From Tardiphaga sp. vice304 (GTDB lineage: Bacteria; Pseudomonadota; Alphaproteobacteria; Rhizobiales; Xanthobacteraceae), in assembly GCF_007018905.1 (NCBI RefSeq), contig NZ_CP041402.1, forward strand, positions 4,948,001-5,012,000: 64,000 nucleotides of DNA. Direction: 5' to 3'. A model generated the notes under the pieces. The model worked only from the letters and a program-made list of their open reading frames with translations. It was not told the origin of the DNA and made no database searches. This document shows positions 1 to 64,000 of the stretch, one piece after another; position 1 is the stretch's first letter, and each line of letters starts with the position of its first letter. A program made the translations under genes and the position numbers.

Positions 1-905
1 GAGGCGTTGGTGGAGAGCGCCCAGGCGCCGTAGTAGCAATTCGAGCGCGCCAAAGTTGCCGATACATACATGTCGGCGAGCATGTGCTTGACCGCCTGGA
101 ACGAGCCGATCTGGCGGCCGAAGGCGATGCGGTCAAGCGCGTAGTCACGCCCCATCTCCAGCGCACGGTCGGCGCCGCCGACCTGCTCGAAGCCGATCAG
201 CACCGCGGCGCGATCCAGCACGCGCGTCAGGATGCTCCAGCCTTCGCTGGCCGGACCGAGCGACTCAGCCTTGACGTTGGTGAACGTGATTTCCGCCTGG
301 CCGCGCGACGGATCGATATTGGCCAGCGCACGGGTCTCGACGCCGTCGCAGGTGAGATCGACCAGGAACAGCGAGATGTCGGTCTCGCGTCCGGTCGAGC
401 CATTGCGCGCCGCGACAATGGCGAAGTCGGCGACCGCGCCATCCGGCACCGGCTTCTTGACGCCGTTGAGCACGCCGTTCGTCGCGGTCAGCTTGATCGA
501 CGCCGGCGACGGATTGCCGGTGCCCTCGAACAGCGCCAGCGTGCCGACCGCAGTGCCCGCGGCGATCGCCGGCAACCACTTCTGCTTCTGCGCCTCGGTG
601 CCAGCCAGCATCAACGCTTCCGCGGCGAGATACACCGTGGACGAGAACGGCACCGGCGCCAGCGCGCGGCCCATTTCCTCGGCGATCACGCAGAGCTCCA
701 GATGGCCCGCGCCGGAGCCGCCGAAGGCTTCGGGAATGGCGACCCCGAGGAAGCCCATGTCGGCGAGACCCTTCCAGAGCTCGCGGTCATAGGTCGCCTT
801 GCCGTCGATCACGGCGCGCACCGCCTTCGGCGGGCATTTTTCCGAAAGGAAACGCCGGGCCTCGTCGCGAAGCTGCTTCTGGTCGTCGGAGAAATCGAAA
901 TTCAT
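1..905 (-). CDS. Acyl-CoA dehydrogenase (partial, 3' end outside window)
   Basis: The reading frame begins with ATG at 905 and stays open to the window edge, giving about 301 residues from the N-terminus (MNFDFSDDQKQLRDEARRF...). The N-terminal all-helical domain and the middle beta domain are recognisable, including the EEMGRALAPVPF-like segment and the glycine/threonine-rich stretch around residues 90-140 that contacts FAD and substrate in this family. Near the cut, FGRQIGSFQAVKHMLADM is the hallmark start of the C-terminal helical domain. The family oxidises acyl-CoA to enoyl-CoA with FAD and passes electrons to ETF. It lies 21 bp downstream of the feruloyl-CoA-synthase-like gene on the same strand, so it is probably cotranscribed and acts on that ligase's product. 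The catalytic glutamate is not visible because the C-terminus is missing. Substrate unknown. Confidence 0.9.
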   Translation of the reverse strand, partial: MNFDFSDDQKQLRDEARRFLSEKCPPKAVRAVIDGKATYDRELWKGLADMGFLGVAIPEAFGGSGAGHLELCVIAEEMGRALAPVPFSSTVYLAAEALMLAGTEAQKQKWLPAIAAGTAVGTLALFEGTGNPSPASIKLTATNGVLNGVKKPVPDGAVADFAIVAARNGSTGRETDISLFLVDLTCDGVETRALANIDPSRGQAEITFTNVKAESLGPASEGWSILTRVLDRAAVLIGFEQVGGADRALEMGRDYALDRIAFGRQIGSFQAVKHMLADMYVSATLARSNCYYGAWALSTNA

Positions 906-926
906 GGCGGTTACTCTGTTGCAAGA

Positions 927-2801
927 TCAGTTGAGAATAATGACGTCCTCGCCCGGTGAATCGGCGTAGAGCCGCTCCACCAGATCGGCACGGCGGGCGA
1001 GCCCCGCGCGCTGGTTGACGTAGCCCTTGTCGGTGAGTTCGTTGCCGTCGATCGAGGCCGGCTCCACCATCCACATCGCACGCGCGATGCGCCGGCTGCT
1101 GCCGCCATCGGCATGGGCGTTGTGCGCCTCGAGGCCCTGCTTCAGGCAGGCCAGCACTTTAGGATGCTTCACTACTTCGGCGAAGCCCGCGTCCGGCTCG
1201 CCGATCAGCGCGCGGCAGGCGGCGAGATTGGGCCAGGCCAGCAGGCCGATCCAGGCGCGGTCCTGCCCGGCGACCAGCGCGTCCTGCACCACCGGCGTCG
1301 CCGCAGAGATGGCGTCGGTTCGCAGGCTGCCGACATGCACGAAGGTGCCGGTGGTCAGCTTGAAATCCTCCATGACGCGGCCGGAGAAGATCAGGCCCTG
1401 CACCGGATCTTGCTCATCGACGAATACCGCGGCGTCGCCGATCTTGTAGAAGCCTTCCTCGTCGAACGCAGCTTTGGTGAGATCGGGCTGGCGATAGTAT
1501 CCCGGCATCACGTTGACGCCGCGCAGCCGCAATTCGTACTTGCCGTCCGTCGGCACCATCTTCACCTCGACGCCCGGGAACGGCAGGCCGATCAGGCCGA
1601 CGCGCTCGGTGTCCCAATAGGTGCCGGTCGAGGTAGGCGAGGTCTCCGTCGAGCCCCAGCCGGTGTAGAACACGATGCGCTCGCCGGTGGTGCGGATCGC
1701 CAGCGCCTGCATGCGGTCGTAGAGATCGTCGGGCAGCCGCGCGCCGCCATAGGCCATCACGCCGAGGTTCTTGAAGAAGCCGCGGCACAACGCATCGTCC
1801 TTCTCCATCGCTGCCGCCAGCGCGGCATAGCCGGCGGGCACGTTGGCATAATAGGTCGGCGACACCTCGCGCAGATTGCGCAGCGTCTCGTCGAACAGGC
1901 CGGGCACCGGCCGGCCGTCGTCGATATACAGCGTGCCGCCCTCGATCAGCAGCGGATGACACAGCGCGTTGCCGCCCATCGTGTGATTCCACGGCATCCA
2001 GTCGAGATAGACCGGCGGCGGACCGTTGGGGTCGCGCGGCCGCACCTGCATCATCATGGTGGCGTTGGCGCACATCATGCGCTGGGTGTTAATCACCGCT
2101 TTTGGCACGCCGGTGGAGCCGGAGGTGAACAGCAGCTTGCCGATCGTATCCGGCGTGATTTTCGCAATGGACTCCTCGACCGCCGCGGTCGGCTGCGTTA
2201 CGGCCATGTCGGCGAACGACATGCTGGCAAGCCCTTCGGGCGGACGCGCGACATGGATCAGCCGGATGCCGGTGAGGTCGAGCGCGTCCAGCGCCTTCTG
2301 GAACTGAGGCCCGTCCTGCACCATCACCGCCACCGGCCGGATCAGGTCGAACAGGTATTTCAGCTTGGCGTGGTCCTGGCTCATCAGCGAATAGGCCGGC
2401 GACACCGGCGCCGCCGGATGCCGCGCCTGCATCAAAGCCTGGGTCATCAGCGCATGTTCGATGGAATTGCCGGACAGGATCGCGACCGGGCGATCCGCTT
2501 CGAGCCGCATGTCGAGCAGCGCCTGGGTCAGCGCATCGACCGTGCGCTTCGCCTCGGCGTAGGTTACATGGCGCCATTGCCGGTCGTCGCCGACGCGCTG
2601 CGCCAGCCAGGCCAGGTCCGGCCGGAGCTCAGCCCACTTCGCCAGCGAGGCCGGCAGATGGGTCGGATAGTCCATCAGCGGCACGCGCGATTTCAGGATG
2701 ATGACGCCATCCGGCCGCCGCTCAACGTCGATGTCGCGTTCGAGCCAGTCAATCTTTCGGAAGGCGGGCTGTGTCAGCACCGCGGCAGCCTGCGCGTTCA
2801 T
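927..2801 (-). CDS. Feruloyl-CoA synthase-like AMP-dependent acyl-CoA ligase
   Basis: A 624-residue member of the adenylate-forming superfamily. It would join an aryl or acyl acid to CoA through an acyl-AMP intermediate. The P-loop-like motif TSGSTGVPK lies at about residues 226-234, the GWGSTE segment marks the adenine-binding loop, and the C-terminal part carries the DFKLTTGTFVHVG variant typical of feruloyl-CoA synthases rather than the usual hinge of fatty acyl ligases. ATG at 2801 is preferred over longer forms because the upstream frame runs into a palindromic repeat, and a GAGAACGAG ribosome-binding region precedes it. It sits between the SDR gene and the acyl-CoA dehydrogenase on the same strand, suggesting one catabolic operon. 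The family points to phenylpropanoid-type aromatic acids, but the real substrate is an inference. Confidence 0.85.
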   Translation of the reverse strand: MNAQAAAVLTQPAFRKIDWLERDIDVERRPDGVIILKSRVPLMDYPTHLPASLAKWAELRPDLAWLAQRVGDDRQWRHVTYAEAKRTVDALTQALLDMRLEADRPVAILSGNSIEHALMTQALMQARHPAAPVSPAYSLMSQDHAKLKYLFDLIRPVAVMVQDGPQFQKALDALDLTGIRLIHVARPPEGLASMSFADMAVTQPTAAVEESIAKITPDTIGKLLFTSGSTGVPKAVINTQRMMCANATMMMQVRPRDPNGPPPVYLDWMPWNHTMGGNALCHPLLIEGGTLYIDDGRPVPGLFDETLRNLREVSPTYYANVPAGYAALAAAMEKDDALCRGFFKNLGVMAYGGARLPDDLYDRMQALAIRTTGERIVFYTGWGSTETSPTSTGTYWDTERVGLIGLPFPGVEVKMVPTDGKYELRLRGVNVMPGYYRQPDLTKAAFDEEGFYKIGDAAVFVDEQDPVQGLIFSGRVMEDFKLTTGTFVHVGSLRTDAISAATPVVQDALVAGQDRAWIGLLAWPNLAACRALIGEPDAGFAEVVKHPKVLACLKQGLEAHNAHADGGSSRRIARAMWMVEPASIDGNELTDKGYVNQRAGLARRADLVERLYADSPGEDVIILN

Positions 2802-2885
2802 CTCGTTCTCCCAAACGGATTGGTAACCGGGGTCTCGTCGATGGACCTCTTGTGGTTTGGTACTATCGCAGGCGCCCATAGTCGC

Positions 2886-3030
2886 GCCCTCTCCCCTCGT
2901 GGGAGAGGGCAGCCCCGGCAGAATTGGCAAACTCCATTGGGTGAGGGGGCGGGCGCACGACTACCCCTCACCCGTCTCGAACCGCTTCGCGGTTCGATCC
3001 ACCCTCTCCCACAAGGGGAGAGGGAAGGAA
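2886..3030. repeat. Composite palindromic intergenic repeat (REPIN-like), copy 1
   Basis: Two short palindromes, one around CCCTCTCCCCTCGTGGGAGA and one around CCCTCTCCCACAAGGGGAGA, face each other across a GC-rich middle part. Relatives of the same design occur near 12420, 14731, 46619, 49483 and 54137. It lies between the SDR gene and the ligase gene inside an apparent operon. Confidence 0.85.
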
Positions 3031-3043
3031 GAAAAGAGTCAGA

Positions 3044-3802
3044 CTACCGCGGCGCCATGCGGATCGCGCCGTCGAGGCGGATGGTTTCGCCGTTCAGCAT
3101 CGGGTTCTCGACCATGTGCACCGCCAGATTGCCGTATTCCGAAGCGTCGCCGAGGCGGGCCGGATGCGGCACCTGCGCGCCGAGGCTGGCGCGGGCCTCC
3201 TCGCTGAGCCCCATCAAGAGCGGCGTCAGGAATAGGCCCGGCGCGATGGTGTTGACGCGGATCTTTTGCGAGGCGAGATCGCGTGCGGCCGGCAAGGTCA
3301 GGCCGACGATGCCGCCCTTCGATGCCGCATAGGCGATCTGGCCGATCTGGCCTTCATAGGCGGCAACCGAGGCGGTGTTGATGATGACGCCGCGCTCTTC
3401 GCCGACGGCGTCCAGCTTCACCAGTTGCTCGGCGAACAGGCGCAGGCAGTTGAAGGTGCCGACCAGGTTGACCATGATGACGTTGGTGAACTTGTCGAGC
3501 GGATAGACGCCCTGCTTGCCGACGATGCGCTGCGAGCCGCCGATGCCGGCGCAGTTCACCAGAACGCGGGCGATGCCGTGCGCGGCCTCTGCCCTGGCAA
3601 GCCCGGCCTGCACGTCGCTTTCGCTGGTGACGTCACCGACCACGGCGAGACCCTTGATCTCGGCGGCTACCTTCTCGGCGTTTTCCCGGCTGCGGTCGAA
3701 GACAGAGACTTTAGCTCCCTTCGCGGCCATCGCACGCGCGGTGGCGGCACCGAGACCCGATCCGCCGCCGGTAATGAATACGGCTACGTCTTTCAGCTGC
3801 AT
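3044..3802 (-). CDS. Short-chain dehydrogenase, 3-hydroxyacyl-CoA dehydrogenase type II-like
   Basis: A 252-residue classical SDR. The NAD(P)-binding motif TGGGSGLG is at residues 11-18, followed by an aspartate (VFDRS) that usually selects NAD. NCAG lies near residue 89 and the catalytic set includes Ser in TASVAAYEG, Tyr158 and Lys162 (YAASK). The sequence resembles type II 3-hydroxyacyl-CoA dehydrogenases (HSD17B10-like), which oxidise 3-hydroxyacyl-CoA to 3-ketoacyl-CoA. In this cluster it would follow the ligase and dehydrogenase steps of a beta-oxidation-like side-chain degradation. Its ribosome-binding region (GGGAAAGG) coincides with the last unit of the repeat array at 3811-4020. Substrate inferred only from family and neighbours. 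Confidence 0.9.
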   Translation of the reverse strand: MQLKDVAVFITGGGSGLGAATARAMAAKGAKVSVFDRSRENAEKVAAEIKGLAVVGDVTSESDVQAGLARAEAAHGIARVLVNCAGIGGSQRIVGKQGVYPLDKFTNVIMVNLVGTFNCLRLFAEQLVKLDAVGEERGVIINTASVAAYEGQIGQIAYAASKGGIVGLTLPAARDLASQKIRVNTIAPGLFLTPLLMGLSEEARASLGAQVPHPARLGDASEYGNLAVHMVENPMLNGETIRLDGAIRMAPR

Positions 3803-3810
3803 CGAGTTTG

Positions 3811-4020
3811 CCTTTCCCTGGGCGTTTCCTGATTTTTTTGTCTTGTTATATTTTTTTAAAAGAAGGTCCTTGGACGTTTCTTGTTTTGTTGTTCGAACGA
3901 TACGTTGACCGTTCCTTGGAGGCGTTTCCTCGAATTTTCTTGTTTTTGTAGAAAGGTACCTTGGGCGTTTCCCGATAGCTTTTTTTATGGGTCGTACAGT
4001 TTCCTTGGGGTCGTTTCTTC
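3811..4020. repeat. Five-copy imperfect direct repeat with T-tracts, about 45-bp period
   Basis: The motif CCTTGG(g)CGTTTC, or a one- to three-base variant, starts at about 3815, 3868, 3913, 3959 and 4003, giving spacings of 53, 45, 46 and 44 bp. Each copy is followed by a T-rich stretch on the plus strand. The segment is visibly AT-richer than its surroundings. It fills the gap between the TetR gene and the SDR gene. On the minus strand each unit reads like GGAAACGCCCAAGGAA, and the last one overlaps the SDR ribosome-binding site. It has no long open frame. Confidence 0.85.
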
Positions 4021-4034
4021 TTAGCTCGTTGTCG

Positions 4035-4706
4035 TCAGGCGGTTGATCCCGCTTTCTTGTTATTGGTTAGCATTCCGCCGAGCATCATCGCTTCTAAGTG
4101 GGCGATGTAGTCACGGCTGACTTCATCCGTCACCGGGCCGACGCCAATGGCGCGCGACATCGCGTGACGGTAGAAGAACAGATGGTCGCAGGCACCGATC
4201 AGGCTGGTGTAGAACAGCACCGGATCGATCTTGCGGAATTCGCCGGACTGGAATCCCTCGGCCAGCAGGCGGCGATGGAATTCGAGCAGGGGCCCAACGA
4301 AGAACTTCGAGACTTCGTCGGCGGCCTCGGTGTTGGAACCGTGCAGCAGATGATGGATCAGCCGGTTCATGTAGGGAAACTGCTGATAGGCCTTGATGAT
4401 GCCGGCGATGTGCAGCTTCAGCTTGGCGGCGGCCGAAATCGGCTGCGCCATCAGGTAATCGAGGTTAGTCATCTCGGTGGCCGCGTCGCGTGCCAGCAGC
4501 GCCAGCAGCAGACCGTCCTTGTTGCCGAAATGATATTTCACCAACGCCGCATTAACGCCCGAGCGATGCGCGATCTCGCTCAGCGACACGTCGATCGAGT
4601 TGCTCTCGATCATCAGTTCGCTGGCCGCAAGCAACAGCTTGTCGGCGGTCGGATTGCGACCGACGATCGGTTTTCCCGGGCTGCTGAGATGCGAATTCGG
4701 TGTCAT
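4035..4706 (-). CDS. TetR family transcriptional regulator
   Basis: A 223-residue protein. The N-terminal helix-turn-helix (about residues 20-66: ADKLLLAASELM ... SLSEIAHRSGVNAALVKYHF) is a textbook TetR DNA-binding domain. The remainder is a helical ligand-binding and dimerisation domain with a C-terminal part like those of acyl-CoA-responsive members. It is encoded upstream of the SDR/ligase/dehydrogenase genes on the same strand and divergently from the second acyl-CoA ligase, so it is the obvious local repressor. The start codon lies close to a TATTAT box, suggesting a very short leader. An acyl-CoA or aryl-CoA effector is plausible but not shown. Confidence 0.9.
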   Translation of the reverse strand: MTPNSHLSSPGKPIVGRNPTADKLLLAASELMIESNSIDVSLSEIAHRSGVNAALVKYHFGNKDGLLLALLARDAATEMTNLDYLMAQPISAAAKLKLHIAGIIKAYQQFPYMNRLIHHLLHGSNTEAADEVSKFFVGPLLEFHRRLLAEGFQSGEFRKIDPVLFYTSLIGACDHLFFYRHAMSRAIGVGPVTDEVSRDYIAHLEAMMLGGMLTNNKKAGSTA

Positions 4707-4740
4707 GTGCGAGGCGCAGATAATACGATCAGCGCACCCA

Positions 4741-4790
4741 ACTCAAGAGTTAATTGAGCGATTGACTAAGCTCATTTGCACTCTTTTAAT
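4741..4790. promoter_or_regulatory. Divergent promoter region with candidate TetR operator
   Basis: On the plus strand TTGACT (4762-4767), a 17-bp spacer and TTTAAT (4785-4790) form a good sigma-70 promoter for the ligase at 4875. An inverted repeat TGAGC-N10-GCTCA (4755-4759 and 4770-4774) flanks the -35 box, the expected place for a TetR-type repressor. On the minus strand a TTGAGT box followed by TATTAT could drive the TetR gene. Identified by eye only. Confidence 0.5.
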
Positions 4791-4874
4791 CCACCCTCGC
4801 GCGGACAACCCACGGTGACGGTCGCGCCAACCAACACGAGCGGAAAAATCCGCCATTTGTCGAGGAAACGCCCC

Positions 4875-6419
4875 ATGAGCCATCCCTCCGTCCACGCCCG
4901 CACCCAGCCGGACAAGATCGCTTATCGGATGGCTGGCTCCGGTCAGTCGATCAGCTACCACGAGCTCGACGCCCGATCCAACCAGGGCGCGCAATTGTTT
5001 CGCTCGCTCGGGTTGAAGGCCGGCGATCACATCGCGCTGCTGATGGAGAACCGGCTCGAGTTCATGGAGATCTGCTGGGCGGCGCAGCGCAGCGGGCTGT
5101 ATTACACCGCGATCAGCCGCTATCTCACCGCCGACGAGATCGCCTACATCGTGAAGGACTGCGGCGCCCGAATCGTCATCACCTCGCCGAAGGGGGCCGA
5201 GGTGATCGCCCCGCTGATCCCGGGCGCGCCCGACACGCAGTTCTTCATTCTCGATGGGCCCCGCGACCATTTCCACGACTGGAAGGCCGCGCTGGATGCC
5301 CAGCCGGCGACGCCGATCGCGGACGAAGTGGCCGGCTACGACATGCTGTATTCGTCGGGCACCACCGGGCGGCCGAAGGGCATCAAGCGCGCCTCGGAGA
5401 GCAACCCGATCACGGTGCCGAACCCGTTCCTGAAAAAACTCTGCGCCGACATGTGCGGCATGACCGGCGATAGCATCTACCTGTCGCCGGCGCCGCTGTA
5501 TCATGCGGCCCCGCTGCGCTTCAACATGATGGCGATCACGCTGGGCGGCACCTCCGTCATCATGGAGAGCTTCGACGCCGAACAGTTCCTGAAGCTGGTG
5601 GAGCAGCACCGGATCACCCAGTCGCAACTGGTGCCGACGATGTTCGTGCGGATGCTGAAACTGCCGGAAGAGGTGCGGCTGCGCTACGACGTCTCCTCAC
5701 TGCACGGCGCGATCCACGCCGCAGCGCCCTGCCCGGTCGACGTCAAGGCGCGAATGATCGACTGGTGGGGCCCGATCCTGATCGAATACTACGCCGGCTC
5801 GGAGGGCAACGGCGTCACCGTGTCGAATTCCCAGCAATGGCTGTCGCACCGCGGCACGGTCGGCAAGGCGGTCACCGGCATCGTCAAGATCGTCGACGAG
5901 AACGAGCAGGAGGCCCCGGTCGGGCAGATCGGCACGGTGTATTTCGCGGACGCGCCGACCTTCGCCTATCACAACGATCCCGAGAAGACGAAGCGCGCCT
6001 ATAATGACAAGGGCTGGTCGACGCTGGGCGACGTCGGCTATCTCGACGACGAGGGCTTTCTCTATCTCACCGACCGCAAGTCCTACATGATCATTTCCGG
6101 CGGCGTGAACATCTACCCGCAGGAGACCGAGGACGTGCTGATCACCCATCCGGAGATCGCCGATGTCGCGGTGTTCGGGGTGCCGAACGAGGAGATGGGC
6201 GAGGAGGTCAAGGCGGTCGTCCAGCCACACGACATGTCCCGCGCAGGTCCGGCCTTCGAGGCCGAACTGATCGCGTTCTGCCGCAAGAACCTGTCGCCCA
6301 TCAAATGCCCGAAGAGCATCGACTTCGAAGCCGAACTGCCGCGCACGCCGACCGGCAAGCTGGTGAAACGGCATCTGCGGGACAGGTACTGGCCGAAGAA
6401 GGAAACGGCGGCGGTGTAG
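4875..6419 (+). CDS. Acyl-CoA synthetase (AMP-dependent ligase)
   Basis: A 514-residue adenylate-forming enzyme. The ATP-binding motif YSSGTTGRPKG lies at residues 159-169, the adenine-binding YYAGSEGNG near 300, the TLGDVGYLDDEGFLYLTDRK hinge and core motif near 390, and the C-terminal catalytic lysine region PRTPTGKLVKR near 500. Its overall form is like FadD3- or bile-acid-type CoA ligases rather than long-chain fatty acyl ligases. ATG at 4875 is chosen because GAGGAAACGCCCC directly precedes it. It is transcribed divergently from the TetR regulator and probably belongs to the same regulon as the genes at 1-3802. The substrate cannot be read from the sequence. Confidence 0.88.
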   Translation: MSHPSVHARTQPDKIAYRMAGSGQSISYHELDARSNQGAQLFRSLGLKAGDHIALLMENRLEFMEICWAAQRSGLYYTAISRYLTADEIAYIVKDCGARIVITSPKGAEVIAPLIPGAPDTQFFILDGPRDHFHDWKAALDAQPATPIADEVAGYDMLYSSGTTGRPKGIKRASESNPITVPNPFLKKLCADMCGMTGDSIYLSPAPLYHAAPLRFNMMAITLGGTSVIMESFDAEQFLKLVEQHRITQSQLVPTMFVRMLKLPEEVRLRYDVSSLHGAIHAAAPCPVDVKARMIDWWGPILIEYYAGSEGNGVTVSNSQQWLSHRGTVGKAVTGIVKIVDENEQEAPVGQIGTVYFADAPTFAYHNDPEKTKRAYNDKGWSTLGDVGYLDDEGFLYLTDRKSYMIISGGVNIYPQETEDVLITHPEIADVAVFGVPNEEMGEEVKAVVQPHDMSRAGPAFEAELIAFCRKNLSPIKCPKSIDFEAELPRTPTGKLVKRHLRDRYWPKKETAAV

Positions 6420-6424
6420 TCAGC

Positions 6425-6535
6425 TGTAGCCCGGATGAGCCGTTGGTCGCGTATTGCGCGCCCGCCAGCGACATCCGGGATTCAGAGCCCGCCGTGAGGC
6501 TTTCCCCGGATGTCGCTTCGCTCATCCGGGCTACA
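6425..6535. repeat. Palindromic repeat family B (GTAGCCCGGATG type), copy 1
   Basis: The ends are inverted copies of TGTAGCCCGGATGAGC, separated by a middle carrying ATCCGGG/CCCGGAT pairs. Other copies are at 21817-21927 and 32510-32594. It lies between convergent genes and may also fold as a transcription stop. Confidence 0.85.
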
Positions 6536-6537
6536 GC

Positions 6538-7368
6538 CTACCTCCCCCAGCGATCCTGCCAGATCTTTTCCCCCACCAGGCAGTTCACCCGCGGCTCGCG
6601 CCCGGCGATCGGCACCACGCGCGGCTGCGGCTGCAGGCCGGCGACTTCCATCACCAGCTTGGTGCGGATGGCTTCCTTGAACTTGTCGCGCTCCTTGATC
6701 GGCACCACGAAGGAGCCGGGCCCGCCGATCACGCAATCCTCGTAGTACAAATCGAGATTCTCGATATCCATCGTCGAATAGGACAGTTCCTTGGCCATGA
6801 TCGGCAGGCCGTTGATGACGATGCCTTTCGCCAGGGCCTCGTCGCGCGCGACGGTGACCGGCGACCCGTTGTTGTTCGGCCCGTCGCCGGAGATGTCGAT
6901 GACGCGGCGCAGCCCGGCGTAGCTGTTGGCCTCGAACAAAGGCATCGCGAAATAGATCGCGCCGGAAATCGAGGTGCGCGATGCCCGCCTGATCGGTGTC
7001 CGCATGATCTCGGCGGCCACCGCGTCGGCCGATTCCGGGCCATCGATGATGCGCCAGGGGATGATCAGCTTCTGGTCGGTCGAGGCAGCCCATTCGAAAT
7101 AGGTCACCGCGATCTTGCCGGTCGGGCCGGTCTTCAGCGCGGAGAGGAATTCCCGGGAGACGATGGCCTGGGCGTAGCCCTCGCGCTGGATCGCCAACTC
7201 GTCCATGTCCATCGAATAGGAGACGTCGACCGCCAGCACCAGTTCGACATCGACGACGGGGTCGCGGGCTTCGACCAGCCGCGCATTCGGCGCAGCCACG
7301 CTGGCGACATCGCCACCGGCGATCGCTCCGGCGACCAGCACCACTCCAATCGAGACATACCAGCGCAT
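6538..7368 (-). CDS. DUF1194 domain protein, VWA-like, exported
   Basis: A 276-residue protein with an N-terminal hydrophobic signal segment (residues 1-25, VSIGVVLVAGAIAGGDVASV) and then a von Willebrand factor A-like fold. The metal-ion site motif DVSYSMD starts near residue 48 and the second site threonine/serine region is SRTSISGAIY. Conserved DUF1194 blocks (DISGDGPNNNG, YEDCVIGGPGSFV) are present in order. Members are small periplasmic or secreted proteins of unknown function common in Rhizobiales. Length is typical. It is divergent from clpS, with no clear operon partner. Confidence 0.85.
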   Translation of the reverse strand: MRWYVSIGVVLVAGAIAGGDVASVAAPNARLVEARDPVVDVELVLAVDVSYSMDMDELAIQREGYAQAIVSREFLSALKTGPTGKIAVTYFEWAASTDQKLIIPWRIIDGPESADAVAAEIMRTPIRRASRTSISGAIYFAMPLFEANSYAGLRRVIDISGDGPNNNGSPVTVARDEALAKGIVINGLPIMAKELSYSTMDIENLDLYYEDCVIGGPGSFVVPIKERDKFKEAIRTKLVMEVAGLQPQPRVVPIAGREPRVNCLVGEKIWQDRWGR

Positions 7369-7481
7369 AGCGGCCCTCCCGTCGAAGTCGGGATCGTGAC
7401 ATGCAAATGACGGCGCGCAAAGCAGGAACCCGCGGTCGAGGTCACATTCCGTTCAACTGGTCTTCCCGGCACGACAGCGGA

Positions 7482-7510
7482 TCGACAGTTTTCTGCGGTG
7501 ACACTATGAT
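7482..7510 (+). promoter_or_regulatory. Candidate sigma-70 promoter of clpS
   Basis: TCGACA (7482-7487), a 17-bp spacer and TATGAT (7505-7510) sit about 37 bp upstream of the clpS start codon. Fits the bacterial consensus reasonably; not tested. Confidence 0.4.
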
Positions 7511-7546
7511 GTTACTCACCCCGATGGCGCCCGGAGCTGCCGCAGA

Positions 7547-7852
7547 ATGCCCGCGACCACCACCACGCCCCGCACCAAGACCAAGCCGAAGGTCGAGCGC
7601 CCGAAGCTGTACAAGGTGATCCTCGTCAACGACGATTTCACGCCGCGTGAATTCGTGACGAGGGTGCTGCAGGGCGAGTTCAGGATGACCGAGGACCAGG
7701 CGCACAAGGTGATGATCACCGCGCACAAGCTCGGCGCCTGCGTGGTCGCGGTGTTCACTCGCGACGTCGCCGAGACCAAGGCGACCCGCGCCACCGACGC
7801 CGGCCGCGCCAAGGGCTATCCGCTGCTGTTCACCACCGAGCCGGAAGAGTAG
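7547..7852 (+). CDS. clpS: ATP-dependent Clp protease adaptor ClpS
   Basis: A 101-residue protein matching ClpS over nearly its whole length after a flexible basic N-terminus. The N-degron-binding segment contains VILVNDDFTPREFV, with the conserved Asn-Asp pair, and the HKVMITAHKLG helix carries the second part of the pocket. ClpS delivers proteins with destabilising N-terminal residues (N-end rule) to ClpAP in the cytoplasm. No clpA follows, unlike the usual clpS-clpA pair. Together with the short form and the C-terminal LLFTTEPEE, this suggests the second ClpS type (ClpS2) found in many Alphaproteobacteria. The paralogue assignment is an inference. Confidence 0.9.
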   Translation: MPATTTTPRTKTKPKVERPKLYKVILVNDDFTPREFVTRVLQGEFRMTEDQAHKVMITAHKLGACVVAVFTRDVAETKATRATDAGRAKGYPLLFTTEPEE

Positions 7853-8084
7853 CTGAACACCCCTCCGCGACGACGACGCTGAACTACACTTCAGCGACAT
7901 GTCATCGCCGCAGATTTTACGCGCCAGTCTCCCGCCGCCCCTCGAAGTTAATCACAACTTCACGAGTTGCAGCTATATTCGATTGCGGACAGAATCCGTA
8001 GTTGTACGGGCTACGTGACCAGACTGCCGGTATCGCAGGATGCCCTCGACATCATCTCCCTTTGCTCTAAATCACGGCAACGAC

Positions 8085-10052
8085 ATGGCCCATTTCCACC
8101 TCCGTCTGTCCCACAAGATCATGTCCATCGCCGCGATCAGCATCGTCAGCCTTGTGTCATTCGGCGCGATCTACCAGTTCAGCAGTGCCCGCCAGGATGC
8201 CTCGCGCACGATAGCGGAGGACGCCCGGCTCACGACCGAGCTCAATCAACGTCTATCGATCGAGATGCTGGAGGCGCGACGCGCCGAGAAGGATTTCCAG
8301 CTTCGCCGCGACGAGGCCTATGCCAAAAATCATGCGGCGCTGTCCGCCGCAATCGGGCAGCACTTCGACGAACTCAAACTGCTGCTGCAGGCCAACCCGG
8401 CGTTGCTGGAGCGCGTCACCACGGCGGCCTCGGGCTACAAAGCCTATGCCGGCGACTTCGCCGCCCTGGCTGGCGCCGAGACCAGCCTCGGACTCAATGA
8501 GAATGCCGGCCTGTCAGGCACGTTGCGAGCCGCCGTCCACGACGTCGAGTCGAAGCTGAAAACGATCGGGGATCCGCAACTCACCAGCAGCATGCTGATG
8601 ATGCGTCGCCATGAAAAGGATTTCATGCTGCGGCGCGACCCCAAATATGTCGCCGAACTGACGAAGACGGTGACCGAATTTTCAAACTCGGTCGCCGCCT
8701 CCGACATCTTGCCTGGCATCAAGGCCGAGATGGCCGGTCAGGTTACCGCTTACCAGAATGCGTTCATGGCCTGGGCCGCGGGCGCAGACGAGGTGAAACG
8801 GCGCGGCGCCGCGATGTCGAAGACCTTCCAGACCATCGAGCCGCTGATCGTGGAAATGCAGAAGGGCATCGCGCTGGTCCACAGCGAGGCGGTGAGCGCC
8901 GAGATCTCCAGTCGGGAATCCGCCCGGACCTGGCTGCTGGTGGCGTTTGCCGCCGCCACTTCGATCGTCGGCCTGACCTCGGCGATCATCGGCCTGTCGG
9001 TGTCGAACGCCCTGTCCGGCCTGGTCCGGGCCGTGCTGCAGCTGGCGGAGGGCAATTTTGCCGTGGTGCTGCCCGGTCTCGGGCGGCGCGATGAAATCGG
9101 CGAGATGGCTGCCGCCGTCGGACAGTTCAAGATCAAGGCGCAGGAGAAAGCCCAGCAGGAAGCCGACGCGCAACGCCAGCAGGAACTGCGCGCGGCCGAC
9201 CTGCGCCGGCAGGAGATGCACCGCCTGGCCGACAGCTTCGAGGGCGCAGTGGGCGAGATCGTCGAGACGGTGTCCGCGGCCTCGACCGAGCTCGAAGCCT
9301 CCGCCGACACGCTGACGGCCACCGCCGACCGCTCGCAGCAGCTTGCCACCCTGGTGGCCGCCGCCTCGGAAGAGGCTTCCACCAACGTCCAGGCCGTGGC
9401 GTCAGCCACCGAGGAGCTGTCCAGCTCGGTCAATGAGATCAGCCGCCAGGTCCAGGCCTCGGCGCGGATTGCGGGTGATGCCGTCGATCAGGCCCGCGAG
9501 ACCAATGACCGGGTGGCCGAACTCGCCAAAGCGGCCGGCCGGATCGGAGCTGTGGTCGAACTCATCAATACCATTGCAGCCCAGACCAACCTGCTCGCGC
9601 TCAACGCGACCATCGAGGCGGCCCGCGCCGGCGATGCCGGCCGCGGTTTTGCCGTGGTGGCCTCCGAAGTAAAGGCGCTTGCCGAGCAGACCGCCAAGGC
9701 CACCGGCGAGATCGGCCAGCAGATCGAGGGCATCCAGGCCGCGACCCGGCATTCCGTCAACGCCATCCAGGCGATCGGCCTGACCATCGGCCAGATGTCG
9801 GAGATCGCATCGACCATCGCCTCGGCGGTCGAGGAGCAAGGCGCGGCGACACAGGAAATCTCGCGCAATGTGCAGCAGGCGGCTCTGGGGAGCCAGCAGG
9901 TCTCCGCCAACATCGCCGACGTGCAGCACGGCGCCAACGAAACGGGCGCGGCCTCCGGCCAGGTTCTGTCGGCGGCGAAGTCATTGTCCGGCGACAGCAA
10001 CCGGCTGAAGTCCGAAGTCCACCGCTTCCTCGAAACGGTGCGCGCCGCCTGA
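8085..10052 (+). CDS. Methyl-accepting chemotaxis protein with HBM-type sensor domain
   Basis: About 655 residues from the ATG at 8085 ([11 protein letters not shown]); an upstream ATG at 8040 is possible. A first membrane helix near residues 13-32 is followed by a long helical periplasmic domain. This contains two copies of an RR-x-EKDF-x-LRRD motif, the mark of the helical bimodular (HBM) sensor family that binds small organic acids. A second membrane helix lies near residue 285, then a HAMP domain and a full signalling domain with the conserved hairpin tip (EISRQVQ ... [20 protein letters not shown]). No C-terminal receptor-methylase pentapeptide is seen. It ends 2 bp before the convergent cyclase gene. 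It should feed a CheA/CheW array elsewhere in the genome. Confidence 0.93.
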
Positions 10053-10054
10053 CG

Positions 10055-11227
10055 TCACTCGCGCGGCGTTTCGTCCGACAGGCCGTAGACCTGCTCGGCC
10101 CTCGAAAATCCGGCGATGGGGAATTCGCCGAGATTGTCCCAGTCGGCGGCGCAGGTGCCGACGAAGGCGCCGGACGCCACGATCGTGCGCCCGAGACGGC
10201 CTGCAATCTTCTCCAGCCGTGCGGCCAGATTCACCGCCGGGCCGATGCAGGTGAAATCGAGCCGGTTGCCGCCGCCGATATTGCCATAGAGAAGTCTGCC
10301 GACATGCAAGGCGACGCCGAACCGGAAACGCTCCGGCGTTTCGCCGCTGACAAACTGCATGGCCGCCACCGCGGCGCGCGCCTCTCGCGCGGCTTCCAGG
10401 ACACGGCTGCAAAGAGCCTGCTCGTCGGCCTCGATGGGAAACACCGCGAGCAGCCCGTCGCCCATGAATTTCAGCACTTCGCCGCCGTGCTTGTGGATCG
10501 CCGCGACCTGGCAATCGAAGTACAGGTTGAGAATCTCGACCACCTGCTCCGGCGGCAGCCGGTCGGACAAAGCGGTGAAGCCGCGCAGGTCGGAAAGCCA
10601 GATCGCGGCATGCATGGTCTCGGTGTGCCCGCGGCGGATCTGCCCGGCCAGAATGCGCTCGCCGGCGCGCGGGCCGACATAGGTGTCGAGCAGCGTCTCC
10701 GCAGTCCGGCGCAGGCCAATCACCTCGATCAACCGGGTCAGGGGTGGCACCACCCGCTTGAGGTCGGTCAACTGCGCGTCGGTGAAGCCACCTTGCTGCC
10801 GGGTCGTCCAGCTTGAAGCGTGGATCATGCCATCGACAAACGACAGCGGGACGGCGACGTAGTCGGTGACGCCCTCGGCGCGCATGTCATCGAAGAACGG
10901 AAACCGGTTGTTGCCGGGAGCATCCAGCCGGCAGCGCACTTCGGCGCCTTCCTGGAACACGATCGCCAGCGGGCTACGGAGAAATTCCGGGGTGTGCTGG
11001 ATGTCGAAATCCACCGAGCCAAGCTCCACGCCGGTGGTCGGACGCCAGATGAAATTGCGGCCGAAAATTTCCGGATGCAGCGTGCGGACGAACACGCCGA
11101 CGCGCCACAATGGCAGCCCGGCGGCGATCAGCCGCTCGCAGCATTCCGCCATCATGTCGCTCGGCTCCGGCGTCGAGCGTGCGCCGTCGGTGAGCCAGGC
11201 GGTGATGTCGCTGATAGGATCGGTCAA
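10055..11227 (-). CDS. Class III adenylate/guanylate cyclase
   Basis: A 390-residue protein. The C-terminal half is a class III nucleotidyl cyclase domain with both metal-binding aspartates, Asp213 (SDLRGFT) and Asp257 (FMGDGLLAVF), and the NLAARLEKIAG segment that contributes the transition-state asparagine/arginine. The N-terminal 190 residues have no recognised domain name but resemble the sensor part found in many rhizobial cyclases of the CyaJ/Cya type. No membrane segment is evident, so it is likely cytoplasmic. It would make cAMP, although nucleotide choice cannot be settled by eye. It is convergent with the chemoreceptor and lies upstream of aroC on the same strand, with a 33-bp gap after the aroC start. 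Confidence 0.9.
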   Translation of the reverse strand: MTDPISDITAWLTDGARSTPEPSDMMAECCERLIAAGLPLWRVGVFVRTLHPEIFGRNFIWRPTTGVELGSVDFDIQHTPEFLRSPLAIVFQEGAEVRCRLDAPGNNRFPFFDDMRAEGVTDYVAVPLSFVDGMIHASSWTTRQQGGFTDAQLTDLKRVVPPLTRLIEVIGLRRTAETLLDTYVGPRAGERILAGQIRRGHTETMHAAIWLSDLRGFTALSDRLPPEQVVEILNLYFDCQVAAIHKHGGEVLKFMGDGLLAVFPIEADEQALCSRVLEAAREARAAVAAMQFVSGETPERFRFGVALHVGRLLYGNIGGGNRLDFTCIGPAVNLAARLEKIAGRLGRTIVASGAFVGTCAADWDNLGEFPIAGFSRAEQVYGLSDETPRE

Positions 11228-11260
11228 TGGACACCTGCGATTGGCTTGATCGCGGAGAGC

Positions 11261-12346
11261 CTAGCCCACCTGGCCGCGATGCCGCAAAAACTGGTCGGCC
11301 ATCACACAGGCGACCATTGCCTCGCCGACCGGCACGGCGCGAATGCCGACGCAGGGGTCGTGGCGCCCCTTGGTCAGAATATCGGTGTCGGCGCCGGAGC
11401 GGTCGATGGTCTGCCGCGGCGACAGGATCGACGACGTCGGCTTCACCGCGAAGCGCGCCACCACCGGCTGTCCGGTCGAAATGCCGCCGAGCACGCCGCC
11501 GGCATGGTTGGACAGGAACGAGGCGCCGTGGTTGGTCATCCGCATTTCGTCGGCATTGTTCTCGCCGGACAATTCCGCCGCGGCAAAGCCGTCGCCGATC
11601 TCGACGCCCTTGACCGCGTTGATGCTCATCAGCGCCGCGGCGATGTCTGCGTCGAGCTTGGCATAGATCGGCGCCCCCAGACCGGCCGGAATGCCCTCGG
11701 CGACGACCTCGATCACCGCACCGATCGACGAACCGGATTTGCGAATGCCGTCGAGATAGCCCTCAAAAAACGCGGCCTTGTCCTTGTCGGGGCAGAAGAA
11801 CGGGTTGTTGTGAACCTCGTCCCAGTCCCAGTTGGCGCGGTCGATCTTGTGCGGTCCCATCTGCACCAGCGCGGCGCGCACTATCATGCCCGGCACGATC
11901 TTGCGTGCAATGGCGCCGGCGGCGACGCGGGTCGCGGTCTCGCGCGCCGAGGAACGCCCGCCGCCGCGGTAATCGCGAATGCCGTATTTCGCCTCATAGG
12001 TGAAATCGGCGTGGCCCGGGCGAAACTTGTCCTTGATGTCGGAATAGTCCTTGGAGCGCTGATCGGTGTTTTCGATCATCAGCGCGATCGGCGTCCCCGT
12101 CGTCACCTGCACCCCGGTTTCCGGATGCGCCATCACCCCGGACAGGATTTTGACGAGATCGGCCTCCTGGCGCTGCGTGGTGAAGCGCGACTGCCCGGGC
12201 TTGCGGCGGTCGAGGTCGGCCTGGATGTCGGCCACGTCGAGCGGCAGCAACGGCGGGCAACCATCGACCACGCAGCCGATCGCCGGCCCATGGCTCTCGC
12301 CAAAGGTGGTGACCCGGAACAGATGGCCGAAAGTATTGAAGGACAT
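11261..12346 (-). CDS. aroC: Chorismate synthase
   Basis: 361 residues, the normal length. It catalyses the last shikimate-pathway step, 5-enolpyruvylshikimate-3-phosphate to chorismate, with reduced FMN. The N-terminus [11 protein letters not shown] is the first family signature. [19 protein letters not shown] is the second and [18 protein letters not shown] near the C-terminus is the third. The start [10 protein letters not shown] is the family's usual one. It probably reads into no downstream partner except the cyclase gene. The palindromic composite at 12420-12563 lies upstream. Confidence 0.97.
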
Positions 12347-12419
12347 GGGGCGGTCTCTCGAAACTGGCTGCTGTCGTAACGCGGGCGGTTCGGGGGGTCA
12401 AATGGCGGCACAGCTGGCG

Positions 12420-12563
12420 TTCTTCCTCCTCCCCTTGTGGGAGAAGGTGGCGCGGACGAAGTCCGCGACGGATGAGGGGGTTCTGGGCTCGGAGTTTGTG
12501 GCTACCCCTGATCCGGCCGCGCTGCGCGCAGCCACCTTCTCCCACAAGGGGAGAAGGAAGAAA
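12420..12563. repeat. Composite palindromic repeat (REPIN-like), copy 2
   Basis: Outer arms are CTCCCCTTGTGGGAGAAGG and its reverse complement near 12537-12556. Between them sits a smaller palindrome GCGGACGAAGTCCGC. The same inner palindrome and arms recur in the copy at 46619. It separates aroC from the histidine phosphatase gene. Confidence 0.88.
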
Positions 12564-12575
12564 GCGCGCCTGACT

Positions 12576-13175
12576 TTAAGTATACTTCGCGAGCCCGCCG
12601 TTGCTGAACACGTAGACGGCGCCCTGCTCGATCGGCAGTTCGGCCGCGGCAGCGATGGTCTGTACGTCCAGCGCCACCATCAGGGCCCGGGCGGTGCCAC
12701 CATGCGCCACGGCGACGGTATCGCCGGTCAGGCCTTCATACCAGTCGCGCATGCGCAACTGCACCGAGGCGTAGCTTTCGCCTTCGGGCGGCGGGCTGCT
12801 CCATTTGTCGAGCTCGCGGGCGGCGAAGATCTCGGGATGCGAGGCCTCCTGCTCGGCGAGCGTCGAGCCCTCCCAGTGACCGTAGCCGATCTCGCGCAAC
12901 CGGTCGTCCAGCGCGTAGTGCTGCGGCGGCAATTCGAGCTGGCTGCGGACGAACTCCATCGTCGAGCGCGCCCGGCCAAGCGGGCTCGACACGAAGCCGA
13001 GGCTGTCCGCGTCGCGCGCGTGCTGCGCCAGCAACTCTTTCAGGATTCCCCCGGCATGCGCCGCCTGCTCGCGACCGAGGTCGTTGAGCGGAATATCCTT
13101 GGAGCCCTGGAAACGGCCGAGTGCGTTCCATTCCGTCTGGCCGTGGCGGATGTAATAGATCGTGGGTTGCGGCAT
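12576..13175 (-). CDS. Histidine phosphatase family protein (phosphoglycerate mutase-like)
   Basis: 199 residues with the phosphohistidine motif YIRHGQTEWN at residues 8-17, the SSPLGRARST segment, the acidic REIGYGHWEG loop, and the second catalytic histidine in VAHGGTARAL. This is the cofactor-independent-of-metal, phosphohistidine branch that includes cofactor-dependent phosphoglycerate mutase and broad-specificity phosphatases. Glycolytic mutase activity is not implied by the motif alone. It lies 11 bp downstream of fabI on the same strand and is probably cotranscribed with it, a common arrangement in related genomes. Confidence 0.9.
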   Translation of the reverse strand: MPQPTIYYIRHGQTEWNALGRFQGSKDIPLNDLGREQAAHAGGILKELLAQHARDADSLGFVSSPLGRARSTMEFVRSQLELPPQHYALDDRLREIGYGHWEGSTLAEQEASHPEIFAARELDKWSSPPPEGESYASVQLRMRDWYEGLTGDTVAVAHGGTARALMVALDVQTIAAAAELPIEQGAVYVFSNGGLAKYT

Positions 13176-13186
13176 AACGGGCGCGA

Positions 13187-14005
13187 TCAGTCCTTGTTCA
13201 GCGAGATGTCCGGCGCGTCCGGGCGCTTCATGCCGAGGACGTGGTAGCCGGAATCGACGTGGTGCACTTCGCCGGTGACGCCGCGCGACAGGTCGGACAA
13301 TAGATACAGCGCGCTGTCGCCGACTTCATCGATGGTCGTGGTCCGGCGCAGCGGCGCGTTGTGCTCGTTCCATTTCAGGATGTAGCGGAAATCGCCGATG
13401 CCCGACGCCGCCAGCGTCTTGATCGGACCCGCCGAGATCGCGTTGACGCGGATGTTCTGCACGCCGAGGTCGGCGGCGAGATAGCGCACGCTGGCCTCCA
13501 GCGCCGCTTTCGCCACGCCCATCACGTTGTAATGCGGCATCCACTTCTCGGCGCCGTAATAGGTCAGCGTTATGATCGAACCGCCCTGCGTCATCAGCTT
13601 TTCGGCGCGCTGTGCGATCGCCGTCAGCGAGAAGCACGAGATCAGCATGGTCTTGGAGAAATTCTCCGCGGTGGTATCGACATAGCGGCCCTCGAGCCCC
13701 TCCTTCTCGGAGAAGGCGATGGCGTGGACCACGAAGTCGATCTTGCCCCACTTCTCCTGCAGCACCGCGAACGCCGCATCGATGCTGGCGGGGTCGGTGA
13801 CGTCGCAATGGCCGAGCACGAGGCCGCCGAGTTCGGCCGCCAGCGGCTCAACCCGCTTCTTCAGCGCGTCGCCCTGATAGGTAAAAGCGAGTTCGGCACC
13901 CTGCGCGTGGCAGGATTTGGCGATGCCCCAGGCGATCGAACGGTTGTTGGCGAGGCCGAGAATAACGCCGCGCTTGCCCTGCATCAGGCCTGTAGGTTCA
14001 ACCAT
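13187..14005 (-). CDS. fabI: Enoyl-ACP reductase (NADH), FabI
   Basis: 272 residues. It reduces trans-2-enoyl-ACP in fatty acid elongation. The cofactor motif GLANNRSIAWGIAK near residue 15 and the catalytic Tyr-x6-Lys set (YNVMGVAK, about residues 158-165) are diagnostic of FabI rather than a general SDR. The C-terminal substrate-loop region GDFRYILKWNEHNAPLRRTTT is conserved. ATG at 14005 (MVEPTGLMQGKRG) is preferred over a longer frame because family members start just before the GKRG block. The inhibitor-sensitive FabI type is expected from family knowledge only. Confidence 0.96.
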   Translation of the reverse strand: MVEPTGLMQGKRGVILGLANNRSIAWGIAKSCHAQGAELAFTYQGDALKKRVEPLAAELGGLVLGHCDVTDPASIDAAFAVLQEKWGKIDFVVHAIAFSEKEGLEGRYVDTTAENFSKTMLISCFSLTAIAQRAEKLMTQGGSIITLTYYGAEKWMPHYNVMGVAKAALEASVRYLAADLGVQNIRVNAISAGPIKTLAASGIGDFRYILKWNEHNAPLRRTTTIDEVGDSALYLLSDLSRGVTGEVHHVDSGYHVLGMKRPDAPDISLNKD

Positions 14006-14206
14006 GTCGTGTCCTGTCCGCTTGAAAATCAGCCTTTCGAGGTACACCAGCGCTCCCTCTCGGTACAGCCCCAATCCACCCCGCAAACCTGCGTTTACCG
14101 TGGGCAACGGTCCCGGAATAGACGAGCGGCCAAGGTGTTATGATGACAACGGCGCTTCCCCCCGCACCGTGGAACCCGGCAGGAATTGAACCGTGACCCA
14201 GAGCCC

Positions 14207-14695
14207 ATGAGCGCGTTTCGCGACGACGTCGAGACCCTGATCCCGGCCCTGCGGCGTTATGCGCGGGCGCTGACGCGCGACGCCGACATCGCCGACGACC
14301 TGGTGCAGGACACGCTGGTGCGCGCGCTGCGCTCGGAAAAACTGTTCATCGGCGGCGACCTGCGCAGTTGGCTCTACACCATCCTGACCAACCTCAATCG
14401 CAACCGCCGCCGCTCTCTGGCGCGCCGGCCGCTGATGACCGAATTGTTCGACAACAATGCGGACGCCTCCGGCACCGAAGCCGAGGGCCGCGATATCGCG
14501 CGCGCGCTGGCGGCGCTGGTCGAGGATCAGCGTGCGGTGCTGCTGCTGGTGATGCTGGAGGGCTTGAGCTACCGCGAGGTCGCCGAGATCCAAGGCGTGC
14601 CGATCGGCACCGTGATGAGCCGCCTCGCCCGCGCCCGCGCCCATGTGAAGGCCTATCTCGAAGGCCAGCGCCCGGCGCTGCGGGCGGTGAAGTGA
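14207..14695 (+). CDS. ECF-type RNA polymerase sigma factor
   Basis: 162 residues from ATG 14207 (a TTG at 14186 is also in frame). Region 2 spans roughly residues 8-75 (ALRRYARALTRDADIADDLVQDTLVRAL ... RSWLYTILTNLNRNRRR). Region 4 spans about 105-155 with the helix-turn-helix SYREVAEIQGVPIGTVMSRLARAR. Regions 1 and 3 are absent, as in extracytoplasmic-function sigma factors. The next gene on the strand encodes a membrane anti-sigma-like protein, so the two probably form a regulatory pair. The gap between them holds a repeat composite. Inducing signal unknown. Confidence 0.93.
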   Translation: MSAFRDDVETLIPALRRYARALTRDADIADDLVQDTLVRALRSEKLFIGGDLRSWLYTILTNLNRNRRRSLARRPLMTELFDNNADASGTEAEGRDIARALAALVEDQRAVLLLVMLEGLSYREVAEIQGVPIGTVMSRLARARAHVKAYLEGQRPALRAVK

Positions 14696-14730
14696 TGAGC
14701 ATGATTTATCAAGCAGCGGCGGTTTTTTTC

Positions 14731-14909
14731 CCCTCCCCCTTGCGGGGTCTGGCGGACGAATTCGTCCGCCATGGGTGGCCGCGCGAAGCGCGGTCGGGTG
14801 GGGGTTGCCACAAGCGACGTCGCCCGTGGCACCCCCACCCCGGCCTCCACTCCGAACGATGCTGCGTATCGTCCTCCGTTCGGCAGACCCTCCCCGCAAG
14901 GGGGAGGGA
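14731..14909. repeat. Composite palindromic repeat (REPIN-like), copy 3
   Basis: The arms are of the CCCTCCCCCTTGCGGGG type at 14731 and CCCTCCCCGCAAGGGGGAGG near 14889, with inner GCGGACGAATTCGTCCGC and GTGCCAC/GTGGCAC pairs. It is the variant with CCCTCC arms, also used at 54137. It lies between the sigma factor and anti-sigma genes. Confidence 0.85.
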
Positions 14910-14960
14910 TTCCGAGAGCGCTTCGTTGAACACCATTGCGACCCACCCGAGACCACGCCG

Positions 14961-15731
14961 ATGACCGAACCCCGCATGCCCGTCACCGAAGACGAACTGC
15001 ACGCCTACGTCGATAATGAGTTGCCGGCGGAGCGCCGCGGCGAGGTCGAGGCGTGGCTCGCTGCGCATCCCGACGATGCCGCGCGGGTGCAGTCGTGGCG
15101 CGCAATGGCCGAGCTGCTGCATGCGCGCTACGACGCCGTCGCCGACGAGAGCGTGCCGGCCCGACTGGAGATCGACCGGCTGGTGCGGCAGCCACGGTCA
15201 TTTCTGATCGGCGCGGTGGCCGCGACGTTGCTGGCCTTCGTGGTCGGCGGCAGCGTCGGCTGGCTGGCGCATGGCGCCGCAGCCGCGCCCTCGGTGTTCC
15301 AGAACTTCACGCTCGATGCGCTTGGCGCACACCGGCTCTACGTCGTCGAAGTGCGCCATCCCGTGGAAGTCGCGGGCTCCGAGCGCGCGCATCTGCAGCA
15401 GTGGCTGTCGAAGCGCGTCGGCTACGCGGTCAAGGCACCGGAGCTCGATGGCACCGGGCTGAAGCTGGTCGGCGGCCGGCTGCTGCCCGGCCCGGAAGCG
15501 CCGGCGGCGTTCTTCATGTATGAAAGCCCGACCGGCGAACGCTACACGCTCTACACGTCCCGCGCGGCAACCGACACCACCCAGATGCGCTATGCCTCGC
15601 AGGACAAGGACGGCGCACTGTTCTGGGCCGACAAAGGCGTCGGCTACGTCGTGAGCGGCCCGACCGACAAGGACCGGCTCAACCAGGTGGCGCGGCTGGT
15701 CTATGACCAGACGGAGAAGACGGGCGGATAG
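14961..15731 (+). CDS. Anti-sigma factor, single-pass membrane protein
   Basis: 256 residues. The cytoplasmic N-terminus (residues 1-55: VTEDELHAYVDNELPAERR ... AHPDDAARVQSWRAM) matches the short helical sigma-binding module of rhizobial anti-sigma factors. The Cys/His zinc motif is absent. One membrane helix lies at about 76-100 (LIGAVAATLLAFVVGGSVGWLA), followed by a periplasmic domain of about 155 residues. It follows the ECF sigma gene on the same strand, 265 bp downstream, and would hold that sigma factor inactive until a cell-envelope signal arrives. The pairing is inferred from position and domain type. Confidence 0.85.
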   Translation: MTEPRMPVTEDELHAYVDNELPAERRGEVEAWLAAHPDDAARVQSWRAMAELLHARYDAVADESVPARLEIDRLVRQPRSFLIGAVAATLLAFVVGGSVGWLAHGAAAAPSVFQNFTLDALGAHRLYVVEVRHPVEVAGSERAHLQQWLSKRVGYAVKAPELDGTGLKLVGGRLLPGPEAPAAFFMYESPTGERYTLYTSRAATDTTQMRYASQDKDGALFWADKGVGYVVSGPTDKDRLNQVARLVYDQTEKTGG

Positions 15732-15779
15732 CGCCCGCATGCTTCATGTTTGGTTGCAGCGACGGGCGGGTCGTGCGCT

Positions 15780-15807
15780 CCCTCTCCCCGTTGAGGAGAG
15801 GGAAGTA
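15780..15807. repeat. Solo palindrome related to the composite repeats; likely convergent terminator
   Basis: CCCTCTCCCC-GTTG-AGGAGAGGG forms a single hairpin between two convergent genes. It has the same arm sequence as the composite elements but no partner arm. Confidence 0.6.
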
Positions 15808-15811
15808 ACAA

Positions 15812-16270
15812 TCAGCTCGTCAGCGCGGCCTTGACCAGGCCCGAGGCTTTGCCGAAATCCATCTGGCCGGCATATTTCGCCTTCAGCGCGGCGATCACCT
15901 TGCCCATGTCCTTGATACCCGCAGCGCCCGAAGCCGCGATTTCGGCCGAGATCACCGCCTTGACGTCGTCCTCCGACATCTGCTGCGGCAGATAGGCGGA
16001 GATCACGGCGATCTCGGCGCGCTCCTGCTCGGCCAGTTCGGCGCGGCCGCCCTTTTCGTACAGTTCGACGGATTCCTGGCGCTGCTTGATCATCTTCTGC
16101 AGCACGCTGAGCAGGTCGCCATCGGACAGAGGCGGCTTGCTTTGGCCGCGGGCTTCGATATCGGCGTTCTTGATCGTCGAATTGACCATCCGCAGCGTAG
16201 AGAGCTTGCGCTCATCCTTGGCGCGCATCGCATCCTTGACCGCATTGTTGATGTTGTCGCGCAGCGTCAT
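15812..16270 (-). CDS. GatB/YqeY domain protein
   Basis: 152 residues matching stand-alone YqeY proteins from end to end (LRDNINNAVKDAMRAKDERKLSTLRMV ... IAALKAKYAGQMDFGKASGLVKA). The domain resembles the C-terminal helical tail of the GatB subunit of tRNA amidotransferase, but free YqeY has no settled function. ATG 16270 (MTLRDN) is chosen over a longer form because the family begins here. No operon partner is evident; the downstream neighbour is convergent. Confidence 0.92.
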   Translation of the reverse strand: MTLRDNINNAVKDAMRAKDERKLSTLRMVNSTIKNADIEARGQSKPPLSDGDLLSVLQKMIKQRQESVELYEKGGRAELAEQERAEIAVISAYLPQQMSEDDVKAVISAEIAASGAAGIKDMGKVIAALKAKYAGQMDFGKASGLVKAALTS

Positions 16271-16376
16271 GATGTCTCCTTCGGACCGCAAGGGCGGTTC
16301 CGGCTCAAATTCGATCGGGCTGACCCGTGAGGCCCGATCTAGGCGCTTTGCCGGTTCCGCACAACTGCGCGACGGC

Positions 16377-17990
16377 TCAGGGCGCCGGCTGGCGGTGACT
16401 GGAGGAGAAATCCGCGGAGGCAGCGGTGGACGGGGCCTGCGTGGCCACGGGCCGGTCGTCCTGCGGCGGCATCATCAGTGCGATCAGACGACCGGGCGGG
16501 CCGGCCCGCCCCCACAGATAGGGGATGACCTCGAAGTCGACACGGGTGAACTCAGGCGCAATCGCAACGACCTTGTCCATCCAGCCCCGACAGGCCTGGT
16601 CGTCCGCAAAGCACATCGCGGCCCAGCCTTTTTCCAGCGTCGTTACCCGCGGCATGCCCCAGGTATATTGATACTGAAACGGGCGGCGGTACACCGGGTG
16701 ATCGGGGCTGTAGAAGGCGGTGGCAAAAGCCAGTCCGTCATCGCCCGAGATCGCCGGCATCGGCTTGTCCGATATCGCACGCCAGCGCTTGGTCAGTTCG
16801 AAGGCGGCAAGCCTATAATAGCTGCGCTCGTTCGGATTGATGTTGTTGCGATAATAAGCGTGAATCGGTGCTGCCACGATGATCGCCACGGCGGCGATCG
16901 CGCCGACCATCACTACCAGATTCACGACGTACAAACGCTCCAGCGTGTAGCTGGCGCCGCACACCACCAGGATCGCCAACAGGAACAAGCCCTGCAAGGC
17001 CCAAAGCGACGGCATATCGGTTCCGACGACGATGGCAACCAGGGTCGGCAGTGCCACGGTGCCGACGAAGATCCAGAACAGCAGCTGGAGCCCCGGGTTC
17101 ATGGCGCGGAAATCGGCACCAAAGAGCGACAGACGCCGGCCCGCCGACAGCATCCAGACGAACGCCGGCAATGCCACCGTCGCCGCAATGCCAAGCAGGA
17201 AAGCGCCGGCCTCCAGAAACGACGGGCCGAACGGCACGCCGCCATGGACCTGCATCGCATAGGCGAACGGCGCCGCGCCGGAAGTCGCCAACCAATGGAT
17301 GTGCGGCCCCAGCACGATCAGCCCGGCCAGCGCACTGGCCCACGGTGCCCAGGAGCTGAAATACAACGCGCGCTGCGGATGTGCGATCGCCGCCAGCAGA
17401 AAGCTGCCGGTCAGAAATACCGAATAATACTTGCCGAGCATCGCCAGCGCGCCGAAGACGCCGGCCGCGATCGCCCAGCCGATCGCGCGGCTCTCATAGG
17501 AGCGCAGGAAACAATAGGTCGCGAGCGGCCACACGGCGAGCAGCACCGTATTGGCGTTGAAGCGCTGGGCGTGGAACTGGTAGGCCGGCAGCAGCATCAA
17601 GAGCAGCAGCACGCCGGCGCGGCCATCGCCGCGGACGAACCGCCGCACGATCAGGTCGACCGCCCACAGCGCCACCGCCGCATTGGTCATCGACAGCAGT
17701 TGAAACGACCAGTCGTTGAGCGGAAACACCAGCGTCCAGCCCCAGGCGGCCCACCCCATCAAAGGCGGATGCTTGGCATTGCCCCAGGCGAATTCGCGGC
17801 CGATCGTCCAGGTTTCCAGCGCGTCGGCATGCAGATCGCCGCTCAGATAGGCGATGGTCAGAAACACCAGCCAGGCCGCGGCAAACGCCACGATCAGCAA
17901 GGGAATAGCCCAGCCCTGCTCGATCCCGTCGAGCCATTTCAAAAAGGGCCTGCGCCATCGCGCTGGAGCGACAGCCGAACGCGCGGCCAT
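16377..17990 (-). CDS. Glycosyltransferase family 39-type membrane protein
   Basis: About 537 residues with some ten hydrophobic helices. After the first membrane helix comes the acidic loop DLHADALETW and then KHPPLMGWAAW, the pattern of GT-C enzymes such as ArnT and protein mannosyltransferases that use polyprenyl-phosphate sugars on the outer side of the inner membrane. The C-terminal soluble part is periplasmic by topology. I place the start at ATG 17990 because the codons upstream (18083-17991) lose the strong GC third-position bias of the gene; ATG 18083 remains possible. Acceptor and sugar are unknown. It is divergent from carA. Confidence 0.78.
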   Translation of the reverse strand: MAARSAVAPARWRRPFLKWLDGIEQGWAIPLLIVAFAAAWLVFLTIAYLSGDLHADALETWTIGREFAWGNAKHPPLMGWAAWGWTLVFPLNDWSFQLLSMTNAAVALWAVDLIVRRFVRGDGRAGVLLLLMLLPAYQFHAQRFNANTVLLAVWPLATYCFLRSYESRAIGWAIAAGVFGALAMLGKYYSVFLTGSFLLAAIAHPQRALYFSSWAPWASALAGLIVLGPHIHWLATSGAAPFAYAMQVHGGVPFGPSFLEAGAFLLGIAATVALPAFVWMLSAGRRLSLFGADFRAMNPGLQLLFWIFVGTVALPTLVAIVVGTDMPSLWALQGLFLLAILVVCGASYTLERLYVVNLVVMVGAIAAVAIIVAAPIHAYYRNNINPNERSYYRLAAFELTKRWRAISDKPMPAISGDDGLAFATAFYSPDHPVYRRPFQYQYTWGMPRVTTLEKGWAAMCFADDQACRGWMDKVVAIAPEFTRVDFEVIPYLWGRAGPPGRLIALMMPPQDDRPVATQAPSTAASADFSSSHRQPAP

Positions 17991-18305
17991 CGCGGCAAAA
18001 TAGTCCAACAGCACTGAAATGTCCGGAAACACGGAAGGTGTACGGCTTGCTAGCTGCGAAAGGTACCGTCGGCAAGCGTCCATATGTTTATTTTGATTGA
18101 TTCTGCGTCTCATGTGCGCGCTTGAGGCGAACGGGTGTCGCCGGTTCCCTCGGGCTCCTGGCCCGGCACGTGCCGCGTCGCCAGTCCTGCCCGGCGTGCG
18201 AGCGGGGCTGGCGCGCCAATTGGCCGCCATACCGTCTCGCCGCAGGTGTGAATCCGCGCTTTCCGGCTTTGACCTTGGCCGCCCCGCGGACTATGTAGTG
18301 ACCTC

Positions 18306-19496
18306 ATGACCCCCTCTGAAACATCCTCAGCCTGGCCGGACCACAAACCGACCGCGCTCCTCGTGCTTGCGGACGGCACCGTGCTGGAGGGCTTCGGCCT
18401 CGGCGCGGAAGGCCAGGCCGTCGGCGAAGTCTGCTTCAACACGGCGATGACCGGCTATGAGGAGATCCTTACCGATCCCTCTTATGCCGGACAGCTTATC
18501 ACCTTCACGTTCCCGCATATCGGCAATGTCGGCACCAACGATGAAGATTTCGAAACCATCAACATGGCGGCGACGCCCGGCGCGCGCGGCCTGATCCTGC
18601 GCTCGGCGATCACCGACCCGTCGAACTACCGCTCCTCGCGGCACCTCGACGCCTGGCTTAAGGCGCGCGGAATTGTCGGTATTTCAGGCATCGATACCCG
18701 CGCTTTGACCGCACTGATCCGCAGCAAGGGCATGCCGAACGCCGTGCTGGTGCACGCCCGCGACAGCCAGTTCGATCTGCCCGGCCTCAAGCAGGAAGCC
18801 CGCGAATGGCCCGGCCTCGAAGGCATGGACCTGGTTCCGATGGTGACCTCAAGCCAGCGCTTCACCTGGGACGAGACGCCGTGGGAATGGGAAAAAGGCT
18901 ACGGCACCCAGACCGCACCGGAATTCCATGTCGTCGCCATCGATTACGGCATCAAGCGCAACATCCTGCGCCTGCTGGCCGGCGAAGGCTGCCGCATCAC
19001 CGTGGTGCCCGCCACCACCTCGGCCGAAGACATCATGGCGTTGAAGCCGGACGGGGTGTTCCTGTCGAACGGCCCGGGCGACCCGGCCGAGACCGGCAAA
19101 TATGCCGTGCCCGTGATCCGCGAAGTGATCGAATCCGGCCTGCCGACCTTCGGCATCTGCCTTGGCCACCAGATGCTCGGCCTGGCAGTCGGCGCCAAGA
19201 CCAAGAAGATGCATCAGGGCCATCACGGCGCCAATCATCCGGTCAAGGACGAGACCACCGGCAAGGTCGAGATCACCTCGATGAACCATGGCTTCGCGGT
19301 GGATGAGGCGACGCTGCCCGCGGGCGCGACGCAGACCCACATCTCGCTGTTTGACGGTTCCAACTGCGGCATCCAGCTCGAAGGCAAGCCGGTGTTCTCG
19401 GTGCAGTATCACCCCGAAGCCTCCCCCGGCCCGCGCGATTCGCACTATCTGTTCAAGCGGTTTGCCCAGTTGATGCGCGAGAAGAAGGCGTCGTAG
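18306..19496 (+). CDS. carA: Carbamoyl-phosphate synthase small (glutaminase) subunit
   Basis: 396 residues. It hydrolyses glutamine and passes ammonia to CarB for carbamoyl phosphate, used in arginine and pyrimidine synthesis. The N-terminal CarA domain carries the MTGYEEILTDPSYAGQ signature. The C-terminal class I glutamine amidotransferase has the catalytic triad Cys285 (GICLGHQ), His369 and Glu371 (YHPEA). Length is normal. Its partner carB starts 4.2 kb downstream on the same strand, with three unrelated genes and a tRNA between, so the two are probably not a single transcript. Confidence 0.97.
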   Translation: MTPSETSSAWPDHKPTALLVLADGTVLEGFGLGAEGQAVGEVCFNTAMTGYEEILTDPSYAGQLITFTFPHIGNVGTNDEDFETINMAATPGARGLILRSAITDPSNYRSSRHLDAWLKARGIVGISGIDTRALTALIRSKGMPNAVLVHARDSQFDLPGLKQEAREWPGLEGMDLVPMVTSSQRFTWDETPWEWEKGYGTQTAPEFHVVAIDYGIKRNILRLLAGEGCRITVVPATTSAEDIMALKPDGVFLSNGPGDPAETGKYAVPVIREVIESGLPTFGICLGHQMLGLAVGAKTKKMHQGHHGANHPVKDETTGKVEITSMNHGFAVDEATLPAGATQTHISLFDGSNCGIQLEGKPVFSVQYHPEASPGPRDSHYLFKRFAQLMREKKAS

Positions 19497-19526
19497 CGCC
19501 TTCGTCCCAAACCAAACTATTGTGAC

Positions 19527-19557
19527 GTCATGGCCGGGCTCGTCCCGGCCATTCACG
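19527..19557. repeat. Short palindromic repeat family D (GTCATGGCCGGG type)
   Basis: GTCATGGCCGGG-CT-CGTCCCGGCCATTCACG forms a hairpin just after carA. The pattern is a common dispersed palindrome in related genomes; only one copy is seen here. It may end the carA transcript. Confidence 0.65.
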
Positions 19558-19718
19558 TTTGGTACTGGCTTATCCTGCGTTCGGCGACGATTGCTCGCTC
19601 GTTCGCCTCTGGAAGCCGACCTGATTTCATCACGATCAGAGCCCAAGTCATTTCAGCGAATCGTTCTACGATTCGTGCAGCGTGAGTATTGCCGCCCATT
19701 CCACACCCCGGAGACTGC

Positions 19719-21806
19719 ATGAGCCCTAGAACCGAAAGACCCCAGCCCGAATATGTCGAGTGGCTGCTCGGCCAGTCGATGCTGCGTTGTGCGAGGGGAC
19801 TGGCGCATCATTATTCCGGCCAGTCGCGGATGTGGATGCATCCCTATGCCGAGACGCGCCCGCGCGCCGCCTCCGCGCTGGCCTCGGTCTGGTTCACCGC
19901 CTATCCCGCTTCGATCGTCACGGCTGAGGGCACCTCGGTGCTGGCGACGCTCGGCAGCGATTCGTTCTGGCGAGCCCTGTCCACGCTGGGCGTCCAGGGC
20001 GTGCATATGGGGCCGATGAAGGTGTCCGGTGGCATCCGCGACCGCAAGCACACGCCGACCGTGGATGGCAATTTCGACCGCATCAGCTTCGACATCGATC
20101 CGATCTACGGCACGCAGGACGAGTTCATGACGATGTGCCGCGTCGCGGCCGCGCACAACTCGATCGTGATCGACGACGTAATCCCGTCGCACACCGGCAA
20201 GGGCGCGGATTTCCGCCTCGCCGAATTGGCCTATGAAGATTATCCCGGCCTGTATCACATGGTCGCGATCCGCGAGGAAGACTGGCCGCTGCTGCCCGAC
20301 GTGCTGGAAGGCCGTCACGCGGTCAACCTCGATCCCAAGACGGTGGATGCGCTGCGCGACAAGAATTACATCGTCGGCCAGCTCAGCCGCGTGATTTTCT
20401 TCGAACCCGGCGTGAAGGAAACCGACTGGAGCGCCACCGACGTCGTGGTCGGCGTCGATGGCGTCGCCCGCCGCTGGGTCTATCTGCACTACTTCAAGGA
20501 AGGCCAGCCGGCGCTGAACTGGCTCGACCCGTCCTTCGCCGCGCAGCAGATGATCGTCGGCGACGCGCTGCATTCCCTCGACGTGCTCGGCGCGCGTGGG
20601 CTTCGGCTCGACGCCAACGGCTTTCTCGGCGTGGAAAAACGCGCCAACGGCCCGGCCTGGTCGGAAGGACATCCGCTGTCGATCGTCGGCAACCAGATCA
20701 TCGCCGGCATGGTCCGCAAGGCCGGCGGCTTCAGCTTTCAGGAGCTCAACCTCACGGTCGACGACATCGCCGCGATGTCGCATGGCGGCGCCGACCTGTC
20801 CTATGATTTCATCACCCGGCCGGCCTATCACCACGCGCTGTTGACAGGCGACACCGAATTTTTGCGCTTGATGCTGCACACCATGCACGACGCAAAAATC
20901 GATCCGGCGTCGCTGATCCATGCGATGCAGAACCACGACGAACTGACGCTCGAACTGGTGCACTTCTGGACCCGCCACGCCAAGGACACCTACACATTCG
21001 GCGGCCAGACCTGGCCCGGCGAGGTGCTGCGCGAGCACATTCGCGACGTCATGTATGAAAAGCTCACCGGCGCCAACGCGCCGTACAATCAGCGTTTCGT
21101 CACCAACGGCGTGGCCTGCACCACGGCCAGCGTGATCGCGGCGGCGCTCGGTTTCCAGGACCTCGACGGACTGACGGATGATGACCGCGCGGCGATCCAG
21201 AAGGTGCATCTGCTGCTGGTGATGTACAATGCGTTCCAGCCCGGCGTATTCGCGATTTCCGGCTGGGATCTGGTCGGCGCGTTGCCGCTGCCGATGTCCG
21301 ACGTCAGCGAACTGGTGGCCGATGGCGACACAAGATGGATCGAGCGCGGGGCCTATGATCTCGTCAGCCTCAATCCGGACGCGACGCTGTCCAGCGCCGG
21401 CCTGCCAAAGGCCCGAACGCTGTACGGCCCGGTCGACGAGCAGCTCAAGCACCCGGAATCATTCGCCAGCCACTTGCAACGGCTGCTGGCGGTGCGCCAG
21501 GCCTATGGCATTCACCGTGCCCACCAGTTGGCGCTGCCCAAGGTGCAGCATCCCGCCCTTCTGGTGATGGTGCACGATTTGCCGGGCGGCCGCGGCACCC
21601 AGCTCACGGTGCTCAATTTCGGCCCGACCCCGATCGACGAAACGTTCACCCTCGCCAATGTGGCGCCAGGGCCGGTGGTCGATATGGTCAAGGAGACGCT
21701 GGAAGGCGATCTGTCGGAGAACGGCGAACTGACCATTCACCTCGCCGGCTATGAAGGCCTGTCGTTGCGCATCGTCAGCGCCTTGCCGTCGATGCCGCCG
21801 GTGTAG
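19719..21806 (+). CDS. GH13 family glycosyl hydrolase, trehalose synthase (maltose alpha-glucosyltransferase)-like
   Basis: 695 residues from ATG 19719, which has a GGAG ribosome-binding site eight bases upstream. A (beta/alpha)8 alpha-amylase fold is marked by [12 protein letters not shown], the nucleophile Asp298 (GLRLDANGF), the acid/base Glu342 (SFQELN) and the transition-state Asp407 (QNHDEL). The [15 protein letters not shown] opening and general order look like the TreS branch that interconverts maltose and trehalose, but the maltokinase fusion common in that branch is absent. The C-terminal 130 residues form a beta-rich domain. The role could be trehalose or alpha-glucan metabolism in osmotic or desiccation stress. 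Exact reaction not certain. Confidence 0.8.
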
Positions 21807-21816
21807 GTCGCTGTCG

Positions 21817-21927
21817 GTAGCCCGGATGAAGTCACCCGCCATTTAAGGCGGGTGACGCAATCCGGGAAGTCGCTGCGTGAGACGATGAAGCTGGCCCCGG
21901 ATTTCGCTTCGCTCCATCCGGGCTACG
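21817..21927. repeat. Palindromic repeat family B (GTAGCCCGGATG type), copy 2
   Basis: GTAGCCCGGATGAAG at the left and CATCCGGGCTAC at the right are inverted. An inner GTCACCCGCC/GGCGGGTGAC palindrome lies near 21831. It sits between the convergent GH13 and dps genes. Confidence 0.85.
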
Positions 21928-21930
21928 ACC

Positions 21931-22458
21931 TCAGTCCTCGTTGCCGCCTTCCTGGCGGGAGGCTTCGAACAGGAACCAGGTCCGGCGTTCGGTCTCGTCG
22001 ATGAAGTTTTCCAGCAAGCCAGCCGAGGCCGCGTCGTCGACATCGTCGACGATCTTGTGCGCCTTGCGCATCGCTGCGGCCATCGCCTTGTTATCGTTCA
22101 TCAACTCGCGCAGCATCTCGCGTGGCGGGACGTAGGCTTCGTCGTTGTCCTTGATGGTCTGAAGCTTGGCGATGCCACCGATCGAACGGATCGTGGTGCC
22201 GCCGACCTTGCGGACGCGCTCGGCCAATTCATCGGTGGTCGCGAAAATCTGCGCGGCCTGCTCGTCGAGCATCAGGTGGTAGTCACGAAAGTGCCGGCCG
22301 CTGATGTGCCAATGGAAATTCTTGGTCTTCAGGTAAAGCGCGAAGGCATCGGCGAGCAACCCGTTCAGCGCCTTCGAAATCTTGTCGGTAGCTTCCTGGG
22401 GCAGATCCGAGGGGGTATCGAGATCGGCGGCAACTTTGGCATTCTTGGCTGGGGACAC
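21931..22458 (-). CDS. dps: Dps/ferritin-like DNA-protection protein
   Basis: 175 residues if translation starts at GTG 22458. No in-frame ATG exists before the conserved core, and AGGAAGG lies nine bases upstream of that GTG, which decides the start. The core has the Dps ferroxidase pattern NFHWH ... YHLMLDEQ, with the metal ligands His, His, Asp and Glu placed between neighbouring subunits in this family, and GG-TTIRSIGGI after it. Dps dodecamers store iron, use up peroxide and compact DNA in stationary phase. The GH13 enzyme and Dps are convergent. An OxyR- or iron-type control site was not recognised. Confidence 0.9.
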   Translation of the reverse strand: MSPAKNAKVAADLDTPSDLPQEATDKISKALNGLLADAFALYLKTKNFHWHISGRHFRDYHLMLDEQAAQIFATTDELAERVRKVGGTTIRSIGGIAKLQTIKDNDEAYVPPREMLRELMNDNKAMAAAMRKAHKIVDDVDDAASAGLLENFIDETERRTWFLFEASRQEGGNED

Positions 22459-22667
22459 GGTGTACAACCTTCCTGTAGGGCGATATCGAACAGACGGGCT
22501 TCGACGAACATCAAGGCAGACCGTTGGTGGTGTCGAAATCGCTTCAATATTGAACGAGAGTTTTGCGGGTGAAGGCGATTCCAACGCACCTGAAAACGCT
22601 CCGATCCCTTAACGCTTCAATTTTATACCGGTTCCCGTGACGGAACAAAGATAGGCCAGGCCAAGCG

Positions 22668-23363
22668 ATGGACGACTGGATCGATTATTACGACTCCGCC
22701 CATACGATCTACGCGAGCCGGCTGCACCGCGACGTGCATTTCGACATCATTGCACGCGAGATCGTGGGGTATGTCACCACACCCGATGCCGTGGTGCTGG
22801 ATTTTGCCTGCGGCGAGGCCCTATCGGCCGCCAAGGTGGCGGCGGCGTGCGGCCGGCTGATCCTGGCCGAGCCGGCACCCGGCGTGCGCAGCCGGCTGAT
22901 CGCCCGATTCGCTGACATGCCGAAGATCCGGGTGCACTCGCTCGACGAATTGCGGCAGTTGGAAGAGCAGTCGGTCGACCTCGCCGTCATGAATTCGGTC
23001 GCGCAATACATGACCCCCGCCGAGCTCGACGACGGCTTTGCCGTCATCAAACGGCTGCTCAAGCCCGGCGGAAGGCTGGTGGTCGGCGACATCCTGCAGC
23101 CGGATGCCGGCATGGGTCGCGATATCGCCGCCTTGTTGCAACTGGCCTGGAAGCACGGATTTCTGACGGATGCCGTCTGGGGGCTGGTTCGCACCGCCCT
23201 GTCGGATTACCGGCAGTTGCGAACCCGAATCGGTCTGCAGCATTACAGCGAAGCCGACATGCTGGCCAAGCTCGCCGCCGCCGGTTTTTCGGCCGTACGG
23301 GCGCCGAACAATATCGGCCACAACCGCTGGCGGATGACCTTCGTGGCGCACCCCGCTTCGTAA
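22668..23363 (+). CDS. Class I SAM-dependent methyltransferase
   Basis: 231 residues. Motif I VLDFACGEALS near residue 42 and the acidic LILAEPAPG strand after it form the SAM pocket. DLAVMNSVAQYMT is motif IV and LLKPGGRLVVGDIL motif V. No accessory domain tells the substrate. The gene stands alone between dps (divergent) and tRNA-Cys. Nothing in the sequence ties it to carbamoyl phosphate synthesis despite its place between carA and carB. Confidence 0.82.
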   Translation: MDDWIDYYDSAHTIYASRLHRDVHFDIIAREIVGYVTTPDAVVLDFACGEALSAAKVAAACGRLILAEPAPGVRSRLIARFADMPKIRVHSLDELRQLEEQSVDLAVMNSVAQYMTPAELDDGFAVIKRLLKPGGRLVVGDILQPDAGMGRDIAALLQLAWKHGFLTDAVWGLVRTALSDYRQLRTRIGLQHYSEADMLAKLAAAGFSAVRAPNNIGHNRWRMTFVAHPAS

Positions 23364-23441
23364 GCGGGCCCGAGCCGCCGGATTAAGTCTAACGACGGGT
23401 AACGCTGGCTGGCGCACCCAATAAGCGGTATCAATAAGCGT

Positions 23442-23515
23442 GGCCCGGTGGCGGAAGGTTACGCGGGAGCCCTGCAAGGCTCCTTATCCTGGTTCAAATC
23501 CAGGCTGGGCCTCCA
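23442..23515 (+). tRNA. tRNA-Cys (GCA) with atypical anticodon arm
   Basis: A cloverleaf can be drawn: acceptor GGCCCGG/CTGGGCC, D stem GCG/CGC, T arm CCTGG-TTCAAAT-CCAGG, discriminator U and encoded CCA, 74 nt in all. The anticodon loop contains CTGCAA, giving GCA. The anticodon stem is odd: either five pairs with an eight-base loop or six pairs (GGAGCC/GGCTCC) with a six-base loop, instead of the standard seven-base loop. The D loop is also one base shorter than in most tRNA-Cys. Confidence 0.75.
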
Positions 23516-23671
23516 TCCTTCGCTGCTCCGCAGCTTCGGCTCGGCGAGCCGGCTCAGGCGGAGCCCTAAAGCGGTGCATTCCCGGTCGAAGGCGGCTTTA
23601 AAAGCCTTCCTTGCACGGCTATACTGGTCTAAAGACAGCCGCGCGCGAGGATCGACCCGCGCCCGGCTCAA

Positions 23672-23698
23672 GGGACGCGCGACGCGCGCCCTTTTTTT
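23672..23698 (+). terminator. Rho-independent terminator-like hairpin before carB
   Basis: GGG-A-CGCGC, a short loop, then GCGCG-CCC followed by seven T residues. It lies 31 bp before the carB start codon, so it either ends the tRNA-Cys transcript or acts in the carB leader. Confidence 0.6.
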
Positions 23699-23728
23699 GT
23701 GCCCAGTTTCGACCAATCGCGAGATGCA

Positions 23729-26700
23729 ATGCCCAAACGCACTGACATATCCACCATCCTGATCATCGGCGCCGGTCCCATCGTGATCGGCCAGGCGTGC
23801 GAATTCGACTATTCGGGCACCCAGGCGGTCAAGACGCTGAAGGAAGAGGGCTACCGGATCGTCCTCGTCAATTCGAATCCGGCCACCATCATGACCGACC
23901 CGGATCTGGCGGACGCGACCTATATCGAGCCGATTACCCCGGAAATCGTCGCCAAGATCATCGAAAAGGAGCGCGGCGACCGCTCCAAGGGCTTCGCGCT
24001 GCTGCCGACCATGGGCGGCCAGACCGCGCTGAACTGCGCCCTTAGCCTCCGCAAGCAGGGCACGCTGGAGAAATTCGACGTCGAGATGATCGGCGCCACC
24101 GCGGATGCCATCGACAAGGCCGAGGACCGCCAGCGCTTTCGCGAGGCGATGACCAAGATCGGCCTGGAAACGCCGCGCTCGGTGCAGGTTAAGAACCTGC
24201 CGGACGCGCTGCGCGCGCTCGACGTGATCGACTTCCCGGCCCTGATCCGCCCGTCCTTCACGATGGGCGGCACCGGCGGCGGCATCGCCTACACCAAGGC
24301 CGAATTTATCGAGATCGTCGAGCGCGGCATCGACGCCTCGCCGACCTCCGAAGTGCTGATCGAGGAATCCGTGCTCGGCTGGAAAGAGTTCGAGATGGAG
24401 GTGGTGCGCGACAAGAACGACAATTGCATCATCGTCTGCTCGATCGAGAACATCGATCCGATGGGCGTGCACACCGGCGATTCCATAACCGTTGCGCCTG
24501 CCCTGACCCTGACCGACAAAGAATACCAGATCATGCGCGACGCCTCATTGGCGGTGCTGCGCGAGATCGGCGTCGAGACCGGCGGCTCCAACGTGCAGTT
24601 TGGCGTCAATCCGGCCGACGGCCGCATGGTGGTGATCGAGATGAATCCGCGGGTGTCGCGCTCCTCGGCGCTGGCCTCCAAGGCCACCGGCTTCCCGATC
24701 GCCAAGGTCGCGGCGCAACTCGCCGTCGGCTACACGCTCGACGAGATCGCCAACGACATCACCGGCGGCGCCACGCCGGCGTCGTTCGAGCCGACCATCG
24801 ACTACGTCGTCGTCAAGATTCCGCGCTTCAACTTCGAGAAATTCCCCGGCGCCAGCCGCACGCTGACCACCTCGATGAAATCGGTCGGCGAGGTCATGGC
24901 GATCGGCCGTACCTTCCAGGAAAGCCTGCAGAAGGCGCTGCGCGGCCTGGAGACCGGCCTCACCGGCCTCGACGAGATCGAGATCGAGGATCTCGGCCGC
25001 GGTGACGACAAGAACGCCGTCCGCGCCGCCTTGGGCACGCCGACGCCGGACCGCCTGCTGCAGGTAGCGCAGGCGATGCGGCTCGGCTGGAGCGACGACG
25101 AGATCTTCACCTCCTGCAAGATCGATCCGTGGTTTCTCTCGGAGATGCGCGGCATCGTCGAGATGGAAGCCAAGGTCAAGGAAAACGGCCTGCCCGGCCA
25201 TGCGTTCGGCATGCGGACGCTGAAGGCGATGGGCTTCTCCGACGCCCGGCTCTCGGTGCTGGCGAACAAGACCGAGGAAGAAGTGAAGACGCTGCGGCGT
25301 TCACTCGACGTCCGCCCGGTGTTCAAGCGCATCGACACCTGCGCGGCCGAATTCGCCTCGCCGACGCCCTATATGTATTCGACCTACGAATCCTCGTTCG
25401 CCGGCGGCTTCTCCGACGAAAGCGCGCCGACCGACAAGAAGAAGGTGATCATCCTCGGCGGCGGTCCGAACCGGATCGGCCAGGGCATCGAGTTCGATTA
25501 TTGCTGCTGTCACGCCTGCTTCGCGCTGCATGACGCCGGCTATGAGACGATCATGATCAACTGCAACCCGGAAACCGTGTCGACCGACTACGACACGGCG
25601 GACCGATTGTACTTCGAGCCGCTGACGGCCGAGGATGTCCTCGAGATCATCGATACCGAAAAGCAGAACGGCACCTTGCACGGCGTCATCGTGCAGTTCG
25701 GCGGCCAGACCCCGCTGAAGCTGGCGCATGCACTGGAAGACGCCGGCGTGCCGATCCTCGGCACCTCGCCCGACGCCATCGATCTGGCCGAAGACCGCGA
25801 CCGCTTCAAGCGCATCCTCGACAAGTTGAAGCTGAAGCAGCCGAAGAACGGCATCGCCTATTCGGTCGAGCAGGCACGCCTGGTTGCCGCTGACCTCGGC
25901 CTGCCGCTGGTGGTGCGTCCGTCTTACGTGCTCGGCGGCCGCGCCATGCAGATCATCCGCGAGGAGAGCCAGCTCGGCGATTACCTGCTCGGCACCCTGC
26001 CCGAGCTGGTGCCCGCCGACGTCAAGTCGCGCTACCCGAACGACAAGACCGGCCAGATCAACACCGTGCTCGGCAAGAACCCGCTGTTGTTCGACCGCTA
26101 TCTGTCGGACGCCATCGAGATCGACGTCGACTGCCTGTGCGATGGCAAGGACACGTTCGTCGTCGGCATCATGGAGCACATCGAGGAAGCCGGCATCCAC
26201 TCCGGCGACTCCGCCTGTTCGCTGCCGCCGCATTCGCTCGATCCTGAAATGATCGAACGGCTCGAGCAGCAGACCCGCGACATGGCGCTCGGTCTCGACG
26301 TCGTCGGCCTGATGAACGTGCAGTTCGCCATCAAGGACGGCGACATCTACGTGCTCGAAGTCAATCCGCGCGCGTCGCGCACCGTGCCGTTCGTCGCCAA
26401 GGTGATGGGCATCCCGGTCGCCAAGATTGCCGCCCGCATCATGGCCGGCGAGAAGCTCGCTTCGTTCAATCTGAAGAAGCGCACGCTCGGCCATGTTGGC
26501 GTCAAGGAATCGGTCTTCCCGTTTGCCCGCTTCCCCGGCGTCGATACCGTGCTCGGCCCGGAGATGCGCTCCACCGGCGAGGTGATGGGTATCGACCAGA
26601 CCTTCGCGGTGGCATTTGCGAAGAGCCAGCTCGGCGGTGGCACCCGCGTGCCGCGTAAGGGCACCGTGTTCGTCTCGGTACGCGAAAGCGACAAGACGCG

Positions 26701-27058
26701 GATCCTACCGACCGTGAAGCTGCTGTCGGACAATGGCTTCAAGGTGCTCGCCACCTCGGGCACGCAGCGCTTCCTGGCCGACAATGGCGTACCCGCCGTC
26801 AAGATCAACAAGGTGCTGGAAGGCCGGCCGCATATCGTCGACGCCATTACCAATGGCGAGATCCAGCTGGTCTTCAACACCACCGACGGGCCGCAGGCTT
26901 TGGCCGACAGCCGGTCGCTGCGGCGCGCTGCCCTCTTGCATAAAGTTCCGTATTACACCACTCTTTCTGGCGCTGTGGCGGCAGCCCAAGGCATCCGCGC
27001 CTATCTGGGCGGAGACCTTGAGGTCCGCACCTTGCAGAGTTACTTTTCCGAAACCTGA
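23729..27058 (+). CDS. carB: Carbamoyl-phosphate synthase large subunit
   Basis: 1109 residues, the usual size. Two homologous ATP-grasp halves are present. The N-terminal carboxyphosphate half begins [21 protein letters not shown] and the C-terminal carbamate half begins [21 protein letters not shown] near residue 573. An oligomerisation domain lies between them and a C-terminal MGS-like regulatory domain ([18 protein letters not shown]) near 970. It uses ammonia from CarA, bicarbonate and two ATP. ATG 23729 matches the family start (MPKRTDI). It is 4.2 kb from carA with its own leader and probably its own promoter. Confidence 0.97.
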
Positions 27059-27262
27059 TTAAGGCCGGGCGGCACGCCGGGGCCGCGATCGGCAATAAAC
27101 CTGACACGACCGGAACTCACCGGTCGTGATATTGTTCTGTTTCGGCACTTGCCGGGCCTGTTTGCAGTCCTTGGCTGCAAGCGCAGTCGCCGACATCTCG
27201 CAGATTGAATGGTTTCGTGCGCGCCGCGATGGCGCCGGCATGACGTTAAAGGACGAAAAGCG

Positions 27263-27739
27263 ATGGTTGAAAAGGTCCCGATGACCGCAGGCGGCTATGC
27301 CGCGCTGGAAGTCGAGTTGAAGGAGCGTCAGTCGGTGAACCGTCCGCGGATCATCGAACAGATTGCCGAGGCGCGATCGCATGGTGACCTTTCGGAAAAC
27401 GCCGAATACCACGCCGCCAAGGAAGAGCAGTCGCACAACGAAGGCCGCATCAACGAGCTCGAGGACAAGATCGGGCGCGCCGAAATCATCGACATCTCGA
27501 AGCTGTCCGGCGACACCATCATGTTCGGCGCCACCGTGACTTTGGTCGACGAGGACACCGAGAAGAAGGCCGTCTGGCAGATCGTCGGCGAGCCGGAAGC
27601 CGATGCCAAGAAGGGCCGCATCTCGATCACCTCGCCGATGGCGCGCGCGCTGATCGGCAAGGCCAAGGGCGCCACCGTCGAAGTCGTCGCCCCCGGCGGC
27701 GCCAAGGCTTACGAGATCACCAAGGTCGAGTGGCGCTAA
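27263..27739 (+). CDS. greA: Transcription elongation factor GreA
   Basis: 158 residues. The N-terminal coiled coil ([38 protein letters not shown]) carries the acidic tip Asp/Glu that enters the RNA polymerase channel and stimulates cleavage of backtracked RNA. The C-terminal globular domain ends [14 protein letters not shown]. The start at 27263 follows AAAGGA at a proper distance. It is about 200 bp downstream of carB, as in many related genomes, and is followed by a strong terminator. Confidence 0.97.
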
Positions 27740-27765
27740 GATCGCACGCTGACCGAAATGCAAAG

Positions 27766-27789
27766 GCCGCGCTTGGTGCGCGGCTTTTT
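27766..27789 (+). terminator. Rho-independent terminator after greA
   Basis: GCCGCGC-TTGGT-GCGCGGC followed by TTTTT, about 26 bp after the greA stop codon. Confidence 0.85.
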
Positions 27790-27926
27790 GCTGCGCGCAC
27801 GGTTGAACTGGGCTCCGGCCGGCAGGAATAATTGCGGCGATAACGTGTTCCTCACATGAGAGTGAAGGGCATCTCGCGCTGCAATAATGCTAAGAGCGAT
27901 TTGTCATCACATGGGGGACAAATGAC

Positions 27927-28337
27927 ATGGACCAGACTCTTTCGAGATACCAGCCGACGGCGCTCAGCCTGTTTCGCTTCATCACCGGCCTGCTGCTACT
28001 GCAGTATGGCATCGCCAAGATCTTCAAATTCCCGGCCGTGCCGTATTTCGCCAAGGTTGAATTGTTCTCGCTGATCGGTGCCGCCGGAACGCTCGAACTG
28101 ATTCTTGGTGCGCTGCTGCTGATCGGCCTGTTCACCCGCATCGTCGCCTTCATTCTGGCCGGCGAAATGGCCTTTGCCTATTTCATCGGCCACATGTTCA
28201 AGGGCGCCGATCCGGTGTTCCTGCCGCTGTTGAACGGCGGCACCGCCGCGATCCTGTTCTGCTTCGCCTGTTTGTATCTGGCGACGGCGGGCGGTGGTCC
28301 GATCAGCGCGGACGCGATGCTGCGCAACAAGGCGTAA
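27927..28337 (+). CDS. DoxX family membrane protein
   Basis: 136 residues with four predicted membrane helices: LFRFITGLLLLQYGIAKIF, LIGAAGTLELILGALLLIGL, IVAFILAGEMAFAYFIGHM and AAILFCFACLYLATA. The LLLLQYGIAK and LE-L-GA-LLIGLFTR blocks are typical of DoxX. Members are small inner-membrane proteins of poorly defined function, linked in some bacteria to thiol or oxidative stress. It is monocistronic here and followed at once by the IS110 element. Confidence 0.87.
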   Translation: MDQTLSRYQPTALSLFRFITGLLLLQYGIAKIFKFPAVPYFAKVELFSLIGAAGTLELILGALLLIGLFTRIVAFILAGEMAFAYFIGHMFKGADPVFLPLLNGGTAAILFCFACLYLATAGGGPISADAMLRNKA

Positions 28338-28403
28338 TAACTACAATTGCATGCCTGGTTTTCCCTCCCCCGCGCTTCGCGTGGGGAGCGACTGTCTTTC
28401 GGG

Positions 28404-30136
<1,733 letters not shown>

Positions 30137-30193
30137 GCGCGGCAGATCCTTATGAGCAGTGGCCGACTCTCTTAACGCAGGAGCGTTAGCTGA

Positions 30194-30208
30194 CGCAATT
30201 TTATTGCG
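30194..30208. promoter_or_regulatory. Candidate Lrp/AsnC operator
   Basis: A perfect 15-bp palindrome CGCAAT-TTT-ATTGCG, with a further GACGCAA nearby, in the lrp-trxB divergent gap and about 60 bp upstream of the lrp start. This is consistent with autoregulation. Confidence 0.45.
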
Positions 30209-30382
30209 CGTGCGACGCAAAAATTAAGCGCGATCTGGGGAAAAAATGCCGATGCGGATTGCAATTCTTGCATAGCTCCACAGATATCCTAGAGTTTGAC
30301 GGACTTCGATCTGACACTTTCGACGCTGCCGCCCTGGCGCAAGCACGTCGTCCCCAGCCCTCCCTTCAGAAAGGGATAGACC

Positions 30383-31348
30383 ATGGCCGCCCCCATCCAC
30401 GCGAAAGTCGTCATCATCGGTTCCGGCCCCGCCGGCTACACGGCGGCGATCTATGCCGCCCGTGCGATGCTGGAGCCCGTCCTGATCCAGGGCATGCAAC
30501 CCGGCGGCCAGCTCACCATCACCACGGACGTGGAGAATTATCCGGGCTTTGCCGACGTGATCCAGGGCCCGTGGCTGATGGAGCAGATGGAAAAGCAGGC
30601 GGCGCATGTCGGGACGAAGCTTGTCACCGATCTCGTCACTGAGCTCGACACAAGGCAGCGCCCGTTCCGTATCGCTTGCGATTCGGGCGATGTCTATCTC
30701 GCCGAAACCGTGATTCTCGCCACCGGCGCGCAGGCGCGCTGGCTCGGCCTGCCTTCGGAAGAGAAATTTGCCGGCGGCGGCGTCTCCGCCTGCGCCACCT
30801 GTGACGGCTTCTTCTATCGCGGCAAGCAGGTCGTGGTGGTCGGCGGCGGCAACACGGCGGTCGAGGAAGCGCTGTTCCTGACCAATTTCGCGTCCAAGGT
30901 GACGGTCGTGCACCGCCGCGACCATTTCCGCGCCGAACGCATCCTGCAGGAACGGCTGTTCAAGCATCCCAAGATCGAGGTCATCTGGGACTCGGCGATC
31001 GATGAGATCTGCGGCACCGAAGGCCCGGCCAAGGTCACCCATGTCCGGCTGAAGAACGTCAAGACCGGCACAACGCAGGACGTGCCGGCCGACGGCGTGT
31101 TCATCGCCATCGGGCATGCGCCCGCAACCGAGCTGGTCAAGGATCAGATCAAGCTGCGGCCGTCCGGCTATATCGAGGTAGCACCGAACTCCACCGCAAC
31201 GTCGGTGCCCGGCGTGTTCGCCGCCGGCGACGTGGCGGATGAAACCTGGCGCCAGGCGGTCACCGCCGCCGGCATGGGCTGCATGGCAGCGCTCGAAGCC
31301 GAACGTTATCTGGCGGCCCACGCCCACGACCGCGCAGCGGCGGAGTAG
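30383..31348 (+). CDS. trxB: Thioredoxin reductase (NADPH)
   Basis: 321 residues. It transfers electrons from NADPH through FAD and a redox disulfide to thioredoxin in the cytoplasm. The FAD-binding GSGPAGYTAAIYAARA lies near residue 13. The active disulfide is Cys137-Ala-Thr-Cys140, the classic CATC motif. The NADPH-binding GGGNTAVEEALFL is near 155 and the second FAD motif GVFAAGDVADETWRQAVTAAG near 280. AGAAAGGG precedes the ATG. The LysR gene starts two bases after its stop codon, so the two are probably cotranscribed. Confidence 0.96.
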   Translation: MAAPIHAKVVIIGSGPAGYTAAIYAARAMLEPVLIQGMQPGGQLTITTDVENYPGFADVIQGPWLMEQMEKQAAHVGTKLVTDLVTELDTRQRPFRIACDSGDVYLAETVILATGAQARWLGLPSEEKFAGGGVSACATCDGFFYRGKQVVVVGGGNTAVEEALFLTNFASKVTVVHRRDHFRAERILQERLFKHPKIEVIWDSAIDEICGTEGPAKVTHVRLKNVKTGTTQDVPADGVFIAIGHAPATELVKDQIKLRPSGYIEVAPNSTATSVPGVFAAGDVADETWRQAVTAAGMGCMAALEAERYLAAHAHDRAAAE

Positions 31349-31350
31349 AC

Positions 31351-32274
31351 ATGGGACGCTCTCGTGATGGATTTAACGACATGGACTGGGACAAGCTGAA
31401 GGTGTTTCACGCGGCAGCGGAGGCGGGAAGCTTCACGCATGCCGGCGAGCAACTCGGCCTGTCGCAATCCGCGGTGTCGCGCCAGGTCAGCGCGCTCGAA
31501 CAGGAATTGTCTGTCTCGCTGTTTCACCGACATGCCCGCGGCCTGATCCTCACCGAACAGGGCGACCTTTTGTTCCGCACCGCGCATGACGTGTTCATGC
31601 AGCTGCAGGCGGCGCGCGCCAAACTGACCGACAGCCGCGAGCGGCCGAGCGGCGACCTCAAGGTCACCACCACCCCCGGCGTCGGCATCAACTGGCTGAT
31701 CCCCCGGCTCGGCGAATTCACCGCGCTGTATCCGGAAATCCGCATCTCGCTGATCGTCACCGACGAGGAGCTCGATCTGTCGATGCGCGAGGCCGACGTG
31801 GCCATCCGCACCCGCAAGCCGACCCAGCCAGACCTGATCCAGCGCAAGCTGTTCGCGATGGGTTTTCACGCCTATTGCGCGCCGGAATACGTCAAGCATT
31901 TCGGCACGCCGCGGACGCTGGACGAACTCGACGGCCACCGCATCATCACGCTGAGCGACGGCGGCGTGGCCCCGCATCTGCAGAACCGCAACTGGCTGGT
32001 CGAGGCCGGTCGCAACGGCTCCGGCCCGCGCGAATCCTACTTCAAGGTCAACAACATCCTGGGCCTGGTGCGCGCCTGCCAGCAGGGGCTCGGCATCGCC
32101 GCGTTGCCGGACTATCTGGTCGAGGAGAACAACCGGCTGGTGCAACTGTTCGGCGAATCCGATTCGATCCAGCTCGACACCTATTTCGTCTATCCCGAGG
32201 AATTGAAATCGGTCGCCCGCGTCCAGGTGTTCCGCGATTTCATCGTCAGCAAGGCGCAACGCTGGCCGGGCTGA
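31351..32274 (+). CDS. LysR family transcriptional regulator
   Basis: 307 residues from ATG 31351, which has GGCGGAG upstream (the internal ATG 31381, MDWDKLKVFH, is the alternative). The N-terminal helix-turn-helix AGSFTHAGEQLGLSQSAVSRQVSALEQEL is followed by a substrate-binding-protein-like effector domain. The C-terminal half resembles regulators close to trxB in other Bradyrhizobium-like genomes. LysR proteins often control a divergent gene, but here the partner is the upstream, codirectional trxB. Target and ligand are unknown. Confidence 0.9.
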   Translation: MGRSRDGFNDMDWDKLKVFHAAAEAGSFTHAGEQLGLSQSAVSRQVSALEQELSVSLFHRHARGLILTEQGDLLFRTAHDVFMQLQAARAKLTDSRERPSGDLKVTTTPGVGINWLIPRLGEFTALYPEIRISLIVTDEELDLSMREADVAIRTRKPTQPDLIQRKLFAMGFHAYCAPEYVKHFGTPRTLDELDGHRIITLSDGGVAPHLQNRNWLVEAGRNGSGPRESYFKVNNILGLVRACQQGLGIAALPDYLVEENNRLVQLFGESDSIQLDTYFVYPEELKSVARVQVFRDFIVSKAQRWPG

Positions 32275-32325
32275 TATTCCACCGCGGTAACCGCCTGCTG
32301 CATGACTGACATGCCGAGCGGGGCG

Positions 32326-32355
32326 TTGCCGGGCGCGCAGAACGGGGATCATATT
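32326..32355 (+). promoter_or_regulatory. Candidate promoter of small RNA
   Basis: TTGCCG (32326-32331) and CATATT (32350-32355) with an 18-bp spacer (17 if TCATAT is read). It lies outside any gene and just upstream of the terminator-ended segment described next. Confidence 0.4.
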
Positions 32356-32360
32356 TGGTG

Positions 32361-32498
32361 CAAGCTGAGGCGTCGCGCCGCGTTTATCCCCCTCCTCCAG
32401 TGGTGCGGAGCCTTGGTCATCCCTCTTGGAAGGTGATTGTGTCGGCCTCTCGAGGCCAATATCTCGGCCGGGCTCGTGTGAGCCCGGCTTTTTTTTTG
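32361..32498 (+). ncRNA. Candidate trans-acting small RNA, about 135 nt
   Basis: A stand-alone segment with its own promoter-like boxes and a strong terminator. It contains an exposed C-rich stretch CCCCCTCCTCC (32388-32398) able to pair with Shine-Dalgarno sequences, a hairpin around TCATCC-AGGTGA, a perfect hairpin GGCCT-CTCG-AGGCC, and the terminator stem. CCUCC-loop small RNAs are known in rhizobia, but membership of a named family is not established. No open frame of note. Confidence 0.5.
32467..32498 (+). terminator. Strong Rho-independent terminator
   Basis: GCCGGGCTC-GTGT-GAGCCCGGC, a perfect nine-base-pair stem, followed by ten T residues. It would end the candidate small RNA and also stop read-through from the LysR gene toward copA. 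Confidence 0.88.
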
Positions 32499-32509
32499 GC
32501 GTAGTGGTC

Positions 32510-32594
32510 GTAGCCCGGATGGAGCGTAGCGCAATCCGGGAACAGTGCGATCGTTCAGCCGATCGCGGATTTCGCTTCGCGCCATCCGGGCTAC
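32510..32594. repeat. Palindromic repeat family B (GTAGCCCGGATG type), copy 3
   Basis: GTAGCCCGGATGGAGCG and CGCCATCCGGGCTAC are inverted ends around inner CGATCG and GCGGATTTCGC parts. The right end overlaps the copA stop codon: the TAG at 32593-32591 on the minus strand is part of the repeat. Confidence 0.88.
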
Positions 32595-34939
32595 AATTTG
32601 ACCTTCGCCAGCCGCAGCGCGTTGCCGATCACGCTGACCGACGACAGCGCCATCGCCGCGGCGCCGACCATCGGCGACAGCAGCAGCCCGAACACCGGAT
32701 ACAGCACACCGGCCGCGATCGGCACGCCGGCGGCGTTGTAGACGAAGGCGAAGGTGAGATTCTGCCGGATGTTGCTCATCGTGGCTTTCGACAATTTCCG
32801 CGCACGGACTAGACCCATCAGGTCGCCGGTGAGCAAAGTGATGCCCGCGCTCTCGATCGCGACGTCGGTGCCGGTGCCCATCGCGATGCCGACATCGGCG
32901 GCCGCCAGCGCCGGTGCGTCGTTGACGCCGTCGCCGACCATCGCGACGCGGCGGCCCGAAGCGCGCAGTCGCTCCACCACCTCGCTCTTGCGGTCCGGCA
33001 ACACGCCGGCCTCGACCTCGTCTATCCCCAGCGTCTTCGCCACCGCCAGCGCGGTGGTGCGGTTGTCGCCGGTAAGCATCACGATCCGCAGACCATCCTT
33101 GCGCAGCTCTTGCAGGGCGGCCTGGGCCGACGGCTTGACCGGATCGGCAATCGCGATCACGCCCGCTGCGCGGCCATCGACGGCGATATAGATCGCGGTG
33201 GCGCCGTTGGCGCGCGCGGCTTCGGCGATGCCGTTCAGGTCCGACGTATCCACGTTCAGCTCCGCCATCAGCATCGCATTGCCGAGCGCCACCTGTTTGC
33301 CGTCGATGCGGCCCGATACGCCCTTGCCGGAAGGCGCGGCAAAATCACGGACCTCGCCTGGCGCCATGCCGCGTTCATGCGCGGCCTGGACGATCGCCTG
33401 CGCCAGCGGATGTTCGCTGGCCCGTTCGATGGAAGCGGCCCATCGCAACACCTCGTCTTCCGCAACGCCTTCGGCGGCGGTGATGGCAACGACTTTCGGC
33501 CGGCCCTCGGTAAGCGTGCCGGTCTTGTCGATCACCACGGTATCGATGGTTTCCAGCCGCTCAAGCGCCTGGGCATCGCGCACCAGAATGCCGGCCTGAG
33601 CGCCGCGGCCGATGCCGACCATGATCGACATCGGCGTCGCCAGCCCGAGCGCGCATGGGCAGGCAATGATCAGCACCGTGACGGCGGCAACCAGCGCATA
33701 GGTCAGGCGCGGCTCCGGCCCGAACATCGCCCAGGCCGCAAACGCCAGCACCGCAGCCGCGATCACCAACGGCACAAACCAGCCAGCGACCTTGTCGGCA
33801 AGGCGCTGGATAGGTGCGCGCGAGCGCTGCGCCTTGGCGACCATCTCGACGATACGTGACAGCATGGTATCGCGGCCGACCTTGTCGGCGCGCAATACGA
33901 GCCCCCCGCTCTGGTTCACCGTGCCGCCGATGACGCGCGCGCCTTCGGCCTTGGTCACCGGCATCGACTCGCCGGTCACCATCGATTCATCGACCGCGGA
34001 ACGGCCTTCGGTAACGAGGCCGTCGACCGGGATTTTCTCGCCGGGGCGGACGCGCAAGAGGTCGCCGACCGCGATGAGGTCGAGCGATATGTCTTCGTCG
34101 CCATCGGCGCCGATCCGTCGCGCGGTCTTCGGCGCAAGGCCGAGCAACGCCCGGATCGCGCCCGAGGTCTGGTTGCGGGCGCGCAATTCCAGCACCTGGC
34201 CGAGCAGCACCAGCACGATGATGACCGCAGCCGCTTCGAAATACACCGCGACCGCGCCATGATGATCGCGGAACGCCGGCGGGAAAAGCTGCGGCGCCAG
34301 CGTAGCAATCACGCTGTAGATCCAGGCTACGCCGGTGCCCATCGCGATCAGCGTGAACATGTTGAGGTGGCGCGTGACCACGGAGCGCCAGCCGCGCACG
34401 AAGAACGGGGCGCCGGCCCACAGCACCACCGGCGTCGCCAGCACGAAGGAAATCCAGTTCGAAGTGGCCGGCGCGACCAGGGTCATCAGGCCGAGATGCG
34501 CGCCCATCTCCAGCACGAACACCGGCAGCGTGAGCGCCAGCGCGATCTTGAAACGCCGGCTCATATCGACCAGTTCGGGATCCGGCGCATCCTCGAGGGA
34601 GACCTGTTCGGGCTCCAGCGCCATCCCGCAGATCGGACAGGTACCCGGGCCGACCTGCCGGACCTCCGGATCCATCGGACAGATGTAGATCGTGCCGGCG
34701 GGCGCCGCAGGCGCCGGCTGTTTCGGTTTCAAAAAGGATTCCGGATCGGCGGCAAAGCGCTCGCGGCAGCGGCCGCCGCAGAACAGGTACTCCACATCCT
34801 TGTAGCTGAAGCGATGCTTGGCCGTGGCGCGTTCGACCTTCATGCCGCACACCGGATCGGTCTCGCGCATATCGACGGCGGCTGGCGTCTCGTTCGGCGC
34901 GCAACAGCACGCGCCATGCTTGTGAACAATCTCTGCCAT
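32591..34939 (-). CDS. copA: Copper-transporting P1B-type ATPase with YHS and metal-binding domains
   Basis: 782 residues. A His/Cys-rich start (HKHGACCC) is followed by a YHS domain ([19 protein letters not shown], about 27-70) and a heavy-metal-binding domain with YICPMDPEV ... [10 protein letters not shown] (about 86-118). These replace the usual CXXC ferredoxin-like domain. Eight membrane helices follow. The ion-channel motif is Cys427-Pro-Cys429, the phosphorylated aspartate is Asp471 (DKTGT), and the hinge [10 protein letters not shown] and HP motif (SEHPLA) are intact. It should pump Cu(I) out of the cytoplasm. It is divergent from csoR with a palindromic operator between. The stop codon lies in a repeat. 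Confidence 0.94.
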
Positions 34940-34962
34940 TGGACCCTCGTCGCTTGAAGCGG

Positions 34963-34979
34963 ATACCCTGAGGGGGTAT
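34963..34979. promoter_or_regulatory. Candidate CsoR operator
   Basis: ATACCC-N5-GGGTAT, a perfect inverted repeat with a G/C core, in the 49-bp gap between the divergent copA and csoR genes. It matches the known form of CsoR binding sites, so copper would lift repression of both genes. Confidence 0.7.
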
Positions 34980-34988
34980 ATTAGGCCC

Positions 34989-35264
34989 ATGAGCAGCGAG
35001 ATCAAGACATCATGTTTGAAACGCCTCAAACGAATCGAAGGCCAGGTGCGGGGCATCGCCGGCATGGTCGAAACCGACCGCTATTGCATCGACGTCGTGA
35101 CACAGATTGCGGCGGCGCGCGCGGCATTGCGGCGGGTAGAGGAGGAGATCCTGCGTGACCATGTCGCGCACTGCGTCGAGCACGCGATCTCATCCGGCAA
35201 CAAGGCCGACCAGCGGCGCAAGATTGCTGAACTGATGGACGTGGTCAGCCGCGCCGACCGCTGA
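34989..35264 (+). CDS. csoR: Copper-sensing repressor CsoR
   Basis: 91 residues, all-helical, with no helix-turn-helix. The family pattern [19 protein letters not shown] is at the N-terminus. The Cu(I) ligands are Cys33, His58 and Cys62, the C-H-C set of true CsoR proteins rather than the H-C-H-H set of nickel/cobalt RcnR or the C-H-x variants of persulfide sensors. It is divergent from copA, which it should repress without copper. Its stop codon begins a 20-bp tandem repeat, and a large hairpin follows. Confidence 0.92.
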
Positions 35265-35317
35265 AGCGCACATGACATCGCTGAAGCGCACATGACATCG
35301 CTGAAGCGCACATGACA
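35261..35317. repeat. 20-bp tandem repeat, three copies
   Basis: The unit CTGAAGCGCACATGACATCG is present at 35261-35280 and 35281-35300 without change, and again for 17 bases from 35301. The first copy contains the csoR stop codon. The array runs directly into the hairpin at 35314. Confidence 0.92.
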
Positions 35318-35351
35318 AAGACGCGCGTACCGGTGTACGCGCGTCTTTGTC
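35314..35351. terminator. Perfect 17-bp hairpin between convergent genes
   Basis: GACAAAGACGCGCGTAC-CGGT-GTACGCGCGTCTTTGTC. Its stem is unusually long and perfect. There is no long T run, but position between the csoR and parA ends favours a two-way transcription stop. Confidence 0.65.
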
Positions 35352-35367
35352 AGCGGCTTGGTGGATG

Positions 35368-36048
35368 TTACGCGGCCTGCTTGTGCATCGTGCCGGTGGC
35401 CGACATGGTGCCGCGGATAGCCTTGATCGAGCGTTCGATGGCGGCCCAGAGCTTGGCGATCTCGCCGGCGGCGCGGCCATCGGCGGCATATTCGCGGGCG
35501 CCTTCGCCTTCGGCCAAAGCCAGCAGCAGATCCGCGCGGTTGGTGATCTGGCCCGACCACACCGGGGCCTTGAACTTGCTCAGCGCCTCGCGTGCGACGG
35601 TGACGATGCGGCTCTCGACCTCATCGCGACGCGCCGGGGCCCCGTTGATCACGACCGCATAGGGCTTGCGCGAGGTGCGGCAGCTCTGGATCGTGTCCTG
35701 CACCGCATCGACGTCGAACACGCCAGGACGAGCCGGGATGATGACCATTGTCGCATGCTTGATCGCGTCATCGACCACGGCCGCGTTGGTCGGCGGCGTA
35801 TCGATGAACACCCACTCCACGCCCTCCTTCTTTGCTGCATTGATCAGCTCGGCAACCGAACGGGTCGCCGTCTTGATCATCGGTTCATTGGTGCCGCGCA
35901 GCTTGTGCCACAGCGTCAGCGACGCCTGCGGATCGGCATCGATCAACAGACATTTCTTGGACGACTTTTGAATTTGAGCAGCAAGATGCGCCGCCAGTGT
36001 GCTCTTGCCTGAGCCACCTTTACGCGACGCAAAAACAATTACGTTCAT
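35368..36048 (-). CDS. ParA-family ATPase (orphan)
   Basis: 226 residues from ATG 36048, preceded by GAGGCGGATC. The deviant Walker A KGGSGKST starts at residue 10, the switch I/Walker A' region is LLIDADPQASL, and Walker B is VFIDTPP. These are the marks of ParA/MinD-type ATPases that position DNA, protein clusters or granules in the cell. No parB, no origin-type repeats and no chemotaxis operon are next to it, so chromosome partitioning is unlikely. It is the short type without a helix-turn-helix. Cargo unknown; phasin genes lie 1.3-2 kb away. Confidence 0.88.
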   Translation of the reverse strand: MNVIVFASRKGGSGKSTLAAHLAAQIQKSSKKCLLIDADPQASLTLWHKLRGTNEPMIKTATRSVAELINAAKKEGVEWVFIDTPPTNAAVVDDAIKHATMVIIPARPGVFDVDAVQDTIQSCRTSRKPYAVVINGAPARRDEVESRIVTVAREALSKFKAPVWSGQITNRADLLLALAEGEGAREYAADGRAAGEIAKLWAAIERSIKAIRGTMSATGTMHKQAA

Positions 36049-36239
36049 ATGATCCGCCTCCAGATTGACCCCAGAACACGAAAATGAATCAAGCCACTGA
36101 TTCGTCAAAGCAGAATTTGCAAGCCGTTCAAGGGTATGAGAGCGATTTATGAGTAAGCGGGTTTTTGAGTCACAAGCTGCACCGCAGCACTGTCCAAACA
36201 GCGGATCGTGGTACGCGTTGCGACATATTCAGCGCATTG

Positions 36240-36599
36240 TTATTTCGTCACGCGGTCGATGTTCCTGACGCGTTCTTTTTCGAGCTGCTTCTTGCGCTGA
36301 CGTTCCGTCCATTTGCGCTCAGCCCATCCCAACGATCGTGCGACGGGTTTTTCCAGAACGGGCACGTCTTGCGCGATCAGGAGCATGCCCAGCGGAAGCA
36401 TCCACAGGCCGAGTACCGGCAAAATGCTGAAGACACCACCGACCATGAGCAGCAGCGAAAGCGGAATCCGTACCAGTTTCGACGACGGCCGCCGTAGCCA
36501 ATTGACATATCTTGCAGGTCCGGCCGGCAACCGCTGCTCAAGCCACGTAAAATGCCGATCGATCTCGGCCTTATGATCGGCGTTGACTTCGATGCTCAC
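36240..36599 (-). CDS. Small membrane protein, function unknown
   Basis: 119 residues. Two hydrophobic helices at about residues 46-62 and 65-77 (IPLSLLLMVGGVFSILPVLGLWMLPLGMLLIA) are flanked by charged segments. The C-terminal tail is strongly basic and coiled (ERKWTERQRKKQLEKERVR). Similar short proteins are annotated as hypothetical in Rhizobiales. A proper start (MSIEVNADHK) follows AAGGAGAG. No family name is offered. Confidence 0.75.
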   Translation of the reverse strand: MSIEVNADHKAEIDRHFTWLEQRLPAGPARYVNWLRRPSSKLVRIPLSLLLMVGGVFSILPVLGLWMLPLGMLLIAQDVPVLEKPVARSLGWAERKWTERQRKKQLEKERVRNIDRVTK

Positions 36600-36650
36600 G
36601 AACTCTCCTTGCCGCCAACGAGGTGCGGGTCCAACTCAACAATTCGCGTT

Positions 36651-36881
36651 TCAGGACTCGTTGACGCCGACACCGCGTTCGTCGAGTAGCTGCTGGCCTT
36701 TCGGCGTCACGGCAAATTTGGTGGCTTCGGTCGTTTTCGCAGCGCTCGACTGTTCGACCAGTCCATCGGCAATCAGTTGATCAAGCACCTGTTGCTTGTC
36801 ATCATTAAGATCAAGGCCTGACGCCCGCGCGATATCGCACATCACTGCAATGCCACTGTCGCTGATGGTCACGTTGTTCAT
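36651..36881 (-). CDS. Small winged-helix-like protein, function unknown
   Basis: 76 residues. AGGAGG lies ideally before ATG 36881. The helix pattern GLDLNDDKQQVLDQLIADGLVEQS ... KFAVTPKGQQLLDERG reads like the second half of a winged helix-turn-helix (a DNA-binding helix followed by a beta wing), such as in small PadR/MarR-like proteins. No ligand domain. Could be a minor regulator. It is near the orphan parA and on the same strand, but 52 bp separates it from the next gene. Confidence 0.7.
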   Translation of the reverse strand: MNNVTISDSGIAVMCDIARASGLDLNDDKQQVLDQLIADGLVEQSSAAKTTEATKFAVTPKGQQLLDERGVGVNES

Positions 36882-37077
36882 GCTGGCCTCCTGCCGATTT
36901 AAAAAGGCAACGAAGCTTTGACATGCTGGTTCCCACGTGACGGAGGCAGCATCAGTGGACAACTGACCTGACGGCAGCACATGCTTGCCCGGGGCGGACA
37001 TGCGTGGGGGCAACCATGCGTGGGGAGATTGTGAGCGTTTATCAAGGCAGCCTCGGCCACGCGTGCGGGCGAGCGCA

Positions 37078-37154
37078 TGGTACAGTTGGCTGGTCTCGAA
37101 CCAGCGACCTCCTGCTCCACAAACAGGCGCTCTAACCAACTGAGCTACAACTGC
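37078..37154 (-). tRNA. tRNA-His (GTG) lacking G-1:C73
   Basis: A 77-nt cloverleaf with encoded CCA: acceptor GCAGTTG/CAACTGT (first pair G-U), D arm AGCTCAGTTGGTTAGAGC, anticodon loop TTGTGGA giving GTG, and T arm GCTGG-TTCGAGA-CCAGC. The discriminator is A and no G precedes position 1, the pattern known in a clade of Alphaproteobacteria that changed histidine identity rules. Confidence 0.95.
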
Positions 37155-37297
37155 ATCCTGACGGCCCCGAAACAGGGGTCGCGAACAGGCGGGAAACTAG
37201 GTGCAACGCAGCGCTTTGGCAAGGCCGCCAAGCGGCTGAAATCGATGAATCTTGCCTCGAATCCGGCGGAGCGTCGGCGGATCGGGTCGATGCCAGC

Positions 37298-37325
37298 AAA
37301 AAGCCCGGGCTGACGCCCGGGCTTT
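37298..37325 (-). terminator. Terminator downstream of first phasin gene
   Basis: On the minus strand GCCCGGGC-GTCA-GCCCGGGC is followed by TTTTT. It is 25 bp past the phasin stop codon and would also stop read-through in the other direction only weakly. Confidence 0.82.
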
Positions 37326-37349
37326 CCGCATTCGGTGCGTTCAAACCGA

Positions 37350-37784
37350 TCAGGCTGCGGGCTGGAACAGCTTGGAGGCGCCGGTTTTGATCGGCTCGGC
37401 AGTTTCCGAGACAATCTTCTGGGTCAGTTCGGCGAGTTCCCTGGTCTGGCCAGTAAAGGCTTCGACCTGCTTGCGGTTAAACGACATCCAGAGTTCCAGC
37501 GCCGCCGACGGCGACTTCACGCCGATCAGATCCTGCGCGAAATCCAACCCCGAATTGGTGTTGGTCTTGACGATTTCAAGCATTTTCGCCGACAAATCGG
37601 TCACGCCGCGGGCGGCCGTGGTCACCACAGCCTGGACGGTACCATTATGGGTTTCAGCGGCGTCCTTGAACTTGGCGTAACCTTCGCGGACCTGCGAAAC
37701 GCCCTTCTCGGCCAATTCGCGAACCTGCTCGGGCACTTGAAACGGAATGACGGAAGATGAGAACGGATCGATGGAGTCGGCCAT
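37350..37784 (-). CDS. Phasin family protein
   Basis: 144 residues, almost wholly amphipathic helix, ending with a low-complexity TGASKLFQPAA tail. Residues 30-125 match the Phasin_2 pattern (EKGVSQVREGYAKFKDAAETHN ... LDFAQDLIGVKSPSAALELW). Phasins coat polyhydroxyalkanoate granules and limit their fusion. ATG 37784 has AAGGA at a good distance; ATG 37793 overlaps that site. A terminator follows it, and TGCA-rich palindromes lie upstream. A second phasin gene follows the same direction 296 bp upstream. Confidence 0.88.
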   Translation of the reverse strand: MADSIDPFSSSVIPFQVPEQVRELAEKGVSQVREGYAKFKDAAETHNGTVQAVVTTAARGVTDLSAKMLEIVKTNTNSGLDFAQDLIGVKSPSAALELWMSFNRKQVEAFTGQTRELAELTQKIVSETAEPIKTGASKLFQPAA

Positions 37785-37924
37785 GACGTGCATCCTTCGC
37801 TGCAATAAATGAAAACGAGACCGGTCAACTGCCGCTAAAGACGCCAATGTCCCCAGGACAGCCGGAACGAAACGCCGTCAAAACCGGCGTTAAGCATCGT
37901 AAACAGAATATCATATCGGATTTG

Positions 37925-37953
37925 TGCATTGCAACGAAATATTGCATGGCAAT
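37925..37953. promoter_or_regulatory. TGCA-rich palindromes upstream of first phasin gene
   Basis: TGCATTGCA (37925-37933) and ATTGC-ATG-GCAAT (37941-37953) within an AT-rich upstream region. Repressors of phasin genes (PhaR) in related bacteria bind TGC-type palindromes, so this is a candidate operator. Confidence 0.45.
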
Positions 37954-38079
37954 ATAGCATAACTGGTCGGCCAAGATTCACGTCTCGGCCGACCATCTGA
38001 GAATTCACAACTCTTGATAGGTTCTTGATAGGTTTTCTGCCGAAAGATCGAGCAGTTTGGTCACCGTTGCCAAATTTGG

Positions 38080-38454
38080 TCAGGTCTTCGGCTTGGCGGC
38101 ATCCATCGCGGCCCGGCTGACGATCTGGCCCATCTCACTGGCCTGCTCGGCGAGAGATTTCATCTGCCCCTGCACATATTCGCTGTGCAATCGCATCACC
38201 TCGCCGAGGTCCTTGGCGTGCAGCAATTGCTGGGCGTAGTCCAGCGACGCGGCGACGTTCTTCTCGGCGAAGGTAATGGCCTTGCTGCTGATGTCCTTGG
38301 CGCCTTCACGTACGGTGGCGCCGCGGTCCTCGATGGTGGCGGCCGTATCGTGTGCTCCGGCCATGAACTTCTCGAATGATGCACGCGCCTGGTTGAAACT
38401 GGCCTCGGCCATGGTCCGCATTTCCTTGGGAATTTCGAACTTGTCGCCGCTCAT
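38080..38454 (-). CDS. Phasin family protein
   Basis: 124 residues from ATG 38454 with GAGGAG upstream. The helical core MRTMAEASFNQARASFEKFMAGA ... NVAASLDYAQQLLHAKDLGEVMRLHSEYVQGQMKSL is the canonical phasin (TIGR-type, PhaP) segment, in which LDYAQ-LL-AKDL-E is diagnostic. It would bind the surface of polyhydroxybutyrate granules. It has TTGCA motifs upstream like its neighbour. The two phasins differ enough that they are distinct subtypes rather than a recent duplication. Confidence 0.92.
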   Translation of the reverse strand: MSGDKFEIPKEMRTMAEASFNQARASFEKFMAGAHDTAATIEDRGATVREGAKDISSKAITFAEKNVAASLDYAQQLLHAKDLGEVMRLHSEYVQGQMKSLAEQASEMGQIVSRAAMDAAKPKT

Positions 38455-38584
38455 GTCCCACTCCTCTGTACGTTGACGGAGCCATCCGCTGCTCCGTTTG
38501 GGCTGTTTCCCGTGATCTCTGCCTTCTTGCGAGCCAGACGTCGATGTTGAGGCGGCGTGCTGTCCCGCGCTCCATCGTGAACCA

Positions 38585-38675
38585 TTGCATTGGTTTTGCA
38601 ACTCCCCACACAATGGCCGGCCAGCCGTTCGGCAGCTCTTGCAAATTAACGTTGTTCCACATTCGACGATGCAAA
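38585..38675. promoter_or_regulatory. TTGCA motif cluster between phasin and kinase genes
   Basis: TTGCA at 38585, TTTTGCAA near 38594, TTGCAAATT at 38639 and ATGCAAAA near 38670, in the 340-bp divergent gap. The motifs recall those in front of the first phasin gene. The rest of the gap (38455-38794) shows no gene. Confidence 0.35.
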
Positions 38676-38794
38676 AACGGCGCTGCCGTGGACCTGCGCG
38701 TCACCGCGCGCGATACTGAATTAAGTGTTAATGCTGAAACGATGAAGCCGCCGACTCGCCCCGCGGGTCTCCATTCGTAAGCCATGAAGTGCCG

Positions 38795-41700
38795 ATGAAC
38801 AGCGCGGAAATCCAGTTGCGAGGCGTCAGCGATGCCAGGCTGGCCTTGCACGCGACAAGCAACCAGCCGGCCTGGCTGTGGTCGCTCGACGGCACGCGAA
38901 TCCTGTGGGCCAATCCGGTCGGCGCAAGGCTGTTCGATGCCGAACACGCCGCAGCCCTGTTCACCAGAAGCTTCGGCCCCGCCGATCCGCATCGCCGCCA
39001 GATCGCGCAACTCGGCGAGCGGCTGCCGGAAAACGGCGCGGTACGGCTGGAGCGGCTGCGCGGATTTGGCGCAGCGCTCGGCAGCCTGATGACCTGCGCC
39101 TGCGCACGGCTGGACTTCACCGATGGCGGCGCCGGCCTGCTGGTGGTGGCGGTGGAGCCGACGGGCCGCTTCATGCCGCTCCTGCAGCGGTTGCAAAATC
39201 TGGTCGAGGGCATCGACGCGCCGATTGCCGCGTTTGCGCGCGACGGGCAATTCATCGGCGCCTCCCCGGCAGCGCAGGCTTTGCTCGGTTTCCACGACCT
39301 CAATGGGGCTGACCTCGACAGCGCGCGCAACGATGCACTGCAGGTGGGACGCCACGAGACCCCGATCGGCTTCGGCCATATGGTGCTGCAACGCGTCGGC
39401 AGCGGCGCCGATGTCGGGCTGGTCGCGCTGATCGTGCCTCGCGTGGCGCAGGCTACGCCGATCGAACCGCCGGCCGAGATGCTGCAATCCACGCGCGTCG
39501 AAAGCCAAGCCCCGCCAACCGAACCGGCGGATGCCGAGGATGCGGTCGAGGCCGACGCCAGGCGGGCACCGCCCGAACTGACCGCGCACGAGACCGAAGT
39601 CGATCACGCCATCGAACGGGAAGCCGTCCTCGAAGATCGCGAAGTGGCACCCGAGCCCGAGCCGACGTCCGAACTGGAAGCCGCGATTGCCGAGACCGTC
39701 GCGCGGACCGGAGCGCCCTCGCAGGCCGCGGTATCGCCGCGGGCCGATTCCGAACCATCGCCCTTTGTCGAAGCCGTGGCCGACGAACCCGCGGCCGGGC
39801 CGGAGCTTGCAGCGTTGGCGCCGCGCAGCACGCCGCTGCGCTTCACCTGGCAGATCGATGCCGACGGCCGCTTTGCGCTGAATTCGGACGAATTCCTGCG
39901 TCTGATCGGCGCGCCGAGTGCGGCCGCTTCCGGTCCCTGGACCGAGATTGCCGCCGATCGCGGCCTCGATCCCGACGGGCGCATGGCCGCTGCGCTCACG
40001 ACACGCGCGCCGTGGAGCGGCATCACGCTGCTGTGGCCGGTCGATGGCGGCGGCCGGTTGCCGGTCGAAATGGCCGGGTTGCCGTTGTTCGACCGCGATC
40101 ACCATGTATACGGTTGGCGCGGCTTCGGCATCTGCCGCAATTTCGAAGCGATCGCTCAGCTGGTCGCCCCGCCCCGCCCCGTCCCGCCGGACGATCCACT
40201 GCCGCCATCGCTGTCTGCGGACATCGCCCAGGCCGGACCGGTTGGCGACAGCCTCGAAGACGAACCGAACGCGCTTACCCCCGAGACCGAATCCGACATG
40301 ACAACGACCATCGAACCGGACCTTCACGCGGACCCTTTGCAGAACGTCGTGCTGTTCCAGCCGGGCGATCTCAAATCGCCGACACTGACGCCGGTCGAAA
40401 ACAACGCCTTCCACGAATTGGCGCGGCAGTTGTCGGCGAGGCTTGAGGCCGAGGTGGGCATCGAAGGCGTACAGTCTTCCGATTCCTCGTTCGAAGCTGC
40501 GTCGACCGACGAAGGTGCAAGCCCTGACGTGGCGCCAGGCTCTGGCGTGGCGCGCGAACAGGCTCTGCTCGACCTGTTGCCGGTGCCGGTGCTGGTCACC
40601 CGGGAGGATCGGCTGATACACGCCAATCCGGCTTTCCTGTCCATGATGGGCTATCCCAGCCTGGACGCCCTCGAACAGGCCGGCGGGCTAGACGCGCATT
40701 ATGCAGAGCCCGGCCTTGGCGGCTCTGCGGTGCCGACCGATGTCCGCATGTTCGCGGTCGAGTGGGACGGCGAACCCGCCGAAGGACTGATTTTTGGCAC
40801 GGCGCCAGTCGTTGCTGCCGGGCAGCCGGCCGAGGTTGCAGCACCCGCGATAGCCGCCGAAGCGCCGGTCGCCGGCCAGGCCAATGCGGAAGAACTCGCC
40901 GCGATCCTCGACACCATGGCGGAAGGCGTCGTGATGTTCGACGCCGAAGGCAATATCCACGCCTGCAACCGCAGCGCCGAGGCGCTGTTCGGCTATGACG
41001 GCGCGCTGCTGACACAGCGCAATTTGATCGACCTGTTCGCCCAGGAGAGCCAGCGCGTGCTGCGCGAATATATCGAGGCCATCAAGCAGGACAATGTCGC
41101 CAGCCTGTTCGAGCAGGGCCGCGAGGCGCTTGGCCAGGTTCGCGCCGGGGGCCTAGTGCCGATGTCGGTGATGATCGGCCGCACCCGCTCGGACGCCGGC
41201 AACTTCTTCGCCGTGCTGCGCGATCTGACGCAGGCCAAGAAGACCGAAAGCGAACTGCTCGCCGCACGGCGCCAGGCGGACCACGCAGCGACCGCCAAGG
41301 CCGACGTGCTGGCGCGGATCAGCCACGAGGTCCGCACGCCGCTCAACGCCATCATCGGCTTCGCCGAAGTGATGATCGACGAGCGTTTCGGCGCGCTCGG
41401 CAACGAGCGATATCTGGATTACATGAAAGACGTGCGCGCCTCTGGCGAGCGTGTGCTGACGATCGTCAACGACCTGCTCGACCTGTCACGGATCGAGACC
41501 GGCAAGCTGGATCTGTCTTTCGCCGCGCAAAACCTCAACGAGATGGTGGAGCAATGCGTCTCGGTGATGCAGCCGCAAGCCAATCGCGGTCGCATCATCA
41601 TCCGTACCTCGCTGTCGCATCTCGCGCCGGTGGTCACCGCCGATGCCCGCGCGCTGCGCCAGATAACGCTGAACCTGATCGGCAACTCGATCCATCTCGC

Positions 41701-41989
41701 CAATGCCGGTGGGCAGGTGATCGTCTCCACCGCGCTGTCGGACGAGGGCGACGTGGTGCTGCGCGTCCGCGACACCGGCCACGGCCTCAATGACAGCGAG
41801 CTCGCCGCGGCCATGGAGCCGTTCAGCCACCAGGCCCCGAACGACCAGGCGCCGGACAGCGCGGCCGTCAGTCTGTCGCTGACCAAGGCGCTGGTCGAAG
41901 CCAACCGCGCCCTCTTCCAGATCAAGACCGCGCCAAGCTCCGGCACGCTGATCGAAGTGGTATTCGCCGACGCCAGGGTGAAGGCATAG
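38795..41989 (+). CDS. PdhS/PleC-DivJ family sensor histidine kinase with degenerate ATP lid
   Basis: 1064 residues, no membrane helix. The first 500 residues are Ala/Pro/Glu-rich with weak PAS-like blocks (near 20-60 and 335-450). Two clearer PAS domains lie near 590-640 and 700-810. The HisKA dimerisation domain has the phosphorylated His844 (RISHEVRTPLNAIIGFAEVM), and the sequence after it is closely of the PdhS/PleC/DivJ type that acts on the cell-cycle regulator DivK. In the ATPase domain Asn964 and the G1 motif (Asp993, DTGHG) are kept. The glycine-rich G2 box expected before LTKALVEANRA is replaced by DSAAVSLS from residue 1021. It may thus act mainly as a phosphatase or scaffold. Start at ATG 38795; GTG 38789 is in frame. 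Confidence 0.85.
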   Translation: MNSAEIQLRGVSDARLALHATSNQPAWLWSLDGTRILWANPVGARLFDAEHAAALFTRSFGPADPHRRQIAQLGERLPENGAVRLERLRGFGAALGSLMTCACARLDFTDGGAGLLVVAVEPTGRFMPLLQRLQNLVEGIDAPIAAFARDGQFIGASPAAQALLGFHDLNGADLDSARNDALQVGRHETPIGFGHMVLQRVGSGADVGLVALIVPRVAQATPIEPPAEMLQSTRVESQAPPTEPADAEDAVEADARRAPPELTAHETEVDHAIEREAVLEDREVAPEPEPTSELEAAIAETVARTGAPSQAAVSPRADSEPSPFVEAVADEPAAGPELAALAPRSTPLRFTWQIDADGRFALNSDEFLRLIGAPSAAASGPWTEIAADRGLDPDGRMAAALTTRAPWSGITLLWPVDGGGRLPVEMAGLPLFDRDHHVYGWRGFGICRNFEAIAQLVAPPRPVPPDDPLPPSLSADIAQAGPVGDSLEDEPNALTPETESDMTTTIEPDLHADPLQNVVLFQPGDLKSPTLTPVENNAFHELARQLSARLEAEVGIEGVQSSDSSFEAASTDEGASPDVAPGSGVAREQALLDLLPVPVLVTREDRLIHANPAFLSMMGYPSLDALEQAGGLDAHYAEPGLGGSAVPTDVRMFAVEWDGEPAEGLIFGTAPVVAAGQPAEVAAPAIAAEAPVAGQANAEELAAILDTMAEGVVMFDAEGNIHACNRSAEALFGYDGALLTQRNLIDLFAQESQRVLREYIEAIKQDNVASLFEQGREALGQVRAGGLVPMSVMIGRTRSDAGNFFAVLRDLTQAKKTESELLAARRQADHAATAKADVLARISHEVRTPLNAIIGFAEVMIDERFGALGNERYLDYMKDVRASGERVLTIVNDLLDLSRIETGKLDLSFAAQNLNEMVEQCVSVMQPQANRGRIIIRTSLSHLAPVVTADARALRQITLNLIGNSIHLANAGGQVIVSTALSDEGDVVLRVRDTGHGLNDSELAAAMEPFSHQAPNDQAPDSAAVSLSLTKALVEANRALFQIKTAPSSGTLIEVVFADARVKA

Positions 41990-41999
41990 CACGCGCGGT

Positions 42000-44363
42000 T
42001 CAGGCCACCGCTGCCTGAACTGTCATCAGGCCCGCGTCCGCGTCGTGATCCTTGCTCCGCGCGAAGGCGATCGCCTCGCTCCCGATCATTGGCCGGGCAT
42101 AGACGTAGCCCTGGACCATGTCGCAGCGGAAGCTGCGAAGGATCTCCACTTCGGCGACTTTCTCCGCGCCTTCGGCCACGATGGTCATGCCCAGACCGCG
42201 CCCGAGCGCAACGATGCCTTCGAGCAGTTTGCGGGCCCTGGCGGATTCAGCGATGCCGTCGATGAAGATGCGGTCGATCTTCAGCTTGTCGAACGGCAAC
42301 TGGGTCAGATAGCCGAGCGACGAATAGTCGGTCCCGAAATCATCGAGCGCCAGCGTGACGCCCAGTTTCTTGAGCTCGGTGAGCACCTTGCGGACCCGTC
42401 CCACGGCATGGTCGGCCATCAGGCTTTCCGTCAGTTCGAGGCACAGCAGATGCGGCGGCAGCCTGGTCTCGTTAAGCACGCGTACGACATCGCCGATGAA
42501 GTCCGAATGCCATATCTGGGCGGCGTACACGTTAACCGCGACCTCTCGCGGCGGCTCACCGGCATCGATCCAGCGCTTGGCCTGGTTGGTGGCCGCGCGT
42601 AACACCCACAGACCGAGATCGCAGATCAGCTGCGAACTCTCAGCGATCGGGATGAACTCCGCCGGAGGGACGTTGCCGCGCACCGGATGGTTCCAGCGCA
42701 GCAGCGCCTCAAAGCCAACCACCCGGCCAGACGAAAGATCCGCCTGCGGTTGGTAGTGCACCGCAAGTCCGCAGTTCTGCTGAACGGCGCCGCGCAGGTC
42801 GCGCGCGAGCGCAATCTTGTGCTGGACGATTTCGCTCATGTCGGGATTGAAGAACTTGGCGCGTCCGCGACCTTCCTCTTTCGCCTGGTAAAGCGCGAGA
42901 TCGGCATGGCGCAACAGATCGCCGACATTGTTGCCGTCATGCGGGAACAGCGCGATCCCGATGCTGGCGCCAACCAGCACTTCACCGGAGCTCAGCGAGA
43001 TCGGGTCGGCGATCGCCGAGATTACCTGTGCAGCCAGCGTCTCGACCTCTGCGAGGGCAGTATAGCTTCGCACGATGATCGCGAACTCGTCTCCGCCGAG
43101 ACGACTGAGAACGTGACGGCTACCGAGCTGGCGCGAGAGCAGATGCGCGACGCGAACCAGCAGTTCGTCTCCTGCCGCGTGCCCCAGCGAGTCGTTGACC
43201 TCCTTGAAACGGTCGAGGTCCAGCAATAGCAGCGCACCGCTTTTACCAACCAGCTGCCGCACCAGCAGACTATTGAGTTCGCGGTGGAACAGCGCGCGGT
43301 TGGCCAGCGCCGTCAGCGGATCATGATAGGCCAACTGTTCGAGCTGCTCCTCGGCGCGCTTTCGTTCCGAGATGTCCTGAATGGTGCCGTGAAAGCCGAT
43401 GATATGCCCGTCGGCATCGCTCGTCGCCTTGTTGGTTACGACCAGATCGCCGATCGAATTATCGCCCCGCCGATACTTGATATCGACGCTCTTGATCGCT
43501 CCGGTGCGCGCCACCTCGGCCTGGGCTTCGAGCACGCGCTGCGCGCCGTCGTCGATGTAGCCGCCCACGACCGCAGCGTGGCTGGTACGGAAGCTCACCG
43601 GATCATATTCCAGAAGCGAATACAGCTCCGGCGACCACCAGATGTCGTCGTCGCCCAGTCGATAGCTCCAGTCGCCGATTTTCCCCATCCGCTGGGCCTC
43701 GACGAGCTGGCCGGAACGTTGCGTGAGGGTGGCTTCCGCCCGCCGCAGTTCAACTTCGCGCGCCTCGAGCGATTGGTTCTGGTCGAGCAGATCGGCATTC
43801 TTTCGCGATATGACCGCATTGGCCGCACTGAGCTCCCGCAGGGCCCGGTCGAGCGCGCGCAGCGGCAGCACCCGAACTGCGAAGTAGCTGCCAAGGCTGA
43901 GCAGAATCGACAGCAGCGAGACAATACCCAGGCGACGCAGCAGCGGATCGAGCGGGACGGAGAACTGAAACGATCCAACCGTTGCCCCAGCGACGACCAC
44001 CGGCGCGACGCGGCTCAGTTCGAAGCGAGACGCCTGCGTGCCGCCGGAAAATATCTGATTGCCGTCCTGGTCGAAGATCCACTCGCGTGCGCCCTCCATC
44101 GACGCCTCCGGCAACTCGACGACTTCGGCAAGGCGCACCGTCTGGTACTGCCACATCACCGCGTTTTCGTAGATGAACCTCGACAGGCGATGGGCACCGA
44201 GCTGGACGCGGAACGCAGCGCGCGAGCTTTCGAAACCGTAGCCGACCACGGCATAGCCTGCAGGCACGCCCACGCCGATCAGACAGGCAATCGAGAGCGC
44301 CACCGCGTTCACGGTGCGGCGTAACGAGCGCCCTTGGCGCTCGATATGGTCATGATCACTCAT
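42000..44363 (-). CDS. Membrane GGDEF-EAL protein (c-di-GMP turnover) with PAS domain
   Basis: 787 residues from ATG 44363. Membrane helix 1 at about 18-42, a periplasmic loop of about 100 residues with the pattern of a small sensor domain, and helix 2 near 147-170. A coiled coil and a PAS/PAC domain (GDWSYRLGDDDIWWSPELYSLLEYDP) follow. The GGDEF motif is intact at 423-427 and the EAL motif at Glu552 is intact (FEALLRWNHP), so both cyclase and phosphodiesterase activities are possible. The gene overlaps the end of the PstS-like gene by eight bases, implying translational coupling. The binding protein is the likely sensory partner of the periplasmic loop. Confidence 0.9.
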   Translation of the reverse strand: MSDHDHIERQGRSLRRTVNAVALSIACLIGVGVPAGYAVVGYGFESSRAAFRVQLGAHRLSRFIYENAVMWQYQTVRLAEVVELPEASMEGAREWIFDQDGNQIFSGGTQASRFELSRVAPVVVAGATVGSFQFSVPLDPLLRRLGIVSLLSILLSLGSYFAVRVLPLRALDRALRELSAANAVISRKNADLLDQNQSLEAREVELRRAEATLTQRSGQLVEAQRMGKIGDWSYRLGDDDIWWSPELYSLLEYDPVSFRTSHAAVVGGYIDDGAQRVLEAQAEVARTGAIKSVDIKYRRGDNSIGDLVVTNKATSDADGHIIGFHGTIQDISERKRAEEQLEQLAYHDPLTALANRALFHRELNSLLVRQLVGKSGALLLLDLDRFKEVNDSLGHAAGDELLVRVAHLLSRQLGSRHVLSRLGGDEFAIIVRSYTALAEVETLAAQVISAIADPISLSSGEVLVGASIGIALFPHDGNNVGDLLRHADLALYQAKEEGRGRAKFFNPDMSEIVQHKIALARDLRGAVQQNCGLAVHYQPQADLSSGRVVGFEALLRWNHPVRGNVPPAEFIPIAESSQLICDLGLWVLRAATNQAKRWIDAGEPPREVAVNVYAAQIWHSDFIGDVVRVLNETRLPPHLLCLELTESLMADHAVGRVRKVLTELKKLGVTLALDDFGTDYSSLGYLTQLPFDKLKIDRIFIDGIAESARARKLLEGIVALGRGLGMTIVAEGAEKVAEVEILRSFRCDMVQGYVYARPMIGSEAIAFARSKDHDADAGLMTVQAAVA

Positions 44364-45213
44364 GCGCAACCGTCAGATTTCCGGTCTGCCACAGCAGCCG
44401 TTCACCGGCGGGCGAGCGAAGGAATTCGACAAAGCGATCGACGGTCGGGTTTTGTCGCGCCGATCGTATCAGATAGAATTTCTTGCCGTAGGGATAGCTG
44501 CCCCGCGCCAGATCTTCCAGCGATGGCGCCACCCCGTCGATGGCGACAAATCGCAGGCGCGGCTTTTCCATCAGAACCTGCGTCAGGCTGGCGGCGACCA
44601 GTGAACCATCGATCCGTTCAGCCATCCGGAAGTTGTCCTGATCGGTCGCCGCGACGGGGATGTCACGATGTTCCCGCATGGTGGCGATCGCCGCAACCAT
44701 GCCCGGGAATGTCGCACCAAGTAGCGTGGAATCGCTTTCGCTGCGCGGACGCAGAATAACGCGCACCGGCGATTCATCCGGCCAGGTCGAAGCTGCGCTG
44801 GCGTAGAACCCCGCTATATCAGCGCTCTTGATATCTCCCGGAGCGGAATTCGAACTGACCAGACCGAATGGAGACGTCGCAAAATGCATGGCCCGCAGCG
44901 ACGCCGCAGCTTCCTCGGGCTTCAGTTCGCGCGACGAGGCGGCAAGATCGAGCGCCCCATCCCGGACGGCGGCGATCCCCCCTGAACTTCCGAGACTCGG
45001 CACGATGTCCAGCCGAACGCCCGGGGTCGCCGCAGAGAACGCCTCGCCAAGGGTCTTCATCATTCCTGCCGCTGCGCCGGTACCACCGACGCGCAGCGTC
45101 TGAGCATTGGCCCCGCCCGGCAGCACAAGACCGAGGACAACGCCGAGTATCACAAGCGCGGATCGGCGAAGGCCTGTTCGCGGATGCAATTGTAGCTTCA
45201 CCATGGACATCAT
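44356..45213 (-). CDS. PstS-like periplasmic substrate-binding protein
   Basis: 285 residues with a clear signal peptide (about 1-37, RRSALVILGVVLGLVLPGGANA). The mature part is a two-lobed binding protein of the phosphate/PBPL type: RVGGTGAAAGMMKTLGEAF, then VPSLGSSGGIAAVRDGALDLAASSREL, the serine- and glycine-rich loop that holds phosphate in PstS. No ABC permease or ATPase is nearby; the next gene, overlapping by eight bases, encodes a membrane GGDEF-EAL protein. This suggests signalling rather than uptake. The start could be at 45213 or at the in-frame ATG 45204. Ligand not proven. Confidence 0.82.
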   Translation of the reverse strand: MMSMVKLQLHPRTGLRRSALVILGVVLGLVLPGGANAQTLRVGGTGAAAGMMKTLGEAFSAATPGVRLDIVPSLGSSGGIAAVRDGALDLAASSRELKPEEAAASLRAMHFATSPFGLVSSNSAPGDIKSADIAGFYASAASTWPDESPVRVILRPRSESDSTLLGATFPGMVAAIATMREHRDIPVAATDQDNFRMAERIDGSLVAASLTQVLMEKPRLRFVAIDGVAPSLEDLARGSYPYGKKFYLIRSARQNPTVDRFVEFLRSPAGERLLWQTGNLTVAHE

Positions 45214-45573
45214 CTGAGCTGCCGTTCCGTGCCAGAATTGCAGCTAAGGCTAGCGTCTTACCCTTAACTTAATACGAACCGCAACCGGTGAAGCGGTCCA
45301 CCCTCCATTTACCCTGCTACCTAATTGCACAGGATCGCATATCCAGACACCGAAGTTGCGATGTGTGCCCGCCCAGGGCCCGTTCTGTCATCCGGGAATC
45401 TACAACGTTGCGTGTGACCACGCGCAACGGAATGCCGTGGCGCACGACCGCACAGCTCGCAGCAGCGGAAATCTGGAATCTCTCTAGAACGGTAGAATCG
45501 CGACATTGCGTCGCGCGTCTGTGGCCACCTACTGCGCTACTCCATCCACATTGCCCGCTGTCCGGAGTTGTTC
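45214..45573. other. Divergent intergenic region, 360 bp
   Basis: No coding frame with normal codon use, tRNA, or clear repeat. It has to hold the promoters of the PstS-like/GGDEF-EAL pair and of the iron-binding protein gene. A TCTAGAACGGTAGAAT stretch near 45483 recalls an iron-responsive (Irr-type) element only loosely and is not called. Confidence 0.5.
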
Positions 45574-46590
45574 ATGATCGCGCGTCCCGTTGTTACCGCC
45601 GTTTTTGCCCTCGCCTGTTTCGGCGCCTCCACCGCGCACGCCGCCGAGGGGGTCAACGTCTACACCTACCGCGAAACCAAACTGGTGCAGCCGCTGTTCG
45701 AGGCGTTCAGCAAGGACACCGGCATCAAGGTCAACGTGATCTCCGCCTCGTCCGGCCTCGAGCAACGCATGAAGGCCGAGGGCGCCAACAGCCCGGCCGA
45801 CGTGTTGCTGACCGTCGATATCGGCCGCATCGACGAGGCCGTGCAGGCCGGCGTGACGCAGCCTATCAAGTCGGACGTGATCGACAAGAACGTGCCTGCG
45901 CAATATCGCGATCCCGACGGCCACTGGGCCGGCATCTCGATGCGCGCCCGCGTGATCTATGCCGCGAGGGACCGCGTCAAGCAGGACACCATTACTTACG
46001 AAGAACTGGCGGACCCGAAGTGGAAGGGCCGGATCTGCATCCGCTCCGGCCAGCATATCTACAACAACGGGCTGTTTGCCGCCTATGTCGCTCACCACGG
46101 CGAGGCGAAGGCCGAAGCGTGGCTGCACGGCGTCAAGGCCAACCTCGCCCAAAAACCGTCGGGCGGCGACCGCGAGACGGCGCGCGACGTCGCGGCCGGC
46201 AAGTGCGACCTCGGCATCGGCAATACCTATTACTGGGCGCTGATGATGAACGCCGATCCTGACAAGAAGCCGTGGGCGGAAGCCACCCGCGTTATCCTGC
46301 CGACCTTCGAAGGCGGCGGCACCCATGTAAACCTGTCCGGCGTGCTGCTGGCCAAGCACGCGCCGAACAAGGCCAATGCGCTGAAGCTGATCGAGTGGCT
46401 GGCCGGCGAGCAGGCCCAGCAGATCTATGCCGACGCCAATTACGAATATCCGGTGCGCGCGGGCGTCGCGATCAACCCGACCATTGCCGGCTACGGCAAG
46501 CTCGATCCGGATCCGATGCCGATGGCGAAGATCGCCGCCAACCGCAAGGCCGCTGCGACGCTGGTCGACAAGGTCGGGTTCGATAATTGA
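45574..46590 (+). CDS. fbpA: Ferric iron ABC transporter substrate-binding protein
   Basis: 338 residues. The signal peptide is cleaved after about residue 24 (FGASTAHA). The mature protein starts EGVNVYTYRETKLVQPLFEAF, as in FbpA/IdiA proteins. The paired tyrosines in GIGNTYYWALM are the metal ligands of this group, and the N-terminal YTYRE tyrosine adds a third. It would bring Fe(III) to the permease encoded by the next gene. GGAG lies just upstream of ATG 45574. A repeat composite lies between this gene and the permease gene. No ATPase gene of the transporter is in the window. Confidence 0.92.
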   Translation: MIARPVVTAVFALACFGASTAHAAEGVNVYTYRETKLVQPLFEAFSKDTGIKVNVISASSGLEQRMKAEGANSPADVLLTVDIGRIDEAVQAGVTQPIKSDVIDKNVPAQYRDPDGHWAGISMRARVIYAARDRVKQDTITYEELADPKWKGRICIRSGQHIYNNGLFAAYVAHHGEAKAEAWLHGVKANLAQKPSGGDRETARDVAAGKCDLGIGNTYYWALMMNADPDKKPWAEATRVILPTFEGGGTHVNLSGVLLAKHAPNKANALKLIEWLAGEQAQQIYADANYEYPVRAGVAINPTIAGYGKLDPDPMPMAKIAANRKAAATLVDKVGFDN

Positions 46591-46618
46591 GGATGGCGCA
46601 CAGCTCGGCACTTCTTCT

Positions 46619-46745
46619 TCCTTCTCCCCTTGTGGGAGAAGGTGGCGCGGACGAAGTCCGCGTCGGATGAGGGGGTGCCGCAGAACACAACCCCTCACCC
46701 GTCCGTGCTACGCGCGGCCACCCTCTCCCACAAGGGGAGCGGGTA
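46619..46745. repeat. Composite palindromic repeat (REPIN-like), copy 4
   Basis: Arms CTTCTCCCCTTGTGGGAGAA and CCCTCTCCCACAAGGGGAG, with the inner GCGGACGAAGTCCGC palindrome, as at 12420. It ends 13 bp before the GTG start of the permease gene. Confidence 0.88.
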
Positions 46746-46758
46746 AGAAAGCGCGAGC

Positions 46759-48399
46759 GTGAAATCACGTCACATCCAGTTCACAGCCACCACCATCGCC
46801 GCGCTGACCGCGCTGGCCGTGGCGGCGCCGGTGGTCAGCATCCTGCTGCTGGCGCTGCAGCCCGTGCCGGAGCTGTGGCCGCATCTGGTCGCCTATGTGC
46901 TGCCGCAGGCGTTGGGCGATACGGCGTTGCTGCTGCTCGGTGTCGGCATCGTGACGCTTGGCATCGGCGCCGGCTCGGCCTGGCTGATCTCGACGCATAA
47001 CTTCGCCGGACGCCGCCTGCTGATCTGGCTGATGCCGATGCCGCTGGCGATCCCGACCTATCTGGCGGCTTATGTCTATGTCGACCTGTTCGAGCCGCTC
47101 GGCCTCGTGCATCAGGCGCTCGCCACCGCCATGCCGACAGCCGACGCCATCCGCTGGCTGCCGAACCTGCGCTCGTTGCCGGGCGCGATCTTCGTCATCG
47201 GCCTCGTGCTGTATCCCTATGTCTACCTCTCCGCGCGCGCCATGTTTCAGCATCGCAGCGCCGACTTCGCCGAAGCGGCCAAAGTACTGGGCGCCGGCCG
47301 CTGGACCACCTTCCGCCGGGTGTCGCTGCCGATGGCGCGACCGGCGCTGGCGGTGGGCGTGGCCCTGGTGTCGCTGGAAACGCTGAACGATATCGGCGCC
47401 AGCGAATATCTCGGCGTACGCACGCTGACGGTGTCGGTTTTTACCACCTGGCTGAACCGCGGCAGCCTGCCCGGTGCGGCGCAGCTTTCGCTGTTGATGC
47501 TGGCGATCGTCGCGTTGCTGATCGCGGTCGAGCGCATCGGCCGCAACCAAGTCAGCGTCGAGTTTTCAGCGGAAAATCCGCGGCTGGCGCCCCGCAAGCC
47601 GCTTCATGGCATCAGGGCCGCGCTGGCGTTCGCGGCCTGTATGACACCGGCACTGCTCGGCTTTGCGGTGCCTCTGCTGTATTTGTTGCGCGAGACCCTT
47701 CGCCGCGAATTGTGGTCGGGCGCGGGCTCCGTGTGGCGCGACGCCGGCCACAGCATCGTGCTCGCCGGCACCGCCACGGCCATCGCGCTGCTGCTCGGCC
47801 TGACCGTGATCGTCGCCCGGCGCTGGCGGGCCTCCGGACTGGCCGATCTGTCGCTGGCGGTGGCGCAGGCCGGCTATGCGGTGCCCGGTCTGGTGCTCGC
47901 GCTCGGCCTGCTGACGCCGCTGCTCGCGATCGATGGCGCGTTCAACGCGGTGGCCGCGTGGCTCGGCATGGTGCCCCCCGGATTGATCATGATCGGCTCC
48001 GGCGCGGCGGTGGTGACCGCCTATGTGATCCGCTTTCTGGCGGTGCCGACCGGTTTCATAAAGGCCGGGTTTGAACGGATTCCCGTCGACTACGACGACA
48101 GCGCACGATCGGCCGGCGCGCCTGATCTCACCACGTTGCGCCGGATTCATCTGCCGCTGCTGCGACCGGCGCTGCTCGGCGCCGTGATCGTAGTGTTTGT
48201 CGATGGGCTGAAGGAGTTGCCGGCGACGCTGCTGTTGCGCCCGCTCAATGTCGAGACGCTGGCGACCTCGATCTATCAATACGCCAGCCGCGGCAGTTTC
48301 GAGGAAGGCGCGCTGGCGGCACTCTTGATCGTAGCGGCCAGCATTCCGCCGGTGATGTGGCTGACGCGCTTTGCCGACGTCCCGCAGGGGCCGGCGTAG
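46759..48399 (+). CDS. fbpB: Iron ABC transporter permease (fused two-domain)
   Basis: 546 residues with about twelve membrane helices in two homologous halves. Each half has an EAA-type cytoplasmic loop that contacts the ATPase: EAAKVLGAGRWTTFRRVSLPMARPAL in the first, and DDSARSAGAPDLTTLRRIHLPLLRPAL in the second. This two-domain form is typical of FbpB. Translation starts at GTG 46759, a few bases after the end of a repeat composite. The fbpC-type ATPase gene is missing here, and the next gene is convergent, so the ATPase must be encoded elsewhere or shared. Confidence 0.92.
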   Translation: MKSRHIQFTATTIAALTALAVAAPVVSILLLALQPVPELWPHLVAYVLPQALGDTALLLLGVGIVTLGIGAGSAWLISTHNFAGRRLLIWLMPMPLAIPTYLAAYVYVDLFEPLGLVHQALATAMPTADAIRWLPNLRSLPGAIFVIGLVLYPYVYLSARAMFQHRSADFAEAAKVLGAGRWTTFRRVSLPMARPALAVGVALVSLETLNDIGASEYLGVRTLTVSVFTTWLNRGSLPGAAQLSLLMLAIVALLIAVERIGRNQVSVEFSAENPRLAPRKPLHGIRAALAFAACMTPALLGFAVPLLYLLRETLRRELWSGAGSVWRDAGHSIVLAGTATAIALLLGLTVIVARRWRASGLADLSLAVAQAGYAVPGLVLALGLLTPLLAIDGAFNAVAAWLGMVPPGLIMIGSGAAVVTAYVIRFLAVPTGFIKAGFERIPVDYDDSARSAGAPDLTTLRRIHLPLLRPALLGAVIVVFVDGLKELPATLLLRPLNVETLATSIYQYASRGSFEEGALAALLIVAASIPPVMWLTRFADVPQGPA

Positions 48400-48402
48400 C
48401 GT

Positions 48403-49464
48403 TTACGGACCCATGTTTTCCTGCTTGCGCTGATGCGAGAAAATCTGCCACGCCGCAATGAACATCGCCGCGATCACCGGGCCGACGACGAAGCCGTTCA
48501 GCCCGAAGGCCTCGATGCCGCCAAGCGTCGAGATCAGCACGATATAATCCGGCAGTTTAGTATCCTTGCCGACCAGTATCGGGCGCATGATGTTGTCGAC
48601 CAGGCCGATCACCAGGACACCATAGGCAATCAGGATCGCGCCCTGCCAGAACGAGCCGGTAGCCAGCAAATAGACGGCGACCGGTATCCAGACCAGACCG
48701 GCACCGACCGCGGGCAGCAGCGACAGGAACGCCATCAGCACCGCCCACAGCAGCGCCGCGTTGATGCCGAGAATCCAGAAGATGATGCCGCCCAGCGCGC
48801 CCTGCGCCAGGGCCACCAGCAGGTTGCCCTTCACCGTGGCGCGGATCACGATCGTGAACTTTTCCAGCAACTCGTCACGAAGCCCGGGCTGCAGCGGGAT
48901 CGCCTCCTTGACGCCGCGTGCCAGCCTGTCGCCGTCCCGGAACAGGAAGAACAGCAGATACAGCATGATCGCCAGGCTGACCATGAAGGAGAAGGTGCTC
49001 TGGCCGATGTCGAGCGCCTGCGAGGCGATGGTCTGCCCGCCCTTGATCAGGCCGGACGTCACCTTCTCCTGCATTTCGCCGAGGCTTGCCACGCCGAACC
49101 GGTCGAGCAGGCCGGTGGCCCAGCCCGGCAATGCATCGAGAACCTGCTGCAACAGCTTGCCGAAATTCAGCTCCCCGGATTGCATCCGGCCGACCACGGC
49201 CGCGCCCTGCTGGGTCAACGCCGCTGCGATCAAGGTCAGCGGCAGGATCACGATCAGGACGATTCCCAGCAACATGATCACCGACGCTGCCGTGGGTCGT
49301 TCGGGCATCATGCGCAACAGCCGCCGGTATAAAGGCGCGAACATGATCGCGATCACGACGCCCCACAGGATGGCGCCGTAGAACGACGTCAGTATCCAGG
49401 CGAACGCCAGCGAAACCGCGACGATCAGGATCAGGAAGGCCTTGTCTTCAAGACGGTCGCGCAT
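48403..49464 (-). CDS. AI-2E family transporter-type membrane protein
   Basis: 353 residues with eight or so membrane helices, an N-terminal pair (ILIVAVSLAFAWILTSFYGAILWGVVIAIMFAPLYRR) and the family signature ALLWAVLMAFLSLLPAVGAGLVWIPVAV ... LVDNIMRPILVG. Members have been linked to quorum-signal or sodium/proton export, so a transport role is likely but the solute is unknown. ATG 49464 is chosen because the frame upstream lies in a repeat composite. It is convergent with the iron permease gene, with only three bases between. Confidence 0.87.
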   Translation of the reverse strand: MRDRLEDKAFLILIVAVSLAFAWILTSFYGAILWGVVIAIMFAPLYRRLLRMMPERPTAASVIMLLGIVLIVILPLTLIAAALTQQGAAVVGRMQSGELNFGKLLQQVLDALPGWATGLLDRFGVASLGEMQEKVTSGLIKGGQTIASQALDIGQSTFSFMVSLAIMLYLLFFLFRDGDRLARGVKEAIPLQPGLRDELLEKFTIVIRATVKGNLLVALAQGALGGIIFWILGINAALLWAVLMAFLSLLPAVGAGLVWIPVAVYLLATGSFWQGAILIAYGVLVIGLVDNIMRPILVGKDTKLPDYIVLISTLGGIEAFGLNGFVVGPVIAAMFIAAWQIFSHQRKQENMGP

Positions 49465-49482
49465 GGGAAGGCGTTCTTTCCT

Positions 49483-49632
49483 CCTTCCCTCTCCCCTTGT
49501 GGGAGAGGGTGGATCGAACCGCGTAGCGGTTCGAGACGGGTGAGGGGTACCACAAGCTCCGAGCCAAACATTCCCCCTCATCCGGCCGCGCTTCGCGCGG
49601 CCACCTTCTCCCACAAGGGGAGAAGGAAGAAG
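49483..49632. repeat. Composite palindromic repeat (REPIN-like), copy 5
   Basis: CCCTCTCCCCTTGTGGGAGA on the left and CTTCTCCCACAAGGGGAGAA on the right, with inner GAACCGCGTAGCGGTTC and GCCGCGCTTCGCGCGGC palindromes. It separates the AI-2E gene from the CoA-transferase genes. Confidence 0.88.
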
Positions 49633-49642
49633 AAGGACGCCC

Positions 49643-50293
49643 TTACGTATTTGTCAGCGCGACGCGATACTCGGCTTCGGTGTTGGCCTTGACCTGATCC
49701 AGCGTCACGCCATCGGCGAGCTCGATCAGCGCCATCCCTTCATTACCGTGCTTGTCGATGGTGAACACCGCGAGATCCGTGACCACCATGTCGACGACAT
49801 GGGTGCCGGTCAGCGGCAGGTTGCAGCTCTTCAGCAGTTTCGGGCCGTCCTTGGCGGAATGCTCCATCACCACCACGACGCGCTTGACGCCGGCGACGAG
49901 GTCCATCGCGCCGCCCATGCCCTTGACCATCTTGCCGGGGATCATCCAGTTGGCGAGATCGCCGTTCTGCGCCACCTGCATCGCGCCGAGGATGGACAGA
50001 TCGATGTGACCGCCGCGCACCATGCCGAACGAATCGGCGGACGAGAAATAGCTGGTGCTCGGCAGTTCGGTCACGGTCTGCTTGCCGGCGTTGATCAGGT
50101 CGGGGTCTTCTTCGCCCTCATAGGGGAACGGGCCCATGCCGAGCATGCCGTTCTCGCTTTGCAGCTGCACATCGACGCCCTCGGGAATGTAGTTCGACAC
50201 CAGGGTCGGGATGCCGATGCCGAGGTTGACGTAGAATCCGTCCTTCAATTCCTTGGCTGCGCGGGCAGCCATTTGATCGCGGGTCCAGGCCAT
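49643..50293 (-). CDS. scoB: 3-oxoacid CoA-transferase subunit B (SCOT type)
   Basis: 216 residues. It pairs with the subunit encoded just upstream to move CoA between succinyl-CoA and acetoacetate (or another 3-oxoacid). The catalytic glutamate is Glu47 in the family motif [30 protein letters not shown] later in the chain is also diagnostic. It overlaps its partner by one base, so the two are translated together. SCOT lets polyhydroxybutyrate-storing rhizobia reuse acetoacetate, which fits the phasin genes elsewhere in the window, but pcaIJ-type 3-oxoadipate activity cannot be excluded. Confidence 0.94.
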
Positions 50294-51033
50294 CAGATTT
50301 CAACTCCGGTTGCTGCTTCGGGGGTCGCTTCGCCCGGGCGCTTGCGCGAGGTCACTTTCTCGATCCGCTTGTTGGCGGTGCCGACCTCGATGATGCGCTT
50401 GACGAAAATGCCGGGGGTGTGGATGTGGTCGGGATCGATCTCGCCGGCCGGGACGAGGTGCTCGACCTCGGCAATGGTGAATTTGGCGGCGGTCGCCATC
50501 ATCGGGTTAAAATTGCGCGCGGTCTTGCGGTAGACGAGGTTGCCGGCGGTGTCGCCCTTCCAGGCATGGACGATCGCGAGGTCGGCGAACAGGCCCTTTT
50601 CCAGCATGTAGGTCTCGCCGTCGAAATCCATCGTCGGCTTGCCCTCCGAGATCAGCGTGCCGACGCCGGTCTTGGTGTAGAATCCGGGAATGCCGGCGCC
50701 GCCGGCGCGGATGCGCTCAGCCAGCGTGCCCTGCGGGGAGAATTCGAGTTCCAGTTCACCGGCGAGGTACTGCTGGGCGAACAGCTTGTTCTCGCCGACA
50801 TAGGACGAGATCATCTTCTTGATCTGGCGGGTTTCCAAAAGCCGCGACAGGCCGATGCCGTCAACGCCGGCATTGTTGGAGACCACGGTGAGATCCTTGA
50901 CGCCGGATTCGCGCAGCGCGTCGGAAAGCGCCTCGGCGATGCCGCACAGGCCGAAGCCGCCCGACATGACCATCATGCCGTCCTTGAGTATTCCTTCGAG
51001 AGCCGACTTGGCGTCGGGATAGACCTTGTTCAT
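50293..51033 (-). CDS. scoA: 3-oxoacid CoA-transferase subunit A (SCOT type)
   Basis: 246 residues with the family opening [30 protein letters not shown] (CoA-binding glycine loop) and [32 protein letters not shown]. This is the non-catalytic partner of the B subunit; the usual A-subunit length is 230-250. The order A then B with a one-base overlap is the standard operon. It is divergent from the AsmA-type gene. No regulator gene is adjacent. Confidence 0.94.
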
Positions 51034-51273
51034 GGGGGATTCGACCTGATGGAGGAAAGCGCTGAATGGCGTGAGCCGATCCTATTGTGCGGATTATTTG
51101 GCGGAATTGTCGCGGCAGGTCAATCTGACCCCGATTCCGGCACAAGCTGCGACCCCATCCCCCCACCTCCGGCCTTGAAAGCGTCAAGAAAACCGAGCAA
51201 ATTGCGCGCCTTGGCGGAGCTGGGCATCGGACGCGCCCGTGCCTGCGATGGTCCAACCAACCCGGATAGTTCA

Positions 51274-53214
51274 TTGACGATTGCCCAAGGAATACGACGC
51301 TTGGGGATGCCGGTTGTGGCGCTCCTCGGCATTGCGCTGGTCGGGCTGTTCGCGATGTCCTGGCTGCTCAACCGCGACGCCCTGCGCAGCGCGGTGGAAA
51401 CGCAGATCCGCGCCGTCACCGGGCTCGACCTCGTCGTCCACGGCCCCGTCGATGTCTCGGTATTCCCCGGCAGCTATGTCTCGTTCCACGATGTCGGCCT
51501 GAAGGGCGGCGGCTCGATCGACCCCGCTTTGTCGGTTGACGTACTGACGGCCAATCTGCGCCTGCTGCCGCTGTTGACGCAGCGCTTCGAGATTTCCGAC
51601 CTGATGATGCTGCGGCCGCGCATCAACGTGGTCCGCGACGCCGCCGGCAACAGCAACTGGACGCCGTTCATCGAAACCATCGCGCGCACCATGAAGCCCG
51701 GTGCCGACCATCCGCTGTCGTTCTCGGAAATCCGCATTCAGGACGGCGAGCTGAGCTATCAGGACCCCGTCAACAACGAGCGGATCGGCGACATCGACCT
51801 GTCGCTGGCCTGGCCCTCGATCTCGCGCTCGTTCGCCGCCACCGGCCAGTTCGACTGGCGGGGCGAGCGGATCGACGGCAGCATCAGCGTCAGCGATTTC
51901 ATCGCCGCTTTGTCCGGCGACCGCTCCGGGCTGAAGGCGAGGATGGTCAGCGCCCCGATCAAGCTGGCCTTCGACGGATCGGTGGCCAACCGCGCCAGCC
52001 TGATCATGGAAGGCACCGTCACGGCCGACAGCCCGTCACTGCGCAACGCGCTGCGCTGGGTCGGCCAGGCGCCGCCCGGCGCCGGCGGTTTCGGCCGCTT
52101 CGCGCTGAAGGCCCGCGCCAGCCTGGTGGGACCGGCGATCGCGCTGACCAACGTCAATGTCGAACTCGACGGCAATGTCGCCGAAGGCGTCATGACCTAT
52201 AGCAACAATGGCCGCCAGACCCTGCAGGCGACGCTCGCCGCCGGCGCGCTCGACTTCACGCCCTACATCTCGACGGTGCGGTTGCTGGCCTCCGGTGCCC
52301 GCGACTGGAACCGGCAATTGTTCGATCTGAATGCACTATCGACAACCGATCTCGACATGCGGCTGTCGGCCGCCAAGGTCACGGTCGGCTCCTCGGTACT
52401 CGGACGCACTGCGCTCGGCGCCAATCTGCGCGGCGGCACCCTGGCGCTGTCGGTCGGCGAGGCGCAGATCTATGGCGGCATCGTCCGCGGCTCGTTCGGC
52501 ATCGCGCATTCCGATGCGGTGGCCGACGTGAAGGCCCAGTTCCAGTTCAGCGACGTCGACCTGCAGGCCACGGCCTCCGATCTGTTCGGCACCAACAAGC
52601 TGTCCGGCCGCGGCAACCTGTCAATGGCGCTGGAAGCCTCCGGCTCGTCGCCGTTCGGCCTGGCGCAATCGCTCGACGGCACCGCGACGCTGACCGGCCA
52701 TGACGGCGCCATCAGCGGCTTCAATGTCGAGCAATTGTTGAAGCGGCTGGAGCGCCGGCCGCTGTCCGGCGCCGGCAATTTCCGCTCCGGCTCGACGCCG
52801 TTCACGACGCTCAACATGAGCGTCAGGTTCAACGACGGCACGGCCACCGCGCAGGACATCCGCATCGAGGGGCCGGCGGCACGGCTGAGCCTGACCGGCA
52901 CGGCGTCGGTGCCCTCCAGAGAATACGACCTGAAAGGCGTCGCCAGCCTGGTCTCGGTCGCCAACGCCCCCGGCGGCTTTGACCTGCCCTTCGTGATCCA
53001 GGGCCCGTGGGACGACCCATTGATCTTCCCCGACCCGGAAAGCCTGATCCGCCGCTCGCCGGGTGCCGCGCCTTTGCTCGACGCCGTGAAGGACCGCAAG
53101 ACCCGCGACGCCGTGCGCTCGGTGCTGGAACGGTTTACCGGCGGCGCGAAGAAAGAGCCGGAAGCGGCTGTTGAAAAGCCGGCGGAGGCACCGGCGGCAG
53201 CGAAAGCGGAATAA
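51274..53214 (+). CDS. AsmA family protein
   Basis: About 646 residues. One membrane helix near the N-terminus (MPVVALLGIALVGLFAMSWLL) is followed by a long beta-rich periplasmic part. The AsmA features are the opening VTGLDLVVHGPVDVSVFPGSYVSFHDVGL and the C-terminal repeat region ending DLPFVIQGPWDDPLIFPDPESLIRR. AsmA-like proteins are thought to help lipid transport or outer-membrane protein assembly. The start is uncertain: TTG 51274 keeps the two arginines before the helix, TTG 51301 has AAGGA nine bases upstream, and ATG 51307 is the first ATG. The last 25 residues are Lys/Glu/Ala-rich. Confidence 0.82.
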   Translation: MTIAQGIRRLGMPVVALLGIALVGLFAMSWLLNRDALRSAVETQIRAVTGLDLVVHGPVDVSVFPGSYVSFHDVGLKGGGSIDPALSVDVLTANLRLLPLLTQRFEISDLMMLRPRINVVRDAAGNSNWTPFIETIARTMKPGADHPLSFSEIRIQDGELSYQDPVNNERIGDIDLSLAWPSISRSFAATGQFDWRGERIDGSISVSDFIAALSGDRSGLKARMVSAPIKLAFDGSVANRASLIMEGTVTADSPSLRNALRWVGQAPPGAGGFGRFALKARASLVGPAIALTNVNVELDGNVAEGVMTYSNNGRQTLQATLAAGALDFTPYISTVRLLASGARDWNRQLFDLNALSTTDLDMRLSAAKVTVGSSVLGRTALGANLRGGTLALSVGEAQIYGGIVRGSFGIAHSDAVADVKAQFQFSDVDLQATASDLFGTNKLSGRGNLSMALEASGSSPFGLAQSLDGTATLTGHDGAISGFNVEQLLKRLERRPLSGAGNFRSGSTPFTTLNMSVRFNDGTATAQDIRIEGPAARLSLTGTASVPSREYDLKGVASLVSVANAPGGFDLPFVIQGPWDDPLIFPDPESLIRRSPGAAPLLDAVKDRKTRDAVRSVLERFTGGAKKEPEAAVEKPAEAPAAAKAE

Positions 53215-53221
53215 CATCAGC

Positions 53222-53310
53222 CGTCATTGCGAGGAGCCCTTGCGACGAAGCAATCCAGTCTTCGCTTGCGGCTTCCTGGATTGCCGCGTCGCTGCGCTCC
53301 TCGCAACGAC
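53222..53310. repeat. Palindromic repeat family C (CGTCATTGCGAGGAGC type)
   Basis: CGTCATTGCGAGGAGC at the left and GCTCCTCGCAACGACG at the right, with inner GCAATCCAG/CTGGATTGC. It lies between the convergent AsmA and permease genes. A very widespread bacterial repeat form. Confidence 0.85.
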
Positions 53311-53332
53311 GTGGAGGGTTTCCTCGATCAGC

Positions 53333-54133
53333 CTATAGCGGCGCGGCGCTCTCGCCGCGGGCGCCGGACAGCTTCGACAGCAACGAGGCGCTCGCAATAA
53401 TCAACGCGATGAAGCCGATGATCAGCGTGCATATCGCATTGATCTCCGGTTTCACGCCGAGACGTACTTCCGAATAGATCCGGATCGGTAACGTCGCGGA
53501 GCCCGGCCCGGTGGTGAAGCTGGCGATGACGAGATCGTCGAGCGACAGCGTGAAAGCCAGCATCCAGCCCGCCGCCATCGCCGGCCAGATCAGCGGCAGC
53601 GTCACGGCGACAAAGGCGCGCGCGGGATCACGGCCGAGGTCCATCGCGGCCTCTTCCAGGCTGCGGTCGAGACCGGCAAGACGCGATTGCACGACCACGG
53701 CGACGAAGCACATCGTCAGCGTGGTGTGGGCGATCGTCACCGTCCAGAAGCCGCGCTCGGCACCCAGCGCCACGAACAGCAGCAGCAGCGACAGGCCGGT
53801 GATGACTTCCGGCATCACCAGCGGGGCGTACAGCATACCGGACATCAGCGTGCGGCCGCGAAAGCGCTCGCCGCGGGTCAGCGCAATTGCAGCCAGCGTG
53901 CCGAGCAGCGTCGCCAGCGTCGCCGAGGCGACGGCGACACGCGCGCTCATCCAGGCGGCTTCAAGCATCGCACGGTCATTGAAGAGTTCGCTGTACCAGC
54001 GCGTCGACCAGCCGCCCCACACCGTCACCAGCCGCGAGGCGTTGAAGGAATAGATCACCAGAATGACGATCGGTAGATAGAGAAACGCGGCGCCGAGCGC
54101 GAGAGCGGTGATATTGAAGCGAGAGAGCTTCAT
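53333..54133 (-). CDS. potI: Polyamine-type ABC transporter permease (PotI-like)
   Basis: 267 residues with six membrane helices and the permease loop EEAAMDLGRDPARAFVAVTLPLIWPA that contacts the ATPase. The first lines (LPIVILVIYSFNASRLVTVWGGWSTRWY) and the LSLDDLVIASFTTGPG block match PotC/PotI of spermidine/putrescine importers. ATG 54133 is preceded by GGGGAGGGGAG, which belongs to the palindromic composite between this gene and potH. It is the last gene of the potG-potH-potI string. No periplasmic binding-protein gene (potF) is in the window, so the substrate, likely putrescine, is inferred. Confidence 0.88.
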   Translation of the reverse strand: MKLSRFNITALALGAAFLYLPIVILVIYSFNASRLVTVWGGWSTRWYSELFNDRAMLEAAWMSARVAVASATLATLLGTLAAIALTRGERFRGRTLMSGMLYAPLVMPEVITGLSLLLLFVALGAERGFWTVTIAHTTLTMCFVAVVVQSRLAGLDRSLEEAAMDLGRDPARAFVAVTLPLIWPAMAAGWMLAFTLSLDDLVIASFTTGPGSATLPIRIYSEVRLGVKPEINAICTLIIGFIALIIASASLLSKLSGARGESAAPL

Positions 54134-54136
54134 GGA

Positions 54137-54238
54137 CTCCCCTCCCCGTTGCGGGGAGGGGCCGGGGGTGGGGGTGCCACAAACTCCGAGCTCGCGGCTA
54201 CCCCCCTCCCCGACCCTCCCCCGCAAGGGGGGAGGGAG
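54137..54238. repeat. Composite palindromic repeat (REPIN-like), copy 6
   Basis: Arms CTCCCCTCCCCGTTGCGGGG and CCCTCCCCCGCAAGGGGGGAG, inner GGGGTGCCAC and GAGCTCGCGGC parts, the CCCTCC-arm variant as at 14731. The left arm makes up the ribosome-binding region of potI. Confidence 0.87.
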
Positions 54239-54281
54239 CCTCCAGCGCTCGTGGCAAACTCAAACATCACCACTGGCAACA

Positions 54282-55193
54282 TCATTTCGCCCCCAACTGC
54301 CGGCGCTGCAGCTGATCGTAAATTCCAAGCGGAACCAGCAGCAGCGCCAGCAGCACGATGGCAATCGCCGAGGCCGCCGGCCAGTCCTTGTTGGTGAAGA
54401 ACTCCAGCCACAGCGTCTGCCCGATCATCAGCGAATCCGAGCCGGCCAGCAGATCCGGGATCACGAACTCGCCTGTAATCGGGATGAAACACAGCAGCAC
54501 GCCGGCGCCGATGCCGGGCATCGACAGCGGAAACGTCACGCGCCAGAAGGCGTCGATGCGCGACGCGCCGAGGTCGGCGGCGGCTTCCAGCAACGCGCCG
54601 TCCTGTTTGGCCAAGGTGGCATACAGCGGCAGGATCATGAACGGCAGATAGGAATAGACGATGCCGAGCATCATCGCGCTGTCGGTCGACAGCCAGACCA
54701 CCGGCGCGGAGACGATGTGCAGCGCCAGCAGGGCCTGGTTGAGCAGGCCGTCGTGCTGCAGGATATTGATCCAGGCATAGATGCGGATCAGGAACGAGGT
54801 CCAGAACGGCACGATCACCAGCATCATCGCGACGCCCTGCCAGCGCGACGGCAGCCGCGCCATCGCATAGGCCATGGGATAGCCGATCAGCAGCAGCAAC
54901 GTCGTTGCGCACAGCGCCACGCCGAGGCTGCGCAGGTAAGAATTGATATAGAGCGTGTCGGAGAGCAACAGCCGGAAATTATCCAGCGACAGCGCGGCAA
55001 ATGACGCCCTCCACCCTTTGATGCCGTCGATCACACCGAACACCGGCAGATAGGGCGGCTGTGCGATCGCCGTCTGCGACAGGCTGATCTTGAGCACGAA
55101 GCCGAACGGCACGAGGAACAACAGCACCATCCAGAGATAGGGCGCGATCGCCGCGCGGCGCGCGGGCGCGGTGAAGATGCGGCGCGCGTTCAT
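54282..55193 (-). CDS. potH: Polyamine-type ABC transporter permease (PotH-like)
   Basis: 303 residues, six membrane helices, a long periplasmic part after the first helix (LSQTAIAQPPYLPVFGVIDG ... LSLDNFRLLLSDTLY), and the ATPase-contact loop EAAADLGASRIDAFWRVTFPLSMPG. GVLLCFIPITGEFVIPDLLAGSDSLMIGQ is the PotB/PotH signature. ATG 55193 overlaps the potG stop codon as ATGA, so the two are translationally coupled. A repeat composite separates it from potI. Confidence 0.92.
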   Translation of the reverse strand: MNARRIFTAPARRAAIAPYLWMVLLFLVPFGFVLKISLSQTAIAQPPYLPVFGVIDGIKGWRASFAALSLDNFRLLLSDTLYINSYLRSLGVALCATTLLLLIGYPMAYAMARLPSRWQGVAMMLVIVPFWTSFLIRIYAWINILQHDGLLNQALLALHIVSAPVVWLSTDSAMMLGIVYSYLPFMILPLYATLAKQDGALLEAAADLGASRIDAFWRVTFPLSMPGIGAGVLLCFIPITGEFVIPDLLAGSDSLMIGQTLWLEFFTNKDWPAASAIAIVLLALLLVPLGIYDQLQRRQLGAK

Positions 55194-56356
55194 CGTTGCA
55201 GGACCACGCAATCGTCCGGCGCGAACCACGCCACGACGCGCTGGCCGATGCTGTAGGCATCGACATCGAGCCGCGCGGTGTTGGCCAGCGCCGCGCGCAA
55301 TGTCGCGCCATGGTCGAGCCTGAGTTTGTAAACAGAGAGGCCGCCGAGATAGCCGACCTCGCTGACCACGCCTTCGACACTGTTCATGGCGCCGGACATG
55401 CCGCGTTCGCCGGCCGGGCCCTTACGCGACAGCCGGATTTTTTCCGGCCGGATCGCGAGGCAGACGGACGGGCCGTCCAGCTTCTGTCGCGGCTCGGTGG
55501 CGAGCAGCGTCCCGGCCTGCGCCGTGGCCACCGTCAGGCGATGGCCGTCGTGCAGCGTCACATCGCCCTCGATCAAGTTGATATCGCCGACGAAGCCCGC
55601 GACCCAGCGCGATTCCGGCGCCTCGTAGAGCTGCCGCGGCGTGGCCACCTGCTCGAGCCGGCCGTCGTTCATCACGCCGATCCGGTCGGCCATCGTCATC
55701 GCCTCGTTCTGGTCGTGGGTGACGATGACGAAGGTGGTGCCGAGCCTGCGCTGCAGCGCGATCAGTTCGGACTGGGTTTCCTCGCGCAGCTTCTTATCGA
55801 GCGCGGCGAGTGGCTCGTCGAGCAGCAGGAGCTGCGGTCGCCGCGCCAGCGCGCGCGCCAATGCCACGCGCTGCTTCTGCCCGCCCGACAATTGATGCGG
55901 CTTTCGCGATTCCAGCCCTTTCAGCTTTACCAGATCGAGCATCTCGCCGACGCGGCCATCGATGCCCGCTCGCGTCAGACCGGCGTTCTTGAGGCCGAAG
56001 CTGATATTGTCGCGCACGTTGAGATGCGGAAACAGCGCATAGCTCTGAAACATCATGTTGACAGGCCGCTGGTGCGGCAGCACGGCGGCAATGTCTGCGC
56101 CGTCCAGCAGGATGCGGCCGGCATCCGGCGTCTCGAACCCCGCCAGCATCCGCAACAGCGTGGTCTTGCCGCATCCCGAAGGACCCAGCAGCGCAAAGAA
56201 TTCCCCGGCATGAATATCGAGCGAGAGGCCATCCACCGCGGTCGAGCGACCGAAGGTCTTTCGCACGGCCTCGATCCGCAGCAACGGCGTGGGATAGGCG
56301 ACGACCGGCGCCGGGGCGGCGGCCGTTTCGTCAAAGGTGATGTCAGATGTCGTCAT
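55190..56356 (-). CDS. potG: Polyamine-type ABC transporter ATP-binding protein (PotG-like)
   Basis: 388 residues. The ATPase domain has Walker A GPSGCGKTT near residue 58, the Q-loop QSYALFPHLNVRDN, the signature LSGGQKQR, Walker B LLLLDEP, and the H-loop VTHDQNEA. The C-terminal TOBE-type regulatory domain (residues 290-388, CLAIRPEKIRLS) is typical of the PotA/PotG branch that powers spermidine/putrescine uptake. First gene of the string potG-potH-potI. The potF binding-protein gene, often first, is absent. Confidence 0.93.
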   Translation of the reverse strand: MTTSDITFDETAAAPAPVVAYPTPLLRIEAVRKTFGRSTAVDGLSLDIHAGEFFALLGPSGCGKTTLLRMLAGFETPDAGRILLDGADIAAVLPHQRPVNMMFQSYALFPHLNVRDNISFGLKNAGLTRAGIDGRVGEMLDLVKLKGLESRKPHQLSGGQKQRVALARALARRPQLLLLDEPLAALDKKLREETQSELIALQRRLGTTFVIVTHDQNEAMTMADRIGVMNDGRLEQVATPRQLYEAPESRWVAGFVGDINLIEGDVTLHDGHRLTVATAQAGTLLATEPRQKLDGPSVCLAIRPEKIRLSRKGPAGERGMSGAMNSVEGVVSEVGYLGGLSVYKLRLDHGATLRAALANTARLDVDAYSIGQRVVAWFAPDDCVVLQR

Positions 56357-56407
56357 CGCCGCAAGCTAGCGGCGGATCGCCGCGGGCTCAACCGTTGGCT
56401 CTGAACA

Positions 56408-58699
56408 TTACCCCGTCCTCAACGCCGTCGCGGTGCGTCCTACCAATCCCGCATACTGCGCGATCGGAGCCGGACGGCCGATGAAATAGCCCTGCACGCC
56501 GTCGCAGCCTTCATTGGCCAGGAAGCAGAGCTGCTCATGGGTCTCGACGCCTTCGGCAACGATCGACACGTCGAGGCCATGGCCGAGCCCGATCACGGCA
56601 CGGACGATGGCGGCGGATTGCGGGTTGCTGCCGAGGTTGATGACGAAGGCGCGGTCGATCTTGAGCTTGTCGAAGGGGAAGGCCTGCAGATAGGTCAGCG
56701 ATGAGTAGCCGGAACCGAAATCGTCCATCGAAATCCGGACGCCGAGCGCCTTCAGCCGCGTCAGCAGCGCGACGCCGCGCTCGAAATCCTCGATCAGCAC
56801 GCCCTCGGTGATTTCCAGTTCGAGCCGGCCGGGCTCCAGGCCGGTTTCCAGCAGGATCGAATCGACCAGACCGACGAGATCGCCGTGCATGAACTGTGCG
56901 GGCGACAGGTTGACGGCAATGCGCAGCGGCACCGGCCATGATGCCGCCTCCAGACAGGCTTGCCGCAGGATCCATTCGCCCATTTCGACGATCAGCCCGC
57001 TTTCCTCGGCGAGCGGAATGAAGTCGCCGGGCGGCACGAAACCGCGGGTCGGGTGGATCCAGCGCGCCAGCGCCTCGAATCCGGTGATGTCGGCATCGAC
57101 GATCGATTGCCCGGCGCGGGCTTGCGGCTGGTAGTGCAGCGACAATTCGCCGTTGCGGATCGCCACCGAAAGATCCTGATGCAGCACGCGGCGATCGCGC
57201 AGCAGCTTGTCCATCTGCGGTTCGAACACGCTGATCGAACCGCGCGAATGCGCCTTGGCGCGGAACAAGGCCGCGCCGGAATTGGCCAGCAATGCTGCGG
57301 CATCGGCGCCGTCGCGCGGAAACAGGGCGATGCCGGTGGTGACGCCGGTGCGCACCGACTTGCCGTCGATCGGAATACCCTGCGCCAGCGCCTCGGAAAT
57401 CCGCTCGGCAATCGCCTGCCCGACCTGCGGCTGCTTGCCGTCGATGATCACGCCGAATTCGTCGCCGCCCAGGCGCGCCACCATGCCGCCGCCGGCGGCG
57501 ACTTCGATCCGGCGAGATACCTCGACCAGCAGCCGGTCGCCCATCGCGTAGCCGAAGACGTCGTTGATTTCCTTCAAGCCGTCGAGGTCGATCGATAGCA
57601 CCGCGAACTCTTCTTCTTCCTCGCCGCAGGCGTCGATCATCTGCGCCAGCCCTTGCAGGAAGGCGGCGCGGTTCGGCAAATCGGTAAGGCCGTCATGATA
57701 GGCCATATGCGCCATCCGCGCCTCGGTCTGGCGGCGGTCGGTGACGTCCTCATAGGTCTTGATGAGATATTGCGGCTCGCCGGCCTCGTCGCGCACCGTC
57801 ACCCGCCGCGTCAGGAACAGCCGCAACCCGTCGCGGGTGCTGATCGGGTGTTCCTCCGCCATGATGTTGCCGCTCTTCATCGCCGCTTCATCGCGGCTGA
57901 CGATCAGCTTCGCCTCCTCCGGCCGCAGCATGTCGGCGACCGTCAGTCCGATAGCATCTTCGCGGCGGCGGTTCAGAATGATCTCGGAGTTGCGATTGGC
58001 GAACAGATAGCGGCCGTCGCTGGCGCGCTGCACCATCAGCGACACCGGGATGTTGTCGACCACGGTTTCAAGGAATGTCCGGGTGCTCTCCAGTTCGTCT
58101 GCAAGTTGGTGCTGCTCGGTGCAATCCTCGTGAATTCCGATCACGCCGCCATTCGGCAACGGATTCAGCCTGACCCGGACGTAGCGCCCGCCGGGAAGCT
58201 CTGCGACGTAGCTGCCTTGCACCGGAGATGTCTCGTAGAACTTCTCGGAATTCGCATCGAGCTGGCCACGCGCGCGCCGCAAGTGCCGCAGCCCGTCGGC
58301 GGTGATATCCCGGGTCAGGTCGGAGCGATCCAGTCCGTAAATTTCGAGGTAGCGATCGTTGCAGAACACCACGCGCTTCTGCGCGTCCACCATCACGATG
58401 CCCTGGCCCAGATGGTTGAGGGCCGAGCCGATGAAGGCATTGCGCCGCCGCTCCTGGCTCCGGACATCACGCAGCGCCGCGATGCCCCACAGCACCAGCG
58501 CGGCCATGAAAGCCAGCGTCACAATGCCGCCGATGAGGACTTCCCAGACCATCTGCGGTTCGCCCCCTCCGGCGTTCGCTGCCGGCACCGCGGCCAACTG
58601 CGCGCGGGCGGTTCCGCCGGCAGCGGCTGCGAGCAGACACGCCGGTGCGAGGGCGAAAAACAACGCCTTGCCGCCCGTCCATTCCATCTTGCCAGCCAT
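56408..58699 (-). CDS. GGDEF-EAL protein with PAS domains, membrane-anchored
   Basis: 763 residues. An N-terminal signal-like segment (residues 12-33) and a membrane helix at about 52-74 leave almost the whole protein in the cytoplasm. Two PAS domains follow: LNHLGQGIVMVDAQKRVVFCNDRYLEIYGL near 95, and FLETVVDNIPVSLMVQRASDGRYLFANR near 210. The GGDEF motif is intact (411-415, RLGGDEF) and Glu542 of EAL is intact, with DDFGSGYSSLTYLQ after it, so both cyclic-di-GMP synthesis and hydrolysis are possible. It stands alone, between the polyamine ATPase and an FAD oxidoreductase. Similar proteins are common in Bradyrhizobium-like genomes. Confidence 0.92.
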   Translation of the reverse strand: MAGKMEWTGGKALFFALAPACLLAAAAGGTARAQLAAVPAANAGGGEPQMVWEVLIGGIVTLAFMAALVLWGIAALRDVRSQERRRNAFIGSALNHLGQGIVMVDAQKRVVFCNDRYLEIYGLDRSDLTRDITADGLRHLRRARGQLDANSEKFYETSPVQGSYVAELPGGRYVRVRLNPLPNGGVIGIHEDCTEQHQLADELESTRTFLETVVDNIPVSLMVQRASDGRYLFANRNSEIILNRRREDAIGLTVADMLRPEEAKLIVSRDEAAMKSGNIMAEEHPISTRDGLRLFLTRRVTVRDEAGEPQYLIKTYEDVTDRRQTEARMAHMAYHDGLTDLPNRAAFLQGLAQMIDACGEEEEEFAVLSIDLDGLKEINDVFGYAMGDRLLVEVSRRIEVAAGGGMVARLGGDEFGVIIDGKQPQVGQAIAERISEALAQGIPIDGKSVRTGVTTGIALFPRDGADAAALLANSGAALFRAKAHSRGSISVFEPQMDKLLRDRRVLHQDLSVAIRNGELSLHYQPQARAGQSIVDADITGFEALARWIHPTRGFVPPGDFIPLAEESGLIVEMGEWILRQACLEAASWPVPLRIAVNLSPAQFMHGDLVGLVDSILLETGLEPGRLELEITEGVLIEDFERGVALLTRLKALGVRISMDDFGSGYSSLTYLQAFPFDKLKIDRAFVINLGSNPQSAAIVRAVIGLGHGLDVSIVAEGVETHEQLCFLANEGCDGVQGYFIGRPAPIAQYAGLVGRTATALRTG

Positions 58700-58890
58700 T
58701 CCGCACCCGCGTATTCGGAAGATTAGTGTTTAATGGAAGGTATTTGGATCAGGTAAACGAGCCTCGGCTACAACACGAGATGGTGCAAGATCGAACTGCA
58801 ATCCAATGCGATGCTTAATTCATTGCTAAGTTCCGCTTGAATTGGCCCGCCGCACCCTGGCGATTTCTGCGATGAATGACCGGATGGTAC

Positions 58891-60003
58891 ATGGACAGAG
58901 TTGAATGCGTCGTGATCGGCGCCGGCGTGGTCGGGCTCGCCATTGCCCGGCAACTGGCGCAGGCTGGCCGCGAAGTGATCGTGCTGGAGGCGCTGGATGC
59001 GATCGGCACCGTGACGTCATCGCGCAACAGCGAGGTGATCCATGCGGGTATCTATTACCCCGCCGGCAGCCTGATGGCGCGGCTCTGCGTGCAGGGCAGG
59101 CAGGCGATGTATGCCTATTGCCGCGAACGCGGCATCGCGCACCGCAATTCCGGCAAGCTCATTGTCGCCACCCGCCCCGAAGAGATCGCCCGGCTGCAGT
59201 CGATCAAGGCGCATGCCGAAGCCAATGGCGTCGATGACCTCGAAATATTATCGCGCGCAGAGGCCAACGCACTGGAGGCCGAACTGGCGTGCGAAGCCGC
59301 GCTGCTATCGCCCTCGACGGGAATCATCGACAGCCACGGCTACATGCTGTCGCTGCGCGGCGAGGCGGAGGCGGCCGGGGCGGCGTTTGCGCTGCTGGCG
59401 CCACTGCGCCACGGCCGGGTCACGGCGGATGGTTTCGAACTCGATGTCGGCGGTGAAGCGCCGATGCGACTGGCCTGCGCGACGCTGATCAATGCAGCGG
59501 GCCTGTCGGCAACCACGATCGCGCGCAGCCTTGAAGGCATGCCGCTCGACCTCATTCCGCCGGCCTATCTCGCGAAGGGCTGCTATTTCAGTTGCAGCAC
59601 CCGCGCGCCATTCTCGCATCTGATCTATCCGGTCCCGGAACCCGGTGGCCTCGGTGTGCATCTGACGCTCGATCTTGCCGGCCAGGCGCGGTTCGGCCCC
59701 GATGTGGAATGGGTCGACCGGATCGACTACACGGTGGATCCCGCGCGCGGCGACAAATTCTATCCCGCAATCCGGCGCTATTGGCCAGCACTGCCCGACG
59801 GCGCGCTGCTTCCAAGCTATTCCGGCATGCGCCCGAAGATCGTGCCGCCGGCGGTCGCCGTGCAGGACTTCATGATCCAGGGGCCGTCGGCGCATGGCGT
59901 ACGCGGCCTGGTCAACCTGTTCGGTATCGAATCGCCGGGTCTGACGTCATCGCTGGCGATTGCAAACCATGTCGAAGAGATCGTAAAGGCGGACGCGGCC
60001 TAG
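58891..60003 (+). CDS. FAD-dependent oxidoreductase, LhgO-like (L-2-hydroxyglutarate oxidase type)
   Basis: 370 residues from ATG 58891 ([10 protein letters not shown]); ATG 58876 is also open. The dinucleotide motif [17 protein letters not shown] is at the start. The DAO-family pattern follows: [40 protein letters not shown], and the C-terminal [42 protein letters not shown] and FGIESPGLT are typical of the L-2-hydroxyglutarate oxidase branch. The reaction would be oxidation of L-2-hydroxyglutarate to 2-oxoglutarate with electrons to the quinone pool or oxygen. Substrate not proven. Confidence 0.85.
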
Positions 60004-60145
60004 TCGCGCCGAGCGTGGTACCGAACAGTCGATGATCGATACCCGCGCTGGTGCATCATCGTTGCAGCCCGTTCACCCGGCGCGCACGCCGAACGAACGG
60101 GAGCTCAGTGATTAAACGTGGTGAAGAGTCAGTCGGGGGAGTGCG

Positions 60146-60328
60146 CTAATGCAGCGTGTCGGTCTCGCTCTTGAGACGCGCGATCTGGTCGCGAAGGATC
60201 AACTTGCGGCGCTTGAGTTCGACGATCCGCAGATCGTCCGTCGATAGATGCACGAGGGCTTCGTGCAGTTCGGATTCCAGTACCTTGTGTTTGCGTTCGA
60301 GTTCGACGAGATGCGCCTGAAGTGCCAT
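60146..60328 (-). CDS. DUF465 (YdcH-like) microprotein
   Basis: 60 residues, helical and charged, matching YdcH/DUF465 throughout: HLVELERKHKVLESELHEAL ... DLRIVELKRRKLILRDQIARL. These small proteins have no settled function. AGGAGAT lies upstream of the ATG. A divergent relative lies 242 bp away, and the shared RxQLRD-like block (KRRKLILRDQI here, KKRKLQLRDRI there) shows that the two are related. Confidence 0.85.
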   Translation of the reverse strand: MALQAHLVELERKHKVLESELHEALVHLSTDDLRIVELKRRKLILRDQIARLKSETDTLH

Positions 60329-60570
60329 TCGAAATCTCCTGGGTAAGGTTGAACCTCGGATTCGGTGGACGATGAAGTCTACATGACAGTGGACATCTGT
60401 CGATGGGTCTTGAAAATTGCATTTTCAGATTATCGATCCATATGAAACGAATCGTGACCGGATTACCTCGGATGATCGAGGAACCTGACGCTTGCGCGGT
60501 GCGCGTGCACCGGCGATAGTCCGCAGATCGATTTGCACGATCCTGCTCACCAAGCCAGTCAGCCGCCCCC

Positions 60571-60777
60571 ATGAACGACGACGAAGATCGCGCCCTCCCC
60601 GCCGAACTGTCCAGACTGCAACAGGAACACCGCGATCTCGACGCGGCCATCGATGCCCTGCATCACTCACCTGCACCGGACCTGCTGCGGCTGCAGCGGT
60701 TAAAAAAGCGCAAGCTGCAATTGCGCGATCGCATCTCGTTCATCGAAGACCAGATCACGCCGGACATCATCGCCTGA
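60571..60777 (+). CDS. DUF465 (YdcH-like) microprotein
   Basis: 68 residues: LSRLQQEHRDLDAAIDALHHSPAPDLLRLQRLKKRKLQLRDRISFIED, a DUF465 coiled hairpin. Divergent from the other DUF465 gene, with 242 bp between, in which no other gene is seen. Function unknown; the pair may form a hetero-oligomer. Confidence 0.85.
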   Translation: MNDDEDRALPAELSRLQQEHRDLDAAIDALHHSPAPDLLRLQRLKKRKLQLRDRISFIEDQITPDIIA

Positions 60778-60994
60778 CCAGGCGTCGGGATACCGGAACC
60801 CGCGTGAAGCGGAGAGACCGCGGCGTGCATGTCTTGCGCCTGAACATCTAGCGATAGAATTCGCAAGGCGAAGTCCGCAACGTCTGTGCAGGCCGGCACG
60901 CACGAATTCGACCATCGGCCATCGCGGCAACCTGATTGACTTCGGAACAAATTGGGAACAAACCTCGGCGTCGCCTGCTGCAGGGAGCCCGCCG

Positions 60995-61246
60995 ATGCCT
61001 GATGTTACCTATTATGTCGCGCTGCCGTTCTTGCAGGACGATTCCGGCACTCCCGCCGCGGGCGCTGCGGAAGAATGCCAGAGCGCCTCCGGTGCGATTC
61101 GCCGCGCCGAAGTGCTTTCGCGTGCGCCGGGCAGCATCGGCGCGGTTGCCTTCAGCCGCACGGGCGATCCGATGGTGGGCGAGTTCAGCGATGCCCAGGT
61201 AATCCGCAAATTTGGCGACGTTCCCGACGACTTCAGCGGACTTTGA
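60995..61246 (+). CDS. Hypothetical protein
   Basis: 83 residues, MPDVTYYVALPFLQDDSGTPAAG to KFGDVPDDFSGL. No signal peptide, no membrane helix and no motif I recognise. A purine-rich CAGGGAG precedes the start. The codon bias agrees with a real gene, and the plain acidic soluble form resembles small conserved hypothetical proteins of Bradyrhizobium. Stands alone. Confidence 0.6.
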   Translation: MPDVTYYVALPFLQDDSGTPAAGAAEECQSASGAIRRAEVLSRAPGSIGAVAFSRTGDPMVGEFSDAQVIRKFGDVPDDFSGL

Positions 61247-61481
61247 TCAGGATTTGTGAGCCAGATCGTTCGTTGGCGTCGCTTGGTTTTCCAATACGGA
61301 CCTGCGGGCTGGTCCATGAGGTGCCGGGATAACGTGCGTCATGAGGGCGCAGTCGAACGCCCAGATGATGGCGTAGCCAACTACACTTCGCAGTCGCCGA
61401 TACGCCGGACGCCTGATCCGGTTTCAATCCGACCAACCCGCCGCGACGATGGCTTCGCGATAACAAATGCAGCGCGCCACG

Positions 61482-62138
61482 TCATCCTGCCGCCAGGCTC
61501 GCGCGACGTTCATTCTTCCGCGCATACATCGCGCTATCCGCGAGCGCCAAAGCCTCGATGCCTGGCACGTCCGGACCGAGCACGGCTATGCCGGCCGAAG
61601 CGCCGGCCGAGACGTGGCTGCCGCCGAACGAAAAGCTGAGCGCGTCGATCGCGGCTTCGAGTTGCAGCGCCTTGGCGAGCGCGTCGGCTTCGCTGAGGTT
61701 CCACAGCAGCAACACGAACTCGTCGCCGCCCAGCCGGGCGATCACGTCAGAGGCCCGGACATGGCGGCGCAGCTGGCCTACCACCGCCTTCAGGACTTCG
61801 TCGCCGGCGGCGTGGCCAAAGGCGTCGTTGATCGGCTTCAGCCGGTCGACGTCGAGCACGACCAGCGCGCCGTTGGCCCGGTAGCGCGCGATGTAGGCCA
61901 TCGCGCGGGTCAGTTCGCGGGCGAAGCCGCGGCGGTTGAGGATATCGAGCAGGAAGTCCGTTTCGGCCGAGGCCTGCAGCTCGGCGATCCTGGCCTGCGC
62001 CTTTGCCAGTTCCGCCCGGAGCCGGTGCAGCACCAGCGCGGTCACGGGAACCGCCGATTTGGCCGGGGATCGCGGCGTTTTACCGACCCGGACCGGGCGA
62101 ATAGCCCGCTTCCGCGCGGGTGGGGGTTTCTTTTTCAT
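61482..62138 (-). CDS. Stand-alone GGDEF diguanylate cyclase
   Basis: 218 residues. A basic N-terminus ([15 protein letters not shown]) and a short coiled coil (about 37-57, [18 protein letters not shown]) lead into a GGDEF domain of about 155 residues. The active motif RLGGDEF is at 135-141 and the metal-binding [14 protein letters not shown] is near 98-111. No RxxD inhibitory site is obvious. It would make cyclic-di-GMP. No sensor domain or membrane anchor, so activity may follow expression or dimerisation. Divergent from purE. Confidence 0.9.
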
Positions 62139-62264
62139 GGGGTTTGCTACAAGACTTGGGCGTCTTCACCAAGACTGCATCATCTTGACGACGCACCTTG
62201 CCTGGCAAGGGGCGACACCTGTATTTCCAGCCTATCTTTCTGGATTCGCGAAAGAAATCACGGA

Positions 62265-62750
62265 ATGCCCGCCGTCACCATCATCATGGGAAGCCAGTCC
62301 GACTGGGACACCATGCGCCACGCGGCCGAGACGCTCGAAACGCTCGGCATCGCGTGCGACAAGCAGATCGTCTCCGCACACCGCACCCCCGAGCGGCTGT
62401 ACAGCTTTGCCAAAGGCGCCAAGGCCGCCGGCGTGCAGATCATCATCGCGGGTGCCGGCGGTGCAGCGCACCTGCCCGGCATGGCCGCGGCGCTGACCGA
62501 GCTGCCGGTGTTCGGCGTGCCGATCCAGTCCAAGGCGCTGTCCGGCGTCGATTCGCTGTATTCGATCGTGCAGATGCCGGCCGGCATCCCGGTCGGCACG
62601 CTGGCGATCGGCAAGGCCGGCGCCATCAATGCAGCCTTGCTCGCCGCTGCCGTGCTGGCGCTGCATGACGACGCACTCGCCGGCCGACTCAAGGCCTGGC
62701 GTCAGGCACAGACCGATGCGGTCGCCCTTCGCCCAGAGGAAAAAGCGTGA
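62265..62750 (+). CDS. purE: 5-(carboxyamino)imidazole ribonucleotide mutase
   Basis: 161 residues. Class I PurE: it moves the carboxyl of N5-CAIR to C4 to form CAIR in purine synthesis. [12 protein letters not shown] near residue 6 and the [13 protein letters not shown] loop with its catalytic histidine are diagnostic, as is [18 protein letters not shown]. It is an octameric enzyme in this family. Its stop codon overlaps the purK start as GTGA, so the two are coupled. Confidence 0.96.
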
Positions 62751-63850
62751 CCACTCCCCCCTTCAAGAAGCTGAAGCCCGGCGACACCATCGGCATCCTC
62801 GGCGGCGGCCAGCTCGGCCGCATGCTCGCGTTGGCCGCCAGCCGGCTCGGCCTGCGCTGCGAGGTATTCTCGCCGGATCCGGATTCGCCGGCCTTCGACG
62901 TGGTGCAGCACGCGACTTGTGCCGAATATGCCGACGTCGAGGCGCTCGAACTGTTCGCCAATGATTGCGACGTCATCACCTATGAATTCGAGAACGTGCC
63001 CACAGCCACCGCGATGATTCTTGCCGCACGCCGCCCGGTGCAGCCGGCACAGGCGATCCTGAGCACGACGCAGGACCGGCTGATCGAAAAGGATTTCATC
63101 ACGGGGCTGGGCATCGGGACCGCGGCCTATGCCGACGTGTCGTCGGCCGAAACCCTGCGCGCCGCGGTCGAAACCATCGGCCTGCCCGCGGTGATCAAGA
63201 CCCGCCGCTTCGGCTATGACGGCAAGGGCCAGACGATGATCCGGGCCGGCGACGACCTCGACCAGGTCTGGGAAGCCCTCGCCACCAAATCGGCGATCCT
63301 CGAGGCGTTCGTACCGTTCGAGCGCGAGATTTCGGTGATCGCCGCGCGCGGCGTCGATGGCCAGGTCGAATGTTTCGACGTCACCCAGAACGAGCACCGC
63401 GACCATATCCTGAAATTCTCCTACGCCCCCGCCGACGTCTCGGACGAACTCGCCGCCACGGCGCGCGGCATCGCCGAGAAGATCGCCGGCGCGCTCGATT
63501 ATGTCGGCGTGCTCGCCGTCGAACTGTTCGTGGTGGCGAGCCCCGAGGGCACCATCCTGCTGGTCAACGAGATCGCGCCGCGCGTTCACAATTCCGGGCA
63601 CTGGACGCTGGACGGCGCCTCGGTATCGCAGTTCGAGCAACACATCCGCGCCATCGCCGGCTGGCCGCTGGCCAAGCCGGTGCGCCACGGCCAGGTCACC
63701 ATGACCAATTTGATCGGCGACGACATCCTGACCTACGAGAACTGGATGACGGTCCCCGGCGCCACGGTGCATCTGTACGGCAAGGGCGCGCCGAAACCGG
63801 GCCGCAAGATGGGCCACGTCACCGAAGTGACCCGACCGGGCGGCAAATAG
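62747..63850 (+). CDS. purK: N5-carboxyaminoimidazole ribonucleotide synthase
   Basis: 367 residues. It uses ATP and bicarbonate to carboxylate AIR, giving the substrate of PurE. Starts at GTG 62747 with a four-base overlap. The opening [22 protein letters not shown] and the ATP-grasp core ([16 protein letters not shown] ... EISVIAARG ... [16 protein letters not shown]) match PurK exactly. The purE-purK order is the normal one. No terminator of standard strength follows. Confidence 0.96.
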
Positions 63851-63891
63851 CGGGGCTTTGCTGGAAAAGCCCAGCAAATCTGCGATTTTTC

Positions 63892-64000
63892 GTGCGTCAG
63901 GCGGGAAAACTGAGCGTTGGCAAGGTGGACATTCCGGATTCCATCTGGTACATCCGGCGCCTTGAAGTTGAGGACATGGCCCTCGTCGGTCCTTTGCTTT
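63892..64000 (+). CDS. Possible start of a GNAT-like gene (partial, weak)
   Basis: An open frame from GTG 63892 (or GTG 63925) runs off the edge. The end reads SIWYIRRLEVEDMALVGPLL, which recalls the opening of some GNAT acetyltransferases, but too little is present to decide. Start and family are both uncertain. Confidence 0.25.
   Translation, partial: MRQAGKLSVGKVDIPDSIWYIRRLEVEDMALVGPLL

Follow-up and report, generated by a model that had tools for sequence, protein, structure and literature searches.

The gene pair described here probably encodes a dedicated periplasmic sensing unit, in which a docking solute-binding protein (SBP) sets the level of c-di-GMP, the front end is portable and the ligand is a solute other than phosphate. 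The pair lies in a window of 64,000 nucleotides from Tardiphaga sp. vice304, the window being the whole stretch of DNA that was analysed, and this reading was derived from sequence comparisons. The secreted SBP with PstS fold would bind an extracytoplasmic solute and dock onto the receptor's periplasmic domain, which is short and contains a Trp. Docking may shift the balance between diguanylate cyclase and phosphodiesterase, the direction being conjectural, and would in this way set the c-di-GMP level. In relatives, the same front end of SBP and ectodomain would act on a chemoreceptor or on a histidine kinase. A PstS-like branch specialised for signalling, not uptake, is the probable home of the SBP. 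According to the available text of two papers, activation of receptors by SBPs is an established mechanism (PMC9602780, PMC4926252). An earlier note on this DNA had proposed a periplasmic sensor pair like NspS-MbaA; conserved adjacency, near one-to-one co-occurrence and the presence of one SBP-sensor combination before three output types strongly support this proposal. Both genes are open reading frames of the minus strand, with the following features.

44356..45213, minus strand: secreted PstS-like SBP (PF12849), 285 aa, 'GTGAA' signalling type (sequence, Pfam, NCBIfam, family and neighbourhood searches)
45103..45213, minus strand: signal-peptide-like segment of the SBP, residues 1-37, end ...GGANA (read from the sequence; putative cleavage site)
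44356..44363, minus strand: overlap of 8 bases between SBP stop and receptor start (sequence)
42000..44363, minus strand: membrane receptor, 787 aa, sensor, weak PAS, GGDEF and EAL (sequence, Pfam, hydropathy)
44235..44315, minus strand: TM1, about residues 17-43 (hydropathy)
43944..44234, minus strand: periplasmic sensor loop, about residues 44-140, ~100 aa (hydropathy topology and alignment)
43860..43943, minus strand: TM2, about residues 141-168, then a conserved P-L-R-x-L segment (hydropathy, alignment)
43380..43643, minus strand: PAS-like region, residues about 241-328, under the Pfam cut-off (Pfam)
42864..43331, minus strand: GGDEF domain, residues 345-500, motif intact (Pfam, motif reading)
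42090..42803, minus strand: EAL domain, residues 521-758, motifs present (Pfam, motif reading)

On the contig the SBP is located at 4992359-4993213 with the receptor beside it. The protein had been described as a signal-peptide-bearing, PstS-like binding protein, and this agrees with its N-terminal signal-type segment and with a PF12849 (PBP_like_2) match of 75.4 bits (Pfam cut-off 27). The overlap of eight bases was found as claimed: the stop codon of the SBP ends at 44356 and the ATG of the receptor is at 44363. Translational coupling of the two genes is suggested by this overlap. The earlier note also saw no ABC permease or ATPase nearby. This is valid for a phosphate-type ATPase among the matches listed, where the PstB model appeared only at 55589-56281 (approximate positions) with 149 bits, far from its cut-off of 343. 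It is not valid for permeases. On the other strand an SBP_bac_1 protein (45571-46590, plus) and a BPD_transp_1 permease (46759-48399, plus) are encoded, the permease about 1.5 kb off the pair and with its own binding protein. Judged by position, these genes look like a separate importer.

The receptor scored 149.5 bits for GGDEF and 222.5 bits for EAL. The GGDEF motif at residue 423 and the EAL motif at 552 are intact, and so are the motifs N, E, DD, K, E and Q, which we take to be the others of the EAL domain. An RxxD I-site is absent from the GGDEF domain at what is presumably its usual place. Of the predicted two-helix membrane protein with loop, PAS, GGDEF and EAL, the transmembrane segments, the loop and the catalytic motifs were retained, but the PAS domain is only weak (PAS_3, 14.5 bits against a cut-off of 25.6). 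PF08447 was listed for several close homologues of the receptor. In the sensor loop, Trp71 is present in 56 of 56 non-duplicate pairs and Arg77 in 53. No convincing Pfam family was obtained for the loop with the 26 members scanned: the only match touching it in the window was dCache_3 at E 0.096, and for the other members match counts, not positions, were given. A relative with solved structure was rejected as well, since the best matches lay in the coiled coil and one chance match in the loop had E 0.87.

The check proposed for the pair, co-occurrence of both genes, showed that the pairing is conserved. SBPs of the family (134 bits or more) were detected in 20 of 398 genomes of the phylum sample, and exactly these 20 also have the sensor, next to the SBP (Fisher p 4e-34, a statistic that ignores phylogeny; both phylum searches apparently used the same genomes). 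Chance adjacency is ruled out by this 20/20 co-occurrence. In the order sample, 15 of 397 genomes contained the SBP (235 bits or more) and 17 the sensor loop, 15 being common. The order-sample sensor search had matched 38 genomes, 17 of them over the loop; for 13 of the other 21, the core profile matched only from model position 142 on, or not at all. The two order-sample sensors without an SBP of this family have an RbsB-type SBP (PF13407) immediately downstream. These two sensors reached 97.5 and 81.6 bits with a sensor profile built without them. Among the 11 sensor genomes of the class sample, G881 has a genuine sensor-kinase with no adjacent SBP of the family (best match in the genome 24 bits or less), and G520, with a weak sensor match, is also without such an SBP. 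For the order, phylum and class samples, which partly overlap, no more than 6 to 10 candidates per genome were scored in the profile searches. The distribution is patchy, with the SBP in two of 18 genomes of the same genus, the window's own included. At least 659 metagenomic proteins are related to the SBP at E 1e-3 or better, from a search limited to 8000 candidates.

The set of 56 pairs was obtained after removal of seven duplicates (L002, L003, L005, L014, L015, L017, L068). L065, L067 and L087, with a sensor and a truncated SBP, stand outside it. For L054 and L064 no sensor was seen, as their contigs stop 42 bases past the SBP frame or within it; the matches of L012 and L013 were too weak to be kept. 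The genes are co-directional in 51 pairs and divergent in five. The nearest possible start codon lies 60 bp or less from the SBP stop in 50 pairs and overlaps it in 19, counted with a nearest-start rule that is biased toward close starts. Distances among SBPs and among sensors were correlated (r 0.71, 0 of 2000 permutations), a value inflated by shared descent. No fusion of SBP and receptor was seen in the genus, order and phylum searches, where matched SBP frames had 199-412 residues from stop to stop.

Three kinds of output were found in the 56 pairs: GGDEF(-EAL) in 27, histidine kinase in 26 and chemoreceptor (MCP) in three. The classes were confirmed by Pfam for the members scanned. Where loci had been taken with flanks of 1.5 kb, the receptor was often cut and EAL not always visible; L041 was set by hand to GGDEF-EAL, its sensor and GGDEF-EAL being in separate frames (tblastn). 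The SBP tree requires at least seven output changes, and the starred branches alone force at least two. Furthermore, all 15 loci of a sister SBP clade adjoin receptors bearing another ectodomain, the query receptors having been taken from seven of these 15. L095, labelled 'other' in the tree, is one further variant and adjoins a kinase. Because the same sensor is joined to three outputs, stands beside an RbsB-type SBP in two genomes and is replaced by another ectodomain in the sister clade, the pair looks like a modular front end that links an SBP to a receptor and whose outputs can be interchanged.

The receptor is the only near-universal neighbour at the SBP loci (26 of 28; the remaining two contigs end there). 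This bears on the possibility that the SBP has a dual function and also feeds a distant importer, like PstS with pstSCAB and CtpL in Pseudomonas aeruginosa, a precedent described in the available part of PMC4926252. Transport genes do occur at some loci. An IlvD/Edd-type dehydratase is encoded upstream in only five of them (L047, L048, L054, L055, L058; Pfam on three), four of which contain a DctM-type gene (Pfam on L058), and TctC genes were found in L047 and, by clustering, in L048. Opp-type permease genes lie 3' of the kinase in L066, and ABC-ATPase-like frames cluster within 6 kb in five loci. However, no single transporter recurs beside the SBP, and one SBP type is paired with receptors of three outputs. 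A dual function is therefore unlikely. The identified neighbours are diverse (rhamnose isomerase, RimP, Opp-type permease, imelysin-like protein, glycosyltransferase, amidohydrolase), and no common one among the homologue loci gives a clue to the ligand.

The earlier note suggested that the pair senses phosphate or another oxyanion, so that phosphate supply would set c-di-GMP. The SBP shares its Pfam family with PstS, and most of the solved structures closest to it in sequence carry the name of phosphate-binding proteins. Two positions that presumably match phosphate contacts of PstS are occupied by Thr45 (Thr in 52 of 56 SBPs) and by Ser76 (Ser or Thr in all 56). But the cut-offs of the PstS families were not reached (TIGR02136, 53.8 against 206.6; TIGR00975, 19.9 against 205), whereas the other PF12849 protein of the genome scored 360.5 for TIGR00975 (cut-off 205). 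The genome has its own pstSCAB at about 1.39 Mb (G000:C1:1392459-1396386) and the pair is at about 4.99 Mb; the SBP is encoded apart from pstC, pstA and pstB, with the receptor instead. The phosphate loop of PstS is R-x-x-x-S-G-T. In the alignment the arginine is kept (R155, 56 of 56), but S-G is replaced by an acidic residue at 159 ([ED], 55 of 56) and by D161 (49 of 56). S-G-T is present in L091-L094 and L097, and G-R-S-T stands at this site in L096, L010 and L011, comparison loci without receptors. Thus, loss of SGT is not unique to signalling SBPs. No phosphate-system gene was noticed in the selection of homologue neighbours that were identified. Because of the failed PstS cut-offs, the change from SGT to [ED]-x-D and the separate pstSCAB, the phosphate reading is unsupported and a phosphate sensor is distinctly improbable; the ligand is probably not inorganic phosphate, although some oxyanion is conceivable. 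A remnant of a PstS transporter was ruled out by the failed cut-offs and the separate pstSCAB.

A ligand-free SBP could also act as periplasmic brake or clamp that reports the state of the envelope and not a solute. YfiR-like logic is the model for such a brake. No sign of a bound ligand was seen and protein partners can control short ectodomains, but strongly conserved polar residues (R95 in 54, R155 and D191 in 56 and E216 in 52 of 56 SBPs) suggest that a ligand site was kept, and we regard this explanation as very unlikely. That the adjacency is incidental or a matter of operonic convenience, for which the lone sensor of G881 could be quoted, is hardly credible, as the pair is kept in all 20 genomes, in divergent layouts and through output swaps.

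A sensing unit with a docking SBP resembles several known systems. In NspS-MbaA, as here, the gene of the binding protein directly precedes that of a membrane protein in which GGDEF-type and EAL domains are combined. This system was also described in Sinorhizobium meliloti. NspS of Vibrio cholerae contacts the periplasmic domain of MbaA, as stated in the available text (PMC8079147; PMC9993111). NspS responds to polyamines, whereas the SBP here belongs to PF12849, and no polyamine-SBP family was among its Pfam and NCBIfam matches. Moreover, the front end here is also common to outputs other than c-di-GMP. The nearest architectural precedent for the output exchange is PruR-DcpA / PruR-DTB of Agrobacterium and other Proteobacteria, likewise a two-gene operon with a secreted binding protein. 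One kind of ectodomain is joined there to GGDEF-EAL or histidine kinase, following the accessible sections of PMC13259868. PruR, however, is a pterin binder of SUOX fold and not a PF12849 protein. The periplasmic region of DcpA has about 190 aa with a WX7E motif, whereas the loop here has about 100 aa and no WX7E: position +8 from W71 is Ala in the window, not an acidic residue, and Glu occurs at +9 in 29 of 56 pairs. A DcpA-type ectodomain was rejected, as hhalign gave a probability of 1.1% with three DcpA-like ectodomains (from L206, L211 and L212, taken as such by WX7E and a weak PF00174 neighbour). In phosphate chemotaxis of P. aeruginosa, PstS binds the ectodomain of CtpL, according to the part of PMC4926252 that was available. 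There, PstS is a transport protein and phosphate binder with one chemoreceptor; the SBP here is apart from pstSCAB, encoded with its receptor and without the canonical loop. RmcA-type SBP_bac_3 domains also provide a PBP-fold input to a c-di-GMP enzyme, but RmcA is fused and the proteins here are separate. In the available text of PMC8846402, SBP_bac_3 is the only PBP clan domain presented as studied in c-di-GMP networks.

Pairs of an SBP and a receptor are a well-known kind of system. For a pair of PF12849 type no description was found in the literature searched, with most subscription papers outside the search. Two features set the PstS-like branch apart: a G-T-G loop stands where G-S-x-[ST] is canonical, and an acidic residue has taken the site of SGT, which binds phosphate. 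Chances are about even that this whole branch left transport and turned into a family of periplasmic detectors used for signalling only, with at least two clades and the L095 variant using different ectodomains, three outputs and a non-phosphate solute, and that the Trp ectodomain is a general dock for SBPs, including the RbsB type.

Where a source gives members of the branch a name, it is in many cases 'phosphate transport system substrate-binding protein' or something similar. Thus, a family of likely sensors may have been misread as nutrient importers. Its recognition would give orphan c-di-GMP enzymes, kinases and chemoreceptors throughout Pseudomonadota an input that can be tested and would add a compact, unclassified sensor domain. 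The joining of one detector to three kinds of output would also offer a natural experiment.

The SBP gene ends eight bases inside the gene of a GGDEF-EAL membrane protein, and the arrangement described in the earlier note was confirmed:

44356-45213, minus strand: solute-binding protein (SBP), 285 aa, secreted, PF12849 (Pfam PBP_like_2, 75.4 bits)
42000-44363, minus strand: receptor, 787 aa membrane protein, ATG at 44363 (Pfam GGDEF 149.5 bits, EAL 222.5 bits)

In the receptor, a loop of roughly 100 residues lies between TM1 (about 17-43) and TM2 (about 141-168); the three together are termed the sensor. The GGDEF and EAL motifs are intact and a PAS_3 match was sub-threshold. The RxxD I-site is absent from its usual place in the GGDEF domain. 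The earlier note was mistaken in seeing no ABC permease nearby, as the plus strand encodes, at 45571-48399 and directly divergent from the pair, an SBP_bac_1 protein together with a permease of the BPD_transp_1 family. These genes apparently belong to a separate importer, by resemblance of the iron type. Convergent with the receptor gene lies a PAS-HisKA-HATPase kinase of 1066 aa (38789-41989, plus strand) with a long Glu/Ala/Pro-rich middle.

At E 1e-3 the SBP family turned up in 12 of the 61 relatives; at E 1e-20 it was present in 26 of 397 order genomes and 37 of 398 phylum genomes, and 27 named-contig loci also carry it. The scores formed two groups. On re-scoring with one profile, SBPs of at least about 136 bits had the sensor in the adjoining gene every time, except at L054 and L064, where the contigs stop. 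Those of 119 bits or less were without it, apart from L067, which has the sensor and an SBP truncated by the contig end; the remaining sensor matches in this group were fragmentary and weak (30-38 bits). L064 and L067 are two contig ends of one MAG, containing the front and back part of an SBP of this family, and may be one locus split by assembly.

The reverse search supports the conserved neighbourhood for which a check had been asked. All 20 strong sensor matches among the 398 phylum genomes had the SBP of this family alongside; a 21st (G520, 36 bits) did not. The loop occurred in 17 of 397 order genomes, 15 times adjoining the SBP. In the other two, G266 and G191, an RbsB-type PF13407 SBP comes next; such an SBP lies immediately 3' of a GGDEF-EAL protein with a related sensor domain at L128 (4901-5902) and L129 (4386-5306). 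In the class sample (327 genomes) the SBP was present in 10 of 11 sensor genomes, G881 being a true exception. There, a sensor-domain histidine kinase (L176, 2525-4861, minus strand) has no SBP adjoining and is followed by a response-regulator-like gene; by eye, the divergent gene resembles one for a PBP-fold decarboxylase lacking a signal peptide. Within the genus of the window the distribution is patchy (2 of 18 genomes). Among 56 non-duplicate pairs 51 are co-directional, and in 50 of these a potential start codon lies no more than 60 bases from the stop of the SBP gene.

The outputs of the 56 receptors were GGDEF(-EAL) in 27, histidine kinase in 26 and chemoreceptor in three cases, borne out by Pfam for the pairs scanned. 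On the SBP tree the output switches at least seven times; the starred branches by themselves require at least two. SBP and sensor distances were correlated (r 0.71, 0 of 2000 permutations; 0.73 in the GGDEF group, 0.82 in the kinases) and the nearest SBP was also the nearest sensor in 33 of 56 cases, both values being inflated by shared descent. At L041 (6785-9123, a MAG) the sensor and GGDEF-EAL parts are in different reading frames, either an assembly error or a broken gene.

W71 of the sensor was found in 56 and R77 in 53 of the 56 pairs. No Pfam family convincingly covered the loop in 26 members scanned, and no solved structure matched it by sequence. A DcpA-like ectodomain was rejected, as the sensor bears no profile resemblance to three such ectodomains. 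An order relative holds a PruR-DcpA-like pair, a small secreted PF00174-like protein and a WX7E receptor (L212, 1-1923, minus strand).

A role of the window SBP as phosphate-uptake PstS was rejected: it widely missed the PstS family cut-offs, which the single other PF12849 match of the genome passes, followed by pstC, pstA and pstB. The SBP alignment was compared with solved PstS proteins and other PF12849 relatives. In the first lobe, position 45 is Thr in 52 of 56 pairs and position 76 Ser/Thr in all; R155 and D191 are invariant. Where PstS has its phosphate-holding S-G-T loop, the SBPs carry [ED]-x-D (acidic 159 in 55, Asp 161 in 49 of 56). Judged by alignment, this acidic loop would disfavour a free oxyanion. 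S-G-T is present at five comparison loci (L091-L094 and L097); its loss alone is no marker of a signalling SBP, because receptor-less L096, L010 and L011 carry G-R-S-T.

Lower-scoring G-T-G-D-G SBPs adjoin receptors at all 15 non-duplicate loci. Their receptor ectodomain is larger and without BLAST similarity to the window-type sensor. Seven whole receptor genes were scanned; six have HAMP, and the outputs were GGDEF-EAL (five), chemoreceptor (one) and histidine kinase (one). This sister clade (L136-L142) has a different ectodomain and the identical set of three output types. At L095, a further G-T-G variant, a kinase gene comes after the SBP. No signalling-domain matches were found within 1.5 kb flanks of nine other comparison loci (L091-L094, L096, L097, L010-L012). 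A single branch separates each of the two main groups from the rest of the SBP tree (SH-aLRT 99 and 93).

The SBP most likely docks on the receptor ectodomain under ligand control, which would shift the cyclase/phosphodiesterase balance. Precedents are NspS-MbaA (PMC8079147), PruR-DcpA/DTB (PMC13259868) and PstS-CtpL (PMC4926252).

At five loci an IlvD/Edd-type dehydratase, identified by Pfam at three of them, is encoded 5' of the SBP; genes of the DctM or TctC type lie beyond it on the 5' side:

L047 4070-5794: dehydratase
L058 4063-5787: dehydratase
L055 1711-3684: dehydratase
L048 3988-5712: dehydratase
L054 4051-5829: dehydratase

These neighbours may hint that the ligand in this sub-branch is a carboxylate or a sugar acid.

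SBP-stimulated receptors are an established kind, stated in one source (PMC9602780) to cover chemoreceptors, kinases and cyclases/phosphodiesterases. As far as literature searches show, a PstS-like branch committed to signalling, the unclassified ectodomain paired with it and a single front end common to three output classes are new.
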